DNA of 64,000 bases. It comes from Kiritimatiellia bacterium. Lineage in GTDB: Bacteria > Verrucomicrobiota > Kiritimatiellia > RFP12 > UBA1067. Position numbers and translations under genes: made by a program. The DNA lies in contig JAFTCL010000044.1 in the NCBI GenBank assembly GCA_017454745.1, forward strand, positions 1-64,000, written 5' to 3'. A model generated the notes under the pieces. That model worked only from the letters and a program-made list of their open reading frames with translations. It ran no database searches and was not told the DNA's origin. This document shows, piece after piece, positions 1 through 64,000 of this stretch (the first letter of the stretch is position 1; every line of letters begins with the position of its first letter).

Positions 1-2
1 GC

Positions 3-3000
3 AACTTCGCGACGATCACAGACGTAGGGAGCATCGCGAACGGTTTTGACTACACCTTCACGGAGGGTACGCTTGCGGAGAACTACGCCGTGACCTGCGT
101 GACGGGCACGTTGACGGTCGCTGCGGCGGACATCGGCGGCTGGACGGACGAAACGAAGTGGTCGGTGACGCTCGCCGGGGATGGCGCGATCTATGACGGC
201 ACGGAGAAGACGTGCGCGGTGACAACACTCGCCTACGACGGGTTCGCGATTCCGACCTTCACCGTGACCGGCGATACGGCGACGGACGCGGGCGACTACA
301 CGCTCACGATAACCGGAACCGGAAACTTCGTCGGCGCGCATACGGTGCCGTGGTCGATCGTGAAGCGCACGGTGACGCTGACGAGCGGGAGCGCGGGCAA
401 GGTGTACGACGGCACGGAGCTGACGAAGCACGAGGTGACAGTCGGGGGCGATGGTTTCGCCGAAGGCGAGGGCGCGAGCTACACTTACACCGGCACGCAG
501 ACGGATATCGGCGAGAGTGAGAACACCTTCACCTACACGCTCAATGACGGGACGAAGGCGGGGAATTACGATATCGTCACGGCGAACGGCAAACTCACGG
601 TGGAGACCTTCCCGTATGCCGTCACCTTCAACGCGAACGGCGGCAGCGGCGCGATGGAGGATCTCGCCTTCACCTATGGGCAAGACGCGGCGCTCACGGT
701 GAACGCCTTCACGCGTACCGGCTACACCTATCAGGGATGGGCGACCTCCGCCGAGGGAGAGGTGGTCTATACTGACGGGCAGACGGTGGGCAACCTGACA
801 ATGACGCCGAACGGGACGGTCAATCTCTATGCCGTGTGGCATCCGAACGCCTACACGATCCGTTTCCTGCCGAACGGCGCGGAAGGGGAGATGGCGGACC
901 AGGCGATGGCCTACGACACGGCGGTCGACCTAGCGGCCAATGCCTTCGTGAAGGAGGGCTTCTGGTTTGTCGGCTGGTGCGCGGAAGGCGAGGAGGCGGT
1001 CAGCTACACGAACCGGCAGCAGGTGGTCAACCTCGCGACGAACGACGGCGCGGTGGTGACGCTTATCGCGAAGTGGGCGGACGCATGGTATGTGGACGCG
1101 GCGAACGGCGATGACGCGAATGAGGGCATCAGCGCGGAACAGCCGTTCAAGACGATCCAACGCGCGATCGATCGGGCGGAAGAGGGGCAGTTGATTGTTG
1201 TCGCGGACGGCGTGTATGCGCCGATTGCCTCGGGCGACAAGGCGATCACCATCCGGTCGGTGAACGGCGCATTCGCGACGGTCATCGACGGTGAGGGAAC
1301 GGCGATCTGCGCGAATCTGGGTCGTGCGGAGGCGACAGCCGCGATGACGAACACGGTCCTGTACGGCTTTACGGTGCGGAACGGTTCCTCGCCGCTTGAC
1401 GCGGGTGGCGTCCTGGGCGGCACGGTTTACAACTGCCTGATCGTCTCGAACCGGGCGGAACGCTGCGGCGGCGGCGCGGCATGGGCGACGCTCGCGAACT
1501 GCGTCATCGCCGACAACCGGGCGCTCACCGGAAATGGCGGTGGCCTCTACAACAGTTCGGCCAACGGCTGCACGGTTGTCGGGAATGTCGCGTCCGTCGA
1601 GGGCGGCGGGAGCTTCGCGGACATTTCGGATGTCGCCAACAACAACTGCATTGTCTTCGGCAATACCGCGACGAGGAATGCGGCCATTGCGGGCACGGTG
1701 ACGAAGCGCGGCTGTTTCACCGGCGATCCGCGTTTCGTGGATGCGGCGAACGGTGACTTCCGTCTCAAGGGCGACTCGCCATGCATCGACATGGGCAACA
1801 ACCGGTATGTCACGGGCGAGACGGATATCCGCGGCAACGCGCGCATCCAGAACGACATCGTTGACATCGGCGCGTACGAGTTCACGCTCCCGGCGGAGCT
1901 GGGCAATGTGCAGGTGGAGGGAGAGGATGCGGCGGTGCCGGTCGAGTGGCTCGGCGCGTACGGATATGTGGACGAGGATTCGACCGCCGAGACCCTGCAG
2001 CCGGTCATGACGCAGGTCGGGGATAACGGAATCCCGCTTTGGGAATCTTGGGTCGCGGGATTTGATCCTTGGGATTCCGATTCGCGGCTGCTGGCCTATA
2101 TCCGGGCCGTGGGCGATGAGATCGAGATCTCGTGGGCGCCCGATTTGTCCAACGCCGAACCGAAGCGTTACTACACGGTGATCGGCAAGACGAACCTGAC
2201 CGACTCGGCGTGGGTCACTCCGGTGAACGAGGCGCACCGCTTCTTCAAGGTGCGGGTTTCGATGAGTGAACCCGGACTCGCGAAGGAGGTCACGGCGACG
2301 GAGGGAACGTCTCCCGTAAATGTCTCGCTCGCCTGGCAAGCGGCCAAGTGGGCGCTCGGCTACAACATCTACCGCGTGGCGGGTGACGACTTCAACCGCG
2401 CGACGCTGATCGCCTCCGTAACGGAGACGGAGTATGTCGACGCGACGGCGGTTCCCGGTACGCTCTACACCTACTGGATCGTCTCCACGGCGAACGGCGG
2501 CGAGTGGGTGAGGAGCGAGCCGGTGTCCGGTTACCGCAAGATCGGTGTACCGCGGCATGTGTCGGCCTCCGACGGCAGTTCGACGGAGTGGATCTCGGTG
2601 ACCTGGGATGCGGTCGAGGGCGCGGTGTCGTACCGCGTGCTTCGCGCCACAACGGGGTCGCTGGAAGAGGCCGTCGAGGTCGGGACATCGACCGGTACGA
2701 GCTGGACGGACAACGATGTGGAGAGCGGCGTCATCTACACCTATTGGGTCGTCGCGGTCGGTGCGGGTATTTCGAGTGAGGTGTCGTCTTCCGACGAGGG
2801 TTATCTGCGTCTTGGCGTGCCGGGGAACGTGACGGCCACGAACGGCGGCTTCGTCGACCGCGTCGATGTCGCCTGGGACCCCGTGACGGCGGCCAGCCAC
2901 TACCGCGTCTTCCGCAGCACGTCGGCTAGCGGCTCGAAGACGGCGGTCAGCGAGTGGCAGACGGGGTTGACCTATTCCGACACGACGGCCGAGGCGGGCG

Positions 3001-3626
3001 TGACCTACTACTACTTCGTCGCTGCGGCGCTGGACGACATGGGGCTGAACGCGAGCGGCTACAGCGCGGGCGTGGTCGGCAGCCTCAGGCTTGGCGCGCC
3101 GACCGTCTATGCGACGGACGGAACGTCGGCTTCGGGCGTGACGGTCTCGTGGGTTGAGGTACCCGGCGCGGAGTCATATACGGTCTATCGCGGAACCGTG
3201 AACGTCCCGGAGGCGGCGCAGGTTGTCGCCACAACGGCGGAAGCCCTGTTTGAGGACACGACCGCCGAACCGGGAACGCTCTATTACTACTGGGTGGTTG
3301 CGGCGAATACGGTTTCCGAGAGCGAGTGGAGCGTCTACGAGACCGGATTCCGTTCGATGGCCGCGCCGACGGGCGTCACCGCGACGACCGGTTCGGGTGC
3401 GGACGCGGTGACGATCTCGTGGACACCGGTTGAGGGTGCGCTCTTCTACCGTGTCTATCGCGGCACGCGGAGCGGTACCGTCTATGCGGTTGAGATCGAC
3501 ACCACGACGGAAACGACCTATGTGGACGAAGGCGGGGCGGCCAACCGAACCTACTACTACTCGGTGAAGGCCGTCGGTGCCTCCTGCGAGAGCGATTTCA
3601 GTGCGTTCGTGCCCGGCAGCAGGTAG
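3..3626 (+). CDS. Large repeat-rich secreted/surface protein, 3' part (MBG, InlB-type, beta-helix and FN3 repeats)
   Basis: The frame is already open at the left edge, so the 5' end and any signal peptide lie outside the window. About 1200 residues are visible. Counting from the GTG at 90, the order is: MBG-like beta repeats (1-175, with the YDGTE signature twice); two InlB/Listeria-Bacteroides repeats (about 176-252 and 254-330, with NANGG, GYTYQGW and FVGW); a right-handed beta-helix domain (about 330-600, opening WYVDAANGDDANEG and rich in GG and N turns); a linker; and five fibronectin type III repeats (about 730-1178, each with an YxVYRG-like strand and a YYYWVVA-like strand). These families are typical of adhesins and extracellular scaffold proteins. 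No catalytic motif or C-terminal sorting signal is visible. The function is unknown; a surface or secreted role is inferred. Confidence 0.85.
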   Translation, partial: NFATITDVGSIANGFDYTFTEGTLAENYAVTCVTGTLTVAAADIGGWTDETKWSVTLAGDGAIYDGTEKTCAVTTLAYDGFAIPTFTVTGDTATDAGDYTLTITGTGNFVGAHTVPWSIVKRTVTLTSGSAGKVYDGTELTKHEVTVGGDGFAEGEGASYTYTGTQTDIGESENTFTYTLNDGTKAGNYDIVTANGKLTVETFPYAVTFNANGGSGAMEDLAFTYGQDAALTVNAFTRTGYTYQGWATSAEGEVVYTDGQTVGNLTMTPNGTVNLYAVWHPNAYTIRFLPNGAEGEMADQAMAYDTAVDLAANAFVKEGFWFVGWCAEGEEAVSYTNRQQVVNLATNDGAVVTLIAKWADAWYVDAANGDDANEGISAEQPFKTIQRAIDRAEEGQLIVVADGVYAPIASGDKAITIRSVNGAFATVIDGEGTAICANLGRAEATAAMTNTVLYGFTVRNGSSPLDAGGVLGGTVYNCLIVSNRAERCGGGAAWATLANCVIADNRALTGNGGGLYNSSANGCTVVGNVASVEGGGSFADISDVANNNCIVFGNTATRNAAIAGTVTKRGCFTGDPRFVDAANGDFRLKGDSPCIDMGNNRYVTGETDIRGNARIQNDIVDIGAYEFTLPAELGNVQVEGEDAAVPVEWLGAYGYVDEDSTAETLQPVMTQVGDNGIPLWESWVAGFDPWDSDSRLLAYIRAVGDEIEISWAPDLSNAEPKRYYTVIGKTNLTDSAWVTPVNEAHRFFKVRVSMSEPGLAKEVTATEGTSPVNVSLAWQAAKWALGYNIYRVAGDDFNRATLIASVTETEYVDATAVPGTLYTYWIVSTANGGEWVRSEPVSGYRKIGVPRHVSASDGSSTEWISVTWDAVEGAVSYRVLRATTGSLEEAVEVGTSTGTSWTDNDVESGVIYTYWVVAVGAGISSEVSSSDEGYLRLGVPGNVTATNGGFVDRVDVAWDPVTAASHYRVFRSTSASGSKTAVSEWQTGLTYSDTTAEAGVTYYYFVAAALDDMGLNASGYSAGVVGSLRLGAPTVYATDGTSASGVTVSWVEVPGAESYTVYRGTVNVPEAAQVVATTAEALFEDTTAEPGTLYYYWVVAANTVSESEWSVYETGFRSMAAPTGVTATTGSGADAVTISWTPVEGALFYRVYRGTRSGTVYAVEIDTTTETTYVDEGGAANRTYYYSVKAVGASCESDFSAFVPGSR

Positions 3627-3739
3627 TACAGCAGAGGAAACAGGGAAGAGGGGCAGTCTTTGTATGTGCATCACGTTTTTTCTGCGTCAGCGTGGGTGTG
3701 CATGGAACGAAACAGGCGTGGATGGAAAGGCAGGTTACA

Positions 3740-4720
3740 ATGTACAAGAATGGATTGAAAGCCAAATCAGGATTTAGAAAAATCCAGAGTTTATTCGTGA
3801 ACAATTGGAAGAGTGGCACTTCGTGGCGAAAGGCCTTGATCGCAAGCTCGGTTGTTGTTTTGCTGCTGGCTTCGTTTTTTGGCGGTTGCGCAGGGAAATC
3901 GGATACGCTTGTTGTCAAAGGCCTGTATTTGGGGATGTCGGGAGACGATGCGCTTGAAGTCTGTAAGAAGATAGCCGCTTCCTCAAAAGATTTTGTGGTT
4001 GTTGACTTACGTAATGGAATAGAAGTTGAGAGAGAAGTCGGTTTAGGAGAATATGAAGAAAAACAGCAGAATGCGTGGCATGCCCACATGCAGAAGCGTC
4101 GACAGGCATTGAGCGACGGGGTTGCAGAATGGGATCTCCCAAAGAAGGGTCTCAATAACTACACCTGGGAGGGATGGAAGGAATCACATCCGCCAACGGA
4201 AGAGGAATTGGCTGCGAGTAAGAAGAAGATAAAGGAAATCGTCAGCAAGAAAAATGTGATTAGAATTTCGAATAATGAGAAAAAAGAAAAAACGCGCGAA
4301 GATAATTTGCCTGGTCTGGTTTTTGTATGGATCAACGATGAAGGTAATGTGAAAGAGGTTTATTTCAACGAGGATGGTATGGCTCGACTCTTCAATGCCG
4401 GGGATCTCTCGACGGAAGAGTTTGCGCAGCTTCTTGTGAAGAATTACTCTGGAATCCCAAGTTTAGAGCCAGAGGTAAAGAAGGAAAACCCTGGAAGAGG
4501 GATTATACAGGAAACAACTTGGACGCACAAAGACCCGAGAGGATATCAAGTTAAGCTCTTCGAGCGTGCCTATTTTGATAACAACGGGGTGAGATATAAT
4601 GCAAAGACGATTGAACGCAATGCTGAACTGGCACTCCCACTGAGCTTGGCTGATAAACTTCCCACAAGGTATTTTACGGTCTTTGCCATCAAGCCCGAAT
4701 CGGCGCGTAAGTTTGACTAA
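3740..4720 (+). CDS. Putative lipoprotein of unknown function
   Basis: 326 residues. I chose the ATG at 3740 because a GGAAAGG ribosome site lies 9 nt upstream; in-frame starts at 3692 (GTG) and 3722 exist. The N-terminus is basic, followed by a hydrophobic segment ending LLLASFFGGC at about residue 50, a plausible if long lipoprotein signal with Cys as the acylation site. The mature part is charged and Lys/Glu-rich, begins with a GLYLGMS motif, and shows no domain I recognise. Its DNA is visibly more AT-rich than both neighbours, which suggests later acquisition. A 13-bp perfect inverted repeat separates it from the AIM24 gene. Envelope location is inferred. Confidence 0.7.
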   Translation: MYKNGLKAKSGFRKIQSLFVNNWKSGTSWRKALIASSVVVLLLASFFGGCAGKSDTLVVKGLYLGMSGDDALEVCKKIAASSKDFVVVDLRNGIEVEREVGLGEYEEKQQNAWHAHMQKRRQALSDGVAEWDLPKKGLNNYTWEGWKESHPPTEEELAASKKKIKEIVSKKNVIRISNNEKKEKTREDNLPGLVFVWINDEGNVKEVYFNEDGMARLFNAGDLSTEEFAQLLVKNYSGIPSLEPEVKKENPGRGIIQETTWTHKDPRGYQVKLFERAYFDNNGVRYNAKTIERNAELALPLSLADKLPTRYFTVFAIKPESARKFD

Positions 4721-4743
4721 ACAAGCGGTGATTTGAATACCAG

Positions 4744-4792
4744 AACCCGTGTCCGGATTCCCGCGATATGTGCGGGAATCCGGATGTGGGTT
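4744..4792. repeat. REP-like palindrome / strong hairpin
   Basis: A perfect 13-bp inverted repeat (TCCGGATTCCCGC at 4752-4764, complement at 4772-4784) with a 7-nt loop. The stem extends outward through three G-T wobbles and then five more Watson-Crick pairs, about 21 bp in all. No T-run follows on either strand, so it is a poor intrinsic terminator. Its size and form resemble REP elements, and a REP-associated transposase lies 1 kb away. A link between the two is inferred. Confidence 0.5.
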
Positions 4793-4832
4793 TCATGTTG
4801 GTGCCGATTGGGAAATGACAGAGGAGACAACG

Positions 4833-5696
4833 ATGATAACGATGAGAAACGTGCTGGATAATGCCAACATTGTCCAGAAGGAACAGATGGGGTGCTTCAT
4901 GGTCTTGGAGCACAAATCCGACAGAAGCGTCACGCCCAAAACCGCCATGAAGGAGTACTTCATGGGGAAGATGGGCTTTGCAAAACGGCAGTTGTTGTGC
5001 GAACTGAACGGTAACGCCGTGAAGATCCAGGCTGGTGCGATGCAGTGGATCAGCGGTGCCGTGGAGTCTACGACCGGGATCACGGGAGCCGGGCAACTGG
5101 CGAAGAACTGGCTCAAGGCCGCCGTCACCAAGGAGTCCGCCGTAAAGCCCCTATACAAGGGAAATGGATGTGTGATGCTTGAGCCATCCTATCACTACAT
5201 CCTTCTTGAGGATGTCGCGTCATGGGGAAGAGACGGGATCGTCCTCACGGACGGGATGTTCCTCGCGTGCGATGCCGGTATTCAGGAGAAGATCATCATG
5301 CGGAAGAATCTCTCCTCTGTCTTCGGCGGCAAGGGGTTGTTCAATCTCTCCCTTATCGGCGAGGGCGTGTGTGCCCTCGAAAGCTTCGTGCCACGCGAGG
5401 AGCTTTTCGAGTTTACCCTCGAAAATGACGTGATGAAGATTGACGGCAACATGGCGGTTTGCTGGTCCGGGTCGCTCGACTTCACGGTGGAGCGTTCGTC
5501 CAAGACTCTGCTCGGATCGCTGGTCAATGGTGAAGGTCTCGTCAACGTTTATCGCGGAACCGGCAAGATCCTGATGGCTCCGACGCTTCCCGGAACGCTT
5601 GACGAAGGTTCTAACGCTCCCAAAGCCGAAGATGCTGAAGCGAGCAAGGGTATTGGCGCAAAGCTTCTGAAGGGGGTATCAGAACTCGTGGATTGA
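4833..5696 (+). CDS. AIM24-family protein
   Basis: 287 residues. I chose the ATG at 4833 because GAGGAG lies 7 nt before it; upstream in-frame ATG codons at 4749 and 4815 would run into the hairpin or lack a site. The protein shows the AIM24/TIGR00266 pattern: a beta-rich barrel with repeated Gly turns (FGGKGLFNLSLIGEG), a late VNGEGLVNVYRGTGKILMAP strand typical of the family C-terminus, and no signal peptide. AIM24 relatives occur in mitochondria and widely in bacteria with no settled biochemical role. The C-terminal 30 residues are Ala/Glu-rich and probably disordered. The gene follows the lipoprotein gene after 112 nt and faces the transposase gene. Confidence 0.75.
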   Translation: MITMRNVLDNANIVQKEQMGCFMVLEHKSDRSVTPKTAMKEYFMGKMGFAKRQLLCELNGNAVKIQAGAMQWISGAVESTTGITGAGQLAKNWLKAAVTKESAVKPLYKGNGCVMLEPSYHYILLEDVASWGRDGIVLTDGMFLACDAGIQEKIIMRKNLSSVFGGKGLFNLSLIGEGVCALESFVPREELFEFTLENDVMKIDGNMAVCWSGSLDFTVERSSKTLLGSLVNGEGLVNVYRGTGKILMAPTLPGTLDEGSNAPKAEDAEASKGIGAKLLKGVSELVD

Positions 5697-5799
5697 CGAC
5701 AGGTATCGTTTTGCGGTTAAGTACGTTATCCGACGGGTATGTTAAAGTAACCACAGACTTACACGGACGGATCTCGCCCTTGTTTGAGTGGTGCGGGAG

Positions 5800-6921
5800 T
5801 TAGGTGTCGCCTAGGGTTTGGGCGCGGGCGCAGAGTGCGGCGGCGAAGTTGTTCATGGTGTTGCAGCGCTCGCGGAGGTTTTCGCGGGAGTCCGGGGTTC
5901 CCTGCGGGAAGCCGCTCAGGATGAGCATCCGGTCGGCGGCGAGTTCGCGCGAATCTTCGGCCGAGGGGTCGTAGCGCAGCGGGAGGGCGAAAGGAACGGT
6001 CTTGATAAAACGCGCGGCAGGCTCGGCCTTGAGCCGCCGCAGCAGTTCCTTTTCACCGGGCGAGATGAAGCCGCACACCGGCACGACACCGCGCTTGGCG
6101 CGCTCGATGGTTTCGGCGATTTCGGCGGCGTGTTCCTCGGCGGTTTTACGCATGGTAAGACGCACGTGGTGTAGGAATGGCGAGCCGAGGAGCGTGAGAT
6201 TGCCCATGGCATCCCATTGGCGCGCCGGGTCGAGCACGGGGTGGCGGATGTCGGCGAAACGTATGAAGCGGTCGGGATGGTGGGCCTTCCAGAGGGCGCG
6301 TGCCGGATTGAGCCGGATGTAGCGGCGGATGGTCTTGAGTTGCCGGGAATCGAAGGAGAGTTCGATGTAGCAGTGGCGGTCCCAGCGGGGAAGGGACGGG
6401 AGGCTGCCGCCCCCGAACCCCTGCTGGATGGCGGGCGCGTGATGGCTGCCGCCCCCGAACCCTTGCTGGATGGTGGGCGCGTGATGGCTGCCACACCCGA
6501 ACCCCTGCTGGAGGAAGGGCGTGTTCGCTATTGTGAGTTGGCCGCGGTTTTGGCGGGCGGTGGCAATTGCTCTTGCTAGAAGTTCGGCCGGGGGTTTGGG
6601 GGCATCACCACCGTTCTGTTGCCAAGCCAGCTCAACGGCATCCATAAGCCGGTGGCTTGCCCACAGCGGGCTAAAGGCGGGGTCGCGCGAGTAATCCACT
6701 ATGAGCAGGAAATGGATGTGGTCGGGCATGATCACATAATCGGAGACCGTGGCGCAAGGGAATACGCCGTGCATTGCGACCAACACGGCCTTTGCCGCCT
6801 CGCCGCCGGGCAACAGAACCGGGCGGGAGGCGGTGTCGATAAGGCGCGACAGGGCTTTTGGGCGCCCTTCAAGCGCGATAGTGATGAAGAAAAACTGCCG
6901 CCCGGCGCGGTTGAAATGCAT
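5800..6921 (-). CDS. REP-associated tyrosine transposase (Y1_Tnp) with a DprA/SLOG-like C-terminal extension
   Basis: 373 residues. The N-terminal part is a Y1 (HUH) transposase of the RAYT type: HxH at 68-70 within MPDHIHFLL, and the likely catalytic Tyr201 in RRYIRLNPARAL. RAYTs nick and join single-stranded DNA at REP palindromes. Residues 137-171 hold a near-perfect threefold 14-residue repeat (QQGFGGGSHHAP) between the two catalytic blocks. After residue 240 the protein continues about 130 residues beyond the usual RAYT end. That tail contains GFISPGE, LPLRYDP, RMLILSGF and NTMNNFAAAL, which recall DprA-like (SLOG) nucleotide-binding proteins; this is my reading from pattern alone. No clear ribosome site precedes the ATG. 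No inverted repeats or target duplication show it to be mobile now. Confidence 0.8.
   Translation of the reverse strand: MHFNRAGRQFFFITIALEGRPKALSRLIDTASRPVLLPGGEAAKAVLVAMHGVFPCATVSDYVIMPDHIHFLLIVDYSRDPAFSPLWASHRLMDAVELAWQQNGGDAPKPPAELLARAIATARQNRGQLTIANTPFLQQGFGCGSHHAPTIQQGFGGGSHHAPAIQQGFGGGSLPSLPRWDRHCYIELSFDSRQLKTIRRYIRLNPARALWKAHHPDRFIRFADIRHPVLDPARQWDAMGNLTLLGSPFLHHVRLTMRKTAEEHAAEIAETIERAKRGVVPVCGFISPGEKELLRRLKAEPAARFIKTVPFALPLRYDPSAEDSRELAADRMLILSGFPQGTPDSRENLRERCNTMNNFAAALCARAQTLGDT
6403..6513. repeat. In-frame 42-bp tandem repeat inside the transposase gene
   Basis: About 2.6 copies of a 42-bp unit, giving three copies of the peptide QQGFGGGS, two of them followed by HHAP. Copies differ by only a few bases. 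Because the period is a multiple of three, copy number can change without breaking the frame. The repeat lies between the HxH motif and the catalytic tyrosine block. Confidence 0.85.
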
Positions 6922-6935
6922 TATGGAAGAACTTG

Positions 6936-8228
6936 CTAATCCTTCTTGACCCGGATTACCCGAACCGCCTTGCCCTCGTTGCGGGGCAGGGTACCGGGCT
7001 TGAACACGTCACCCTTAGGCAGGAAGCCGAGGCGTTCGCGCAGATGTTTGGCCACGGTGTGCCCGGTAACGCCCTCCTCGGCTTCCACGTTGATGATGAC
7101 ATCCGTCATGCCGTGGTACTCTTCGAGGATAATCTGGAATTCGTTCAAGACACCGGGGATTTCCATCAGCGCCTGTTCCACTTGGCGGGGATAGAAGTTC
7201 ACCCCTTTGACAATCAGCATATCGTCGGTGCGTCCGGTGATGCGGTCGATACGCAGGTGGGTACGCCCGCATTCGCATTTTTCACGCGAAACGATGCGCG
7301 AAATGTCGTGGGTGCGGTAGCGGATTATCGGCACCGCCTCGCGGGTCAAGGAGGTGAACACCACCTCGCCGTACTCGCCGTCCGGAACCGGTTCGCCGGT
7401 GCTCGGATCCACGATCTCGGTCAGGTACTGGTCTTCCCAAACGTGCAGTCCGGCGTGGGCTTTGCAGTCCTGGCCGGTAGTCCCGATGCCGCCCGTTTCG
7501 GTCATGCCGTAAATGTCGAAGCACTCGATGTGGAGCCGTTTCTCAATACGGATGCGCATTTCGTCAGAGAAGGTTTCGCTGCCGAAAATGCCCACTTGAA
7601 GCGACGGGATGTCGTGGTTGCCGGAAGCGTCGGCATCGAGTTTTTCGATAATCCTCGGCACATACGACACCACGGAACAGAAACCCTTGACGTTAAAATC
7701 GCGCATCAGTTTGATTTGCCGGTCAGTGTTGCCAGAAGAGGCCGGAACGCAGAACAATCCCGCCTTGCGGCAGCCGTGGTAACAGCCGAAGCCGCCGTTG
7801 AAAAGTCCGAAAGTCGGCATAATCTGGAACGCGTCGCCCGGCTCCAGGCCCGCCATTGTGAAGCAACGCGCCATGCAGTCCGCCCACTGGTCGATGTCGG
7901 CCTCGGTATAAGCCATCACCACCGGGGTGCCGGTGGATCCCGAACTCATGTGGATCTCGCGGATCGAACGGCGGTTTGCGCAAAGCATATTCAGCGGGTA
8001 CTGGTCCCGGAAGTCGGCTTTGGTCAGGAATGGCAGATGCTTTAAATCCTCGAGGGAACTGATGCCGTCCGGGCCGATGCCTGCCGCAGTGAGCCGCGCG
8101 CGGTAGAAATCGTTGTTCGCCCACGCGTGTTTAACCACCCATTTCAGCCGTTCAAGCTGCAATGCCGACAATTCATCGCGGGACATCGTTTCCGCCCGCT
8201 CGTTCCAAAACTGTAGTCTGCCCATCAT
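6936..8228 (-). CDS. paaK: Phenylacetate--CoA ligase family enzyme
   Basis: 430 residues from the ATG at 8228; a GTG 33 nt earlier is also in frame. AAGGAA lies about 11 nt upstream. It shows the adenylate-forming (ANL) signatures of the PaaK family: the phosphate-binding loop SSGSTGTPV near residue 95, YGMTETGG near 235, and the hinge RIDRITGRTDDMLIVKG leading into the small C-terminal domain with VNFYPRQVE. The enzyme makes an aryl-acetyl-CoA from an aryl acetate, ATP and CoA. In anaerobes this subgroup may act on phenylacetate or indoleacetate; substrate choice cannot be read here. Length is normal (about 430). No other paa genes are nearby, so it is not part of an aerobic paa operon. It has its own promoter-like sequence. 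Confidence 0.9.
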   Translation of the reverse strand: MMGRLQFWNERAETMSRDELSALQLERLKWVVKHAWANNDFYRARLTAAGIGPDGISSLEDLKHLPFLTKADFRDQYPLNMLCANRRSIREIHMSSGSTGTPVVMAYTEADIDQWADCMARCFTMAGLEPGDAFQIMPTFGLFNGGFGCYHGCRKAGLFCVPASSGNTDRQIKLMRDFNVKGFCSVVSYVPRIIEKLDADASGNHDIPSLQVGIFGSETFSDEMRIRIEKRLHIECFDIYGMTETGGIGTTGQDCKAHAGLHVWEDQYLTEIVDPSTGEPVPDGEYGEVVFTSLTREAVPIIRYRTHDISRIVSREKCECGRTHLRIDRITGRTDDMLIVKGVNFYPRQVEQALMEIPGVLNEFQIILEEYHGMTDVIINVEAEEGVTGHTVAKHLRERLGFLPKGDVFKPGTLPRNEGKAVRVIRVKKD

Positions 8229-8293
8229 TAACCCGCTTTCCTTGTCATTGCGCGTCCCCACCGCAGGGACCTAACGCAACTATCAATAGTAAC

Positions 8294-8322
8294 ATGATAG
8301 CGGATTTAATCGGCGAAATCAA
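8294..8322 (-). promoter_or_regulatory. Promoter candidate for the PaaK gene
   Basis: On the minus strand: TTGATT (8322-8317), a 17-bp spacer, then TATCAT (8299-8294), about 65 nt before the chosen start. Matched by eye to sigma-70 boxes. Confidence 0.5.
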
Positions 8323-8400
8323 GCTCAATCGCCCAAAAACCGCAAATCGACTGAAAAGGGCCGACGGACAAGCCAAATTCTGCGTATTGGATTTTTGTCA

Positions 8401-8430
8401 TTGATTTTGTGCGCCGGTTAGGAGTAAAAT
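8401..8430 (+). promoter_or_regulatory. Promoter candidate for the pfk-era group
   Basis: TTGATT (8401-8406), an 18-bp spacer, then TAAAAT (8425-8430), about 73 nt before the pfk start. The same -10 hexamer and spacer length appear at 33096 and 52855. Confidence 0.55.
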
Positions 8431-8503
8431 ATCATTGTTTGTTTGGCGAGTATGTTCCGCTGATGGGCTTTTTGTTGACGGTTTTATTTCTTGGAGAAGT
8501 GCG

Positions 8504-9865
8504 ATGTCGGTTTTTGAGAAAATTCTGTCGGATCCGGACGAGTTTACGCTCAACGTGGACCGTTTGGGGGAATGCAAGATTGATTCTCCGGTGCGCAGCC
8601 GCGATTTTATTGACGACAACGATCGCATACTGGTTACTGAAAACGCGAGTTTCCTTAATTACGCGGCCAAGCGCATGGGGGTGCAGCCTTCGTTTGAACG
8701 CGCCGGGGCGCACCGCAAGATTTTCCACGATCCCGCGTGGAGCCGGGTGGCGATTGTCACGGCGGGCGGGCTGTGCCCGGGGTTGAACCATGTGATCAAA
8801 GCGCTGGTTGAGATTCTTACCTTCGATTACAACATCCACACCATTTACGGCATTCGCTACGGTTACGCGGGGCTGATCCCAAAATACGGCTACCGCCCGA
8901 TTATGCTGGACCCGGACACGGTGGACACCATCCACGAGCGCGGCGGAACGATGCTGGGATCCGCCCGCGGCCAGCAAGACACCGGAGAGTTGGTCGATTC
9001 CCTTGCCCGGATGAACATCAACCTGCTTTTCTGCATCGGCGGCGACGGTTCATTGCGGTGCGCCCACGACATTGCGCAGGAGTGCAAACGCCGCAATCTG
9101 GCGATTAGCGTGGTGGGCATTCCAAAGACCATCGACAACGACCTGATGTTCATCGGCCGCAGTTTCGGTTTCGAGACCGCGGTCGGAGAGGCAATCCCGA
9201 TTATCCGCGCCGCCCATACCGAAGCCAAGGGGGTGTTCAACGGCATCGGGCTGGTTAAGCTGATGGGGCGAGATTCGGGATTCATCACCGCTTACGCGAC
9301 GCTGGCCAATCCGGTGGTTAACTTCTGTCTGGTGCCGGAGCTGGATTTTGAGCTGGAGGGCGAGAACGGGTTGCTGCGGGCGCTGGAGCGGCGTTTTGAA
9401 TCCGGCAAGGATCACGCGGTTATCGTTGTGGCCGAGGGCGCCGGCCAACAGCTGATTAAAGACAGCCGCGAGGTTCGCGACGCCTCCGGCAATCTGTTGA
9501 AAAAAGACATCGGCGAGTTCCTGCGGGTGAAAATCAACGAGTATTTCTCGAAAAAAGAACGCTCGGTGACGGTGAAATACTTTGATCCCAGCTATACCAT
9601 TCGCAGTGTGCCGGCCAAAGGTACCGATGCGATCCGTTGCTATATGCTGGCTCACAATGCGGTCCACGCGGCGCTGGCGGGCCGGACGGACTGCGTGGTG
9701 GGCAATCAGGGCGAATGGTACACGCTGGTGCCGATCCGGCTGGCAACAATCGAACGGCAGAAGGTGAGCCTGCGCGGCGACTTGTGGCGCGCGGTGCTGG
9801 ATGCCACGGGGCAGGGGACGTATTTTGGCGGCAATGTGGTCAATCCCGCCGCCGTGATGCCGTAA
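8504..9865 (+). CDS. pfkA: 6-phosphofructokinase (group with plant-type ATP-PFK residues)
   Basis: 453 residues. The ATG at 8504 follows GGAG at good spacing; a longer frame upstream lacks support. It carries the phosphofructokinase signatures GGLCPGLNHV, GGDGS, GIPKTIDND and GLVKLMGRDSGFIT. It phosphorylates fructose 6-phosphate in glycolysis. The loop after GGD has Gly, as in ATP-dependent enzymes, while PKTIDND has the Lys typical of PPi-dependent enzymes. That Gly/Lys mix is known from plant ATP-PFK and related long bacterial forms, so ATP is the likely donor. The N-terminal 80 residues are an extension absent from the 320-residue E. coli type. First gene of a same-strand group with era 9 nt downstream. 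Confidence 0.9.
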   Translation: MSVFEKILSDPDEFTLNVDRLGECKIDSPVRSRDFIDDNDRILVTENASFLNYAAKRMGVQPSFERAGAHRKIFHDPAWSRVAIVTAGGLCPGLNHVIKALVEILTFDYNIHTIYGIRYGYAGLIPKYGYRPIMLDPDTVDTIHERGGTMLGSARGQQDTGELVDSLARMNINLLFCIGGDGSLRCAHDIAQECKRRNLAISVVGIPKTIDNDLMFIGRSFGFETAVGEAIPIIRAAHTEAKGVFNGIGLVKLMGRDSGFITAYATLANPVVNFCLVPELDFELEGENGLLRALERRFESGKDHAVIVVAEGAGQQLIKDSREVRDASGNLLKKDIGEFLRVKINEYFSKKERSVTVKYFDPSYTIRSVPAKGTDAIRCYMLAHNAVHAALAGRTDCVVGNQGEWYTLVPIRLATIERQKVSLRGDLWRAVLDATGQGTYFGGNVVNPAAVMP

Positions 9866-9874
9866 GGAGCGGTT

Positions 9875-10810
9875 ATGGAGAATCTGGAGAATACAGGCGA
9901 AAACCAAACCCGCTGCGCGGTGGTGGGGATCGTCGGGCGCACCAATTCCGGGAAATCGACGTTGCTCAACGGCATGGTGGGCGAGAAAATCAGCATCGTC
10001 AGCCCGGTGGTGCAGACCACCCGCAACACGGTTCGCGGCATCTTGACCGAGCCTCGCGGGCAATTGGTGTTTTTGGACACCCCCGGACTGCACAAATCCG
10101 AGGGTGTGCTGGGGACGCTAATGAACCGCATGGCGCGGCAGGTTTCGGCCGGGGTGGACGTGCTGGCGGTGGTGTTCGATTCTTCACGGCATCCGCGGAT
10201 GGAGGATGACGGCTGGATGCGGCGGGCGGTGTTTGCCGAACAGCCGCTGGTTTTCGTGCTGAACAAAAACGATTTGAAGCCTTCATACGCCGAGCGGTTC
10301 CAAGAGCTTTGGGAACAGATTCAAACCGAAAAAGGAATCCGGCGCGACGTCAAGTGGGTTTCGGTGTCGGCGTTGCATCCCAAGACCGTATCTCCGCTGA
10401 TTGACGAGCTGTTCGCATTGGCGACGCCCACCTCCGGTTTGCTCTTCCCGGAAGACGTGGTTACCGACTATCCGCGCAAATTGGCGATAGCCGACGCGAT
10501 ACGGGAAAAACTGCTCTTTAAGCTGCGCGATGAAGTTCCCCACGAAATCGGGATTTTGGTGGAGCAGATTACCGAAACGGACGATGCGTGGAAAGTGGTG
10601 GTGACACTTTATGTGAACCGCCCATCGCAAAAAGGCATTGTGATCGGACCGAAAGGGCGGATGATACGCTATGTGCGGAGTCAGGCGGAACCGGAACTTT
10701 CGGAAATATTCGGCGTTAAGGTGGAGCTTGATATCTGGGTAAAGATCGAGCGGGACTGGATGAAAAATTTCTGGCTGTTGCAGCGGATGGGGTATGCCGG
10801 ACAGCTTTAG
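9875..10810 (+). CDS. era: GTPase Era
   Basis: 311 residues, a normal Era length. N-terminal GTPase domain: G1 GRTNSGKST (about 15-23), effector region VQTTRNTVRG, G3 DTPG, G4 NKND. C-terminal KH domain with GPKGRMIRYV and VKVELDIWVKIERDW at the end. Era binds the 3' end of 16S rRNA and helps mature the small ribosomal subunit, acting in the cytoplasm near the membrane. The start has a GGAG site and lies 9 nt after pfk; the downstream glycosyltransferase follows within 16 nt, so all three are probably co-transcribed. Confidence 0.96.
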   Translation: MENLENTGENQTRCAVVGIVGRTNSGKSTLLNGMVGEKISIVSPVVQTTRNTVRGILTEPRGQLVFLDTPGLHKSEGVLGTLMNRMARQVSAGVDVLAVVFDSSRHPRMEDDGWMRRAVFAEQPLVFVLNKNDLKPSYAERFQELWEQIQTEKGIRRDVKWVSVSALHPKTVSPLIDELFALATPTSGLLFPEDVVTDYPRKLAIADAIREKLLFKLRDEVPHEIGILVEQITETDDAWKVVVTLYVNRPSQKGIVIGPKGRMIRYVRSQAEPELSEIFGVKVELDIWVKIERDWMKNFWLLQRMGYAGQL

Positions 10811-10825
10811 GTGGCGGGGTGTGCG

Positions 10826-11986
10826 ATGCGGGTGTTTTACGATGCAATGGTGTTGAGGGAGCCGTATTCGGGTGTGGAAGTGACCGTCCACCAGTTGGCG
10901 GCGGCATTGGCCCAGTATGGCAAACTGCCGGTTTGCGCTTGTGTGCCGACCGGTCACCGCCCGATACCGGCACGTCCGCATCTGCGTCTCCGCGAGGTGC
11001 GTGGGGTGTCAAAGTCGAGACTGATGCGCATCCTGTGGGAACAGACCGTGCTTCCGGTGTTGCTTATGCGTTCCCGCGCTTCGCTGCTGCACGCGCCAGC
11101 CTATGTGGCTCCGATGCTGTCGCCTTGCCCGCTGGTATTGACGGTGCATGATTTGCACGTGATGACCCATCCCCAGTTTTGCGGGCGTGAAAACCGGATG
11201 CATTACAAATTGCTGATGCCGCCCTCCATCCGGCGGGCCAATAAAATAATCGTATTTTCCGAACACACCCGCCGCAACGTGGTGGAGCGTTTCCCGTTCG
11301 CCGCCGATCGCATCCAGGTGGTTCCGCCCGGTCTTACTCCTGGACTTGCCCGCTGCGAAAATTTCAGCCGACAGCAGCAGGTGCGTCAGAAGTACCGGTT
11401 GCCGTCATCTTTCCTGCTTTTTGTGGGTGACCTTACGTCACGCAAAAACATTACCGGGTTGATCAGCGCGTTTGATATCGTCCAAGGCGAACGCCCCGAT
11501 CTGCATCTGGTGTTGGCAGGCGCGGCGGACCCGGAGTCGATAGCCGCAATCGACCGGGTGGTGCGCCGTTACGGTATCCGGCATCGGGTGATGCGAACTG
11601 GTTACGTGGAGTTGGACGACCTCGGCGTAATGTATTCGCTGGCGCAGGCTTTTGTATTTCCTTCTCATGACGAGGGGTTCGGTTTGCCGCCGCTGGAGGC
11701 GATGGCTTGCGGTTGTCCGGTGGTGTGTTCGGGCGGAGCGGCGGTGGAGAACTGCGGCGACGCGGCGGTTTCCTGCGACCCCAGCGACACATCGTCAATT
11801 GCCAGCGCGGTGAGTCTGCTGCTGGATCACCCATCCTTCCGTCGCGACAAGATCCGCGCCGGCTACGTCAAGGCCGCGGGTTTCGTTTGGGACCGCGCTG
11901 TGCGGGCCACGGAGCAGGTTTATCTGGAAGTGATGCGCAAAAACGGACAACAGGTGGTTGACCCGTACCATCATTGGGGGAGGTAG
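10826..11986 (+). CDS. Glycosyltransferase family 4 (GT-B fold)
   Basis: 386 residues. I chose the ATG at 10826, which follows GGCGGGG; a GTG at 10811 is also in frame. It shows the GT4 pattern: an N-terminal acceptor domain starting MRVFYDAMV, then a C-terminal donor domain with LFVGDLTSRKN near residue 200 and the E-x7-E nucleotide-sugar motif in DEGFGLPPLEAMACGCPVV (about 280-300). Such enzymes transfer a sugar from a nucleotide sugar onto glycans or lipids at the inner face of the membrane. Donor and acceptor cannot be told. It sits between era and a secreted propeller-like protein with 1 nt between stop and next start, so it is likely co-transcribed with both. Confidence 0.88.
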   Translation: MRVFYDAMVLREPYSGVEVTVHQLAAALAQYGKLPVCACVPTGHRPIPARPHLRLREVRGVSKSRLMRILWEQTVLPVLLMRSRASLLHAPAYVAPMLSPCPLVLTVHDLHVMTHPQFCGRENRMHYKLLMPPSIRRANKIIVFSEHTRRNVVERFPFAADRIQVVPPGLTPGLARCENFSRQQQVRQKYRLPSSFLLFVGDLTSRKNITGLISAFDIVQGERPDLHLVLAGAADPESIAAIDRVVRRYGIRHRVMRTGYVELDDLGVMYSLAQAFVFPSHDEGFGLPPLEAMACGCPVVCSGGAAVENCGDAAVSCDPSDTSSIASAVSLLLDHPSFRRDKIRAGYVKAAGFVWDRAVRATEQVYLEVMRKNGQQVVDPYHHWGR

Positions 11987-11987
11987 T

Positions 11988-13349
11988 GTGGTCAAAACGT
12001 CCGTAACCATGTTTCCGGTGGTACTTGCGGCGCTTGCCGCCTTGGGGATTGAACCTTGCCGGATTGAGGTGGTTGACCGTGAAAACGGCTGGCCGGTGCC
12101 GTTGGTAGAGTTGCGCACCACCCATCAGTTGCGGTTTTTCTCCGACAACGCCGGGGTAATCGCGATGGACGCCCCGGAGCTGATGAACCGCGAGGTGTGG
12201 TTTGATATCAAAGGCCACGGGTACGGGATCAAGAAGGACAATTTCGGATACGCCGGAGTGCGGTTGCGGCCTGAACCCGGTCGTCGGCTAAAGGTGGAAG
12301 TGGACCGTTATTGTAAGGCGAAACGATTGGGTCGCTTAACCGGCGGCGGTTTGTTCGCCGAGAGCCAAAAATGCGGCGAACGCTTGGATTGGAAAGAGAG
12401 CGGCGAATTCGGATGCGACACGGTTCAGGTGGCCAGTTACCGCGACCGCTTGTGGTGGTTTTGGGGCGACACCAATGTGCCGGGTTATCCGCTCGGCGTT
12501 TTCCAAGCCTCTGCCGCTACCACCGGTTTGAAGCCTTTTGAAAAATTCGAGCCGCCGGTGCTTCCGCCGTACCAATGGTTTCGCAACCGCGAAGGCCGGG
12601 TGCGCGGGGTGGCGCGGATGGATTCGGAGGAAGGACCGACATGGATCTTCGGCACCGTGGGGTTGCGCGACAAGTCCGGCGAAGAAAAGCTTTGCGCGTC
12701 ATATTTCCGCATCGCCAATCCGATGACGCCCAAAGCGATTGGCCAGTGTGTTTGGAACGACCGGCTTTCCAGGTTCGAGTCGGTAGAAGTGCTGTGGCGC
12801 CGTTCGGAGGCCGGTGAAAGGGTTCCGGTGTTTACGGACGGGCACCCGGTGTTTTGGACGGACGGCGACGGTAAACGCTGGCTATTGTTTGCCGATCCCT
12901 TCCCGCATTTAAAATGTCCGGCTACGTATGAGGGATGGCGAGACCGCAGCCAGTGGGAAATACTGACACCGCAGCGCAAGGTGCGTTCCGCGGACGGCAA
13001 GCGCGAGGTTACCGCAGTGCGCGGTTCAATCGCATGGAACGCTTACCGGAAGCGTTGGGTTTCAATCTTCTGCGAACGGGGAGGCGAGGGCAGTTTTCTC
13101 GGTGAGATCTGGTATGCGGAGGCGGCTGAACCGACCGGGCCGTGGGAAAACGCGGTCAAGGTGCTGTCGCATGACAACTATACATTTTACAATCCTCTGA
13201 TGCATCCGGAGTTGACCGCCGATGACGATCGGGTATTGCTTTTTGAGGGGACATACACTTCGTCGTTCGCCGACAAACCGCCGAAGACCCCGCGATACGA
13301 CTACACTCAGATTCTGTACCGGTTGGATTTGGACGAGTTGTTCCGTTAG
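11988..13349 (+). CDS. Secreted beta-propeller-like protein, unknown function
   Basis: 453 residues from a GTG at 11988 that has a very strong GGGGGAGG site 4 nt upstream; the next in-frame ATG is at 12009. The N-terminus has a signal-peptide-like hydrophobic stretch (FPVVLAALAALG). After an N-terminal beta domain the protein repeats short W/Y/D-rich blades (WWFWGDTN, WIFGTVG, WTDGDGKRWLLFADP, WYAEA), as in five-bladed propellers of the GH43/GH32 fold class. I cannot point to a catalytic triad, so calling it a glycosidase would be a guess. Its stop overlaps the convergent beta-helix gene (TTAG shared by TAG and TAA). Confidence 0.7.
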   Translation: MVKTSVTMFPVVLAALAALGIEPCRIEVVDRENGWPVPLVELRTTHQLRFFSDNAGVIAMDAPELMNREVWFDIKGHGYGIKKDNFGYAGVRLRPEPGRRLKVEVDRYCKAKRLGRLTGGGLFAESQKCGERLDWKESGEFGCDTVQVASYRDRLWWFWGDTNVPGYPLGVFQASAATTGLKPFEKFEPPVLPPYQWFRNREGRVRGVARMDSEEGPTWIFGTVGLRDKSGEEKLCASYFRIANPMTPKAIGQCVWNDRLSRFESVEVLWRRSEAGERVPVFTDGHPVFWTDGDGKRWLLFADPFPHLKCPATYEGWRDRSQWEILTPQRKVRSADGKREVTAVRGSIAWNAYRKRWVSIFCERGGEGSFLGEIWYAEAAEPTGPWENAVKVLSHDNYTFYNPLMHPELTADDDRVLLFEGTYTSSFADKPPKTPRYDYTQILYRLDLDELFR

Positions 13350-14260
13350 CGATTTTTGTCGGGCTTTTTAGCGGATGATGCCCCGGTTTCTTTTTTCGCC
13401 ATATCTTCCAACCGGTTTTTCAGGAACACTCCGTGTTCGCGCCGGTTGGTGACCCGGTTGTTCTTCATGTCCAGTTTTTGCTGCGGATGCGGCGGCGATT
13501 CTTCGCCCACCGCCACCATTATGGCGTTGGAAGCTTTGGCGGATTGGTGGAATTTGCAGTTACGGATGGTGATGATCCCGCCGTTGGGGAAATCGGCCAG
13601 ATAACTAGACGTGCCGTCTTTTCCGTCGTCGAACTCGCTGTCTTCCACCACGCTTTCCAACGCCCGGCTTTTTAGGTTGTGGCCAATTCGTGCATGATGG
13701 GATTTGCTGTTTTTGAAAACCAGTTTTTTGATTTTTCCGATGTAGAGATTGTGGGAATATCCGTCGCCGGCCCCGTTGGAAAAGAACTCGCAACGGTTTA
13801 CGGTTACGGTGCAGTCGGGTAGCGCCCCGCACAACACCCCGTTTTCGTTGTCGTGGAACACGCATCCGGTCAGGGTGAGGTTATCTCCCTCAAGTCGAAT
13901 CCCCGCGCCGTTTTTGTCGGGCGATTTCGCCCCGCGGAAAGTAATTCCGCTGATGTGTGTGTCGTTGCCTTTAACAATCCAAGTGGCTTTACCTTGGCAG
14001 CATTCGCCGTCGGCATCGATGATGGTTTTGCCGGTCCCGGCGCTTTTGATGGTTAACCGGTTTTGTCTCCAAACGCACACGTCGCCACGGTAGGTTCCGT
14101 TGCGCAGCACCACGGTATCGCCATCGGCGGCGGCTGCTGCTGCGGCGCTGGGTTTGGGAAATTCCTCTCCCGGCCCAACGCGCAGCTCCCGTCCAGACGC
14201 GGACAAGGCGGTAGCCGCCATCAAATAAACGCTGGTCAAATTTGCGGTTATGCGTTTCAT
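13346..14260 (-). CDS. Secreted right-handed beta-helix protein (polysaccharide lyase-like)
   Basis: 304 residues with a signal peptide (MKRITANLTSVYLMAATALSA). The body shows parallel beta-helix coils rich in N, G, D and I/V (ADGDTVVLRNGTYRGD, IKSAGTGKTIIDADG, GITFRG, LTGCVFHDNENGV), the PL6/NosD/pectate-lyase-like fold. Enzymes of this fold often cleave uronic-acid polymers, but I see no confirmed catalytic residues and it may only bind. The ATG lies 2 nt after the stop of the upstream alpha-mannosidase gene, so the pair form an operon. The C-terminal 20 residues are Lys/Ala-rich and probably disordered. Confidence 0.75.
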   Translation of the reverse strand: MKRITANLTSVYLMAATALSASGRELRVGPGEEFPKPSAAAAAAADGDTVVLRNGTYRGDVCVWRQNRLTIKSAGTGKTIIDADGECCQGKATWIVKGNDTHISGITFRGAKSPDKNGAGIRLEGDNLTLTGCVFHDNENGVLCGALPDCTVTVNRCEFFSNGAGDGYSHNLYIGKIKKLVFKNSKSHHARIGHNLKSRALESVVEDSEFDDGKDGTSSYLADFPNGGIITIRNCKFHQSAKASNAIMVAVGEESPPHPQQKLDMKNNRVTNRREHGVFLKNRLEDMAKKETGASSAKKPDKNR

Positions 14261-14262
14261 GT

Positions 14263-17200
14263 TCAGAAGTAAAGCTTTATGGTTCTGATTGCAAAAGGCG
14301 CGAACTCCAACGGTTTGTCGGCATCAATCTCGCCCAGATCCTCCCATTCCATAAGGTCGGTTTCCGCTAGTTTAACATTTTCCGCCGCATGGAGTTTCGC
14401 CAATGTGCGGACACCGCGGCGTTCCACCAGCCGCGCCACCAGGCAGTTTTCCTTTTCCGCCTTTTTGAGTACGGTAAGTTCCACCCCTTCGGCCTGTATC
14501 GGAAGGGCGGCCGGATTGGTTGCCGCCATGTTTTCAAATCTTGCCACGCCTTGGTTAAGCGCGTTGGCTTCGTCCCAAACGTTGGAATCCGCCAGTTCGC
14601 CTTGATGCGGCAGAAATGCGTAACGGAACCGCTGTTCACCGATGTCGGCAACCGGATCCGGTTCCGTGGGGGCGCGCAACAACGATAGTGACAACACGTG
14701 TCCCTTGACGCGGTAACCGTACTTGCAGTCATTGAGTAACGCAACGCCGAAGTTCGGTTCCGACAAATCGGCAAACCGGTGCCCGACGCATTCAAACTGC
14801 GCGTGCTCCCATTTGGTGTTGTCCGTGGCGGGTCTGGAAACCGTGCCGTACTGGATTTCAAATTTCGCAACGTTGGATTCGACCGCCACCGGGAAAAACA
14901 CCCGCAACAGTTTATGCCGCTCCTGCCAGTCCAACGATATTTCAAAATCCAGCCGCGGTGAATCCGGCAACAGCCTTGCGGTCAGGTTTAATCTGGTGCT
15001 GCCGATGGCCATAATCGCTTTTGCTCCGCAACCTGCCACTCCGTCAAACCGCGTTACCTGTTCAGTTTTAGCGGTGCCGAGACACATTTCCTCGGTGTAT
15101 TCTTCGATGTCCCACGCGTCCCAGCGGGGCGGGATATCGTGGAATATCCGCAACACGTTGGCGGGTTCGCCGGGACGGATAAATTCGCGTCCGGTCTGGA
15201 GGTCAACGCAGGAACGCAATGTCATGTCTCCGGGGTTTAATGTGTAACGGACAAATCGGTTTTCCAATACTATGCCATTGCCGTCAATGGGGCTTTCCAC
15301 AGTTGGCGGCAACGGGTATTGCCGCAGGGTGGCGAACGACATTGCCGGAACATGTAGCGTGCGCCGCATTCCGTCGGCCATGGTCACCAAGCCGTAATAC
15401 GGGGTGGGGGATGGATTGAACCAGGTGGTGGCGCCGGGTTCGGGAGTAAGCAGTTTGGCGGCGGCGCTTTCTTGCATTGCGTTAAGCTCGGCGATAATGC
15501 GTTCGATTTCCGGAACCTGTTCGGCATAGACCCGGTGAATGCAGGAACCGGGCAGAATGTCGTGGAACTGGTTGGTGAGGAAACGTTTCCAAAGCTCAAG
15601 CATTTTTCCCGACGGGTAATCGGCGCCGGTGTTGAATGTCGCGAGCGCTGACAGCGTCTCGGCGGCATGGAACGCCTCTTCGCATCTGCGGTTAGCCCGT
15701 TTGATGCCAGCTTGTGAGGTAAGCGTGCCGCGGTGCATCTCGAAATAAAGTTCGCCGGACCAAGTGTCAAGCTCATCGCCGTATGCCGCCATCTTTTCCA
15801 ATACCGGCTGGGCGAACCCGAAATGGAATTTGGGGCAACCGTTCAGTGCCCGGCAACGCAAGCCGCGTTCGACATGGTTTTCACTCGGGCCGCCGCCGCC
15901 GTCGCCGATTCCGTACAGGCAGATCGCCTCCTGCACCAGACCGGCTTCGGCGTTGTTGGTCTCGTGGCGGCGCAACAGTGCCGGGGTGAGATCTGAGTCG
16001 TACGCATCCTCCGGCGGGAAGTGGGCCAATACGGTCGAACTGTCTATTCCCCGCCACCAGAAAGTGTTGTGCGGAAACTTGTTGTATCGGTTCCACGAGA
16101 GTTTCTGGGTCAGGAAATAGTCGATCCCGGAACGCTTCAAAATTTGCGGCAGGTTGCCGGAATAACCGAACACGTCCGGCAGCCAGAGGTTGCGCACCAC
16201 AACGCCGAATTTGTCGCGGAAATAGTTTTTGCCCACCAGCAGCTGGCGGATGAGCGATTCTCCGTCCGGCAGGTTGCAATCCGCCTCCACCCACATACCG
16301 CCCTGGATCTCCCAGCGTCCGGCGGCGACTTGGCGTTGGATTTTTTTGAAGAGGTCCGGGTGGCGCTGTTCCATCCATTCGTAGAGCTGCGCCTGTGACG
16401 CTCCGAAAACGTAATCGGGGTACTTGTCGATCAGTGCGAGCTGGCTGGAAAAGGTGCGTTCGCATTTGCGGACGGTTTCGCGCAACGGCCAAAGCCAGCC
16501 CACGTCGATGTGCGCGTGGCCCACGCCGTAAACGTCAGGTGCAGCCGGATCCGGGCCGACCGCCCAAGCGTTGGCGATGGCGCGTCGCGCCGCCGCCGCC
16601 CCTTGCGTGGCATGGATGCCGGCGGCGCGGCTGGCGGTGCGGAGCAACCCCATACGGCGTGCGGTACCGGGCTGAAGCGCCTTGATGAGGTTCACCGGCA
16701 CTCCGAAATCCAGCCACAACTGCCAGGCGTCATAATCGAACCGGCAAACCCTTGCGCGGCGGAGTGTACCGTCGAAAGTCCCGTGGAGCGCGGTTTGGTC
16801 ATCGATCCAATCGGGATCGATACAACGGTCCACGCCGAACAGGCCGTTTGCCCCCGCATCGACCCACAGGTCAATCGGTTCGCCGCCTGCGGCGTTGTCC
16901 AAAAACGGGAAAATGTCCTTATTGAAAGCGTGGTCAAATACCGATCCGTTGGTCAGCCCGTAAGCGGGACAGCCGTCGGCGCCAAATACGCAAGCCTCGC
17001 CGCCGAAATTGAGATGCAGTGCCACCCGGCCGCGCCATTCCGGCGGGACCTGCCCGGTGATATGGAACCACCCGCACTCCCATGCGCCGCCCCAATGTTC
17101 GCCCTCTCGGATCGGGCGGGTGGCGGCGGTGGCGCGTTCGGAAAACGGCACCGGCTCGCGGGTGGTCATTACGGTCAGCGTCAGTGGCCGCTCGTCAAGC

Positions 17201-17274
17201 AACACCTCATGCTTAAGCCGCTGCAAAAGCGCTTCTATTCTTGCCAAATGTATATCCTGGTAAAAATGCGACAT
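14263..17274 (-). CDS. Alpha-mannosidase, glycoside hydrolase family 38
   Basis: 1003 residues, the usual length for bacterial class II GH38 enzymes. After an N-terminal lectin-like beta domain the catalytic domain begins near residue 245 with GHAHIDVGWLWP (zinc ligands His and Asp). The nucleophile Asp is in WLPDVFGYSG near 366, and a further zinc His lies in NQFHDILPG. The C-terminal half is the large beta-sandwich region of the family. It removes alpha-linked mannose from N-glycans or mannans with retention, using zinc. No signal peptide is visible, so it probably acts on imported oligosaccharides in the cytoplasm or is exported by another route. Upstream lies a repeat tract, not a clear promoter. 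Confidence 0.95.
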   Translation of the reverse strand: MSHFYQDIHLARIEALLQRLKHEVLLDERPLTLTVMTTREPVPFSERATAATRPIREGEHWGGAWECGWFHITGQVPPEWRGRVALHLNFGGEACVFGADGCPAYGLTNGSVFDHAFNKDIFPFLDNAAGGEPIDLWVDAGANGLFGVDRCIDPDWIDDQTALHGTFDGTLRRARVCRFDYDAWQLWLDFGVPVNLIKALQPGTARRMGLLRTASRAAGIHATQGAAAARRAIANAWAVGPDPAAPDVYGVGHAHIDVGWLWPLRETVRKCERTFSSQLALIDKYPDYVFGASQAQLYEWMEQRHPDLFKKIQRQVAAGRWEIQGGMWVEADCNLPDGESLIRQLLVGKNYFRDKFGVVVRNLWLPDVFGYSGNLPQILKRSGIDYFLTQKLSWNRYNKFPHNTFWWRGIDSSTVLAHFPPEDAYDSDLTPALLRRHETNNAEAGLVQEAICLYGIGDGGGGPSENHVERGLRCRALNGCPKFHFGFAQPVLEKMAAYGDELDTWSGELYFEMHRGTLTSQAGIKRANRRCEEAFHAAETLSALATFNTGADYPSGKMLELWKRFLTNQFHDILPGSCIHRVYAEQVPEIERIIAELNAMQESAAAKLLTPEPGATTWFNPSPTPYYGLVTMADGMRRTLHVPAMSFATLRQYPLPPTVESPIDGNGIVLENRFVRYTLNPGDMTLRSCVDLQTGREFIRPGEPANVLRIFHDIPPRWDAWDIEEYTEEMCLGTAKTEQVTRFDGVAGCGAKAIMAIGSTRLNLTARLLPDSPRLDFEISLDWQERHKLLRVFFPVAVESNVAKFEIQYGTVSRPATDNTKWEHAQFECVGHRFADLSEPNFGVALLNDCKYGYRVKGHVLSLSLLRAPTEPDPVADIGEQRFRYAFLPHQGELADSNVWDEANALNQGVARFENMAATNPAALPIQAEGVELTVLKKAEKENCLVARLVERRGVRTLAKLHAAENVKLAETDLMEWEDLGEIDADKPLEFAPFAIRTIKLYF

Positions 17275-17283
17275 AGGATGCTT

Positions 17284-17457
17284 CTTAGGGGTTAGGGTTT
17301 TGAGAATGAAAAATGAAGAGAGAAGAATGAAGAGTTGGGGAGTTATGAGTTACGAGTGACGAGTGACGAGTTTGGAAATGAAGAATGAAGAATTCTGTCA
17401 TAATTTTTCACTCATAATTCTTAGTTTTTCATTTTCCCGACCGTCAAACCGTCAAAC
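17284..17457. repeat. Intergenic degenerate short-period repeat tract R1
   Basis: A gene-free tract built from several short motifs repeated imperfectly: GGGGTTAGGG; AATGAAGA-type units; GAGTGAC/GAGTTAC units; and two CCGTCAAA units at the far end. Positions 17359-17388 are identical over 30 bp to 22920-22949. No coding potential. Confidence 0.8.
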
Positions 17458-17459
17458 TG

Positions 17460-19412
17460 CTATACTCCCCCCATTCGTAACCGCTGCTCTTCCCGGTGGA
17501 TGAGTTCTTCGGTTAGCGCCCCCAGGGCGTTTAAACCGCATTGGTCGGCGACCTCCAGCAATCGGTCCAACGCCGGCGCGATATGGCGGGTAAAGGCGGT
17601 TTGTCCTACCGACGCCAATCTTCCGTATGCGCCCAGCGCTTGAATGAGCCGTTGCACCGCGCCCAGCGCAAGTTCTTCTTCCGTTGGGGCGTTCGGGCCG
17701 GTTTTCGCGTATTCGTCCAACAGTTTCTTGCGGGCGGCTTCGTCAATTTCCACATAAGGGTCGTACAGCAGCGAGGCTAAATCATACACCGCCGGTCCCA
17801 TGCGCATTCCCTGGAAATCGATCATTGCCGGTGTCTTGTGCCGGAACAGGATGTTGCTGGACTGCAAATCCCGGTGTACCACCACTTGAGGCATGGACAT
17901 GAGTTTTTCGGCCACGGCTTCCAGCTCTTTGCGGACATCGGCGGGTAAACCGTCCTCGAACCCGAAACGTTCTTTCAACAGATAGTCTTCAAAAAGCCGG
18001 CGTTCCCATTTGTACAGGGCGCGGTCGAACGGTGGTTCAAGGGCAACGCCGTCGGTCTTGACTTTGTCCGTGACCGGGCCATGCAGTTTGGCAGTAAGCG
18101 CCATAACGGCGGGATACCAATCCAGGGCTTTGCCGGGGTTGCCCAGCATCCGCTGTTGCAGGGAGTCCTCGCCCCAATCCTCAAACGCCTGGCATTGCGA
18201 TTCGGGGATGTCGGCCAGTACCGCCGGTACGGTAACACCGCATTCGGCTAGCAGTCTGGTGTGTCCGGCGTAACGGGTGTTTTCAAAACGATCGGTGGAG
18301 TAGGAGACGGCGATTGCGGTGTTCTCGCCGTGCCAAAGCCGCCAAAACGTGCGGTTGGAGCCGCGGGCGCCCAAACACGACACTGCGGTTTCTCCGGCCC
18401 AACCCAGTTGCTCCAACAGCGGCTTAAGCGCGGGTTCGTTAATGAGCGTGTCCGCCAACGCCAGCTGACCGTTAAGCTGGTTGCTGCGCTTTCCGCCGAC
18501 GGATAACGGGTGTTTGGGATCGTCGGAGCCGACCAGAACCGAGTTCGTGGCCGAGGTGTTTCCCTCTACCCGAATGTTTCCAATCAGTATGCTGTCGGAT
18601 CCTTTAACATCCGGCGCGGCTTTGGCGTTCGGCCCGATGCAGAAAAAGTGCGGCAAATCCAGCGGCAGCCGGTCGGCTTCGGGCGCGTATAGTTCTCCGC
18701 CCGGCAGATTTTTACGGGCGCGCCGTTTGGTCTCTCGGTGCACGTCCAGATAGCTCGCCGGTGTGCCGGTATCCGCCCAATAGCTGCCCTGCACCGCCAC
18801 GCCGCGCATGAACCGGTTGTCATACATCGCGGCCTCAAAGGCCTCGATGATCGTGCAGAAATTTTTCTCCGGCAGGTATTTGAAAATTTCCGGCTTAAGC
18901 AGACTCAATCCGCAGAAGGTATAGTTGCCGTCCACCCCTGGCTCGATGCTGTGGTAGCAGGTGATGCGTCCGGCGTAATCGATTTCCACCGTTCTTGGGC
19001 CGCGGTCGGGTTCCAGCCATACCGCGCCGAGCGAACCGGGCTGGTTTGCCGCTTCGATAAAGGGCTCGGGTTCCACCGAGAAAGCGATATCGGCGTTCAG
19101 CAGCCAGAATTGGTCATTCCCGATTTGACGGCGCAACGGTCGAAGCGCCCCACCGGTGCCCAAAATTTCCTTTTCCTTAGACAGCGTGATTTTCGCTTCG
19201 CCCTTGCGGGACAACAGATAGCGTTCAAGCGCGTCGGCTTTCCAGTGGAGGTTCACCATGATATCTGTCACCCCCCAGCTTTCCAACCGGAGCAGCGCGT
19301 GTTCTATCAGCGGCACGTTCCATAACGGCAACAGCGGTTTGGGGATGGCTTCGGTGAGGGGGCGCAGGCGCGATCCGAATCCGGCGGCGAGCACCAGTGC
19401 TTTCTTTACCAT
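17460..19412 (-). CDS. Fused MurU-type nucleotidyltransferase and AmgK-type anomeric sugar kinase (peptidoglycan recycling)
   Basis: 650 residues joining two enzymes that are separate proteins in Pseudomonas. Residues 1-235 are a sugar-phosphate nucleotidyltransferase: LAAGFGSRLRPLT, KPLLPLWNVPLI, LGTGGALRPL and the metal-binding NADIAF. Residues 330-650 are an aminoglycoside-phosphotransferase-fold kinase: VVHRDLQSSN near 510, IDFQGMRMGP near 530 and YDLASLLYDPY. DFQ plus YDLASLL is the AmgK pattern. AmgK makes MurNAc-1-phosphate from MurNAc and ATP, and MurU makes UDP-MurNAc, bypassing de novo synthesis and fosfomycin action. The middle 235-330 has no domain I recognise. Function is inferred from both halves together; GlcNAc-type substrates remain possible. 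Third gene after rhaB and folB. Confidence 0.85.
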   Translation of the reverse strand: MVKKALVLAAGFGSRLRPLTEAIPKPLLPLWNVPLIEHALLRLESWGVTDIMVNLHWKADALERYLLSRKGEAKITLSKEKEILGTGGALRPLRRQIGNDQFWLLNADIAFSVEPEPFIEAANQPGSLGAVWLEPDRGPRTVEIDYAGRITCYHSIEPGVDGNYTFCGLSLLKPEIFKYLPEKNFCTIIEAFEAAMYDNRFMRGVAVQGSYWADTGTPASYLDVHRETKRRARKNLPGGELYAPEADRLPLDLPHFFCIGPNAKAAPDVKGSDSILIGNIRVEGNTSATNSVLVGSDDPKHPLSVGGKRSNQLNGQLALADTLINEPALKPLLEQLGWAGETAVSCLGARGSNRTFWRLWHGENTAIAVSYSTDRFENTRYAGHTRLLAECGVTVPAVLADIPESQCQAFEDWGEDSLQQRMLGNPGKALDWYPAVMALTAKLHGPVTDKVKTDGVALEPPFDRALYKWERRLFEDYLLKERFGFEDGLPADVRKELEAVAEKLMSMPQVVVHRDLQSSNILFRHKTPAMIDFQGMRMGPAVYDLASLLYDPYVEIDEAARKKLLDEYAKTGPNAPTEEELALGAVQRLIQALGAYGRLASVGQTAFTRHIAPALDRLLEVADQCGLNALGALTEELIHREEQRLRMGGV

Positions 19413-19427
19413 GGCGGAAATCCGTAA

Positions 19428-19796
19428 TTATTGTTTTCGGCGGCGGGTGATTTCCACCGCCGCGTTGCGCAGCCCGACCACGGTACCCGCCTTCTCAATG
19501 CGGACGCGCACCGTTTGGACGAATTCGGATTCGAGGCACGCCGCCGCCACAATGCCGGCGGCGTGCTCGATCATGCGGCAGCGCGCGCTGCGCAGCCGTT
19601 CGCGGATCAGCCCCGCCAACGCCGAGTAATCGATGGTGTCGGCCAGCAGATCGCTCGCCTCCGCCGCCGACAAATCGGCGAAAAGCGCGACATCCACCAG
19701 CAGCACCTGCTCTTGGCATCGTTCTTCCGGAAGGTCCCCGATAATGCAGGAGACGCTTAACCCGTTTAACTGGAGCTGATCCAACTCTTCGTTCAT
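19428..19796 (-). CDS. folB: Dihydroneopterin aldolase
   Basis: 122 residues, normal for FolB. It shows the family marks: IIGDLPEERCQEQ near the N-terminus (EExxxQ), DTIDYSALAGLIRE in the middle and MIEHAAGIVA with the conserved Glu that binds the pterin. The enzyme splits dihydroneopterin to 6-hydroxymethyl-dihydropterin and glycolaldehyde in folate synthesis. It forms an octameric tunnel-fold ring in the cytoplasm. It starts 8 nt after rhaB and ends 15 nt before the MurU/AmgK fusion, so the three are most likely one transcript, though their pathways differ. No other folate gene is in the window. Confidence 0.9.
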   Translation of the reverse strand: MNEELDQLQLNGLSVSCIIGDLPEERCQEQVLLVDVALFADLSAAEASDLLADTIDYSALAGLIRERLRSARCRMIEHAAGIVAAACLESEFVQTVRVRIEKAGTVVGLRNAAVEITRRRKQ

Positions 19797-19804
19797 AGCG
19801 GCTG

Positions 19805-21313
19805 CTACTTCCTGATCAGTTTGGTGAACTTGGAGTAGGCGGCATTCCAGCTTTCAGCGTCTTCCGGTTTGAAAGTCTTGATCGGGAACGCCGATTTGAT
19901 CAACGGCATCGCGGCCTTGAGGTCGGGCAGAATCCCGGCGCCGATGGACTGAACCATCAGGTTGCCTACAGCGGTGGCCTCTTTCGGTCCAGCCTGCACC
20001 GGTACTCCGACGGAGTTGGCGGTGAACTGGTTGAGCAGCGCGTTGTTGCTGCCGCCGCCGACGATGTGCACGACCTCCGTGGTGGTGCCGGTCACGCGGT
20101 TGATCATTTCATTGACCATCCGGTACTTCAGCGCAAGCGATTCGTAAACGATGCGCAACACCGTGCCGCGGTCTTTCGGATCGGACTGCTTGGTCTCGGC
20201 GATGAACTCGCGGATGGCCTTTTCCATGTTCTGGGGATTGTAGAAGCGCGGGTCGTCGGGATCGATGAACGCCGTGAAGGGTTTAGCCGCCGGGGTGATG
20301 GTGTCCACCTCGCTCCACTCCATCTTTTTGCCGTCCTCGATTTCCCAGATGCGCAGCAGTTCCTGAACGATCCAAGTGCCCATGCAGTTGCGCAGGAAGC
20401 GGGTGTTGCCGATGCCGCCCTCGTTGCTGAGCCCGCAGGACATCGCTTCGGGGGTGGTGATGGGCTTGCGGATAAGTTTGCCGACCAACGACCAGGTGCC
20501 GGAGCTGATAATCAGCGCTTTCTTGGTGTTCTTGACCGGTGCGGCGGCGAAAGCGCTGGCGGTGTCGTGCGAGCCGACGGCGATCAGGTCGGTCGGCTTC
20601 AGTCCGCATGCCGCAGCCAGCGGCGCGTGTAGTTTGCCGATTTTGGTTCCGGGCGGAACGATTTCCGGCATCAGCGATTTAGGGATGCCGAGTGCCTTGA
20701 GCATCTCCTCGCTCCACTGGCACTTCTTGGCGTCCATCATTTGGGTAACGCTGGCGAAGGTGGAGTCAACCGCAGTGCACCCGCCGAGATAATAGTAAAA
20801 CAGCGCGGGGATGGGAAGGTAAATCGCGGCGAGTTCCATCAGCTCTGGATGGCGGGTCGCGGTCCAAAGCATTTGGTTGGATTGGTTGAAAGGCTGGAAG
20901 TGGTTGCCGGTGATGGCGTAAACCCGCTCCGGCTCCAGACGTGCTTTGACCTCGTCGCACATCGTGTCCAGACGGTGGTCACGGTAGCAGTAAACTTTGC
21001 CCAGCACATCGCCGTCCTTGGTCACGAAATGGCCGTCAGCGCCCCAGGTGTCGATGCCGATGCCGTCAAGCTTTGCGCCATAAGCGCGGCGGTAGGCTTG
21101 GAGACCTTTTACGATATTCTGGTAGATGCAGGTGTCGTCCCAGTAAGTCCGCTCGGTAAGTTTGCCCTTACCGTCCTTCAAGAAGAAAGACACCCCTTCG
21201 TGCGCGAAACGGTGGATCTCCTCCATCCGGAAGGTTTTGTCGCCAAAAAATCCGATAAAGCACTTGCCTCCCGATGCGCCCAGATCGACGGCAAACAGTT
21301 TTTTCTCTTTCAT
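19805..21313 (-). CDS. rhaB: Rhamnulokinase-type FGGY sugar kinase
   Basis: 502 residues. I chose the ATG at 21313, which has AGGAG 7 nt before it; a longer frame to 21373 has no site. FGGY kinase hallmarks: VDLGASGGK at the N-terminus, GIDTWGADGHFV, YRDHR, GSHDTASAFAAAP, SSGTWSLVG, NEGGIGNTRFL and VHIVGGGSNNALLNQ. The layout matches rhamnulokinase, which phosphorylates L-rhamnulose to rhamnulose-1-phosphate, more than xylulo- or glycerol kinases, but rhaA and rhaD are not in the window. Cytoplasmic. A promoter-like sequence lies 50-80 nt upstream. First gene of the group that continues with folB. Confidence 0.85.
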   Translation of the reverse strand: MKEKKLFAVDLGASGGKCFIGFFGDKTFRMEEIHRFAHEGVSFFLKDGKGKLTERTYWDDTCIYQNIVKGLQAYRRAYGAKLDGIGIDTWGADGHFVTKDGDVLGKVYCYRDHRLDTMCDEVKARLEPERVYAITGNHFQPFNQSNQMLWTATRHPELMELAAIYLPIPALFYYYLGGCTAVDSTFASVTQMMDAKKCQWSEEMLKALGIPKSLMPEIVPPGTKIGKLHAPLAAACGLKPTDLIAVGSHDTASAFAAAPVKNTKKALIISSGTWSLVGKLIRKPITTPEAMSCGLSNEGGIGNTRFLRNCMGTWIVQELLRIWEIEDGKKMEWSEVDTITPAAKPFTAFIDPDDPRFYNPQNMEKAIREFIAETKQSDPKDRGTVLRIVYESLALKYRMVNEMINRVTGTTTEVVHIVGGGSNNALLNQFTANSVGVPVQAGPKEATAVGNLMVQSIGAGILPDLKAAMPLIKSAFPIKTFKPEDAESWNAAYSKFTKLIRK

Positions 21314-21363
21314 GTTTAACTCCTGGTTGTTAATGAAACAAGTCAGCCACAATGAACAAAAGA

Positions 21364-21392
21364 AGCTTACCACAATAATCCGTTGGAATCAA
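21364..21392 (-). promoter_or_regulatory. Promoter candidate for rhaB-folB group
   Basis: Minus strand: TTGATT (21392-21387), a 17-bp spacer ending TGG, then TAAGCT (21369-21364). The -10 is poor but the extended TGG matches other promoters here. Confidence 0.4.
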
Positions 21393-21405
21393 GCGTCGAG
21401 TTGAA

Positions 21406-21512
21406 ATTAGTGGGTAGTGATTAGGGATTAGCGGCTAGCAGCTTGTCGCTAGTCGATTGTCGCGTGTCGTCTGTCGCTAATTACAACCGTCAAACTGTCA
21501 AACGGGCAAACA
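21406..21512. repeat. Intergenic degenerate short-period repeat tract R2
   Basis: Units of the form GTGATTAGGGATTAGCGG, then TGTCGCTAGTCG / TGTCGCGTGTCG units, then CCGTCAAACTGTCAAAC. The last motif is shared with R1. No gene. Confidence 0.75.
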
Positions 21513-21546
21513 TTCTCTCTGCCGTTTGATTTCGCGATGCGGCGCG

Positions 21547-22752
21547 TTATTCGAACAGGGTTCTGGCAAGGCGGAAGCCGATGCTGTTGCTCCGGTACGC
21601 CGGGTTGAAGTAGTCCCGGTAGGACGAGGTGCAATAGACCGCGTAATGGCTCCAGCTGCCGCCGCGAATCACCCGGAACGACCCCGAAGGTGAACCTTTG
21701 GGATCCGTCACGCCGCTTGACAGCCTGCCGTACCAGTCCAGACACCACTCCCATACGTTCCCGTTCATGTCGTAAAGTCCCCATGCGTTCGGCTGATAGG
21801 AACCCACCACCGCCGTACCGTACTGCGGCGCGGTGTTTGGACTATTATATCCACTCCCGCCGTTGTCCCAATACCTCCCCGCCTGTTTCAGGTCGTCCTC
21901 CGAATCACCGCCGTTGTTGTATTTGCCGGTTTTTCCCGCCCGGCAAGCGTAATCCCACTGCGCCTCCGTGGGCAGGTCAAATTCGTCAATCCCCGTCTTA
22001 ACCCGCAATTTCCCTAAGAAACTTGATGCGTCGTCCACCGATGACGAGGTCCAGCTTGCGCCGCTTGACGAACCCAAAATTACATTGTAAGAAACCAGCT
22101 CGACCGGTCTCATCGCAGAATGCGAAGCATCGCCGAAATAACTTGGCTTTTTATCCATCACCAGCTCGTACTGCCGTTGCGTCACCTCAAAGATGCCGCA
22201 GTAGAACGCATTCGTGAGTGTAACGTTATACGACCCGCACATCATGAAGGTTCCCGGCTCAATCCGCCGCAGCACCAGTTTCGTGGTCTTGTACTCGTCG
22301 GTGTTGAACCCGCCACCGGGGGGTGAATCCATATAGGTAACGGGATAATTCGTGGCGCTCGCTCCCGCCGACAGATCGATCACGCAATACTTTAGGTAAT
22401 TCGGGCGTGGTTCCGTATAAGAGACATTAAACATCATGTCGGAAGGCCTGAACATGAGTCCCTGCGCACGCATATCCCAGATGACCTGGTGCGCCCCCGC
22501 CGTTATCCCCATGTCCCCGGTAACCGCGGACGCGACCGCAACGCAGTTCGATCCGGTCGCGCGATCCGTTACCGTTAACGATAATTGGTTCGTATTCCCA
22601 GCCATCACGACTCCCGCGACCTCGAACGAGATATCCACCTTCCCGTTCCACGGGTACCGCGGCTGCGCCTTCACGTTCATGATCTGCGGCGTGGCACCGA
22701 AACACCGTCCGGCAAATATTCCCGCCATTAGTAGCGTAATGACCTTTTTCAC
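21547..22752 (-). CDS. Secreted SUMF1/formylglycine-generating-enzyme-like protein
   Basis: 401 residues. Start taken as GTG at 22752 because AAGGAG lies about 6 nt upstream; the overlapping ATG is out of frame and stops at once. Signal peptide (KKVITLLMAGIFAGRCFG), then a beta-sandwich domain of about 120 residues with GAHQVIWDM, then a C-terminal FGE-sulfatase domain: GTFMMCGSYNVTLTNAFYCGIFEVTQRQYE, DLPTEAQWDYACRAG, GLYDMNGNVWEWCLDWYG, RVIRGGSWS, GFRLAR. True formylglycine-generating enzymes use a pair of cysteines after RGGS; here only one is visible (AVYC). So this is probably a non-FGE member with an unknown role. No sulfatase gene is nearby. It stands alone between two repeat tracts. 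Confidence 0.85.
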   Translation of the reverse strand: MKKVITLLMAGIFAGRCFGATPQIMNVKAQPRYPWNGKVDISFEVAGVVMAGNTNQLSLTVTDRATGSNCVAVASAVTGDMGITAGAHQVIWDMRAQGLMFRPSDMMFNVSYTEPRPNYLKYCVIDLSAGASATNYPVTYMDSPPGGGFNTDEYKTTKLVLRRIEPGTFMMCGSYNVTLTNAFYCGIFEVTQRQYELVMDKKPSYFGDASHSAMRPVELVSYNVILGSSSGASWTSSSVDDASSFLGKLRVKTGIDEFDLPTEAQWDYACRAGKTGKYNNGGDSEDDLKQAGRYWDNGGSGYNSPNTAPQYGTAVVGSYQPNAWGLYDMNGNVWEWCLDWYGRLSSGVTDPKGSPSGSFRVIRGGSWSHYAVYCTSSYRDYFNPAYRSNSIGFRLARTLFE

Positions 22753-22826
22753 AACATTCTCCTTTTCAGTCGACTTTAAAACCCTGACCCCCAAAACAAG
22801 GCTTTCCTCCAATTAGGGTGAGGAAA

Positions 22827-22856
22827 ATATTACCATATTCCGTCTGTAGCAAGCAA
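22827..22856 (-). promoter_or_regulatory. Promoter candidate for the SUMF1-like gene
   Basis: Minus strand: TTGCTT (22856-22851), an 18-bp spacer ending TGG, then TAATAT (22832-22827). It lies about 75 nt before the GTG start. Confidence 0.6.
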
Positions 22857-22866
22857 GCTGGAAATA

Positions 22867-22975
22867 GGTGGGAGGGATTAGGGGTTAGGGAGGAGTATGG
22901 GAATGAAGAGTGACGAACTACGAGTGACGAGTTTGGAAATGAAGAATGATATAGGGATTAGGGGGTAGAGGTGTT
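22867..22975. repeat. Intergenic degenerate short-period repeat tract R3
   Basis: The gene-free stretch 22753-23102 holds the promoter at 22827, this tract and the promoter at 23048. The tract has GGATTAGGGGTTAGGG at its start, GAGTGACGA units, then GGATTAGGGGG. Positions 22920-22949 repeat 17359-17388 exactly over 30 bp. No coding sequence or RNA gene seen. Confidence 0.8.
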
Positions 22976-23047
22976 ATACGGTTTATGGCTATATGCGACT
23001 GGCTACTAATAATTTCACCTGCGAACAGGATTTTTTGCGGGTTTGTA

Positions 23048-23076
23048 TTGCATTACGCGTGGAAAAAGGTTAAAGT
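23048..23076 (+). promoter_or_regulatory. Promoter candidate for the GHL10-mraY-upp-apt group
   Basis: TTGCAT (23048-23053), a 17-bp spacer, then TAAAGT (23071-23076). Transcription would begin near 23083, giving a leader of only about 20 nt with GGAGGGG 3 nt before the ATG. Confidence 0.5.
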
Positions 23077-23102
23077 AACTCCTTGTTTACGCAAGGAGGG
23101 GT

Positions 23103-25013
23103 ATGCGATTTCGGGTTTGGATTTTTTGTCTGCTGGCGGCTTGCCGACTATGCGCCGCGCCGGTGGTGGTGGTACCGGGACAAAGCTCGGTGCAGGAGTC
23201 GGAGCGACGGTACGCGGCTTCGCTGGCGGCGCATGTCGAACGCTGGTACAAACAGGCCGGGGTGCCGGTGGACCGCGGGGACGACACGAACCTATCTTCT
23301 GCGCTTCGTAATCGCAAAGTGGCGGTGCTGGTTTACATGGCCTCGCCGAGCGCGGCACAGTTGGCGGAGTTGACCGCCTTCGTAAAGCGCGGCGGCAAAT
23401 TGATTGTCTGTTACTCCTCTTCCCCGGGTTTGGCCGGATTGATGGGGGTTAAGTCCGTGGGCTACAAGAAAGGCACCTCGGATGGCCGTTGGTCGCAGAT
23501 GCGGTTCACCGATGACGCCCCGCGCGGCACTCCTCGCAGCGTGGCCCAGATTTCCCGCAATCTTTTTCTGGTCGCACCGATACCGGGCCGTTCCAAGGTG
23601 TTGGCCTGGTGGCACGACCGTGCCGGCAACCAGACTGCCGAACCGGCGTGGCTGGCCTCTTCCGCCGGTTACTGGATGACCCACGTGATGCAGGCGGACG
23701 GCGATTCGGAGGCCAAGGGCCGGCTGTTGCTGGCGCTGGCCGCTTCCCATGACGGGACAATCTGGCAGCAGGCCGCCGCGTCCGCGATGAAACAGTCGCT
23801 GGCGTTGAAAAACCAGCTCGCGCCCCGGCTCGCCTCAAACCATACGCCGCGGGTGATCAAAGCCTGGCAATCGGTTACCGCCGCCGCCCGGACCGGCGAG
23901 GCGCAGTTGCGGTCGGGGAAATCCTTTGAGGCGTGGAACACCGCCGCCTCGCTCCGCGTGCTTTGCTACGAAGCTTACGGGGTGGCGCAACTGCCGCGCA
24001 AAGGGGAGATCCGGGCGGTCTGGGACCATTCCGGCATGGGGCTCTATCCCGGCGACTGGCCGCGGACCTGCTCGTTGCTGAAATCGGCGGGCATTTCCGA
24101 CATCTACGTTAATGTCGCCGGGGCGGGGTTTGCCCGGTACGCCAGCGAAGTGCTGCCGCGTTCCCAGCTGTTTCAGGAACAGGGCGACCTGCTTGCGGAG
24201 TGCGTGAGGGCGGCCAAGGCCAACGGTTTGCGGGTTCACGCGTGGATATTGTGTTTCTCCACCGAGGGCGCGACGGCCGACCGGATCGCGATTTTCCGCC
24301 AACGCGGCTGGCTGTTGAACCCGGATAACGCACGGCCGTGGCTAGACCCATCGATACCGGAGGTCCGCAACTATTTGGTGCGCGCGGCGCGGGAGATGGC
24401 GGTAAAATACCGGATCGACGGGGTGCATCTAGACTTTGTGCGTTACCCGGATTTCCCATCCTCGCTGGGCAACAATGTTAAATCGCGCTTTCGGATGTCC
24501 TTCAAACAGGACCCGGTGCTGCCTAATTGGCCGGAAGAGGTGAAGAGCGGGGCGTGGCGGCAGCAGTTCATCCAGTGGCGGGCGCGCCAGATTTCCGATT
24601 TCGTCCAGGATGTGCGCCGGACGCTGCGCCGCGACGCGCCGGGCAAGACGCTGACGGCGGCGGTGTACGGCAAGTATCCGTCGTGCCTCGACGCAGTGGG
24701 GCAGGATTGGGAAGCCTGGCTGAACATCGGGCTTGTGGATTACGTCGCGCCGATGAATTACACCGGCTCGTTGGCCAAGTTCAACGAGTGGTTGGCGATG
24801 CAGACGCGCACCCCGAAACTGGCGTCAAAGGTGTTGCCAGGAATCGGGGTGACCGCCGCCGAGAGCCGTCTCGACGCGATGCAGGTGGTGGACCAGATTT
24901 TATCGGTGCGCCGGGCGGGTTGCCCGGGGTTTGTGCTGTTTGACCTTGACACCACGTTGCGTCAAGAGATTCTGCCGGTTTTAAGGATGGGGCTGACCGC
25001 CCCGGTTAAATAA
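23103..25013 (+). CDS. Secreted GHL10-family glycosyl hydrolase-like protein
   Basis: 636 residues with a signal peptide (MRFRVWIFCLLAACRLCA). Residues 20-270 are an N-terminal domain that opens like a Rossmann or ThuA-type fold (VVVPGQSS, KVAVLVYMASPSAAQLAEL, GGKLIVCYSS). Residues 300-630 are a TIM-barrel of the GHL10 (DUF187, PF02638) type: EIRAVWDHSGMG, ISDIYVNVAG, NGLRVHAWILC, DGVHLDFVRYP and VDYVAPMNY. The DGVHLDFVRYP strand carries the conserved acidic and aromatic residues of the family, whose members cleave glycans or, in some cases, denuded peptidoglycan. The substrate is not readable. First gene of a same-strand group that includes a MraY-type enzyme, which fits a cell-wall role. 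Confidence 0.82.
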   Translation: MRFRVWIFCLLAACRLCAAPVVVVPGQSSVQESERRYAASLAAHVERWYKQAGVPVDRGDDTNLSSALRNRKVAVLVYMASPSAAQLAELTAFVKRGGKLIVCYSSSPGLAGLMGVKSVGYKKGTSDGRWSQMRFTDDAPRGTPRSVAQISRNLFLVAPIPGRSKVLAWWHDRAGNQTAEPAWLASSAGYWMTHVMQADGDSEAKGRLLLALAASHDGTIWQQAAASAMKQSLALKNQLAPRLASNHTPRVIKAWQSVTAAARTGEAQLRSGKSFEAWNTAASLRVLCYEAYGVAQLPRKGEIRAVWDHSGMGLYPGDWPRTCSLLKSAGISDIYVNVAGAGFARYASEVLPRSQLFQEQGDLLAECVRAAKANGLRVHAWILCFSTEGATADRIAIFRQRGWLLNPDNARPWLDPSIPEVRNYLVRAAREMAVKYRIDGVHLDFVRYPDFPSSLGNNVKSRFRMSFKQDPVLPNWPEEVKSGAWRQQFIQWRARQISDFVQDVRRTLRRDAPGKTLTAAVYGKYPSCLDAVGQDWEAWLNIGLVDYVAPMNYTGSLAKFNEWLAMQTRTPKLASKVLPGIGVTAAESRLDAMQVVDQILSVRRAGCPGFVLFDLDTTLRQEILPVLRMGLTAPVK

Positions 25014-25034
25014 AATACGTTTGGGAGATTTGCC

Positions 25035-26171
25035 ATGTTGTATTGGTTTGCCGACCGTTTGTCGGAGCTGTGGGGGCCGTTGCGTCTGTTTTCGTCGCAT
25101 TTGGTGCTGATGTCGTTCGGGTCGCTTTTGGCGGGATTTTTCACTTGGTGGCTGTTACCGAAGTTCTGGGACCGGTTGCCGCATGACCGCGGCAAGGCGA
25201 TCGCCGCCGACGGTGGGGCGAAATCCAAGAACAAGCCGACCGGCGCGGGGCTGGTGTTCACACTGGTGATCCTGGCAGTCGCGCTGCTGTTCGTGCCGTT
25301 TCAAAATTGGGAGTACGGCACGGTTGCCGCGCTTTACGCCAGCATGGTGTTCGGTTATCTGGACGACCGCAGCTCCGGCGCGTGGGGGGAGTGGCGCAAA
25401 GGGCTGCTGGATCTGCTGGCCTCGCTTGCCGCCGCCACTTGCATTTATCTGGCGCAGGGCGGACACGTTTGGGTGCCCTTTGCCAAGGGGTTGTACCTGA
25501 TGCCGGCATGGTCGTTCATACCTTGCGCCACGATGGTGCTGTTGGTCAGCATCAACGCCACCAACTGTTCCGACGGCGTTGACGGTTTGGCCGGTTCGCT
25601 GGCCATCGAGGCGTTGCTGTCACTGATCGTCCTGCTCTATTTGGTCGTGGGGTACGCCCCGGTGGCGTCCTATCTGCTGATCCCGTTCAAGCCCGACGCG
25701 GCGCGTTGGGCGGTGTTCGCCCTGACCGCGACCGGTTCGGTGGCGGGTTACCTCTGGTACAACGCCGAACCCAGCAAGGTACTGATGGGCGATGCCGGGT
25801 CTCGTTTTCTGGGGATGCTGATCGGGGTGTTGGTGCTGGTCTCCGGCAACTTGTGGCTGTTGCTGATGGTGGCCCCGATGATTATCCTCAACGGCGCCAC
25901 CGGTCTGGTTAAGCTTACCACCCTTCGGTTTTTCCGGGTGCTCGGATTCGATGTGCGCATCACTTCCAAGATCCCCGACGAGCGGGAGCGGCGCAAGCAG
26001 TTCGTGCTGATCCGAGCCCTGCACAAGGTGCGGCTGCCGTTGCACGACTTTTTCCGTAAGAAAGAGCGCTCGGAGAAGAGTTGGAGCAATGCGATGGTGC
26101 TGATGCGTTTTGTGTTGATCCAAGGTTTTCTGATCCCGATTTTGTTTGTCATCATGATTAAGCTGCGGTAG
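25035..26171 (+). CDS. MraY-type phospho-sugar polyprenol transferase (glycosyltransferase 4 family)
   Basis: 378 residues with about ten hydrophobic segments. Family motifs: FGYLDDR (first Asp-rich loop, near 110), NCSDGVDGLAGSL (near 178), MGDAGSRFLG (near 248) and a late PLHDFFRKK loop followed by MRFVLIQ. These match MraY, which moves phospho-MurNAc-pentapeptide from UDP to undecaprenyl phosphate at the inner membrane. The usual MraY triple-His in the last loop is degenerate here (LHD), and the early region has NKPTGAG in place of KGTPTMGG. So it could be the genome's MraY in divergent form or a second enzyme with another sugar substrate. It is not in a dcw cluster; neighbours are GHL10 and upp. 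Confidence 0.78.
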   Translation: MLYWFADRLSELWGPLRLFSSHLVLMSFGSLLAGFFTWWLLPKFWDRLPHDRGKAIAADGGAKSKNKPTGAGLVFTLVILAVALLFVPFQNWEYGTVAALYASMVFGYLDDRSSGAWGEWRKGLLDLLASLAAATCIYLAQGGHVWVPFAKGLYLMPAWSFIPCATMVLLVSINATNCSDGVDGLAGSLAIEALLSLIVLLYLVVGYAPVASYLLIPFKPDAARWAVFALTATGSVAGYLWYNAEPSKVLMGDAGSRFLGMLIGVLVLVSGNLWLLLMVAPMIILNGATGLVKLTTLRFFRVLGFDVRITSKIPDERERRKQFVLIRALHKVRLPLHDFFRKKERSEKSWSNAMVLMRFVLIQGFLIPILFVIMIKLR

Positions 26172-26209
26172 CCGTCGGCATTTGGCAGTAAGAAATTGGA
26201 GCGGCCGTT

Positions 26210-26830
26210 ATGTACATCGTACTTGAACATCCGTTGGCCGAGCACCGGATGACCATGATGCGCGACCAGAACACGCCCCCGAAAATCTTTCGGGAGCTGG
26301 TTAATGAGGTTACCACCTTTCTGGCCTATGAGGCCCTTAAGGATATCCGCACCGAACGGGTGGAGGTGGTGACACCGGTGGCGGCAACCACCGGATTGCG
26401 TATTGCCGACGATGTCGTGGTGGTGCCGATTCTTCGCGCCGGTATGGGGATGTTGAACTCCATGCTGGAGATCTTGCCGTCCGCCAAGGTAGGGGTGCTG
26501 GGGATTCAGCGTAACGAGGAAACCGCCGAGCCGGTTCCATATTATTCCAAGGTCCCGCCCGCCAAAGCGGAGGAGCTGGCGGTGGTGATCGACCCGATGC
26601 TGGCCACCGGCGGCAGCGCTTGCGACGCGGTGGCGGAGCTTAAGAAATTCGGCTACCGCCGGATTAAGTTTTTGAGCCTGGTTTCCGCCCCGGAGGGAAT
26701 CGCGAGGTTCGAGCGCGAACATCCCGACGTACCGGTTTACACGGCGGCGCGCGACGAGCGGCTTAATTCCAGCTTCTACATTGTGCCGGGGTTGGGCGAT
26801 GCGGGCGACCGTATTTTCGGCACGTTGTAA
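26210..26830 (+). CDS. upp: Uracil phosphoribosyltransferase
   Basis: 206 residues, the normal length. Signatures: VVVPILRAGMGM, the PRPP-binding DPMLATGGSACDAV and the C-terminal GLGDAGDRIFGT that contacts uracil. It makes UMP from uracil and PRPP in pyrimidine salvage, in the cytoplasm. It follows the MraY-type gene by 38 nt and precedes apt by 12 nt, so base salvage for both purines and pyrimidines sits together. Confidence 0.96.
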   Translation: MYIVLEHPLAEHRMTMMRDQNTPPKIFRELVNEVTTFLAYEALKDIRTERVEVVTPVAATTGLRIADDVVVVPILRAGMGMLNSMLEILPSAKVGVLGIQRNEETAEPVPYYSKVPPAKAEELAVVIDPMLATGGSACDAVAELKKFGYRRIKFLSLVSAPEGIARFEREHPDVPVYTAARDERLNSSFYIVPGLGDAGDRIFGTL

Positions 26831-26842
26831 ACGGGAGCTGTT

Positions 26843-27370
26843 ATGAAAAATCTGGAAGATTACATTGTTACGATTAAGGATTTCCCAAAGCCGGGGATTA
26901 TGTTCCGCGACATTACCGGAATCTTGGATTCCGCGGCGGGATTCAAGCTCTGCATCGACCAGCTGGTTGACGCCCTGCGCAATGTTGATTTCGATTTGGT
27001 GACGGCCTTGGATTCGCGCGGTTTCGTTTTTGGCGCTCCGGTGGCGTATCTGCTGAGCAAGCCGCTGGTGTTGATCAGAAAGCCGGGCAAACTGCCCCGT
27101 GAAACTATCGCGGAAAAATACGATCTGGAATACGGCACTGGGGAGATGCAGATTCACCGCGATGCAGTGAAGCCAGGCCAACGGGTGGTGGTAATCGACG
27201 ACCTGCTGGCCACCGGTGGCACCGCAATGGCGGCGGTGCAGTTGGTGGAAAGATTGGGCGGGAAAATCGCCAAATTGGCCTTTGTCGTTGAGCTGGCGGG
27301 CTTTGGCGCGCGCGAACGGGTGTTCAAGGATTACGAAGTCGTTTCCCTCTTGAAGTATGCGGGCAAGTGA
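26843..27370 (+). CDS. apt: Adenine phosphoribosyltransferase
   Basis: 175 residues, normal. It begins MKNLEDYIVTIKDFPKPGIMFRDIT, typical of Apt, has the adenine-binding LDSRGFVFGAPVA, and the PRPP loop VVVIDDLLATGGTA. It forms AMP from adenine and PRPP in the cytoplasm. Last gene of the group starting at 23103. Downstream lies only a repeat tract and the end of the convergent topoisomerase gene; no hairpin terminator is seen. Confidence 0.95.
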   Translation: MKNLEDYIVTIKDFPKPGIMFRDITGILDSAAGFKLCIDQLVDALRNVDFDLVTALDSRGFVFGAPVAYLLSKPLVLIRKPGKLPRETIAEKYDLEYGTGEMQIHRDAVKPGQRVVVIDDLLATGGTAMAAVQLVERLGGKIAKLAFVVELAGFGARERVFKDYEVVSLLKYAGK

Positions 27371-27382
27371 CGATAGTGAAAT

Positions 27383-27470
27383 CGCAACTAGCGACTAACC
27401 CCTAACCACTAGCGACTAACCGCTAACGACTAACCACTAACGACTAACCGCTAACCCCTATCGACTAACC
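27383..27470. repeat. Telomere-like tandem repeat tract R4
   Basis: About ten degenerate units of CTAACGACTAACC, CTAACCCCTAACCA and CTAGCGACTAACC type, each 7-10 bp, between the convergent apt and topoisomerase genes. The TAG stop of the topoisomerase IV A gene (27472-27470 on the minus strand) lies at its edge. The same TTAG/CTAA core occurs in R1, R2 and R3 but is most regular here. Confidence 0.9.
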
Positions 27471-29623
27471 TAGCTTAACAACCCTTTGGGGGAGCTTTCG
27501 GAATCATCCCACCAGCTTGGCTTTTTCGATGAAATCCGGGCGATGTCCTTGGAGGTCATCTGGATGCCCTTGGCCCCGACGCCCTTTTCCAACACCTCTG
27601 AAGGTACGAACATTTGCTGGTGGATGCGTTGCGCCTTGGCGGGCTTGTACTTGACGTAGATACCCTCCGGCGTGCCCTCCTCCAGCAGAATGATTTTGCT
27701 GTTCTCCGGCGCCAGCCGGTAATCCTTGTTCTGGATGCAGCCGCTGAACTTGAACCGCTTGATGTAGGTGAACCCGTAGTGCGGTTCCGTGTACACGGCG
27801 GTGAACAAAATCTCCTTGCTGAAGATTTTGCAATACAGCATGGTCTTATCGACGAAAAACTTGTCCGGCGGCGGCATCATGCGGTAACGGCCGTCCAGCC
27901 AAACCACGATCACGCGGTCGAGCGACGAGCACTTGAAAAGTTCTTCTCCTCCACGCACGTCACTGCCGATGTATCCGTTTTCCTTGTCGTACCGGATGGT
28001 CAGTTCGGTCGCGGTCAGCGCCCGCACCTCGATTTGCTGGAACGCGCCGTTCTGGATGGTGGTGCAACGCGGATATTTGTCGCGGTATTTCTTAATCAAC
28101 GCCTTAAGATAACGCACCGCGTAGCTTTTGAGCGACTTGATGTTGGATTCAACCTCGGCCTCTTCGCGCAGGATCGCCTCAATCTCCTCGCGATTCTTGT
28201 TGATGTCGTAACGAGAAATTCGGCGGATCTTGATTTCGAGCAGGTGGTTGACGTCATCGAGCGTTACATCGCGGCGCAACCGCGGCCGGAACGGGACGAA
28301 GCCGTCCAGCACCGCCTGTTTCACCGCTTCGTTGGTGGTTTGCTCTTCGATGAGTTTGTAGATGCGCTCTTCGATGAAGATTTGCTCCAGCGTCTTGTTG
28401 TGGAAGGCGTCGTCTAACTCCTTTTTGCGGATTTCCAGTTCGCGGTTGAGCAGGAAGAGCAGCCGGTCGGTGTTCTTCCGTAGAATCTGCGACACCGTCA
28501 TCTCGGTCGGGCGTCCGGCATCCAGTACAATCGGGCGCGAAGCAATGGTCTTCTCGCAGGTGGTGAAGGCGTAAAGCGCCTTGATGGACTTGTCCTGCGA
28601 TTCGCCTGGGGCCAATTCAATCTCGATGTCCACCTGCTGCGCGGTCAGATCGTGGATGTGCCGGATCTTGATCTTTTTCTTTTTGTACGCGTCTTCGATG
28701 CTGGTGATTATCGAATCGGTGGTTTCGCCCCACGGCAACTGGGAGATGGAGAGTTTGTTCTTGTCGCGTTTCTCGATTTTGGCACGGATCTTCACCCGCC
28801 CGTTGCCGTCTTCGTATTCCGAAACATCCATCACCCCGCCCAGTTGGAAATCGGGGAAGATTTGGAACGGCTTTTTTTGGATGATGTTGATTTGCGCTTC
28901 CAGCAGCTCGATGAAGTTATGCGGCAGAATCGCGGTGGAAAGACCGACCGCGATACCGTCCGCCCCCAGCATCAGCAGCAACGGGATTTTCGACGGGAGC
29001 AGAATCGGCTCCTGGTTTCGTCCGTCGTAGCTGGGCGTGAAGTCGGTGGTCTTTTTGTTAAAGATTTCGTTTCTCGCCAGATCGGTGAGACGGCACTCGA
29101 TGTAACGTGACGCGGCGGCGGGCATACCGGTGTAGAGGTTGCCGAAGTTTCCCTGCCCGTCGATTACGTATCCCTTGCCTTCGCCCCAGAGTTTGTTTGC
29201 CAGCACCACCAGCGCGTCGCCGATCGAGGCGTCGCCGTGGGGGTGGTACTGCATGGTGTGGCCGACGATGTTGGCGACTTTGGTGTAGCGTCCGTCGTCC
29301 TTTTCCCATAGCGCGTGGAGAATGCGGCGCTGCACCGGCTTAAGCCCGTCCTCCACCGTGGGAATGGCACGGGAGCAGATAGAATAGGCGGCAAATTGAA
29401 GGAAGTTTTCATCCATCAGGTTCCGCAACGGCCCGATGCCGGTCAAACCGTTGTCATGGGGAAAGAACGAGGTGGGGGGCGGGATCGCCACCGGCGGTTC
29501 GTCGGGATTGTCGGTACCGGCGACCGGGGTTTGCGGCACCTTGGGAATCATGTCCACAAAATCGTCCAGATCAAACAGGCTGGGCGGCGGTTCGTTTTCG
29601 GGGTAGGGGTTCTTTTTTTTCAT
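27470..29623 (-). CDS. parC: DNA topoisomerase IV subunit A / type IIA gyrase-family A subunit
   Basis: 717 residues. After a Pro-rich, probably disordered 60-residue N-terminus comes the breakage-reunion domain: VEDGLKPVQRRIL, HPHGDASIGDALV, GQGNFGN and AASRYIECRLT, in which Tyr is the DNA-linking residue. Then comes a coiled-coil arm and a C-terminal region of about 190 residues that looks shorter than a full six-bladed pinwheel. It cuts and rejoins double-stranded DNA to unlink chromosomes, together with the B subunit encoded immediately upstream (adjoining TAA and ATG codons). The short C-terminal domain favours topoisomerase IV over gyrase; this is inferred. Confidence 0.9.
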   Translation of the reverse strand: MKKKNPYPENEPPPSLFDLDDFVDMIPKVPQTPVAGTDNPDEPPVAIPPPTSFFPHDNGLTGIGPLRNLMDENFLQFAAYSICSRAIPTVEDGLKPVQRRILHALWEKDDGRYTKVANIVGHTMQYHPHGDASIGDALVVLANKLWGEGKGYVIDGQGNFGNLYTGMPAAASRYIECRLTDLARNEIFNKKTTDFTPSYDGRNQEPILLPSKIPLLLMLGADGIAVGLSTAILPHNFIELLEAQINIIQKKPFQIFPDFQLGGVMDVSEYEDGNGRVKIRAKIEKRDKNKLSISQLPWGETTDSIITSIEDAYKKKKIKIRHIHDLTAQQVDIEIELAPGESQDKSIKALYAFTTCEKTIASRPIVLDAGRPTEMTVSQILRKNTDRLLFLLNRELEIRKKELDDAFHNKTLEQIFIEERIYKLIEEQTTNEAVKQAVLDGFVPFRPRLRRDVTLDDVNHLLEIKIRRISRYDINKNREEIEAILREEAEVESNIKSLKSYAVRYLKALIKKYRDKYPRCTTIQNGAFQQIEVRALTATELTIRYDKENGYIGSDVRGGEELFKCSSLDRVIVVWLDGRYRMMPPPDKFFVDKTMLYCKIFSKEILFTAVYTEPHYGFTYIKRFKFSGCIQNKDYRLAPENSKIILLEEGTPEGIYVKYKPAKAQRIHQQMFVPSEVLEKGVGAKGIQMTSKDIARISSKKPSWWDDSESSPKGLLS

Positions 29624-31471
29624 TTATTCAAAGCTCTCTTCGTTGCAGACCAGGTTTTTCATGATGTAATCGCGCCGTTGCGGCGTGTTGCTTCCCATAT
29701 AGAAATCGATGGTTTTGTCCGCCTGAAAATCGTCGGTGCAGGTTACCGGGGTTAACCGCATGTTTTCGCCGATGAAGTCCTTGAACTCCTTGGCGTTGAG
29801 TTCGCCCAACCCTTTGAATCGGGTAATCTCGGCGTCGCGCCCGCATTTGGCGATGGCCGCCACGCGCTCTTCCTCGGTGAAGCAGTAGTGCTGCTCCTTT
29901 TTGTTGCGCACCCGGAAAAGCGGAGTCTCCAGAATGTAAACCCGCCCGTCCGCCACCAGTTGCTGGAAGAAGCGCATGAAAAAGGTGATCAGCAGGTTTC
30001 GGATGTGCAACCCGTCCACATCGGCATCGGTTGCGAAAATGATTTTGCCGTAACGCAGCCGCTGCAACGACTCTTCAATGTCGAGCGACTTCATGAGGTT
30101 AAAAAACTCGACGTTTTTGTAGAGCGCGTCGCGTTTCTGGCTGCAAACGTTAAGCGGCTTGCCGCGTAGGAAGAACACCGCCTGGTTTTGGGGATTGCGG
30201 CATTGGGTAAGCGTGCCGCCGGCTGAAAGTCCCTCGGTGAGGAAGATCATCGTGTCCTCGCCCTCGGTCAAACCGGTCTTTTTGTCGATCTTGTCCAGCC
30301 GCAGGTGGTCTTTGCAGTCTTTGAGCTGCGGCACCCGAACCGACACCGCATTGGAGCGCTCGCGGGAGAGCTTTTTGACCGCGTTCAGTTCTGAGCGCAG
30401 TTTTTTGGTCTCGTCGATCTTCTTGATCAGCTTTTCCGCCTCGGTCGGTTCGCGGTGGAACATCTCGACGACGGCTTTCTTAATTTCCGCCACCAGATCG
30501 GAACGGATCTCCTGATTGCCGAGCTTGTTCTTGGTCTGCGACTCGAAAATCGGGTCCTTCAGCCGGATCGCCACCGCGCCGATGATTCCCTCGCGAACAT
30601 CGTCGCCATCGTACTTCTTCTTGCTGAATTCGTTAACCGCCTTAAGCAGCCCCTCTTTGAACGCCGAAAGGTGGGTACCGCCGTCATGGGTGTACTGGCC
30701 GTTGACGAAAGAGTAGTAGATTTCGCTGAACCGGTTGGTGTGGGTGAACACCAGCTCCAGCGTTTTGGTGCGGAAATGGAAGGGCTGGTATAGCCGCTCG
30801 AAACGCGCCTCGTCGTTAATCAAGTCCAGCAGACCGTTTTCCGAGACGATTTTGCTGCCGTTGATGTTTAGCGTCAACCCGGCGTTCAGGTAGGCGTACA
30901 TTCGGAGCCGGCGTTCGACGTGATCCTCGTGGAACTGGAAGTTTTTGAAGATTGTCGGGTCGGGAATGAACCGCACGTAAGTGCCGTTGCGTTCCGGGCG
31001 TTCTGTTTTGCGCCGCAGCTGGGAAACCAGCTGTCCGCATTTGAAAAATGCCTCGGAAAATTCCCCTTCGCGGTAGGAGCGGATCTCGAAATCGGTTGAC
31101 AGCGCGTTCACCGCTTTGGTGCCGACGCCGTTCATGCCGACCGAAAACTGGAAGACGTCGTCGTTGAATTTGCCGCCGGTGTTGATCTTGGAAACGCAGT
31201 CCACCACTTTTCCCAGCGGGATGCCGCGCCCGTAGTCGCGGATCGCCACCGCGCCGGAGTTGTAGTCAAGAGAAATGTCGATGCGCTTGCCGCAGCCCAT
31301 GATAAACTCGTCCACCGCGTTGTCCAACACCTCCTTGAGCAGGATGTAGATACCGTCTTCGTACTGTGAACCGTCGCCGGTGCGCCCGATGTACATTCCG
31401 GTACGTTTGCGGATGTGCTCGATCGCCGACAGGGTTTGGATGGATTTGTCGTCGTAACTCTCAATCGACAT
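29624..31471 (-). CDS. parE: DNA topoisomerase IV subunit B
   Basis: 615 residues, within the ParE range (about 630) and without the long gyrase insert. GHKL ATPase motifs: EVLDNAVDEF, RDYGRGIPLG and SVGMNGVGTKAVNAL. TOPRIM metal motifs: FLTEGLSAGG and ATDADVDGLHIRNLL. The C-terminus ends shortly after the conserved RFKGLGELN. It supplies ATP-driven strand passage to the A subunit encoded directly downstream. The order is cysteine desulfurase, parE, parC, with 26 nt and 0 nt gaps, so one transcript is likely. Confidence 0.93.
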   Translation of the reverse strand: MSIESYDDKSIQTLSAIEHIRKRTGMYIGRTGDGSQYEDGIYILLKEVLDNAVDEFIMGCGKRIDISLDYNSGAVAIRDYGRGIPLGKVVDCVSKINTGGKFNDDVFQFSVGMNGVGTKAVNALSTDFEIRSYREGEFSEAFFKCGQLVSQLRRKTERPERNGTYVRFIPDPTIFKNFQFHEDHVERRLRMYAYLNAGLTLNINGSKIVSENGLLDLINDEARFERLYQPFHFRTKTLELVFTHTNRFSEIYYSFVNGQYTHDGGTHLSAFKEGLLKAVNEFSKKKYDGDDVREGIIGAVAIRLKDPIFESQTKNKLGNQEIRSDLVAEIKKAVVEMFHREPTEAEKLIKKIDETKKLRSELNAVKKLSRERSNAVSVRVPQLKDCKDHLRLDKIDKKTGLTEGEDTMIFLTEGLSAGGTLTQCRNPQNQAVFFLRGKPLNVCSQKRDALYKNVEFFNLMKSLDIEESLQRLRYGKIIFATDADVDGLHIRNLLITFFMRFFQQLVADGRVYILETPLFRVRNKKEQHYCFTEEERVAAIAKCGRDAEITRFKGLGELNAKEFKDFIGENMRLTPVTCTDDFQADKTIDFYMGSNTPQRRDYIMKNLVCNEESFE

Positions 31472-31497
31472 ATTGCTGTTCCAAAATTCGCTGGTAC

Positions 31498-32679
31498 TTA
31501 AATTTCCACCGGCAGGGTGTCGCCTTTGCTGAACGGCGACAGCGCCCGAAGTTTTTTGACAATCCTGGGCATCTGCTCCAGCACGTAGTCAACCTCTCGC
31601 TCGGTGTTGTACCGGCTTAGCGAGAAGCGGATTGAGCCGTGCAGTGCGGTGAACGGCACCCCGAGGGCACGGATAACGTGCGACGGTTCCAGCGAGCCCG
31701 CCGCGCAGGCCGACCCGGTGGAAGCGCAGATCCCGGCGTCGCTCATGTGGTAGATGATCGCCTCGCCCTCGATGTACTCAAAGCTCATGTTGCTGGTGTT
31801 GGGCAACCGGTGCGCCGGGTCGCCGTTGACCCTGGCGTCCGGGCAGGTGGCGAGCAGCCCCTGTTCCAACCGGTCGCGCATCGCGCGCACCTTCTCGGCC
31901 TCGCTCGCCATGGAGGCGGTGGCCAATTCGGCCGCTTTGGCCAATCCGACGATATAAGGCACGTTCTCGGTGCCGCCGCGGCGGCCGCGCTCCTGATGTC
32001 CGCCAATCATATAGGTCGGCAGCCGGGTACCTTTGCGAATGTAGAAGATGCCGATTCCCTTGGGGGCGTGGAACTTGTGTCCGGACATGGATAGCATGTC
32101 CACCGGGACCTCGCGCACGTCCACCGGAATCTTACCCGCCACCTGCACCGCGTCGGTATGCACCAACGCCCCGGCTTCCTTGGCAATTTCGGCGATTTCC
32201 TTAATCGGGAACACCACGCCGGTCTCGTTGTTTGCCCACATCGCGCTCACCAGCGCCGGGCCGCCGCCTTTGAGCGCCTCGCGCAGCGCTTCCAAATCCA
32301 GATTGCCGCCGTTGTCCACCGGCAGTTCCACCTCCGGGTGGCCCATCCGTTTAAGCCGCCGGCACGGGCCCAGCACCGCAGGATGCTCGACCTTGGTGGT
32401 AATCACCTTCATTTCCGGGCCCAACGCCTCCGCCGCCCCGTGGATGGCGGTGTTGTCACTCTCGGTGGCGCAACTGGTAAAGACGATTTCCGATGGGTCG
32501 GCGTGGATAAACTCCGCCACCCGCTCGCGGGCTTCGTTGACGTATTTGGCCACCCGTCCGCCAAAAACGTGCATGCTCGACGGGTTACCGTAGAGGTCGC
32601 CAAAAAACGGCATCATTGCCTCGCGAACCTCCGGTGCCACCATCGTAGTGGCGTTATTGTCAAAATAAACCGTATCCAT
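31498..32679 (-). CDS. Cysteine desulfurase (NifS/IscS family)
   Basis: 393 residues, a PLP aminotransferase-fold enzyme. It opens YFDNNATTMVAPEV, has the cofactor-stacking His in TTKVEHPAVL, the PLP Lys in SMSGHKFHAPKG and the catalytic Cys in CASTGSACAAGSLEPSH. It moves sulfur from cysteine to a persulfide for Fe-S clusters or tRNA thiolation. The active-site loop pattern fits the NifS/IscS group, not SufS. No iscU or nifU is adjacent. A good promoter lies 110-140 nt upstream and probably also drives parE and parC. Confidence 0.93.
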   Translation of the reverse strand: MDTVYFDNNATTMVAPEVREAMMPFFGDLYGNPSSMHVFGGRVAKYVNEARERVAEFIHADPSEIVFTSCATESDNTAIHGAAEALGPEMKVITTKVEHPAVLGPCRRLKRMGHPEVELPVDNGGNLDLEALREALKGGGPALVSAMWANNETGVVFPIKEIAEIAKEAGALVHTDAVQVAGKIPVDVREVPVDMLSMSGHKFHAPKGIGIFYIRKGTRLPTYMIGGHQERGRRGGTENVPYIVGLAKAAELATASMASEAEKVRAMRDRLEQGLLATCPDARVNGDPAHRLPNTSNMSFEYIEGEAIIYHMSDAGICASTGSACAAGSLEPSHVIRALGVPFTALHGSIRFSLSRYNTEREVDYVLEQMPRIVKKLRALSPFSKGDTLPVEI

Positions 32680-32790
32680 TGCTGAAGTACCTCAAAATCG
32701 TGGAAATCCTCAAGGGCACTATTTCAAGTCCGCGCTTGCCGCGAAACCGTTTTTCCCTATGGTTGTGCCCCGGTCACGAAAATGCGGCAT

Positions 32791-32819
32791 ATTATACTAA
32801 AACGGCCTCCTGCAAGCAA
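32791..32819 (-). promoter_or_regulatory. Promoter candidate for cysteine desulfurase-parE-parC
   Basis: Minus strand: TTGCTT (32819-32814), a 17-bp spacer, then a consensus TATAAT (32796-32791). The leader to the ATG at 32679 is about 105 nt. Confidence 0.65.
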
Positions 32820-32960
32820 GGGCAAACACGCTTTAATCGAAAAATGGTTGTTTTGCATCAGATTGAGTTTTGTTGTCTGGAAGCTTCTTTGCGCGTTCCC
32901 GGCGGCATTTGGCAGATTGCCTGTGTTGATAACTTTTTTCGCTTTATCAACCTTTTTCGC

Positions 32961-32983
32961 TTGACATGGGGGGGGGGTATTAT
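32961..32983 (+). promoter_or_regulatory. G10 tract between -35-like and -10-like boxes (possible switchable promoter)
   Basis: TTGACA (32961-32966, consensus), one T, ten G residues (32968-32977), then TATTAT (32978-32983). The spacer is 11 nt, too short for activity at this tract length. Confidence 0.35.
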
Positions 32984-33095
32984 CCATTCGCGTGTTGGCG
33001 CATGGTGTCTTTTCGGCAATTTACGGCGGATGATGAGCCGTTGCGGCAACAAAAGGTGGTAAAGTAAATGCAAAGAGAAATTAATGAATATCTGT

Positions 33096-33125
33096 TTGAC
33101 TTTAACCATTGTTCGCTGGTAAAAT
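33096..33125 (+). promoter_or_regulatory. Promoter of the secreted-protein cluster
   Basis: TTGACT (33096-33101), an 18-bp spacer ending TGG, then TAAAAT (33120-33125). The extended -10 string TGGTAAAATAACAC (33117-33130) recurs exactly before the alpha-galactosidase gene (52876-52889). Confidence 0.65.
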
Positions 33126-33185
33126 AACACCCGTTTTTAGGGGTATTTTGCAATCGCGTAATGATGACGGGAAGGAGAAGTTGGG

Positions 33186-34994
33186 ATGTCGATACGAAGA
33201 ATAAAGCTTAGGACTGCATTGTCCGGCGTGCTTTTATCGATTGCCGCCCTGTTTCCATTAGCGGGACGGGCGCAATGGATGGAGCAGTCTATTTCGCTCC
33301 AAGCGGGGTGGAACGCCATCTATTTGAAGGTAAATCCGGCGGAAACGGAGTGCGCTAAGGTCTTTTCCGATACGAAAATTACGCAGGTGTCGTGGTGGAA
33401 CCGGGATCGGTTGGACGACGGCACGGGTTCGGCGGTGACTGACTTCTGCAACTGGTACCGCAACAGCGGCGAACCTTCGACCTTCGGGCGGGTTATCGGC
33501 GGCAAGCGGTATTTGGTCAAGACGTCCGCCGCAACCACCATCAAGATCAAGGGTACGCCCGCCATCCCCAACGGGAAGATCTATCTGGGCGAGCTTAATC
33601 TGGTGGGCGTGGACGCGTCGCCGTACTCGTCGTCGGACTATACGACCTACTACGAGTATTTCACGCCATTCCTAAGTTCGCTCACTTCGCCGTACTTCTA
33701 TTCGGTGAACACTTCAAACGCGAGCGTTGTTATGAGCGTCAACACCAAGGTAACGGCACCTTCGCAGGCGATTTGGCTGACCACGACCGGCGATGGCGAG
33801 GCGACCTACATGGGGCCGTTGCAGATCTCGCTCGATTCTTCGGCGGCGGTGATGGCGTGGACCTCTACGGCGGTGGCGCGTTCGCTCCTGATCAAGAACG
33901 TCACATCGTCCACGCGCAAAATCACCATCAAGCGCGAGGCTTCGTTAGCGCCGCCGACAGGGCAGGGGACATCAGTCGGTAACGTGGAGCTGATGATTGA
34001 GTCGATCGATATGTCGTCGGGTTTCGCCAAGCGCGTTTACACCCCGATTACCTTCCCCTTCACCACCAATGTTGCGGCGGGAGCCACCTTTGAGTTCCGC
34101 GTCCGCCCGAATCTCTCCAAGATGCCGGTTAAGACTACGCTCGGAGCGGCATACCAGAGCATTCTGGCCATATCCGATGCCGGCTCCGTGATCGACGGTG
34201 TGACCCGCGCGCAAGGCACCTGCCTTTATCGTGTTGGCGCCAGAGTTGACGGCGCGCTGGCCGCAAGCGAGTCAAATCCCGCCGGACTCTGGATCGGCAC
34301 GGTTGTCCTCGGCCAGGTCAACCGCGCCAAGACGCTCGGCAGCGCCCAGCCGGAATGGGACGCGGAGGCGCTGATGACCGCGCCACATCCCTTCCAGTTC
34401 CGCTTGATCGTCCATGTCGCTGACGACGGTACCGTGAATGTCCTGAAGGAGGTCTTCACCGCGATGAAGTCACCCGCCGCGTCCGGTTCCGATCTGCTTA
34501 CCGACCGGAACACCGCGATTGCCTATCGGGGACTTTACCCGAACGCGACCATCCGCCGCACGGCGAGCGCGAATTACCCCTTCATGAAACCGCTCACCCT
34601 GAAGGGCGGCGATTTTATGACCGCCGGCGCGGAGCTGTCCGCCACTTTTACCCAGGCGTATGACGACAAGACCAACCCCTTCGTCCACGCCTTCCATCCG
34701 CAACACGACAACCTCGCCTTCAACAACAAGAAGCCTTCCAAGAAAGAGTCGGGAGACGAAGGATACGGCGAGTACGAGTCGTGGGGCGTGACGCGCACCG
34801 TGACGCTGAAGTTCCTCGCCGACGACCCGTCAGAAGCGGCAGGCGAACACTGGAACCGCACCGTCACCGGCGGCGAGTACACCGAGCGTATCCAGGGCCT
34901 TATCGGCCAGGGCAAACCCATCATCACCCGCGGCATCTTCCGCCTCACCAAGGTGAACGACGCCGCCGATTTGACAACGGAAGTCATCCACTAG
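33186..34994 (+). CDS. Secreted protein of unknown function, first gene of a five-gene exported cluster
   Basis: 602 residues with a clear signal peptide (basic SIRRIKLR, hydrophobic LLSIAALFPLAG, cleavage near GRAQ). AAGGAG lies about 10 nt before the ATG. The mature protein is beta-rich, opening with SLQAGWNAIYLKVNP and WWNRDRLDDG, and later shows RLIVHVADDGTV and a conserved-looking AFHPQHDNL near residue 520. I recognise no catalytic domain. It is followed on the same strand by four more exported proteins, with 95 nt to the next. The promoter at 33096 probably drives the set. A structural or surface role is a guess. Confidence 0.75.
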   Translation: MSIRRIKLRTALSGVLLSIAALFPLAGRAQWMEQSISLQAGWNAIYLKVNPAETECAKVFSDTKITQVSWWNRDRLDDGTGSAVTDFCNWYRNSGEPSTFGRVIGGKRYLVKTSAATTIKIKGTPAIPNGKIYLGELNLVGVDASPYSSSDYTTYYEYFTPFLSSLTSPYFYSVNTSNASVVMSVNTKVTAPSQAIWLTTTGDGEATYMGPLQISLDSSAAVMAWTSTAVARSLLIKNVTSSTRKITIKREASLAPPTGQGTSVGNVELMIESIDMSSGFAKRVYTPITFPFTTNVAAGATFEFRVRPNLSKMPVKTTLGAAYQSILAISDAGSVIDGVTRAQGTCLYRVGARVDGALAASESNPAGLWIGTVVLGQVNRAKTLGSAQPEWDAEALMTAPHPFQFRLIVHVADDGTVNVLKEVFTAMKSPAASGSDLLTDRNTAIAYRGLYPNATIRRTASANYPFMKPLTLKGGDFMTAGAELSATFTQAYDDKTNPFVHAFHPQHDNLAFNNKKPSKKESGDEGYGEYESWGVTRTVTLKFLADDPSEAAGEHWNRTVTGGEYTERIQGLIGQGKPIITRGIFRLTKVNDAADLTTEVIH

Positions 34995-35008
34995 TCAGAC
35001 TGGATTTT

Positions 35009-35023
35009 CTAGAGGTTCTAGAC
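35009..35023. other. Intercistronic inverted repeat
   Basis: Two TCTAGA hexamers separated by GGT, with a further TCAGA/TCTGA pair outside. It lies in the 95-nt gap after the first cluster gene and may fold in the mRNA. No T-run follows. Confidence 0.35.
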
Positions 35024-35089
35024 AATCTGAAAGAACGACAGCAAACCCTTTCACAACAACCCATTGACACACGAGAAGGAATCAACACC

Positions 35090-36397
35090 ATGAACACGAA
35101 CATCATCAAGACCATCTGCGCGACAATCGCCGCTGCCTTTGCTTCCGCCGCTTTTGCCACGGCGCCAACCTCCGCCACCCAGTTCACGCCAAAACTGATG
35201 AACTACCAAGGGTATCTCGCCAACCCATCCACCGGCGCGGCCTACACCGACGGCATCTACCAGCTTGAGTGCCGCCTCTACCGGCAGGCCTCTGGCGGCA
35301 CGGCCATCTGGGGCGGCCGCTACTCGGTCTACGTCAAGGGCGGCTACTTCAACCTGATGCTCGGCGACACCTCCGCCACCAACCTCGGCTACACCTATGC
35401 GAACAACGATCTCTGGCGCGCGCTCTGGAGCGACACCGCCGTCGCCGTCGCCTCGCGCAACGACCTCTGGCTCGGCGTGACGCCGCTCCAGGGACCGACC
35501 GGCGCCAGCATATCCTCCCCGACCGAGATTTCCCCGCGCCAGCAGCTTCTTGCCGGCCCTTACGCATTCCGCGCCCAGGCGTCGGAGTACGCCAACCAGT
35601 CCTACAGCGGTTTCACGGTGAACGGTAAACTGACCGTGACCGGATCGCTCGCGCTTCCCAATTCCTACTCGATCCCATGGATGAATGTCACCTCCAACGC
35701 CACCACCACCACGGTCAGGATCGGCGGTTCCTCGGCCAGCTCCACCGCCAATCCCAGTATCTCCAATTATGCGAGATACCTCTATAACTATTCTTACTAT
35801 GATATGATTTTCTCCCCCTACGCTGGTAATATCAAGTTCACGGTGCCGAGTGGCAAGTCGTTTCAAATCAACAACAACAACTTCGCCGTCACAAATGCTA
35901 CCACCACGATGAAATCGTCCGGCACAACCGGTATATCCGGCAGTTCCGTTACCCTGACAGCCAGTTCAGGAAACGCCACTTTGAAGTCATCCAGTTTGAA
36001 TGCCTATGTCGAGGCGCCTTCAGCCAGTGTTTATCTATTACCGAAGACCAATCAATGTGTCTACGGCAAAGGCTTCGTGATGTGGAATCCCCCCGGTGTC
36101 ACAACCAGCACAACGTACTCCCGTCCGATGATGCTCAAGACAATCAATGTGCGCAACAATGTGGCAACCCTGATCGCCAGCGATGCCGGTGCCAGTCATT
36201 ATGTATACAGTGTGGTCGGTTTCGAGCGCCATCAGGTCGGCAGCACCTACGACGGGGCGGTTGAGTGTTATACGTATCTCTCAAACGGGAAATGGTATGT
36301 CAAAGCCAGATGGCTCGGGGGGAGCCAGGAGGACACCTACAATGTCCAAATCCTCGGTATTCACAAAGCGTTCGTAAATGACTCACGCACATGGTAG
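35090..36397 (+). CDS. Secreted fibre-like protein, second gene of the exported cluster
   Basis: 435 residues. The ATG at 35090 follows GAGAAGGA at 8 nt; the open frame extends upstream but is unsupported. Signal peptide (NTNIIKTICATIAAAFASAAFATA). Residues 30-150 show the pattern LMNYQGYLANPSTG, GIYQLECRLY, GGYFNLMLGD and QLLAGPYAFRA, which recurs in secreted fibre and tail-like proteins. Residues 160-320 are Ser/Thr/Asn-rich short beta repeats with low complexity, as in beta-solenoid fibres. The C-terminal 110 residues are a distinct globular domain. No enzyme motif. Neighbours suggest it works with the 2680-residue protein 41 nt downstream. Confidence 0.72.
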   Translation: MNTNIIKTICATIAAAFASAAFATAPTSATQFTPKLMNYQGYLANPSTGAAYTDGIYQLECRLYRQASGGTAIWGGRYSVYVKGGYFNLMLGDTSATNLGYTYANNDLWRALWSDTAVAVASRNDLWLGVTPLQGPTGASISSPTEISPRQQLLAGPYAFRAQASEYANQSYSGFTVNGKLTVTGSLALPNSYSIPWMNVTSNATTTTVRIGGSSASSTANPSISNYARYLYNYSYYDMIFSPYAGNIKFTVPSGKSFQINNNNFAVTNATTTMKSSGTTGISGSSVTLTASSGNATLKSSSLNAYVEAPSASVYLLPKTNQCVYGKGFVMWNPPGVTTSTTYSRPMMLKTINVRNNVATLIASDAGASHYVYSVVGFERHQVGSTYDGAVECYTYLSNGKWYVKARWLGGSQEDTYNVQILGIHKAFVNDSRTW

Positions 36398-36438
36398 ATG
36401 TTTTCGGCCCGTAACTCCCATGACGAAAGGAGGATTTT

Positions 36439-39400
36439 ATGAATAGACTTTACCTATGGCTGATCGGGTGCGCGGCGGTCTTCGCCGCCCTCGCCGACGG
36501 TCCCACGGACAATCTCCGTGCGGATTGGCGTAACCCGGTCCACACGCCGAGCGCGAACGGCGGCGTCAGTCAGAACGCCGTCATGATCGGGCCTGGTTCG
36601 GGCCGGTATTTCACAACGAACCATTACTACTATTCGGTAACGGGCGGTTATTGGTATCCTACCACGCTTAGTACACTGGAAAGTTACATCAAAAATAACA
36701 TGAAAGTGTACAACCTGCGTTCCACGATCGGTGCGCCAATCGCGGCGGTGACCGCGAACAAGTTTCTCGGCGAACCGCTTGACCCGCCGGCGAACTGGAA
36801 TGGCTCGGAACCGGAGATTACTTCGAACACCGGAGGGCGGGCGGTCTGGATCGATTTCGCAGGGGTGGTCATCACCACCCAGGCGGGACCGATCGAGATC
36901 AAATGGAAGCTGACGGGCGGCGCGACGGAGACCCAGACCTTCGTGGTCGCGGCCTCGCCGACGAAGCGGCCCGTGCGCCTCTACTGGACTCACCAGCGGC
37001 CCGCCTCAGCCTGGACTGACACCTTCAAGCCGCTCCAGAACGCCGGGCCGACCGTACAGTTCGGCTCCAATTACAAGGTCCACCTCTACGGCACCGACCA
37101 GATCCGCATCTGGAAGGAGGATTCCGGCTATGAGGACAACACCTATGAGGACGGCAGCTATTACCAGGTGGACGACGGCTACGGATATGTGCGGCTGAAC
37201 GGCGCGGAACTGCAGGCATTCGAAGGTTCCTACGGGACTTTCTTGATCGTCTATTCCCGCCTGGACGAGGCGCTGAACAAGCGCGTGATGCTCGCCTACG
37301 AGCTGGTGAACGTGCTGGAGCCGACCCAGACCCAGATCAATGTGGGCATTGGCGATCAGCTGCGGCCCTACACTCGCAGTTTCGACACCAACGAGCTATT
37401 CCCGATGGTGACGCGTGGCATCACGGACGAGAGCGAGAACGACGAGGTTTACGTTTACCAGCACGGCAGCGGCAAGCAGAAGAACTACCTCTGGGCGATC
37501 CGCGACTCCAGCGCGAACCCGTGGAAGATCGAGGTCTACTGGCGCGCGAAGGAGGAGCTGGATGTAATCTGGCCCTTCGAGGTGGACATCTACTCCGCCT
37601 CCTGGAAAGACCAGAACGCCCAGTACTACCTGCGCAACTGCAAAACCGCCAGCGGCGGCGAGGCGGAGGTCGAACCGAAGGTCTTCATCCCGGGTTCGCT
37701 CGCCGTGGAGGCGATGGATTACCAAGTGCCGAAGACCCACGTCCATGTTATCAACGGCGCCTTCTATACCGACTACGCGGACAGCGCGACCTACGCGCTG
37801 CTCAAGTACACCAACGGCGACACGGTCTGGTTCCAGACGGTGAAGTCGGTTCCGAACTCGGGACCCGACTCGGACTACGCCTACCTCGCGCAAGAGATCA
37901 CCGCGCCCGAGGCGTACCGGATGGGCGATGAAGAGGACGGATTCTTCTATCCCGGCTGGATCCGGACGGATTTCAAGACATCCAACCCCACCCGGTATCC
38001 GGTCAAGAACGCCTACAACCCCACCTTCTACACCTATCCGACCGAGTGGATGGCGACGAACAACCTCTACTCCCCGATCTTCCCGGTGAACATCGGCGAA
38101 CTGGAGGTCTGGTGGTCGAAGATCTGCGATCTCAACGAAGAGATCCGCGACGGGTCGGGCCACATCGAGAAACTCTCCACCCCGATCTTCTTCCCGACGG
38201 AGGCGATCCGGTACGGGATCTCCGTGCCCCACCAGACGACTAAATGGGACACGGCGACGCCCCAGATCGTCCTCGCCTCCGGGTTGGGGAGCGCAGGCTG
38301 GACCCTCCCCGACCAGGAGACGGAAATCTCCGGGCCGATTATCCAAATCAACATTAATGAATACGATCTGATTCCTGAATCGGCATTCATAGTGAACGTG
38401 CCGGGCGGGATTGACGGTCAGGCCTTCACGATCGAGAACTGGATCGCATTCAATAGTGACTATTACAATGAAGATCTGCCCGCCGCTGGTGTGCCGTGGG
38501 TGGCGTTTCATCCGGTCGATGATGCGGGGGAGGCGGAGTGGTTCCCGCGCCTGACGCTGGCGCTCGACGCGAACGCGAACCTCTGGGTCAACGGCGAGCA
38601 GAAGACCTATTTCAAGACGATTCCGGTCCCGCTCTTCCACAACGATACGGATGACAACGGTTATGATCTCCATGCCTTCCACGCTGCGCTGACCTGCTCG
38701 GACGACGGCCACTGTACCTACTACGTGAACGGCATGCCAGTCTCGACCTTCACCGCCGAGGAGGATCAATACATCGTCAGCGGCGACCTTATGAAGATCT
38801 TCCCGGCGGCCGAGGATCCGGACGATAATACGGGCAATTATCTCTTCAAGGGCGACTGGCGGCTCTTCCGCCTCTGGAAGAGCGAGCGGAGCCACAAGCA
38901 GATTTACCAGAACCGCTATGTGCAGCTCGATCCAGTAAACGAGATGCTGATCCAGTACGGTGAGCAGGAGGTGGAACTTGACGAGGGAGAGAGCGGCAGC
39001 CTGAAGGGGCAGACGCTGGTCGACTCTTCCGCCAACGCCGCCAACGCCTCGCTCGGCTACCGGTTCGATCCGGAGACCTACCCCAACTCGCCCTATTGGA
39101 TTTGGGTCGGCAGAAATTGGTCCACGCTGATTCCGCCCGTCGAGGGGCGTACCTTCCCGACCAGTGCGCAGATCTACCGGCAGAATGATCCGGACCAGGA
39201 CGGCTACAACCCCAACGAGGAACACGCCTTCATGGTCGGGAACGTGGCCTACGCGATGCGCTGCGACCTGAACAAGATGGATCGGAACGGCGGCGATTTC
39301 ACCTCGCTGCCGTATGTGCTGGTGCAGTACGCCGACCCGGACAATCCGGGCAAGTACGCGATGCAGGCGCTCCGGGTGGTGCCGGAGAACGACATGTACC

Positions 39401-42400
39401 GCTTCCGTTCTTTCCTTGACGCCGGTAACAAGATTCAGAGTATTTCGCCGCTGGACCGCTTCCAGCCGGCGAACCTCCACACCTTCATCTCCGGTCCGCT
39501 CTATGAGGACACTGAGGAGTGTTTCAAAGACCGCAAGGGATGGTACTGGGCACAGCAGGCCGGTAACGACGGCGGCACAACCAACTACGTTTTCGAGTTC
39601 TCCTATCCGCATCAGGAGCAGTTCGACTATCCAGACGGCGATGCCCCGGAACCCGGCACCGTCATCGGCTGGATGGAGGGATACACCGGGCGTGACGACA
39701 CCTACCTTTCGAGGTGGTGTTCCGCCGTGAACTACGTGGACGGCGGCTTCCTGGCGCGTCCGGCATCCGACCCGGCCGACACCCCGGTCGACTACACATT
39801 CATCGTGAAGTGGCCGGACGACGTGAAAGGGTTGTATATTAACGATACATTGATTGACGCAAAGGACGGGCTGCCTTCAATCGATGGACAGCTCTCGGTC
39901 AAGATCGCCTATCAGCAATCGATCGCGACAAAAGAACTACCGAGCGTTAAGCTTATCGATCCCACACGCATCCAGTACGGTTCCCTCAAGGAGCTCCCGG
40001 ATGACGTGAAGAATTACCGCGATGCAAAGACCAACAAGACCAAGTTCAACGATTTGCCGCCGTATTTGCGCGACCGTCTCGTTTGGAATCCGATGGCGAT
40101 CTACGACCTTGATCATGGCGACACCCGCGAGCTGGAGCTGAGCGGCAAGATTATCCGCGAGACCAGCTACACCTACGCTTGGCTGAACGTGATGGACGAG
40201 CGTTCGAAGGACGTGTTGACCAATCCCGAGATCACCCCCGGCGGTGCTGATTCGAACTGGTCTAGCGCCATTAACTCGATGCCGGGCACACCGGTAGTGT
40301 TAGAAGATGACACCGAGCCGTTCGACTCGCTCGCCCTCACCACCACCGGCAAGGGCGCGGGGTATGTCACCCTCGTGATGAACAACTCCACCAACGAGGA
40401 GATGGTGCCCAAGAGCGAGGTCGTCTCGATGTACGTAATCAAGGTGGTGCCGGAGTTGTATAACGGTTATTTGCACCCGATTCAGAGCGATAACCCGCTT
40501 GACCAGCAGATGAACCTGAAGTACACCTCCGACTTCGGAGGTATGCCGGAGCAGTGGGAGTTCGAGTGGCGCTACTGCGAGCCGGTCAACGGCACGTGGA
40601 ACAGCGACCAGAACCAGTGGTTCGTGCTGGGCAACTCCTCGTCTTCCGAGATGCTGGATTGGGTGACCGTTGGTGATGCGGGCATATTCGGCCTCTCCGA
40701 CCACTATGTGCGCTGCCGGTACCGCCCGAAAGCGGGAACCGACGCCTACAATCTGTTGGGCGACGGTTGGAGCAAATGGTCCACGCCGTGTCTGGCGGAA
40801 GGGTGGATCAAGCGGGTGCTGAAGGCGATCAACCCCTTTGAACAGCGGATCAAGGATTACTATAACACCTCGATCTCCACCGAACTCTCGATGATCCAGC
40901 AGGTGGGTGCGCCCTACAACGGCGATATCCCGCTGAATCTGGAGGCGTTGAACGAGAACGGGCTGCTCTCCATCTACGAGACGGTGCTGAACCAGGCCAA
41001 GAAGCTCTCGATCGATTCCGACAAGCTCTCCACCGGTTCGCTGTCGCTCGCGTTGCAGATGGCGGCGGGACGCATTGCGGAACTCTACATGGTCCTCGGC
41101 AACGAGGCTTTGGCGGACGCGATGAACCCGACGGTTGATCTGGGCAGCGATTCGCCCGTGGACGATGGTGCGGAAAGCTCGATCTTCCCGTTCATGAACC
41201 AGTGCGAGAACCTGCTGGACGAGGAGCTGGCTTTGCTGCGCGGCCGCGACCTCGCGACGCAGTACGAGCGCGCGTGGGTGGAGAATGTCGAACCATGGTC
41301 CTACCCATACTACAACCGTCTGCAGTGGAACATCACGGCGGACGTGATGGGCGGGCAGGTGGCCTATATCCTGAACTACGGCATCAAGGATATCGCCAGT
41401 TCCGCGACGGCGAAAGACCCGGATTCGCCTGACGGTTCCGTCGATGTTTACGACGCAGTGAAGCTTTATCCGCAGGGGCACGGCGATGCCTATGGTCATT
41501 ACCTCTCCGCCGAGAAGGGCTACTACTCGCTGTTGCGGCATCCGTCGTTCGGATGGACTCCGCAGATCGAGTCGATTCTCGCCGGGACGGTGGACATCAT
41601 GATGAGCTACTTCCACGAGAAGCGGTTCGCCCTTGCCGCGCAGGCGAAGGCGCGCACGGCAGCGATGATTGTCTCGCGCACTTACCGGCAGAACTATGTG
41701 GCGGGCGAAACCGATCCCTTCCTCCACGCGGAGGATGAGGACGTGGACCGCGCTTGGGGAACCGACGAATGGGCGACCCGCGGACATCTCGGCGCCTACT
41801 ACGATTGGCTGACCGTTAACGCGCTCTTGCCGACCCGCGAAAACGAGGACCACACGCTGGTCAAGATGCTCGACCGCGAATCGACCTACGAACTTGGTTC
41901 CATCGCGGCGAGCGCGAAGACCATCCAGTCCACCGCCGATTACGCGGATGTGGGGCTGAACCCGATCGGCTTGGCTGACAACGCGATTCCGTTCGACATC
42001 TCGCCCAGTGAGATTGATTCGGGCAAAACCCACTTCGAACAAATCTACAGTCGTGCCGTAAAGGCCACCTCGGTGGCTCACGACATCTTCAAACGGGCGA
42101 AAAAGAACGCCAACGCACTCCGCGACCAGAACGAGTCTGCCGATTTCGAACACCTGGTTGCCGAAGAGGAAGCCGCGATAGACCGTCGCCTCAAGGAGAA
42201 CTACGGTTATCCGTATGCAGACGACATCGGCGTCGGGAAGCTCTATCCGCAAGGTTATTCGGGGCCGGATCTTTACCACTACAACTACATCGAGACTTAC
42301 GATCTCGACAACTCCGGCCACGAGTTCGGACGGTACTACGACGTGCTGGTCAACAACTACCAGTTGATAGCCACCAACTGTGTTGGCACCTTCGTCTCCG

Positions 42401-44481
42401 ACGCGGAGCGGATGGAGGCCGATTATGGCGTCATCGGCAACGTGGTGGCGGGGGCGATCAAACTCTACCAGCAGTATCTGCCGGAGGTCGCGTCTTGGGT
42501 CGATCCCTATCTCGCCTACGGCGGGGTCTCGTCCGTAACGAACTACCTCACGCTGCCGGTGGCGATTATCGACACGGGCGCGGACCATCTGGACGGTGCG
42601 GTGGACTACAACTTCTCCGTCGCCGCCTGGTCCAACGCCGCATTCTACGCGAGTTACTACGTGGGGGCTTACGGCTTCACGCCGAAACCGTCCACCTACA
42701 AAGGCCAGCGCCGCGCCGAGGGCGAGGTGCAGATTGCCCTCACCGACTATGCCGCCGAGTTGGCGGAGATCGAGAAGGAGGCCAAGAATGTCGAGGCCGC
42801 CGCGACCAAGCTGCAAGGGTTGATTGACGAATTGACCACCAAGGATTACGATGTCCAGATGGGCTACGTGACCGATGCGGCCGCCGCCGAGGTGCAGGCC
42901 TACAACGACGCGGTGGCGAAAAACGCCGCAACGGTGAAGGCCACCTTGGAACGGTTGAAGGACATCAAGTCCATTATTGCCGAGGTGGCCACCGAGGCGC
43001 TGCCGAAGGTGACGGGCCTCTCGTTCGATTTGACCTCGCTCGGCCGCGCCGCGTTGCTCGCCCTCAAACAAGCCGCGCACGAACTGCTGAACCAGCAGGT
43101 CAGCCAGCAGGAGCAGATCATTGAGAAGGCGAAGACTGAGGCGGAGATTCTTCAGGAGCAGCTGAACCAGAAGTTCTCGACCTATCAGGCAAACGAAGAG
43201 CGCCAGAAGATGGTCAACGCCATCAACGAGCAGATACCGGTATTCAAGGCCGCGCTCGCCAAGCTGGAGGTGGTCTTCAACACCGCCAACGCCACGCGGA
43301 TGAAGTATGCCAAACTCGAGGCAGAGGGCGACGAGCTTCAAAACGAGCGCGAGCGTCTGCGCATCCAGTGGGCCGCCGATCTCTCCCAGAAACGGTACCG
43401 CAACATGATGTATCAGATTCTGCGTGACGATGAGTTGCAGCGTTACAATGAGGCGTTTGAGCTGGCGGCGAAGTACACCTTCCTCGCCGCGAAGGCGTAT
43501 GACTACGAGACCGGTCTGTTGCAGAGCGACTCCTCCGCCACGAGCGGATCGCAGTTCCTCTCCGAGATCGTCCGCAGCCGCGCTTTGGGACGTTTCTCCG
43601 ACGATGGCGCACCGTTGGGCGGCGGGGCGCTGGGCGATTCCGGTCTTGCGGACATCCTATACCGCATGGATGCCAACTGGAGCGTGCTTAAGGGTCGTCT
43701 GGGGTTCAACAATGCCCAGAGCGATATGGATGCCTTCTCGCTGCGCAAGGATCTGTACGGCAAGGCGACCGGTACCGCCGGAGACACGGCCTGGCGCAAC
43801 ATCCTGGCCTCCTGCTGGACGGACGATCTCCGCACCCATCCGGTCTTTAGCCAGCACTGTCAGCCGTTTGACCCGATGGAATCCTCCGAACCCGGTTTCG
43901 CGATTCCTTTCCAGACGGTCATTGCGGCGCGCAAGGATCTCTTCGGCAACGATCTTGCGGGCGGTTCCACCGCTTACTCCTCTACCTATTTCGCCACCAA
44001 GGTGCGCGGGGTAGGGGTATGGCTGGAGGGCAGCAACACCGCTTTGCCGCTCCGTCCTGAGGTCTATCTAGTCCCGAGTGGACTCGACTACATGCGGGTG
44101 CCGATCCGCAGCTCCTCTTCAGCGCTTACCGCCACCAGGGCGTGGCAGGTGGTTGATCAGGTGTTGCCGGTTCCGTATTCGCTAAACGATTCCGATTGGG
44201 ACTCCGCAGACTGGAGCGCTCTGAAGGACATCTGCGCGAACGAACTTTGCACGGTGCGCAAGCATCCCGCGATCCGCGCCCGCGTGGCGACGACGTTCGA
44301 CGATAGCGTAATGACCTACAACGCCCGTCTCATCGGCCGCAGCGTCTGGAACGACCAGTGGTGGATCTTCATCCCGGCGGCTTCGCTCAACGCGGACAAC
44401 GCCACGGCGAAGACGCAATTCCTGAACAACGTTAAGGACATCCATCTCTACCTGAAGACCTATTCGCTGTCAGGGAACTAG
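36439..44481 (+). CDS. Giant secreted protein (2680 residues) with LamG-like and coiled-coil regions
   Basis: Signal peptide (NRLYLWLIGCAAVFAALA) after a perfect AAAGGAGG site; roughly 290-300 kDa. Residues 20-640 are beta-rich and W/Y-rich with no family I know. Residues about 650-850 look like a LamG/concanavalin A domain (QAFTIENWIAF, LWVNGEQ, CTYYVNGMPVSTF, GDWRLFRLWKSERS). Residues about 1460-2090 are alpha-helical. Residues about 2095-2350 form long coiled coils rich in E, K, A and Q (KAKTEAEILQEQLNQ). The C-terminal 300 residues return to beta structure with PEVYLVPSGLDYMRVP and VVDQVLPVPY. No protease, glycosidase or toxin motif is seen. The order beta head, helical body, coiled coil, beta end is reminiscent of large secreted machines, but that is only an analogy. 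Translation is open over 8 kb without a frameshift. Confidence 0.85.
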   Translation: MNRLYLWLIGCAAVFAALADGPTDNLRADWRNPVHTPSANGGVSQNAVMIGPGSGRYFTTNHYYYSVTGGYWYPTTLSTLESYIKNNMKVYNLRSTIGAPIAAVTANKFLGEPLDPPANWNGSEPEITSNTGGRAVWIDFAGVVITTQAGPIEIKWKLTGGATETQTFVVAASPTKRPVRLYWTHQRPASAWTDTFKPLQNAGPTVQFGSNYKVHLYGTDQIRIWKEDSGYEDNTYEDGSYYQVDDGYGYVRLNGAELQAFEGSYGTFLIVYSRLDEALNKRVMLAYELVNVLEPTQTQINVGIGDQLRPYTRSFDTNELFPMVTRGITDESENDEVYVYQHGSGKQKNYLWAIRDSSANPWKIEVYWRAKEELDVIWPFEVDIYSASWKDQNAQYYLRNCKTASGGEAEVEPKVFIPGSLAVEAMDYQVPKTHVHVINGAFYTDYADSATYALLKYTNGDTVWFQTVKSVPNSGPDSDYAYLAQEITAPEAYRMGDEEDGFFYPGWIRTDFKTSNPTRYPVKNAYNPTFYTYPTEWMATNNLYSPIFPVNIGELEVWWSKICDLNEEIRDGSGHIEKLSTPIFFPTEAIRYGISVPHQTTKWDTATPQIVLASGLGSAGWTLPDQETEISGPIIQININEYDLIPESAFIVNVPGGIDGQAFTIENWIAFNSDYYNEDLPAAGVPWVAFHPVDDAGEAEWFPRLTLALDANANLWVNGEQKTYFKTIPVPLFHNDTDDNGYDLHAFHAALTCSDDGHCTYYVNGMPVSTFTAEEDQYIVSGDLMKIFPAAEDPDDNTGNYLFKGDWRLFRLWKSERSHKQIYQNRYVQLDPVNEMLIQYGEQEVELDEGESGSLKGQTLVDSSANAANASLGYRFDPETYPNSPYWIWVGRNWSTLIPPVEGRTFPTSAQIYRQNDPDQDGYNPNEEHAFMVGNVAYAMRCDLNKMDRNGGDFTSLPYVLVQYADPDNPGKYAMQALRVVPENDMYRFRSFLDAGNKIQSISPLDRFQPANLHTFISGPLYEDTEECFKDRKGWYWAQQAGNDGGTTNYVFEFSYPHQEQFDYPDGDAPEPGTVIGWMEGYTGRDDTYLSRWCSAVNYVDGGFLARPASDPADTPVDYTFIVKWPDDVKGLYINDTLIDAKDGLPSIDGQLSVKIAYQQSIATKELPSVKLIDPTRIQYGSLKELPDDVKNYRDAKTNKTKFNDLPPYLRDRLVWNPMAIYDLDHGDTRELELSGKIIRETSYTYAWLNVMDERSKDVLTNPEITPGGADSNWSSAINSMPGTPVVLEDDTEPFDSLALTTTGKGAGYVTLVMNNSTNEEMVPKSEVVSMYVIKVVPELYNGYLHPIQSDNPLDQQMNLKYTSDFGGMPEQWEFEWRYCEPVNGTWNSDQNQWFVLGNSSSSEMLDWVTVGDAGIFGLSDHYVRCRYRPKAGTDAYNLLGDGWSKWSTPCLAEGWIKRVLKAINPFEQRIKDYYNTSISTELSMIQQVGAPYNGDIPLNLEALNENGLLSIYETVLNQAKKLSIDSDKLSTGSLSLALQMAAGRIAELYMVLGNEALADAMNPTVDLGSDSPVDDGAESSIFPFMNQCENLLDEELALLRGRDLATQYERAWVENVEPWSYPYYNRLQWNITADVMGGQVAYILNYGIKDIASSATAKDPDSPDGSVDVYDAVKLYPQGHGDAYGHYLSAEKGYYSLLRHPSFGWTPQIESILAGTVDIMMSYFHEKRFALAAQAKARTAAMIVSRTYRQNYVAGETDPFLHAEDEDVDRAWGTDEWATRGHLGAYYDWLTVNALLPTRENEDHTLVKMLDRESTYELGSIAASAKTIQSTADYADVGLNPIGLADNAIPFDISPSEIDSGKTHFEQIYSRAVKATSVAHDIFKRAKKNANALRDQNESADFEHLVAEEEAAIDRRLKENYGYPYADDIGVGKLYPQGYSGPDLYHYNYIETYDLDNSGHEFGRYYDVLVNNYQLIATNCVGTFVSDAERMEADYGVIGNVVAGAIKLYQQYLPEVASWVDPYLAYGGVSSVTNYLTLPVAIIDTGADHLDGAVDYNFSVAAWSNAAFYASYYVGAYGFTPKPSTYKGQRRAEGEVQIALTDYAAELAEIEKEAKNVEAAATKLQGLIDELTTKDYDVQMGYVTDAAAAEVQAYNDAVAKNAATVKATLERLKDIKSIIAEVATEALPKVTGLSFDLTSLGRAALLALKQAAHELLNQQVSQQEQIIEKAKTEAEILQEQLNQKFSTYQANEERQKMVNAINEQIPVFKAALAKLEVVFNTANATRMKYAKLEAEGDELQNERERLRIQWAADLSQKRYRNMMYQILRDDELQRYNEAFELAAKYTFLAAKAYDYETGLLQSDSSATSGSQFLSEIVRSRALGRFSDDGAPLGGGALGDSGLADILYRMDANWSVLKGRLGFNNAQSDMDAFSLRKDLYGKATGTAGDTAWRNILASCWTDDLRTHPVFSQHCQPFDPMESSEPGFAIPFQTVIAARKDLFGNDLAGGSTAYSSTYFATKVRGVGVWLEGSNTALPLRPEVYLVPSGLDYMRVPIRSSSSALTATRAWQVVDQVLPVPYSLNDSDWDSADWSALKDICANELCTVRKHPAIRARVATTFDDSVMTYNARLIGRSVWNDQWWIFIPAASLNADNATAKTQFLNNVKDIHLYLKTYSLSGN

Positions 44482-44491
44482 GAGTAAGATT

Positions 44492-44532
44492 GCGTTCGAC
44501 CGCAACCGGCAAAACCGGACGCGGCCGAACGC
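44492..44532. other. Intercistronic stem-loop after the giant gene
   Basis: Two 12-nt arms (GCGTTCGACCGC at 44492-44503 and GCGGCCGAACGC at 44521-44532) pair with one mismatch and enclose a second CCGG/CCGG stem with loop CAAAA. There is no T-run, so it is more likely an mRNA-stabilising or partial-termination hairpin within the cluster than a full terminator. Confidence 0.5.
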
Positions 44533-44562
44533 GGATGCTCAGAATGACGAAAGGCAAATGTC

Positions 44563-45405
44563 ATGAAGAAAACAATTGAAATCGTAGCGATTGCCGCTCT
44601 CTGCGCGGCGACGGCCTGGGCGGCATCCATTCCTCAGGCTCCGGTGGTCACCTACGGTCTGGTTCGCGACATGTACGGTTCGCCGCTCACCACAAACGAC
44701 GGCGCAACGATGAAACTCGTGAAGAACGCCGATCCCAACGGAACCGTGTATGCGTCAACTGCGGTGGGCGCTACGGCTTACCCCGGAATGAACTACCGTC
44801 TCTCGCTGGAGATTGACAGCGAAGGCCCGAATCGTCCATACGCAGTGGTCAAGGGTACGGTAATGCTTATCCGGTGCCAGATTGCCGGAGAAGACCAGAC
44901 CCTTACGCCAAGCCCGGTCTTTACGACTCCGGCAAACGGAACGGCGCAACACATTGACTACTCTTTTGGCGGTGACTCCGACGGCGACGGTATGCCCGAC
45001 GAATGGGAAAAGTGGGTGTTGGAGTTGGCGGGACGGGATTACTCCAACTCCGCCGTTGCGGCGTTTAAACCGAATGGCGATGCCGATGGCGACGGCATGA
45101 CCAACCTTCAAGAGTATCTGTCTGGAACCGATCCCTTCCTCGCCACCGATTTGTTGACGATAATATCGGTGCGTTCTTTGTCGGATTCGGGACGGATCGC
45201 GGTTACCTTCACTACTGCGGGAAGCCATACCTACCGTTTGCTCATGACCGAGTCGCTTACGAACCCAAACTGGATCCCGGTGTCCACCGCTGCTGAACCG
45301 GAAGGCGAATTGGAGTATAGGACATACAAGGGCAGCGGACGCAACATCACGGTTTATACCGATAGGAATCTTGAGTCGATGTTCTTTAAGGTTGCCGTCC
45401 AATGA
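44563..45405 (+). CDS. Secreted protein with thrombospondin type 3-like calcium repeats, fourth cluster gene
   Basis: 280 residues with a signal peptide (KKTIEIVAIAALCAATAWAAS). Residues about 140-190 hold two Asp-rich calcium-loop motifs, DSDGDGMPDEWEKW and DADGDGMTNLQEYLSGTDP, the pattern of thrombospondin type 3 repeats often found near the C-terminus of PVC-group exported proteins. The last 85 residues form a beta domain (SGRIAVTFTTAGSHTYRLL). The N-terminal 120 residues (VTYGLVRDMYGSPLTTNDGA) resemble a carrier domain of unknown type. Its TGA overlaps the next ATG (ATGA), so the two are translationally coupled. Calcium binding is inferred from the motif. Confidence 0.8.
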   Translation: MKKTIEIVAIAALCAATAWAASIPQAPVVTYGLVRDMYGSPLTTNDGATMKLVKNADPNGTVYASTAVGATAYPGMNYRLSLEIDSEGPNRPYAVVKGTVMLIRCQIAGEDQTLTPSPVFTTPANGTAQHIDYSFGGDSDGDGMPDEWEKWVLELAGRDYSNSAVAAFKPNGDADGDGMTNLQEYLSGTDPFLATDLLTIISVRSLSDSGRIAVTFTTAGSHTYRLLMTESLTNPNWIPVSTAAEPEGELEYRTYKGSGRNITVYTDRNLESMFFKVAVQ

Positions 45406-45833
45406 CGAGATGTTTTGCGGTATTCATATTGACGGCGGCGGCGCTTTCAGCCACCGCCGGTGTATGGACCAACGCGGTCGGTCGCGCGTTTTCGGCGAAA
45501 CTGTTGTCGGTTGATGACACTGCCGCCACTTTCGTTTTTGCAGAAGACGGCGCGACCAACCGGATTGAGTTGGCAAAACTCGATCCCGCCACCCGGCAGC
45601 GTGCCTGTCGCGAGGCGGGTTATCTTCCGGTCCCTCCGGCGTTGGCTCCCACCTTTCGGCGCGCCTCGGAAGATTGGGTGCAAACGCAGTCGCTTGAAGA
45701 GAGCGGACGTCTGGAACCGGAAAAAGCCGCCGCCCGCCGCAAGGCGATTCTCAACGCATTTGCGCGGCGTTGCCGCGAGGCCGGAATTGAAGATGCCGAC
45801 ATCAAGATGCTTTCCGGCCGTATCGGCAAGTAG
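45402..45833 (+). CDS. Small secreted protein with SHD1-like domain, last cluster gene
   Basis: 143 residues with a signal peptide (TRCFAVFILTAAALSATAG). Residues 20-65 read VWTNAVGRAFSAKLLSVD, then VFAEDGATNRIELAKLDPATRQRA. This matches the SHD1-like pattern (W-x-x-x-x-GR, a beta pair, L-x-x-L-D) that is common in exported proteins of planctomycetes and relatives. The C-terminal 60 residues are charged and helical. It overlaps the preceding gene by 4 nt and ends 23 nt before the convergent radical SAM gene. No enzymatic role is seen; a binding or adaptor role is conceivable. Confidence 0.7.
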   Translation: MTRCFAVFILTAAALSATAGVWTNAVGRAFSAKLLSVDDTAATFVFAEDGATNRIELAKLDPATRQRACREAGYLPVPPALAPTFRRASEDWVQTQSLEESGRLEPEKAAARRKAILNAFARRCREAGIEDADIKMLSGRIGK

Positions 45834-45856
45834 CTTTCGGCAAGCAGTCAGATTGA

Positions 45857-46789
45857 TTATTCCATAATTGCGAACGCCGGCAATCCGCGGTTTTTTATTT
45901 CTTTCAGAATTCCCCGCATTTCATTTTCGCTCTTGGAGAAAGTGCGTGACAAAACCGGGATGGAAACGGGGTGCCGGCTTAAAAGATTTAGCAGCGCCGT
46001 TTCGGAAAAGGGGATGGTGACGGCTGGCGGTTCGCCGCCGCCGGCGTAGGCGTTTGGTCCGAAAAGCCGCAATAGCGCCCTGATACGTTCGGGCGGGCAG
46101 GCTACAACCCCGGATTCGGCCGGGGGACGGATTGCGGTGTTAAGGGTTATGTAATCGGGGGAGAAGCTTTTCACCAGCTCCGCGGTTTTTGAAGCCGCTT
46201 CGTCGGAATCGTTGATGCCCGGAATGATGAAAACCTCGCAATCCAAACGTCCCGTGAACTCTTCGCGGAATTTACGGTAACCATCCACAATCCGGTCGAG
46301 CCGCAGGGTAGGGTGGGGGCGGCAGATCCGTTCAAACGAACTCTGGTCCCAAGCGTGAAGAGAAACCTTGACCACGTCCGCAAGTTTCGCGTCGCGGCGC
46401 ACTTCGGGATCCCAAAACAGTGAACCGTTGGAAAGTAGCAAGGTACGGCAGTCGCCTTTCTCGTGCGCCCATTGGAAAACCTTGCCGAAGTGCCGGTGCA
46501 GCGTGGGCTCGCCGGAACCGGCGGCGGTGATGAAATCTGCGGTGCCGCCGGAATCTCGCCAAAAGTCGAGTTCTGCCAGCACTTCGGATATCGGCGGGAT
46601 TTCATTGCGTTCCGCCACGGTGGCCGGAGTGGGGCCGATTTGGCAGAACAGGCAGTTGAAACTGCAAGTCTTAGGCACGGAGAGATCCACTCCCAGCGAT
46701 TGGCCGTAACGTCGCGAAGATACCGGACCGTAAACGTGTTTTAATGCCGGCGGGTTGATGTCGGCGGCGGTATTGTGAATGTCAATCAT
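45857..46789 (-). CDS. Radical SAM protein (COG0731-like)
   Basis: 310 residues. The CSFNCLFC cluster motif (CxxxCxxC, near residue 40) binds the 4Fe-4S cluster that cleaves S-adenosylmethionine. SAM-contacting strands follow: TAAGSGEPTLH, LLLSNGSLF and VVKVSLHAWDQ. The C-terminal 70 residues resemble a winged helix. The layout is like COG0731 proteins, relatives of the wybutosine enzymes, most of which have no known substrate. It starts inside the stop codon of the GH39-like gene (ATGA), so it is translationally coupled to it and is the last gene of a four-gene group. Why it joins sugar genes is unclear. Confidence 0.85.
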   Translation of the reverse strand: MIDIHNTAADINPPALKHVYGPVSSRRYGQSLGVDLSVPKTCSFNCLFCQIGPTPATVAERNEIPPISEVLAELDFWRDSGGTADFITAAGSGEPTLHRHFGKVFQWAHEKGDCRTLLLSNGSLFWDPEVRRDAKLADVVKVSLHAWDQSSFERICRPHPTLRLDRIVDGYRKFREEFTGRLDCEVFIIPGINDSDEAASKTAELVKSFSPDYITLNTAIRPPAESGVVACPPERIRALLRLFGPNAYAGGGEPPAVTIPFSETALLNLLSRHPVSIPVLSRTFSKSENEMRGILKEIKNRGLPAFAIME

Positions 46790-48348
46790 TTGTTGTTAGC
46801 CTCGCGCATCGGCACAGATTGCAGGTCGGTCACCATCACCGGCGAATCCCACATCGGCACGTCGCGGATAATCGTAGTGTTGTCGGCATGGGTGACGGTT
46901 TCGGCGGGGATTTCAAACACCCGTCCGGTGATCATCTCCACCCACACCGGATGCTCCACCCGGCCGGGCAGGTTAATCTTAACCCGGTCGAAACCGAGGG
47001 TGGAAGATGGTCTGCTGTCGGAAAACCACATAAAGCGGAACAAGCTGTCGCCGCGGGCAAAGCGGACGGAAAAGAGCGTGCGCTTGCCCGTGTCTTTGGG
47101 GTCGAAGCGTTGTTCGATTGGGAATCCCGGTTGGGACACGATTTTAACCGGATGCGCCTCGTCGTCAAGGAGACTGAAAACGTTCTGCATCGCATAATAG
47201 CTGGGACGGCGGTAAACAAACTCCTTGAGGGTGTTGGATCGGATAAGCCCGAAACTCTGGAGCATAAAGGTGTATTGCAGGTCGATCATCGTAAAAACAT
47301 TGCAGGGAATCTCTCGCGCCGCGTCACCGATGGTGCGGCGGAGATCCCATTTCGCCTGCGCGTATTCCGACCATTCGATATTGGAAAGCGCGTGGGCAAA
47401 TTCAAGCTGGGAAGGGCATCCGGTCTCGCCCTGCATGATGTCAAACGCGTCACTGTAGCTTTTGACCAGCTTGCGCAAAGGCACCGCGATTTTGTCATAC
47501 GCCGTGTCGGGGTTCGGATAGTACGGGTGATAGATAAAGTATGAGCCTAGTTCGAGCGCGTTTTCCTGTTTCAGCTTGTCAAGCACGCAGGTGTAGTCTT
47601 TGGGGAAGTTTACCGCGGTGCAGAATATCTTGGCGTTGGGCTGAACTGCTCGAATCGCCTTGGCGGTGCGGTAGAACATTTCGGCATACTCCGGTCCTTG
47701 TCCGAAAGGCTCGTTCCAGATCTCCCATTCGTCAACCACATCCTTGTAGCGATTTACGCACGCCGTACAGTAACGAAGCCACGCTTCGAACGCCTCCGGA
47801 TTATCGGTGACCTGTTTCACTTTCATGCCGAGGCGGAAATCGCTGCCCCAAACCGGATTACCGTAAGCAAGGCAGATCCACGGTTTTACGCTCATCGCCG
47901 CCATTTCGCGGACGTGGGGATCGAACCAGGTGAAATCGTACACCCCTTTTTCCTGCTCGGTTTTCGCCCAGCCGGAGAACAGGCGTCCGTGCTTAACGCC
48001 CAGCGGCCCCAACCACGCTTTGTATGCGTTCCAATCCGCGTAATCGCGATCCATGGTTTCGCAGCCAATCGACCATTTGGACGATTTGATCTCTTTCGCG
48101 TCACGAACCGCCAACCGTCCGATCTCTTTAAGTCCGGGATTAAGCTCGTTCAACCGTATCCACGTCACACACTTCCGCTCTTTCTTTGGGGCGGCGGCGC
48201 GATTCGCAGTGTTGGTGGGCGGGGCTTTGTCGCCCCAGGCGTCCCAGCTCTTGATTTTAGCCGCATCTTTGAACTGCACAATCTCCGCAAACGCGGCGGA
48301 TACGATCAAACTCAGAGAAAAAAACAGACAGGTAACGTTGATTTTCAT
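46786..48348 (-). CDS. Secreted GH39-like (clan GH-A) glycoside hydrolase
   Basis: 520 residues. The ATG at 48348 follows AGGAAA; an open frame runs upstream but overlaps kduD. Signal peptide (KINVTCLFFSLSLIVSAAFA). A TIM barrel starts near residue 90. The acid/base Glu is in EWEIWNEPFGQG near 209, and the likely nucleophile Glu is in MQGETGCPS near 306, the standard clan GH-A arrangement. The overall shape is closest to GH39 (xylosidase, iduronidase) by eye; other clan GH-A families are possible. The C-terminal 110 residues form a beta-sandwich. It lies 17 nt after kduD and is coupled to the radical SAM gene. With KduD this suggests breakdown of a uronic-acid-containing glycan. Confidence 0.78.
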   Translation of the reverse strand: MKINVTCLFFSLSLIVSAAFAEIVQFKDAAKIKSWDAWGDKAPPTNTANRAAAPKKERKCVTWIRLNELNPGLKEIGRLAVRDAKEIKSSKWSIGCETMDRDYADWNAYKAWLGPLGVKHGRLFSGWAKTEQEKGVYDFTWFDPHVREMAAMSVKPWICLAYGNPVWGSDFRLGMKVKQVTDNPEAFEAWLRYCTACVNRYKDVVDEWEIWNEPFGQGPEYAEMFYRTAKAIRAVQPNAKIFCTAVNFPKDYTCVLDKLKQENALELGSYFIYHPYYPNPDTAYDKIAVPLRKLVKSYSDAFDIMQGETGCPSQLEFAHALSNIEWSEYAQAKWDLRRTIGDAAREIPCNVFTMIDLQYTFMLQSFGLIRSNTLKEFVYRRPSYYAMQNVFSLLDDEAHPVKIVSQPGFPIEQRFDPKDTGKRTLFSVRFARGDSLFRFMWFSDSRPSSTLGFDRVKINLPGRVEHPVWVEMITGRVFEIPAETVTHADNTTIIRDVPMWDSPVMVTDLQSVPMREANNK

Positions 48349-48365
48349 GGCGTTTCCTAAGTAGG

Positions 48366-49133
48366 TTAACGTCCGAGCCAGCCGCCATCTACTGGCAACA
48401 CGATGCCATTGACATAATCCGAAGCGTGAGAAGCGAGAAACACCGCCGCGCCTTGCAAGTCTTCCGGGCGTCCCCAACGCCCGGCGGGAATGCGTTCGAG
48501 AATCTGGCGGCTGCGATCCGGGTCGGCCCGTAGCGCCGCGGTATTGTCGGTGGCGATGTAGCCGGGAGCGATGGCGTTGACATTCACGCCGCGTCCCGCC
48601 CATTCGTTGGCGAGCGCCTTGCATAGTTGCGCCACGCCGCCTTTGCTAGCCGCGTAGCCGGGAACGTTTATGCCACCCTGAAAAGAGAGCAGCGAGGCGG
48701 TAAAGACGATTTTACCCCAACCGCGCTCCAGCATCAGTTTACCCAGATCGCGGCTCAACAGGAATTGGGCGTTAAGGTTGATTTCGATGATTTTGTCCCA
48801 GTATTCTTCCGGGTGTTCCGCCGCCGGTTTACGCAAGATGTTGCCCGCGTTGTTGAACAGGATATCGATGCGCGGATGGCGGGCGGTGACGTTGCGGATA
48901 AATTCGCGCACTGCGTCGCGGTTGGAGAAATCGCAGGCGTAGCCGGTGAATTTGCGTCCCCGGGCGGCAACCGCCTGTTCGACATCGCTTCCGGTCGGCT
49001 CCAATGAAGCGCTGACCCCGATAATGTCCGCGCCGGCCTCGGCCAGCGCTTCGGCGATACCCTTGCCGATGCCGCGTTTGCAGCCGGTCACCAGCGCGGT
49101 AAGCCCGTGTAAGGAAAATTGGTCGATAATCAT
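48366..49133 (-). CDS. kduD: 2-dehydro-3-deoxy-D-gluconate 5-dehydrogenase (KduD, SDR family)
   Basis: 255 residues, normal. SDR marks: TGCKRGIGKG for the nucleotide, NNAG, and the YAASK catalytic pair. KduD-specific blocks are strong: SFQGGINVPGYAASKGGVAQL, NEWAGRGVNVNAIAPGYIATDNT, RIPAGRWGRPEDLQG and the C-terminal DGGWLGR. It interconverts 2,5-diketo-3-deoxygluconate and 2-keto-3-deoxygluconate in the pathway for unsaturated uronates from pectin or glycosaminoglycans, in the cytoplasm. KduI is not in the window. Its ATG overlaps the stop of the small membrane protein gene (ATGA), so translation is coupled. Confidence 0.92.
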   Translation of the reverse strand: MIIDQFSLHGLTALVTGCKRGIGKGIAEALAEAGADIIGVSASLEPTGSDVEQAVAARGRKFTGYACDFSNRDAVREFIRNVTARHPRIDILFNNAGNILRKPAAEHPEEYWDKIIEINLNAQFLLSRDLGKLMLERGWGKIVFTASLLSFQGGINVPGYAASKGGVAQLCKALANEWAGRGVNVNAIAPGYIATDNTAALRADPDRSRQILERIPAGRWGRPEDLQGAAVFLASHASDYVNGIVLPVDGGWLGR

Positions 49134-49423
49134 GATAGGTCCCCTTTGTCGCGTTTCAAGTCGATGAAATGGTTGCGGATATAGAAACAGATATCGAGCG
49201 CGACCATTGTGGCGTTGGCGATGTACAGCCACACTACGCCGTCCACCTTCTGCTGCCAGCAAAGCTTATGGGTCAGTCCGCTGGCGTAGCCGACGGCAAC
49301 GATAATCAGAAATGAAAGACTCTTGCCTTTGTTGGTACGAGACCGCCAAGATTTCAGCAGCGAGGCCGGCCAAGCCAGACCGAAACAGAGCATCATAGCG
49401 GCTTCGAAAATAGGAAAATCCAT
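49130..49423 (-). CDS. Small membrane protein, PQ-loop/SemiSWEET-like
   Basis: 97 residues from the ATG at 49423; a TTG further up falls inside the terminator and is unlikely. Three hydrophobic segments are separated by a basic loop (KSWRSRTNKGKSL) and preceded by GLAWPASL, with a late NATMVALDICFYIRN. Size, three-helix layout, the Pro in helix 1 and the Asn in helix 3 are reminiscent of SemiSWEET sugar transporters, but the classic PQ pair is absent, so the family is uncertain. No ribosome site is clear. It is coupled to kduD by an ATGA overlap and opens the group kduD, GH39-like, radical SAM. A sugar or uronate transport role is inference from context. Confidence 0.65.
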   Translation of the reverse strand: MDFPIFEAAMMLCFGLAWPASLLKSWRSRTNKGKSLSFLIIVAVGYASGLTHKLCWQQKVDGVVWLYIANATMVALDICFYIRNHFIDLKRDKGDLS

Positions 49424-49454
49424 TTGATACGGGCGGTTGCGGGTTATTAATTGC

Positions 49455-49499
49455 AAAAAACGCAAATGAATATGCGAGGCACACTCATTTGCGTTTTTT
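49455..49499 (-). terminator. Rho-independent terminator of the HU-like gene
   Basis: A perfect 15-bp inverted repeat (core CGCAAATGA) with a 15-nt loop, flanked by A6 and T6, so it can act in either direction. On the minus strand it lies 21 nt after the HU stop and ends in T6. The next gene starts only 32 nt further on. Confidence 0.9.
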
Positions 49500-49520
49500 C
49501 AAGCATTCACCTACGGGTGT

Positions 49521-49931
49521 TTACTTAGACTGAATGGCATCCGTGAAAGCCTTGGCGACTTTGAATTTCACGACCGTCTTGGCCGGGATCTTCATCGTCT
49601 CGCCGGTGGCGGGATTGCGGCCCTTGCGGGCAGGCTTCTTCTGCTTGGAGAACTTGCCGATGCCGGGAATAACGATGCCTTTGGCATCCTTGGCGCCAGC
49701 GTAAGCGATTGCGACCAGACGATCAAAGACCGCGGTAATCTGAGTCTTGGTGATTCCGCCGGTAGTGGCCAAATCAGCAAGAATGGCAGACTTGGTGGTC
49801 GGGGTGGCAGCCTTCGCCTTCTTGGCGGGAGCCGCTTTCTTGGCAGGAGCTGCTTCCTTGGCGGGAGCCGCTTTCTTAGCAGGAGCCGCCTTCTTCGCGG
49901 GTGCTGCTTTCTTAGTTGCTTTTGTAGCCAT
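49521..49931 (-). CDS. HU-family DNA-binding protein with Lys/Ala/Pro-rich N-terminal tail
   Basis: 136 residues; the body (about 46-136) is the HU/IHF fold: TKSAILADLATTGGITKTQ, then IPGIGKFSKQKKPARKGRNPATGE, the DNA-binding arm, and KVAKAFTDAI at the end. Residues 1-45 are a tail of six KKAAPA-type repeats, like the tails of histone H1 and of eukaryote-like HU variants in some bacteria. HU bends and compacts DNA; the tail probably adds charge contacts. AGGAG lies about 7 nt before the ATG, and the gene ends in a strong terminator. Upstream, the 183-nt gap to the polyprenyl synthetase gene is AT-rich and probably holds the promoter, but no single best box stands out. Confidence 0.93.
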   Translation of the reverse strand: MATKATKKAAPAKKAAPAKKAAPAKEAAPAKKAAPAKKAKAATPTTKSAILADLATTGGITKTQITAVFDRLVAIAYAGAKDAKGIVIPGIGKFSKQKKPARKGRNPATGETMKIPAKTVVKFKVAKAFTDAIQSK

Positions 49932-50114
49932 GATGTTACTCCTAATTGGTTAATCCAATGTGCTGGAACTTCCAACAACACCAATAGCATTAACTATTTT
50001 TGCATAATAATCAACATTAAAATGCAAAAAAATCAAAAAAACCTTTAAAAATAGGGCATTTGGGGGGTGATAATCGTTTTTAGCCCCTAAAATCAAGGGT
50101 CTGAACGCTGTCGG

Positions 50115-51086
50115 TTAACGATTATTGAAGATTGTTTGACTTAAACTTTCCAATAATTCGCGCAAAGGAACTGCCGGAATTTCTGCTATCAGACGCATTA
50201 TTTGGCCGCGATAGTCATCGCACATGCGGTTGATTTGGGTGGGGATATCGGAACGGGCAATTAATTCGCCGAGGCGCTGCAGCGGCAATTGACGGTCGTT
50301 ATTGATCCAAAGCTCGTCAACCGCGGCCTTTATCGCCGGATCGGAACTGGCGCAGGCTGCCGCCAGATACGCGGTGGGGCGAATGGATTGAAGATCGCCG
50401 GTACGCCCGGGGTGCGGCGAGAAATCGTCACGGTCATCCATCAGCTGGTAAGTGATGCCGAAGAACCTGCTTAACACGGATAGCCGCGAACGGATTTCCT
50501 CAGTCGCTCCGGCGGCGGCGGCGCCAATCTGCACCGCGACTTCAAATGCCGAGGCGGTTTTAAGTTCGTAGAGCCGGATGGCCAAATCAAGCGTAAGCGG
50601 GGCAGGGGTACGGCAGTATTCAAGTTCCCAACCCTGTCCTTGCGAGAGCCGCGAGTGGCCGTCGGCGGCGATCCGGACGAGTTCCGCCCGAACCTCGGGA
50701 TGGAACGGGGCGGCGGTCAACAAACGATATCCCGCACCGATCAGCCAGTCCCCGACGTTGATCGCGAACGGAATCCCGTAGCGGGCGTGAACCGTTGGAA
50801 GGCCGTAGCGTTCGTCGTCGTTGTCTTCGATGTCGTCGTGGATGAGCGACGCCTTGTGGAAACATTCCACCGCCACAGCGGCCGGTATGATGGCTTGGGT
50901 GTCGGTACCACCCAGCGATTGAAATACCTTATAGGTCAGCAAGGGCCGCCAGCGTTTGCCGTCGGAACCCACCCAGGCGATGGCGGCGCGTTCGGTTTCG
51001 GTGTCGCCAACGCCGATTATCCGCGACAACGCGGAGACGGAGAACCATTCGGCAAGCGGATCGGTAGGGGAGGTCTGTTCGGTCAT
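50115..51086 (-). CDS. Polyprenyl (farnesyl/geranylgeranyl/octaprenyl-type) diphosphate synthase
   Basis: 323 residues. Trans-isoprenyl synthase motifs: the first Asp-rich motif in LIHDDIEDND near 90 and the second in MDDRDDF near 220, plus GKRWRPLL near 45 and QGQGWELEY. It condenses isopentenyl diphosphate with an allylic diphosphate to make a prenyl chain for quinones or lipid carriers. Product length cannot be read with confidence. The helical part between the two Asp motifs matches family length. It starts 14 nt after the Na/Pi gene, so it is probably on that transcript. Confidence 0.88.
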   Translation of the reverse strand: MTEQTSPTDPLAEWFSVSALSRIIGVGDTETERAAIAWVGSDGKRWRPLLTYKVFQSLGGTDTQAIIPAAVAVECFHKASLIHDDIEDNDDERYGLPTVHARYGIPFAINVGDWLIGAGYRLLTAAPFHPEVRAELVRIAADGHSRLSQGQGWELEYCRTPAPLTLDLAIRLYELKTASAFEVAVQIGAAAAGATEEIRSRLSVLSRFFGITYQLMDDRDDFSPHPGRTGDLQSIRPTAYLAAACASSDPAIKAAVDELWINNDRQLPLQRLGELIARSDIPTQINRMCDDYRGQIMRLIAEIPAVPLRELLESLSQTIFNNR

Positions 51087-51100
51087 GGTCAGTCACGCGC

Positions 51101-52747
51101 TCATTTGCCGCCGCTGAGGGCCTCGGCGATGTTAAGGCCGTGATCCTTGATTTTACGGTAATCGAGCATTGCGTCCAGCAGGTAAACGCAGGAAACCGGT
51201 GAGCAGACTTTATTAGCCAACCGGTCCATGCTCTGCTTGCGGTATTCCTTGAAATTGCCGGTGAACCGGTCACTGGCCGTTCGAAGCGCCAAAAGCTGCT
51301 CGGCATTTCTGGAGAGCAGGACTTTACGCAAATTGGACAGATAGTCGGTGACCTGGTTGTGCAGGGAGAGAATCTGGCTTTTCCCGACTTCCGAGAATTT
51401 GACCTCTTGGTTGCTGCTGCGGATGATGAGTTTCTGGAGCGCGGCGATATAGTCTCCGACCGATTCGTATTCGCCGGTGATGCGGAGCTGGGTACGGGCA
51501 TCGTTCATCTGGTCCTGAGTCATTTCGCTGGTTAGAATCTGGCTTAGGAAGGTGACGATTTCGCGCTGCATCTGGTCAAGGTTGTCCTCGGACTTGAAGA
51601 TGGCCTGCTCGCGGTCCGGGTCACGGTCCTCGTTGTTCCAGTTCTCTTTCAGGTCATCGAGCATCTTGGCGCAGATATCCGCCATGCGCAGAATCTCGTG
51701 TTCGGATTGCCGCAAAGCCAGCACTGGGGTTGACAGCAACCGGGCGTCGAAAAAGCACAGATGCGGGATCCCGTCGTCCTCGCTTTCCGGACAGATCAAC
51801 ATCAGCAATTTGATAAAGGGCGTAACCAGAGGAAGGAAGAGTAGCACCAGAATAACGTTGAACATCGAGTGGGCCAGCGCGATTTCGTTGGCGATGCTGA
51901 TTCCTTCCGGGGATACCAGTTTAACCAGTTTCACGTATACGGTGAAAAACGGGATGATTACCAGCACGCCGATAATCTTGGTAAGGGTGTGCGCCCATGC
52001 GACGCGAACTCCGGCCCGGTTCGCGCCCAGCGAGGCCAGGATGGCCGGCATGGCCGCGCCGATGTTCTGCCCCAACACCAACGCGGCGGCGGTATCAAAG
52101 GTCATGAAGCCGGTGTTGGCCATCGAGATGGTAATGCCGACGGTGGCGGAGCTGGACTGCATGATGGCCGTGACAGTAGAACCGAGCAATACGCATTTTA
52201 ACAAACCCCAGATGGTGTTGGGGTTAAGCGTCTTGAACCACTCTTTTACTTCCGGGAGGGCCGCGAACGGCTCCATGCCGGTCTGCATCAGTTCCAACCC
52301 GTAGAAGACCATGCCCAACCCCATAACCAGCAGCGCGGTGTAACGGATCCGGTCTTTTTGGGTGAACAGGAACGCGAATGTCGCCAACCCCAGCAGTGGC
52401 AGCCCGTATTTGGTGACGTTCAAAGCCACGATCCAGGCGGTAACCGTGGTGCCGATGTCTGCGCCCAGAATCACGCCGATGGCGGGCTTGAGCGACATCA
52501 GTCCGGCGGTGACCATTGAGATAACCATTACCGAGGTTACGGAGCTCGATTGGATGATGCCGGTAACTCCCGCGCCGGTCAGACAGGCTTTAAAGCGGTT
52601 GTCGGTGACGCTGGCGATCATGTGGCGAAGCTTGGATCCCGCCACACCCTGCATACCGTCAGACATGTTTTTCATTCCGAGCAGGAACAGGGCCAGACCG
52701 CCGATAACAAAAGAAATCGTCTTAACAATGTCGATAGTTTCGTCCAT
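51101..52747 (-). CDS. Na+/phosphate cotransporter family protein with PhoU-like domain
   Basis: 548 residues. N-terminal eight to nine membrane helices contain two inverted repeats of the family with the QSSS signatures (GIIQSSSVTSVM near 65, IMQSSSATVGITISM near 205) that bind Na+ and phosphate. From about 340 a cytoplasmic PhoU-like helical domain follows. It probably imports or exports inorganic phosphate with sodium at the inner membrane (NptA/YjbB type). No Shine-Dalgarno sequence precedes the ATG, and the -10 of the promoter lies only 8 nt upstream, so the mRNA may be leaderless. The polyprenyl synthetase gene follows within 14 nt. Confidence 0.92.
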   Translation of the reverse strand: MDETIDIVKTISFVIGGLALFLLGMKNMSDGMQGVAGSKLRHMIASVTDNRFKACLTGAGVTGIIQSSSVTSVMVISMVTAGLMSLKPAIGVILGADIGTTVTAWIVALNVTKYGLPLLGLATFAFLFTQKDRIRYTALLVMGLGMVFYGLELMQTGMEPFAALPEVKEWFKTLNPNTIWGLLKCVLLGSTVTAIMQSSSATVGITISMANTGFMTFDTAAALVLGQNIGAAMPAILASLGANRAGVRVAWAHTLTKIIGVLVIIPFFTVYVKLVKLVSPEGISIANEIALAHSMFNVILVLLFLPLVTPFIKLLMLICPESEDDGIPHLCFFDARLLSTPVLALRQSEHEILRMADICAKMLDDLKENWNNEDRDPDREQAIFKSEDNLDQMQREIVTFLSQILTSEMTQDQMNDARTQLRITGEYESVGDYIAALQKLIIRSSNQEVKFSEVGKSQILSLHNQVTDYLSNLRKVLLSRNAEQLLALRTASDRFTGNFKEYRKQSMDRLANKVCSPVSCVYLLDAMLDYRKIKDHGLNIAEALSGGK

Positions 52748-52755
52748 GGCAAGAT

Positions 52756-52784
52756 ATCATACCTAAAAAATCGCCCGCAAACAA
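52756..52784 (-). promoter_or_regulatory. Promoter candidate of the Na/Pi gene
   Basis: Minus strand: TTGTTT (52784-52779), a 17-bp spacer, then TATGAT (52761-52756). The predicted start of transcription is within about 3 nt of the ATG at 52747. Confidence 0.5.
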
Positions 52785-52854
52785 GCGCAAACGCGGTTTG
52801 AGCCGAATTTTTCAAAACTGTCGCACGGGACGGGGCAACGGAAGCATTTCACAC

Positions 52855-52884
52855 TTGCAAAATCGGGGGCGGTTTTGGTAAAAT
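52855..52884 (+). promoter_or_regulatory. Promoter of the alpha-galactosidase to smc gene group
   Basis: TTGCAA (52855-52860), an 18-bp spacer ending TTGG, then TAAAAT (52879-52884), followed by AACAC. Identical over 14 bp to the cluster promoter at 33117-33130. Confidence 0.6.
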
Positions 52885-52917
52885 AACACTACCTTTTAAC
52901 TCTAATTGGGAGTAGTT

Positions 52918-56288
<3,371 letters not shown>

Positions 56289-56318
56289 TCTAACCCGTTC
56301 CGATTGGGAGGTTGTGAC

Positions 56319-57182
56319 ATGAGCAGATGGTTAATCGCGATATTGGTGTTTGGATTGGTGTCCGCCGCCGACGCGCAGATGAAACGTACCCTGACGCCTT
56401 TGAACACCAGACGTGGGGGGCGTAGCCGTGACGTAATGCAGAACGGCGGAATGTCCGGAAACAAAGGATCGTCCGCGGTTAAGCCCTCGACCCCTTCGGA
56501 ATCATCCGAAGAACGAAAGGTTGAACATGTGGATTTCCTCGGTCCGGAAAAGGGGTGGGGGTTCGTTACCAAGGGCACTCCGTATTTTGGGCAGGACGGG
56601 AAAAGCCGCGGCAAATTGGACGCCGGCACCCCGTTCAAATACAACGGCATCAAGAACTCGAAAGAGGCGTCGATGCTGGTCAGCCAGGCCAAGCTGTCAG
56701 ACGGCACATGGGTTGGCCCGGTGTTGATCGACTGCCGCGAGGTGACGGTGTACAGCGGCGAGTACGAAAAAATCGATCCCGGCACTTTGGGACGGCTTCA
56801 GCGCTATTACGTGTTGAACGGCAAGGTGGCGGACCGCAGGAAATATTTGGAAGAGCAGGAATACCGGAAAAACCCGCATTTCGAATCGGCCAAGGCGGCG
56901 GTAAAGAAGTATCAGGATTCGATAGCGCTGGCAGCGGAGAAGGAAAAGGAGATGAACCGCCAGACCGGCATACGGCGCTCCAAACTTCAGGATGAGCTGC
57001 GCACGATGAAATACGAGCAGGAGAAGCTCAAAACGGCGGCCACTGCGGAAAACCGCAAGTACAAAGAGTGGAAAGAGAGCCATCCGATCGATCAGCAAAA
57101 ACTTGACCGCGATCCCGAATTGCAAAATCTGCTTAAACAGCAGGCCGAATTGGGAATCAAGGTGAATGAAAAAGGGAACTGA
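56319..57182 (+). CDS. Secreted protein with C-terminal coiled coil, unknown function
   Basis: 287 residues. The ATG at 56319 follows GGGAGG at about 8 nt. Signal peptide ([18 protein letters not shown]). A disordered, basic and Ser-rich region lies at 20-70. A beta domain at about 75-165 ([45 protein letters not shown]) may be SH3-like. Residues 190-280 form a charged coiled coil ([30 protein letters not shown]). No enzymatic motif. It ends 7 nt before the chosen rph start. An envelope role is inferred from export. Confidence 0.72.
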
Positions 57183-57189
57183 CACAGCA

Positions 57190-57894
57190 ATGAAACGGAA
57201 GGACGGATTACGCCCGGTGACGATTGAGCGGGGGTACACCTGCCATGCGCCGGGTTCGGTCTTGATTAAGCAGGGCAACACATGGGTGTTGTGCACCGCC
57301 AGTGTTGAGGATAAGGCCCCGCCGTTTCTGCGCGGTACCGGCAAGGGCTGGCTTACCGCTGAATACGGAATGTTGCCGGGCAGTACTGTGACGCGGAAAG
57401 AGCGCGACATCAAACGCGGCAAGCCCGACGCGCGCGGCACGGAGATCGGGCGGCTGATCGGAAGGGCGTTGCGGGCCGCGTTGGATTTGGATAAACTCGG
57501 CGAACGCACCATCACCATCGACTGCGATGTGTTGCAGGCGGATGGCGGCACCCGGTGCGCGTCTATCACCGGCGGTATGGTGGCGTTGGCCGACGCGCTG
57601 GACAAGCTGGTGGCGGACGGCGTTCTGGAATCCTCTCCGCTGTTGCGCTGGGTGTCGGCGGTTAGCGTGGGCATTTGCGGCGGCGTGCCGACTTTGGATT
57701 TGGATTACGAGCACGATTCCAGCGCGGATGTGGACCTGAATGTGGTAATGACCGACGACGGTCGTTTTGTCGAGCTTCAGGGCACCGCCGAACACGAGCC
57801 GTTCACCGATGAACAGCTGGACGCGCTCAAAACTTTGGCGAAGAAAGGCAACCGTCAACTGTCAAAACTTCAGAAAGCGTGCAGAAATGGTTAA
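57190..57894 (+). CDS. rph: Ribonuclease PH
   Basis: 234 residues from the ATG at 57190 (the typical MKRKDG start); an ATG at 57166 would overlap the upstream gene by 17 nt. RNase PH marks: [47 protein letters not shown] (phosphate-binding Arg), [14 protein letters not shown] and [21 protein letters not shown] phosphorolytic 3'-5' exoribonuclease that trims tRNA precursors, acting as a hexamer in the cytoplasm. Its last 8 nt overlap the start of the UDP-glucuronate decarboxylase gene. Confidence 0.95.
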
Positions 57895-58855
57895 AAAATC
57901 GTTAATCACCGGCGGCGCCGGATTCATCGGGTCGCATCTGGCCAAATGTTTGTTGGACGCCGGCCACGAAGTCACCGTGCTGGACAATCTTTTCACCGGC
58001 ACCAAGGCCAACATATACCAGTTGTTGGACAACCCGCGCTTCACCTTCATGTTGCATGACGTGACACAGCCGTTCTGGGGACAGTTTGACGAAATATACA
58101 ATCTCGCTTGCCCGGCCTCGCCGATCCATTACCAGCGTAATCCGGTGGAGACCATCAAAACCTCGTTTCTGGGCATGATGAACGTTTTGGAACTGGCGTT
58201 GAAAACCAAAGCCAAAGTCTTCCACACCTCGACTTCGGAAATTTACGGCGACCCGTTCGTCCATCCGCAACCGGAATCCTATTGGGGTAACGTCAACACC
58301 ATCGGCATCCGCAGTTGCTACGACGAAGGCAAGCGTGCGGCCGAGACCCTTTGCTCCGACTATGTGCGCGAGTACGGATTGGATGTCCGGATGATCCGCA
58401 TTTTCAACACCTACGGACCGCACATGCATCCGCAGGACGGCAGGGTGATCAGCAATTTCATCATGCAGGCGCTGCACAACCGCAACATAACTTTGTTCGG
58501 CGACGGTACCCAGACCCGCAGTTTCCAATACGTGGACGACCTGATCCGCGCCGTCCGGCTCTTTATGGAATTGCCGCACAGCAGGGTTAAGGAATTTTTC
58601 AAAGACCACGGAATGAGCGTTCCGGTGTTGAATGTCGGCAACCCCGGCGAATACACCATTCGCGAGTTGGCGGAAGAGACGCTTCGGCAGATTCCGGAAA
58701 GCAAGAGCCAGCTGGTTTACGAGCCGTTGCCAAAAGACGACCCTAAGCGGCGCAAACCGGATATTTCTTTGGCGGGCGAGTTGTTGGGGTGGACTCCTGA
58801 TGTTCCGTTGCAGACCGGGCTGGCGCGCACCATCGAGTATTTCCGTAGCATTTAA
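57887..58855 (+). CDS. UDP-glucuronate decarboxylase (UXS, SDR family)
   Basis: 322 residues from the ATG at 57887, which overlaps the rph stop; the longer frame upstream is only the rph shadow. Extended SDR marks: [11 protein letters not shown] at the N-terminus, [10 protein letters not shown] and the catalytic Tyr/Lys in [13 protein letters not shown]. The pattern [20 protein letters not shown] is specific to UXS. It converts UDP-glucuronate to UDP-xylose with bound NAD, supplying nucleotide sugar for exopolysaccharide or lipopolysaccharide. Length matches soluble bacterial UXS. No other glycan-synthesis gene is adjacent, but a GT4 gene lies at 10826. Confidence 0.92.
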
Positions 58856-58874
58856 GTGACAAGGCAGGGCAGGC

Positions 58875-59525
58875 ATGACGTTTAAATCGACTAACCGGGC
58901 GGTTGAACATTGGACAAGGTTGTGCGCGGCATTACTGGCGGCGTTGACGCTTGGCGGTTGCGCGCTGCCGCCGCGCGGCGATTCCTCGGCAATGTCGATT
59001 CCCTGCACCTACCGGTTCAAAATGTTGAGCCGGCCCGAAGATCAAAGTCGGGTGGAGGCCGCCATCCGTTCGGTGGCGGTGCCGGGCACCTTGACCAAAG
59101 GCGGCAGCAACTCCTATCCTGAATACCGTTTCCGCGTGGCACGGATGGCCGACCTCGACCGGCTCAACCCGAAACTGGTATTCGGTTCTTCATCGACGCT
59201 GTGGCATAAACGCAACCGAGCGTTAAATGTGCGTACGGCCGGGGTTGAGTTCACTTTTGACTCTACCGACGTGTCCGCTTCGGCGGTCACCACCGTAACG
59301 TTCAACGTGAAACCCGGTTCCCGCCTGTACTACAAAGATTCCGGCAACCGGGAGATTGACATTACCTCCAAGGTTGATTCCTCCGGTCGGGTGGTTCTGC
59401 CGCTGACCTTGCGCGAGGGACAGAAATTCGTTTACGCCCGGGCGATTAAGGGTATGGTCACCAGATACATCCGCATCAACATCTTCACCAATGAGGTAAA
59501 GGATGTGTCGGCGAGCGAGTATTGA
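58875..59525 (+). CDS. Putative lipoprotein, unknown function
   Basis: 216 residues with a lipoprotein signal (CAALLAALTLGGC, lipobox LGGC near residue 29). The mature part is beta-rich: RFKMLSRPEDQSRVEAAI, PEYRFRVARMADLD, TVTFNVKPGSRLYY and VVLPLTLREGQKFVYARA. This looks like an outer-membrane-anchored beta-sandwich, but I do not recognise the family. It lies 19 nt after UXS and overlaps the upstream end of the next open frame by 4 nt; the next real start is at 59567. Confidence 0.7.
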   Translation: MTFKSTNRAVEHWTRLCAALLAALTLGGCALPPRGDSSAMSIPCTYRFKMLSRPEDQSRVEAAIRSVAVPGTLTKGGSNSYPEYRFRVARMADLDRLNPKLVFGSSSTLWHKRNRALNVRTAGVEFTFDSTDVSASAVTTVTFNVKPGSRLYYKDSGNREIDITSKVDSSGRVVLPLTLREGQKFVYARAIKGMVTRYIRINIFTNEVKDVSASEY

Positions 59526-59566
59526 TTTTTAGCGGTCGCGTTTGCCATGCGGCGGAGGGATTTGAA

Positions 59567-60307
59567 ATGTTGGACAAGACAGCGTTGGTAACCGGGGCCG
59601 GCAAAGGAATCGGCCGGGCAATTGCGAAGTCGCTGGCAGGTGACGGTTTCCGGGTGGCGGTACATTACCGTAACTCCAGCGAAGCTGCGGAACGCACCGT
59701 GGCGGAGATTAACGCTAACGGCGGTTGCGCCCGAATGTTTAAGGCCGACCTTACCGATCCGGCGGCAATCGACGTGCTGGTAAAAGCGGTGGAAGCCGAT
59801 TTCGGCCCGCTCCACACGCTGGTGTGCAATGCCGGGATAATCCAGTCCATGCCACTGTCTTTCACCACCATCGACCAGTGGCGGCAGGTCCACGCCGCCA
59901 ATCTTGATGCCGCCTTTTTACTGACCAAGGCGGTGTCGCGACTGCTGGCCCGTCGCAAATGCGGCCGTATCATCTACATCTCGTCCGACGCCGGACTGAT
60001 GGGCGATCTGATGCGCGGCGCCTACAGCTCGTCCAAAGCGGGGTTGCTGGGGCTATGCCGAACCGCGGCCCGCGAGCTGGCCGCGTCGAACGTAACCGCC
60101 AATGCCGTAGCCCCCGGTATTATCAGCACCGACATGACTGCGGACACGCCGGACGCGCGGCGTCAAAAGCAGTTGGCAATGATCCCGCTGGGCCGTTACG
60201 GCGCACCGGAGGAAGTCGCGGCGGCGGTGCGTTTTCTGGCATCGGATGACGCTTCGTACATTACCGGGCAGACGCTGGTGGTGGATGGCGGATTAAACAC
60301 CAAGTAG
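59567..60307 (+). CDS. fabG: 3-oxoacyl-ACP reductase (FabG-like SDR)
   Basis: 246 residues from the ATG at 59567, which follows GGAGGGA; the frame is open to 59522 without a site. Classical SDR marks: TGAGKGIGRAIA, CNAGI, the catalytic YSSSKAG and the C-terminal GQTLVVDGGLNT. Length and sequence fit FabG, which reduces 3-oxoacyl-ACP with NADPH in fatty-acid synthesis, but SDRs of this type also act on other substrates. The rest of the fatty-acid genes are not in the window. A secreted protein gene follows after 13 nt. Confidence 0.82.
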   Translation: MLDKTALVTGAGKGIGRAIAKSLAGDGFRVAVHYRNSSEAAERTVAEINANGGCARMFKADLTDPAAIDVLVKAVEADFGPLHTLVCNAGIIQSMPLSFTTIDQWRQVHAANLDAAFLLTKAVSRLLARRKCGRIIYISSDAGLMGDLMRGAYSSSKAGLLGLCRTAARELAASNVTANAVAPGIISTDMTADTPDARRQKQLAMIPLGRYGAPEEVAAAVRFLASDDASYITGQTLVVDGGLNTK

Positions 60308-60320
60308 AAGAGAGGTGCGC

Positions 60321-61703
60321 ATGAATTTTTTTGGCTTAAAATTGTGGGGTTTGCTCTTTTTGTCCATATCCGTCAGCGCGATTGCCGCGGAATTTACCGG
60401 CCCGGCCGAATGGAAGCCTGTCCGCACCGATGCGATTAAAAAGTGGAATTCCGAGCAGTTGAAAAAAGCGTCGCCGCGTTATGCGGTCAACGACGGGGTG
60501 GTGGCGGATCTCGACCGGCGCGAGGTCAAAGTATTGGCCGAAGCGGTCGGACACCGTGCGGGGATAACGGCGGAATTCCTGCTGGTCGGACCGCTCAGCG
60601 ACCGCGCCTACGAGGCGTTTGCGGTTACGGTCGCCACGCCGAGCGCGATAATAAAGGCGATGGAGTCGCTGGGGGTGGAACGCGGCGGCGGAGTAGGCAG
60701 CGAGTCGTTCCGGTTCTGGCCGATGGGCGAACGGGTGACGTTGACCGTGCGGGAGTTGGAACGCGACGATTCAAAACCTCTCCCTATAACCGATTTCATT
60801 GCCGACCGGGATGGGGAATTGTCAAAAATCGCTACCGAGGGTTTGATTTTCACCGGCGGCGGTTGGGATGGTTCCGGCCACTGCTTAACCGACACCAATA
60901 TGCCATCATCCGTCTGCTCGCTGTATAACGAACAGTCAACGGTCTTTGATTTGCCGGGCCAGTTTTCGCAAAGCTCGGTTTACGGCCGTCTCTCGATCGG
61001 CAAAAAGTTGGATCACGGCGCGTTGCTGGAGATTACCTTCCGCCCGCTGTTCCCGGCCGACGGTAAGAAACGGGTGGCGCGTTACATGCTGTCGGTCGCG
61101 AAATCTCCCGATGGCAAATACTCCGTATCGCGCAAAGCGTTGGGGGCCACCCCGGCGGTGGATGCCGCCGCAATGCAGTTGGAAAAAGCGCTGGATTGGA
61201 TGAAGGGCGAATCCGCCGCCGGGCGGGATCTGTTCGTGCGGATCGCGATGGACGGCAAGCTGACGCTTAAAGAGGCGGCAGCCGCCGCCAAGGTGTTTTT
61301 AATGTTGGACGGCAAAGGTTTGAAGTTGGACGGCAAAGTTGACGGCGGGGTTTATCCGATGGCGTTTCAGCCGCAGGATAAGTGGCGCGACCGCAAGGAC
61401 CGGGTGCCGCAGCCTTTTGAATTGCATTTGACGCGGGGCACCGACGGCAAGATTGCGAAAAAGTTGACTTTCATCGAGGAAGACTGGTCGGGCGAATCGC
61501 TTGATCCAAAGTTAACCCCGAAAGATTACCCGTTTGAAAATTGGAGCGAACTGCTGCCGTTGGTGCGGAAGACCGGCGGCCCGGAAAACAAAGTCCATCT
61601 GCTGTTTGTCTTTGCGCCGGGCGATTCTGAGTTGAATGAAATCATGCCGGGCGTCAACGCGGTGGCATCCGAATTGCAGCTGGTGTATTTGTTCGCCGAT
61701 TGA
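60321..61703 (+). CDS. Secreted protein of unknown function
   Basis: 460 residues from the ATG at 60321, which follows GAGAGGTG; a GTG 6 nt earlier is possible. Signal peptide (NFFGLKLWGLLFLSISVSAIAA). The mature part has Lys/Asp-rich mixed alpha/beta sequence (AEFTGPAEWKPVRT, RREVKVLAEAVGHRAGI, EGLIFTGGGWDGSGH). The C-terminal third is charged and contains VHLLFVFAPGDSELNE. No motif I recognise; the neighbouring smc gene follows after 22 nt. It could be an envelope protein of a family limited to this phylum, but that is inference. Confidence 0.7.
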   Translation: MNFFGLKLWGLLFLSISVSAIAAEFTGPAEWKPVRTDAIKKWNSEQLKKASPRYAVNDGVVADLDRREVKVLAEAVGHRAGITAEFLLVGPLSDRAYEAFAVTVATPSAIIKAMESLGVERGGGVGSESFRFWPMGERVTLTVRELERDDSKPLPITDFIADRDGELSKIATEGLIFTGGGWDGSGHCLTDTNMPSSVCSLYNEQSTVFDLPGQFSQSSVYGRLSIGKKLDHGALLEITFRPLFPADGKKRVARYMLSVAKSPDGKYSVSRKALGATPAVDAAAMQLEKALDWMKGESAAGRDLFVRIAMDGKLTLKEAAAAAKVFLMLDGKGLKLDGKVDGGVYPMAFQPQDKWRDRKDRVPQPFELHLTRGTDGKIAKKLTFIEEDWSGESLDPKLTPKDYPFENWSELLPLVRKTGGPENKVHLLFVFAPGDSELNEIMPGVNAVASELQLVYLFAD

Positions 61704-61725
61704 CGGCGGCATTGAGGGATTTGCA

Positions 61726-64000
61726 GTGTATTTAAAACAGATTGAGATAACCGGATTCAAAAGTTTTGCCGATCGGACGCGGTTGCAGTTTGAACCTGGC
61801 ATGATTGCCATCGTAGGCCCGAACGGTTGCGGCAAAAGCAATGTTTCCGACGCGATCCGTTGGGTTTTGGGCGAACAGCGTCCGACAGCGTTGCGCTGTT
61901 CGCACATGCCGGACGTGATTTTTAACGGTACCGACGGAAGGAAACCGCTGGGTATGGCGGAGGTGTCGATTACTTTCGCCGATTGTGAAGGCGTTTTGGA
62001 TACTGAGTTTAACGAAGTCACCATTACCCGGCGGGTCTTCCGTTCCGGCGAGGGACAGTATTTTATCAACAAAACGCCCAGCCGGTTGAAGGACGTTAAC
62101 CGCCTGTTTATGGGTACCGGCATCGGCACCACCTCCTATTCGGTAATGGCGCAGGGTCAAATCGACGCCATTTTGTCCTCCAAACCCGAAGACCGCCGGG
62201 CGGTCTTCGAGGAAGCCGCCGGGATTACAAAATTCAAGGCCGACCGCAAAGAGGCCATGCGCAAAATTGAGCAAACTGAGGCCAACCTGCTGCGGTTGGC
62301 GGACGTTATACGCGAGGTTAAACGTCAGATCGGCACGTTGCAACGCCAGGCCGGCAAGGCTCAGAAATACAAAGAACTGCGGGACGAGTTGCGCGGTCTG
62401 GACATTTTCTTGACCCGTCGGCGGCTGGGCGGTTTGGAGGTGCGGATCCGGGAACTGGACGCGTCGATAAACGAACTTCAGGAACAGTTGCTCGACCGTC
62501 AGGATAAAGTCGCGGAGTCCGAGCGCGAGTCAGCCCGCATTCACGGTGAGATTCACGAGACGGAAGAGCGTATCGCGGTTCTTACGGAACAGGCGGCTCA
62601 GGCGGATAACCGTTATATCCGCGCCCAGGAAGTGATTAAGGTCAACGAGCAGCGCATTAAGGAATACCGCGAGTGGGCGGAGCGGGACAACCGCGAAATT
62701 TCCGAAACCGAGGAACAGATCGCCACCCTGAAAATGCAGGTGGAGTCGCTGGAGCAGAAACGGCTGCTTACCGAACAGGCGTTGGCGGCGGATAAAGTCC
62801 GTCTGGAGGAAGCCCAGGCAAAATTCGACTCGCACCGGGTGCAGATTGACGCCACCCGCGCCGACTTGCAGCAGGAACGCCAGCAGATTGTGGCGTGCGA
62901 GCGTCGTTCCTCCGAGATCCAAAAGACCCTATCCGAGATGGAAGCGCGGCAGCGCGATGTGCTGTTGAAACGCAACCGCCTAGTTGCCGAGCACAAACAG
63001 TTGGAAGAAAACGTCGCTTCCGCCAATTTCGCCCGCTCTGACGCCGAAGCGCGGCTGCAACGATTCCAAAACGAGTCCGGGCAGGTTCAAGCCCGTTTGG
63101 AAACGCTGGAAGACGAACGCGGAAACGCGCAGGAAGAGTTGCGCGGCTTGCAGGAATCGGTCTCCGGATGGCAGTCCGAGGCCGCCGCCAAACAGGCGCA
63201 GTTGGATTTGCTAAATGACACTGCCGAGTCGTCCGACGATTACGGCGCCGGCACCAAAATGCTGCTCGACCCGGAAAACCCGCTGGGGGTGTCGTCCTCC
63301 GCGGTTTTGGGGGCGTTGGCGGAGAAAATCACCGCGGCATCCGAGTTGCGTTTGGCATTGGAAGCCGCGCTGCGGGCTTGGCTGGACGCGGTGGTGGTGA
63401 ACGACGCCGGCACCGCGGTGGAGCTGCTGCGCAAATTAGGCGGACTCGGAACCCCGGCCGCCGCCAGAATGATTTTGGCGGCAGGCAATCCGCCGCCGCC
63501 GGTGACGGCGCCTGCCGGGTTGACCCCGCTGTTGGATTGGGTGCAGGTAGATGACGATTTCGCCGATGCGGCGAAGCGGCTGTTAGGCAACGTGTATCTG
63601 GCGGACAAACTGGAGGACATTCCGTTGCCGTTGCCGGCCGGATGCACCGTGGTGACATACGGCGGCGCGATTTTCACCGACTGCGGCTGCGTGGAACTGT
63701 GGATGCCGGACAGCGCGGTTTCCAGTCCGTTGGCCCGTCGGATGATGATTTCCGAAACCTCCGAACAGCTTGACGAATTGTCGGGAAAAATCACCAAAGG
63801 CAGACGCCAGCTGGAAGCGTTGAACGCACGGGTGGGCGAGTTGACATTGCTGATGAACCAGACCCGTCAGGAGCTGGATTCGGTGCGTCGCAAGGCCGCC
63901 CAGGTGGAAGGTGAGTTCCAGACCGTTAAGCGCGAGGAAGAGCGCGTACAATCCAGATTCGACGTGGTGGCAAAGGCGTTGGCCGAGATTACCGAACAAA
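61726..64000 (+). CDS. smc: Chromosome segregation ATPase SMC, 5' part
   Basis: The gene runs off the right edge; 758 residues are visible. Start is GTG at 61726, with GAGGGA about 7 nt before. N-terminal head: YLKQIEITGFKSFADRT, Walker A GPNGCGKSN, and the Q-loop region SYSVMAQGQIDAIL with KPEDRRAVFEEAAGI. Then comes a coiled-coil arm (about 165-490) of Glu/Arg/Gln-rich heptads, a hinge domain (about 505-670, LGALAEKI through CGCVELWMP), and the start of the returning coil. The second half of the head with Walker B lies beyond the window. SMC with ScpA and ScpB loops and compacts chromosomes. Confidence 0.95.
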   Translation, partial: MYLKQIEITGFKSFADRTRLQFEPGMIAIVGPNGCGKSNVSDAIRWVLGEQRPTALRCSHMPDVIFNGTDGRKPLGMAEVSITFADCEGVLDTEFNEVTITRRVFRSGEGQYFINKTPSRLKDVNRLFMGTGIGTTSYSVMAQGQIDAILSSKPEDRRAVFEEAAGITKFKADRKEAMRKIEQTEANLLRLADVIREVKRQIGTLQRQAGKAQKYKELRDELRGLDIFLTRRRLGGLEVRIRELDASINELQEQLLDRQDKVAESERESARIHGEIHETEERIAVLTEQAAQADNRYIRAQEVIKVNEQRIKEYREWAERDNREISETEEQIATLKMQVESLEQKRLLTEQALAADKVRLEEAQAKFDSHRVQIDATRADLQQERQQIVACERRSSEIQKTLSEMEARQRDVLLKRNRLVAEHKQLEENVASANFARSDAEARLQRFQNESGQVQARLETLEDERGNAQEELRGLQESVSGWQSEAAAKQAQLDLLNDTAESSDDYGAGTKMLLDPENPLGVSSSAVLGALAEKITAASELRLALEAALRAWLDAVVVNDAGTAVELLRKLGGLGTPAAARMILAAGNPPPPVTAPAGLTPLLDWVQVDDDFADAAKRLLGNVYLADKLEDIPLPLPAGCTVVTYGGAIFTDCGCVELWMPDSAVSSPLARRMMISETSEQLDELSGKITKGRRQLEALNARVGELTLLMNQTRQELDSVRRKAAQVEGEFQTVKREEERVQSRFDVVAKALAEITEQ

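What the first reader, a model, noticed from the sequence alone, without database searches (positions are those of the whole stretch)
17460..19412. MurU and AmgK joined in one 650-residue protein
Seen: an N-terminal nucleotidyltransferase with LAAGFGSRLRP and NADIAF, and a C-terminal kinase with HRDLQSSN, IDFQ and YDLASLLYDP. Known: AmgK phosphorylates MurNAc at C1 and MurU then makes UDP-MurNAc. Inferred: the two successive steps are fused, with the nucleotidyltransferase first in the chain though second in the pathway. The middle region (235-330) may be a linker or a third domain.
Basis: partly seen in the sequence, partly recalled or inferred. Interest (0 to 1): 0.6.

Follow-up and report, generated by a model that had tools for sequence, protein, structure and literature searches.

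The report
Fused MurU-AmgK cell-wall salvage enzyme
This bacterium from the Kiritimatiellia group carries, in one protein, both enzymes that turn the cell-wall sugar MurNAc back into a wall precursor; the fusion is conserved across its group and sits in a recycling route that seems to start with a MurNAc-releasing enzyme inside the cell instead of the textbook entry step.

Summary
Window 17460-19412 (minus) is one 650-codon ORF with a MurU-type nucleotidyltransferase (1-232), a short left-handed beta-helix tail (about 233-325) and an AmgK-type kinase (326-650). Substrate is inferred, not assayed. The genome has no separate murU or amgK. The 'middle region' is the nucleotidyltransferase's own tail, eroded to 13-31 residues in some fusions. 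The fusion is conserved across the class; elsewhere in the phylum the genes are unlinked, adjacent (murU first, often in frame with one stop between) or fused, so domain order follows gene order. New: none of 91 relatives has AnmK, and no AmpG passed its cut-off in 31; instead the fusion co-occurs with NamZ, an exo-muramidase that frees MurNAc (87 of 96 fusion genomes in the class). NamZ lies directly upstream in about 16 genomes and in one contig is fused to it (NamZ-MurU-AmgK, 1052 aa). Most NamZ genes examined lack room for a signal peptide. Best reading: an AnmK-independent MurNAc salvage module, a new variant of a known pathway.

The parts
17460..19412 (-). MurU-AmgK fusion gene, 650 codons plus stop
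   Evidence: ORF; Pfam, NCBIfam; AlphaFold2 model pLDDT 95, pTM 0.90
18717..19412 (-). residues 1-232: MurU-type nucleotidyltransferase (GxGxR loop 11-15, PKPLL 24-28, presumed metal Asp108 and Asp214)
   Evidence: NCBIfam MurU best model 108.6 bits; TM-score 0.86 to P. putida MurU 4y7t by target length; tree split 100/99; residues invariant in 35 fusions
18438..18716 (-). residues 233-325: short left-handed beta-helix tail of the nucleotidyltransferase
   Evidence: strands at 257-320 in the model; Foldseek aligns about 350 residues with GDP-mannose pyrophosphorylases that carry such a helix; similar tail on stand-alone Verrucomicrobiota enzymes
17463..18437 (-). residues 326-650: AmgK-type kinase, HRD...N 513-520 and DFQ 532-534
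   Evidence: NCBIfam AmgK best kinase model; plasmid tblastn finds AmgK homologues beside MurU-like genes; PDB 3csv is the only significant solved relative
19428..19796 (-). folB (dihydroneopterin aldolase), 15 bp upstream, probably co-transcribed; conserved neighbour in part of the lineage
   Evidence: PF02152; directly upstream in 15 related loci

Best explanation
A bifunctional MurNAc-salvage enzyme: the C-terminal AmgK-type kinase phosphorylates free MurNAc (possibly GlcNAc too) at C1 with ATP, and the N-terminal MurU-type domain joins MurNAc-1-phosphate to UTP, giving UDP-MurNAc and bypassing MurA/MurB. The beta-helix between them is a dispensable structural tail of the nucleotidyltransferase. 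In this lineage free MurNAc most likely comes from NamZ, an exo-beta-N-acetylmuramidase that mostly lacks a signal peptide here and so probably acts in the cytoplasm on MurNAc-GlcNAc fragments; the usual entry by AmpG and AnmK is missing. Shown: the fusion, homology of both halves, intact catalytic residues, conservation, NamZ linkage, absence of AnmK and of AmpG over its cut-off. Inferred: substrate, location of NamZ, and any substrate hand-over between the active sites.
For: Family, fold and tree placement of both halves; the closest stand-alone homologues in other phyla are next to each other, e.g. amgK-murU in Xanthomonas, tsaE-amgK plus murU in Rhizobium, amgK-rapZ plus murU in Parabacteroides; no separate copies in the genome; full conservation of catalytic residues. 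Pathway: NamZ in own genome (C19:29617-30222) and in 87 of 96 fusion-bearing genomes of the class, against 2 NamZ genomes without the fusion; Fisher p=1.8e-8 in 91 relatives, 0.005 without family f4; NamZ directly upstream in about 16 genomes; NamZ_N-NamZ_C-NTP_transferase-APH in one 1052-aa ORF in L108; only 4 codons before the NamZ domain in the own genome. AnmK 0 of 91 relatives, AmpG over cut-off 0 of 31. A MurK-like BadF-type kinase beside murQ in the own genome also implies free cytoplasmic MurNAc.
Against: No assay. Scores are far below the curated equivalog cut-offs (108.6 vs 250; 52 vs 550), though no control genome passes the MurU one either. The nucleotide loop reads LGTGGA in most class fusions, as in GTP-using HddC/GMPP enzymes, where MurU has L(E/D/N)(T/S)GGG. 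MurA is present, so the route is not the only source of UDP-MurNAc. Nine fusion genomes of the class show no NamZ, and co-occurrence is partly shared ancestry. NamZ location is inferred from sequence alone.
Confidence: 0.78

Rival explanations
1. The same architecture makes a different nucleotide sugar: an AmgK-like 1-kinase acting on another (amino)sugar and a guanylyl- or uridylyltransferase of GMPP/HddC type.
For: LGTGGA loop and beta-helix tail resemble GDP-mannose pyrophosphorylase and HddC; the longest Foldseek matches are GMPPs.
Against: Tree puts the domain with MurU, 100/99, against GMPP, HddC-like, RmlA and archaeal enzymes; NCBIfam MurU beats ManC and HddC models; MurU too has the Glu of that loop; the beta-helix is also on stand-alone Verrucomicrobiota MurU-like enzymes with LETGGG; NamZ linkage points to MurNAc.
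Confidence: 0.15
2. The kinase mainly serves GlcNAc, feeding GlcNAc-1-phosphate to GlmU, and the MurU half is a minor or regulatory activity.
For: AmgK family enzymes are named MurNAc/GlcNAc kinases (NCBIfam names); NamZ cleavage would release GlcNAc as well.
Against: Catalytic residues of the MurU half are invariant in 35 fusions; the genome already has two NahK-like 1-kinases.
Confidence: 0.1
3. LicCA-like choline kinase/cytidylyltransferase fusion.
For: Known bacterial architecture of cytidylyltransferase plus APH-type kinase (own knowledge); CTP:phosphocholine cytidylyltransferase 1jyk is a weak PDB hit.
Against: Only 59 residues match 1jyk; no choline kinase family hit; trees and context point to MurU and AmgK.
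Confidence: 0.02

Closest known systems
AmgK and MurU of Pseudomonas, Caulobacter and Tannerella (MurNAc salvage)
   Same: Same two enzyme families, same predicted consecutive reactions, conserved catalytic residues; genes adjacent in many phyla
   Different: One polypeptide with MurU first; extra beta-helix; below the NCBIfam cut-offs; AnmK and a clear AmpG missing; NamZ linked or fused
NamZ (GH171 by own knowledge; Pfam PF07075/PF20732)
   Same: Both Pfam domains over cut-off in homologues next to or fused with the enzyme
   Different: Described NamZ are extracellular or periplasmic (PMC13204101, PMC10465942); most here have no room for a signal peptide
MurB/MurC fusion of Verrucomicrobium spinosum (PMC4803751)
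   Same: Fusion of two consecutive cell-wall precursor enzymes, restricted to Verrucomicrobia lineages
   Different: De novo pathway, different enzymes
TsaE-AmgK (alphaproteobacteria) and AmgK-RapZ (Bacteroidota) ORFs
   Same: AmgK-type kinase fused to another domain
   Different: Partner there is not MurU; murU is a separate neighbouring gene

Membership tests
MurU (N-acetylmuramate-alpha-1-phosphate uridylyltransferase) | Sugar-nucleotidyltransferase fold with GxGxR loop and two metal-binding Asp | tested here: met
   Pfam PF00483, model and Foldseek to 4y7t/8hhd, residues invariant
MurU (N-acetylmuramate-alpha-1-phosphate uridylyltransferase) | Groups with characterised MurU, apart from other sugar classes | tested here: met
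   Split 100/99 from nine other nucleotidyltransferases; 11 MurU references incl. 8hhd and 4y7t on the same side; only a limited sample of other classes
MurU (N-acetylmuramate-alpha-1-phosphate uridylyltransferase) | Curated NCBIfam equivalog cut-off NF045761 (250 bits) | tested here: not met
   108.6 bits. No control genome passes this cut-off, including Caulobacter vibrioides, although the MurU route was verified in C. crescentus (PMC13046382), so it is a narrow test
MurU (N-acetylmuramate-alpha-1-phosphate uridylyltransferase) | L(E/D/N)(T/S)GGG nucleotide loop | tested here: not met
   LGTGGA in this protein; LDTGGA in the NamZ triple fusion. Derived by me from the reference alignment, not a published criterion
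MurU (N-acetylmuramate-alpha-1-phosphate uridylyltransferase) | UTP + MurNAc-1-P activity | not testable with these tools
   needs enzyme assay
AmgK (MurNAc/GlcNAc anomeric kinase) | APH fold with HRDxxSxN, DFQ, YDxASLL and QRxxQxLGAY-like segments | tested here: met
   the DFQ and QR...LG segments are shared with AmgK references and not with the NahK-like kinases
AmgK (MurNAc/GlcNAc anomeric kinase) | Groups with AmgK, not with aminoglycoside, choline or NahK kinases | tested here: inconclusive
   Groups with AmgK references but outgroup branches are very long and no aminoglycoside or choline kinase was in the tree; annotated plasmid hits lie beside MurU-like genes; no aminoglycoside or choline family competes over its cut-off
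AmgK (MurNAc/GlcNAc anomeric kinase) | Curated NCBIfam cut-off NF045759 (550 bits) | tested here: not met
   52 bits, still the best kinase model
Pseudomonas-type MurNAc recycling pathway | AnmK and AmpG supply the route | tested here: not met
   AnmK 0 of 91 relatives; 11 of 388 in the phylum, none of them among the MurU/AmgK-positive genomes; AmpG over cut-off 0 of 31
Pseudomonas-type MurNAc recycling pathway | MupP phosphatase | not tested
   no specific model was searched
NamZ exo-muramidase (partner gene) | NamZ_N and NamZ_C domains | tested here: met
   for L085, L098, L123 and L108; NamZ_N for the own genome

The most novel reading that the evidence does not exclude
Kiritimatiellia use an AnmK- and AmpG-independent MurNAc salvage line in which a cytoplasmic (unexported) NamZ splits imported MurNAc-GlcNAc and passes MurNAc to a fused AmgK-MurU that makes UDP-MurNAc, in one lineage as a single three-enzyme polypeptide.
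Probability: 0.5. Interest if true: 0.65.

Novelty: new variant of a known kind. Interest (0 to 1): 0.5.

Why it matters
It joins the two steps that let bacteria bypass fosfomycin-sensitive UDP-MurNAc synthesis, gives a Rosetta-stone link between NamZ and AmgK/MurU, and shows within one phylum the series unlinked, adjacent, in-frame adjacent, fused, triple-fused. It predicts that many uncultured gut and sediment bacteria salvage MurNAc without AnmK, and offers a single-chain enzyme for making UDP-MurNAc or for MurNAc-probe labelling.

Tried and rejected
A PDB search of the middle region alone failed through a frame slip in my coordinates; the model and Foldseek covered it instead. The 59.8-bit second MurU-model hit (C46) is an RmlA-type enzyme, not a second MurU. 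The other APH hits are two NahK-like kinases, one unassigned APH-like protein and protein-kinase-like hits. A first Pfam batch failed on wrong coordinates. A search for the L108 linker repeat with a DNA pattern I guessed from the protein found nothing; the tandem-repeat finder did. The JBC MurU structure paper was not held, so residue roles rest on alignment. Papers naming the MurU-AmgK fusion were sought and none found in the held library; subscription papers are mostly absent, so priority is not proven. The LicCA idea was rejected. Conserved antisense ORFs over the gene were taken as shadows of a GC-rich conserved gene.

Full report
What is there. The minus strand of 17460-19412 holds one uninterrupted ATG-to-stop ORF of 650 codons. 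Pfam gives NTP_transferase at 4-229 and APH at 352-571, both over cut-off. Among NCBIfam models the best for the first half is MurU (108.6 bits, ahead of archaeal GlmU-like 86.7, mannose-1-P guanylyltransferase 83.0, HddC 70.2) and the best for the second half is AmgK (52.0 bits, ahead of all other kinase models); both lie far below the curated equivalog cut-offs. Those cut-offs are narrow: none of 14 control genomes passes the MurU one, Caulobacter vibrioides included, although the MurU pathway has been verified in C. crescentus (PMC13046382).

Identity of the halves. A maximum-likelihood tree of 51 nucleotidyltransferases separates GMPP, HddC-like, RmlA, GalU-like and archaeal enzymes from a group made of characterised MurU (8hhd, 4y7t), annotated or amgK-adjacent MurU genes, Verrucomicrobiota stand-alone enzymes and the fusions, with support 100/99. 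The kinase tree groups the fusions with Verrucomicrobiota kinases and AmgK references; outgroup branches are very long, so I lean on other evidence: a tblastn of the kinase half against 72,556 plasmid records returns just 15 records, and in those I inspected with annotation the hit is beside a MurU-like gene (Sphingomonas, Rhizobium, Parabacteroides, Legionella, Xanthomonas with murU annotated, Bacteroides). Catalytic residues of both domains are invariant in 35 fusions at 36-55% identity: R15, K25, D108, D214; H513, R514, D515, N520, D532.

The middle region. AlphaFold2 on an alignment of 35 fusions gives pLDDT 95.1 and pTM 0.90. Foldseek aligns about 350 residues to GDP-mannose pyrophosphorylases, which carry a left-handed beta-helix after the catalytic domain (own knowledge of that family), while the catalytic domain alone fits MurU best (TM-score 0.83-0.86 by target length) and the kinase fits 3csv (0.73). 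Stand-alone Verrucomicrobiota enzymes mostly carry hexapeptide-repeat tails of 75-101 residues after the W-x-D-x-G motif, proteobacterial MurU only 12-19; in fusions the segment ranges from 13-31 residues in some gut lineages to about 100-114 in most. So the middle is the nucleotidyltransferase's own tail, shortened in some lineages. MurU of P. putida is called a 'minimal' nucleotidyltransferase in the title of its structure paper (cited in PMC6981941).

Distribution and origin of the fusion. The own genome has no other MurU or AmgK. Full-length fusions occur throughout the class (named relatives are mostly Kiritimatiellae MAGs). In other families of the phylum the genes are unlinked (three near-complete genomes of one genus), adjacent with the nucleotidyltransferase first, adjacent and in frame with a single stop between (seven named loci), or fused. 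Domain order thus follows gene order, not pathway order, and one lost stop codon would make the fusion.

Pathway context, the main new point. AnmK, which starts the Pseudomonas-type route from anhydro-MurNAc, is absent from all 91 relatives and present in only 11 of 388 phylum genomes, none of them among the MurU/AmgK-positive ones. No AmpG passes its cut-off in 31 relatives. Yet NamZ, the exo-muramidase family that releases free MurNAc, is present in the own genome and co-occurs with the fusion: 59 both, 9 fusion only, 5 NamZ only, 18 neither among 91 relatives (Fisher p 1.8e-8; 0.005 with the double-negative family f4 left out), and 87 of 96 fusion genomes in the class sample. These tests ignore shared ancestry, but double absences recur in several families (f1, f3, f4, f5, f6, f7, f8 and f11). 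NamZ lies directly upstream of the fusion in about 16 genomes and in L108 one 1052-codon ORF reads NamZ_N-NamZ_C-NTP_transferase-APH; the junction contains a 96-bp (32-codon) tandem repeat, so this single metagenome case should be confirmed. In the own genome only 4 codons separate the conserved start of NamZ from an upstream stop, and 8-19 in many others, leaving no room for a signal peptide; a few have longer upstream frames. The own genome also carries murQ beside a BadF-type kinase resembling the T. forsythia murK-murQ arrangement (PMC10465942), which again implies free MurNAc in the cytoplasm. MurA is present, so salvage supplements de novo synthesis.

Limits. Substrate is inferred. In most class fusions the nucleotide loop reads LGTGGA as in HddC/GMPP, where MurU has L-E/D/N-T/S-GGG; the base-contacting Glu reported for HddC (PMC6981941) is also present in MurU, so the loop does not settle UTP versus GTP. 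MupP was not searched. Literature in the held library describes AmgK and MurU only as separate proteins; most subscription papers are not held.

Verdict. It is a new variant of MurNAc salvage, made more interesting by its link to NamZ.

Noticed in passing
window 19428-19796 (-): folB lies 15 bp upstream of the fusion and the same pair recurs in 15 related loci; no functional link between folate and MurNAc salvage is evident.
   Followed up: partly
L108:4271-7426: Single 1052-aa ORF NamZ-MurU-AmgK with a 96-bp tandem repeat at the NamZ/MurU junction.
   Followed up: yes
L190:482-2301 (own genome C42): murQ next to a BadF/BadG-type kinase (MurK-like): a catabolic MurNAc route beside the anabolic fusion.
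   Followed up: partly
L004 and L006 (own genome C26, C76): Two NahK-like sugar 1-kinases, paralogous to each other, substrates unknown.
   Followed up: no
L119:1046-1852 and seven other loci: Conserved 269-aa protein without Pfam match directly upstream of the fusion in eight genomes.
   Followed up: no
L112, L115, L120, L124, L130, L131, L135: MurU and AmgK genes in one frame separated by a single stop codon, a plausible pre-fusion state.
   Followed up: partly
AmgK ORFs in L145 (Rhizobium) and L146/L188 (Bacteroidales): AmgK fused to TsaE and to RapZ respectively; annotation names only the partner domain, hiding the kinase.
   Followed up: no
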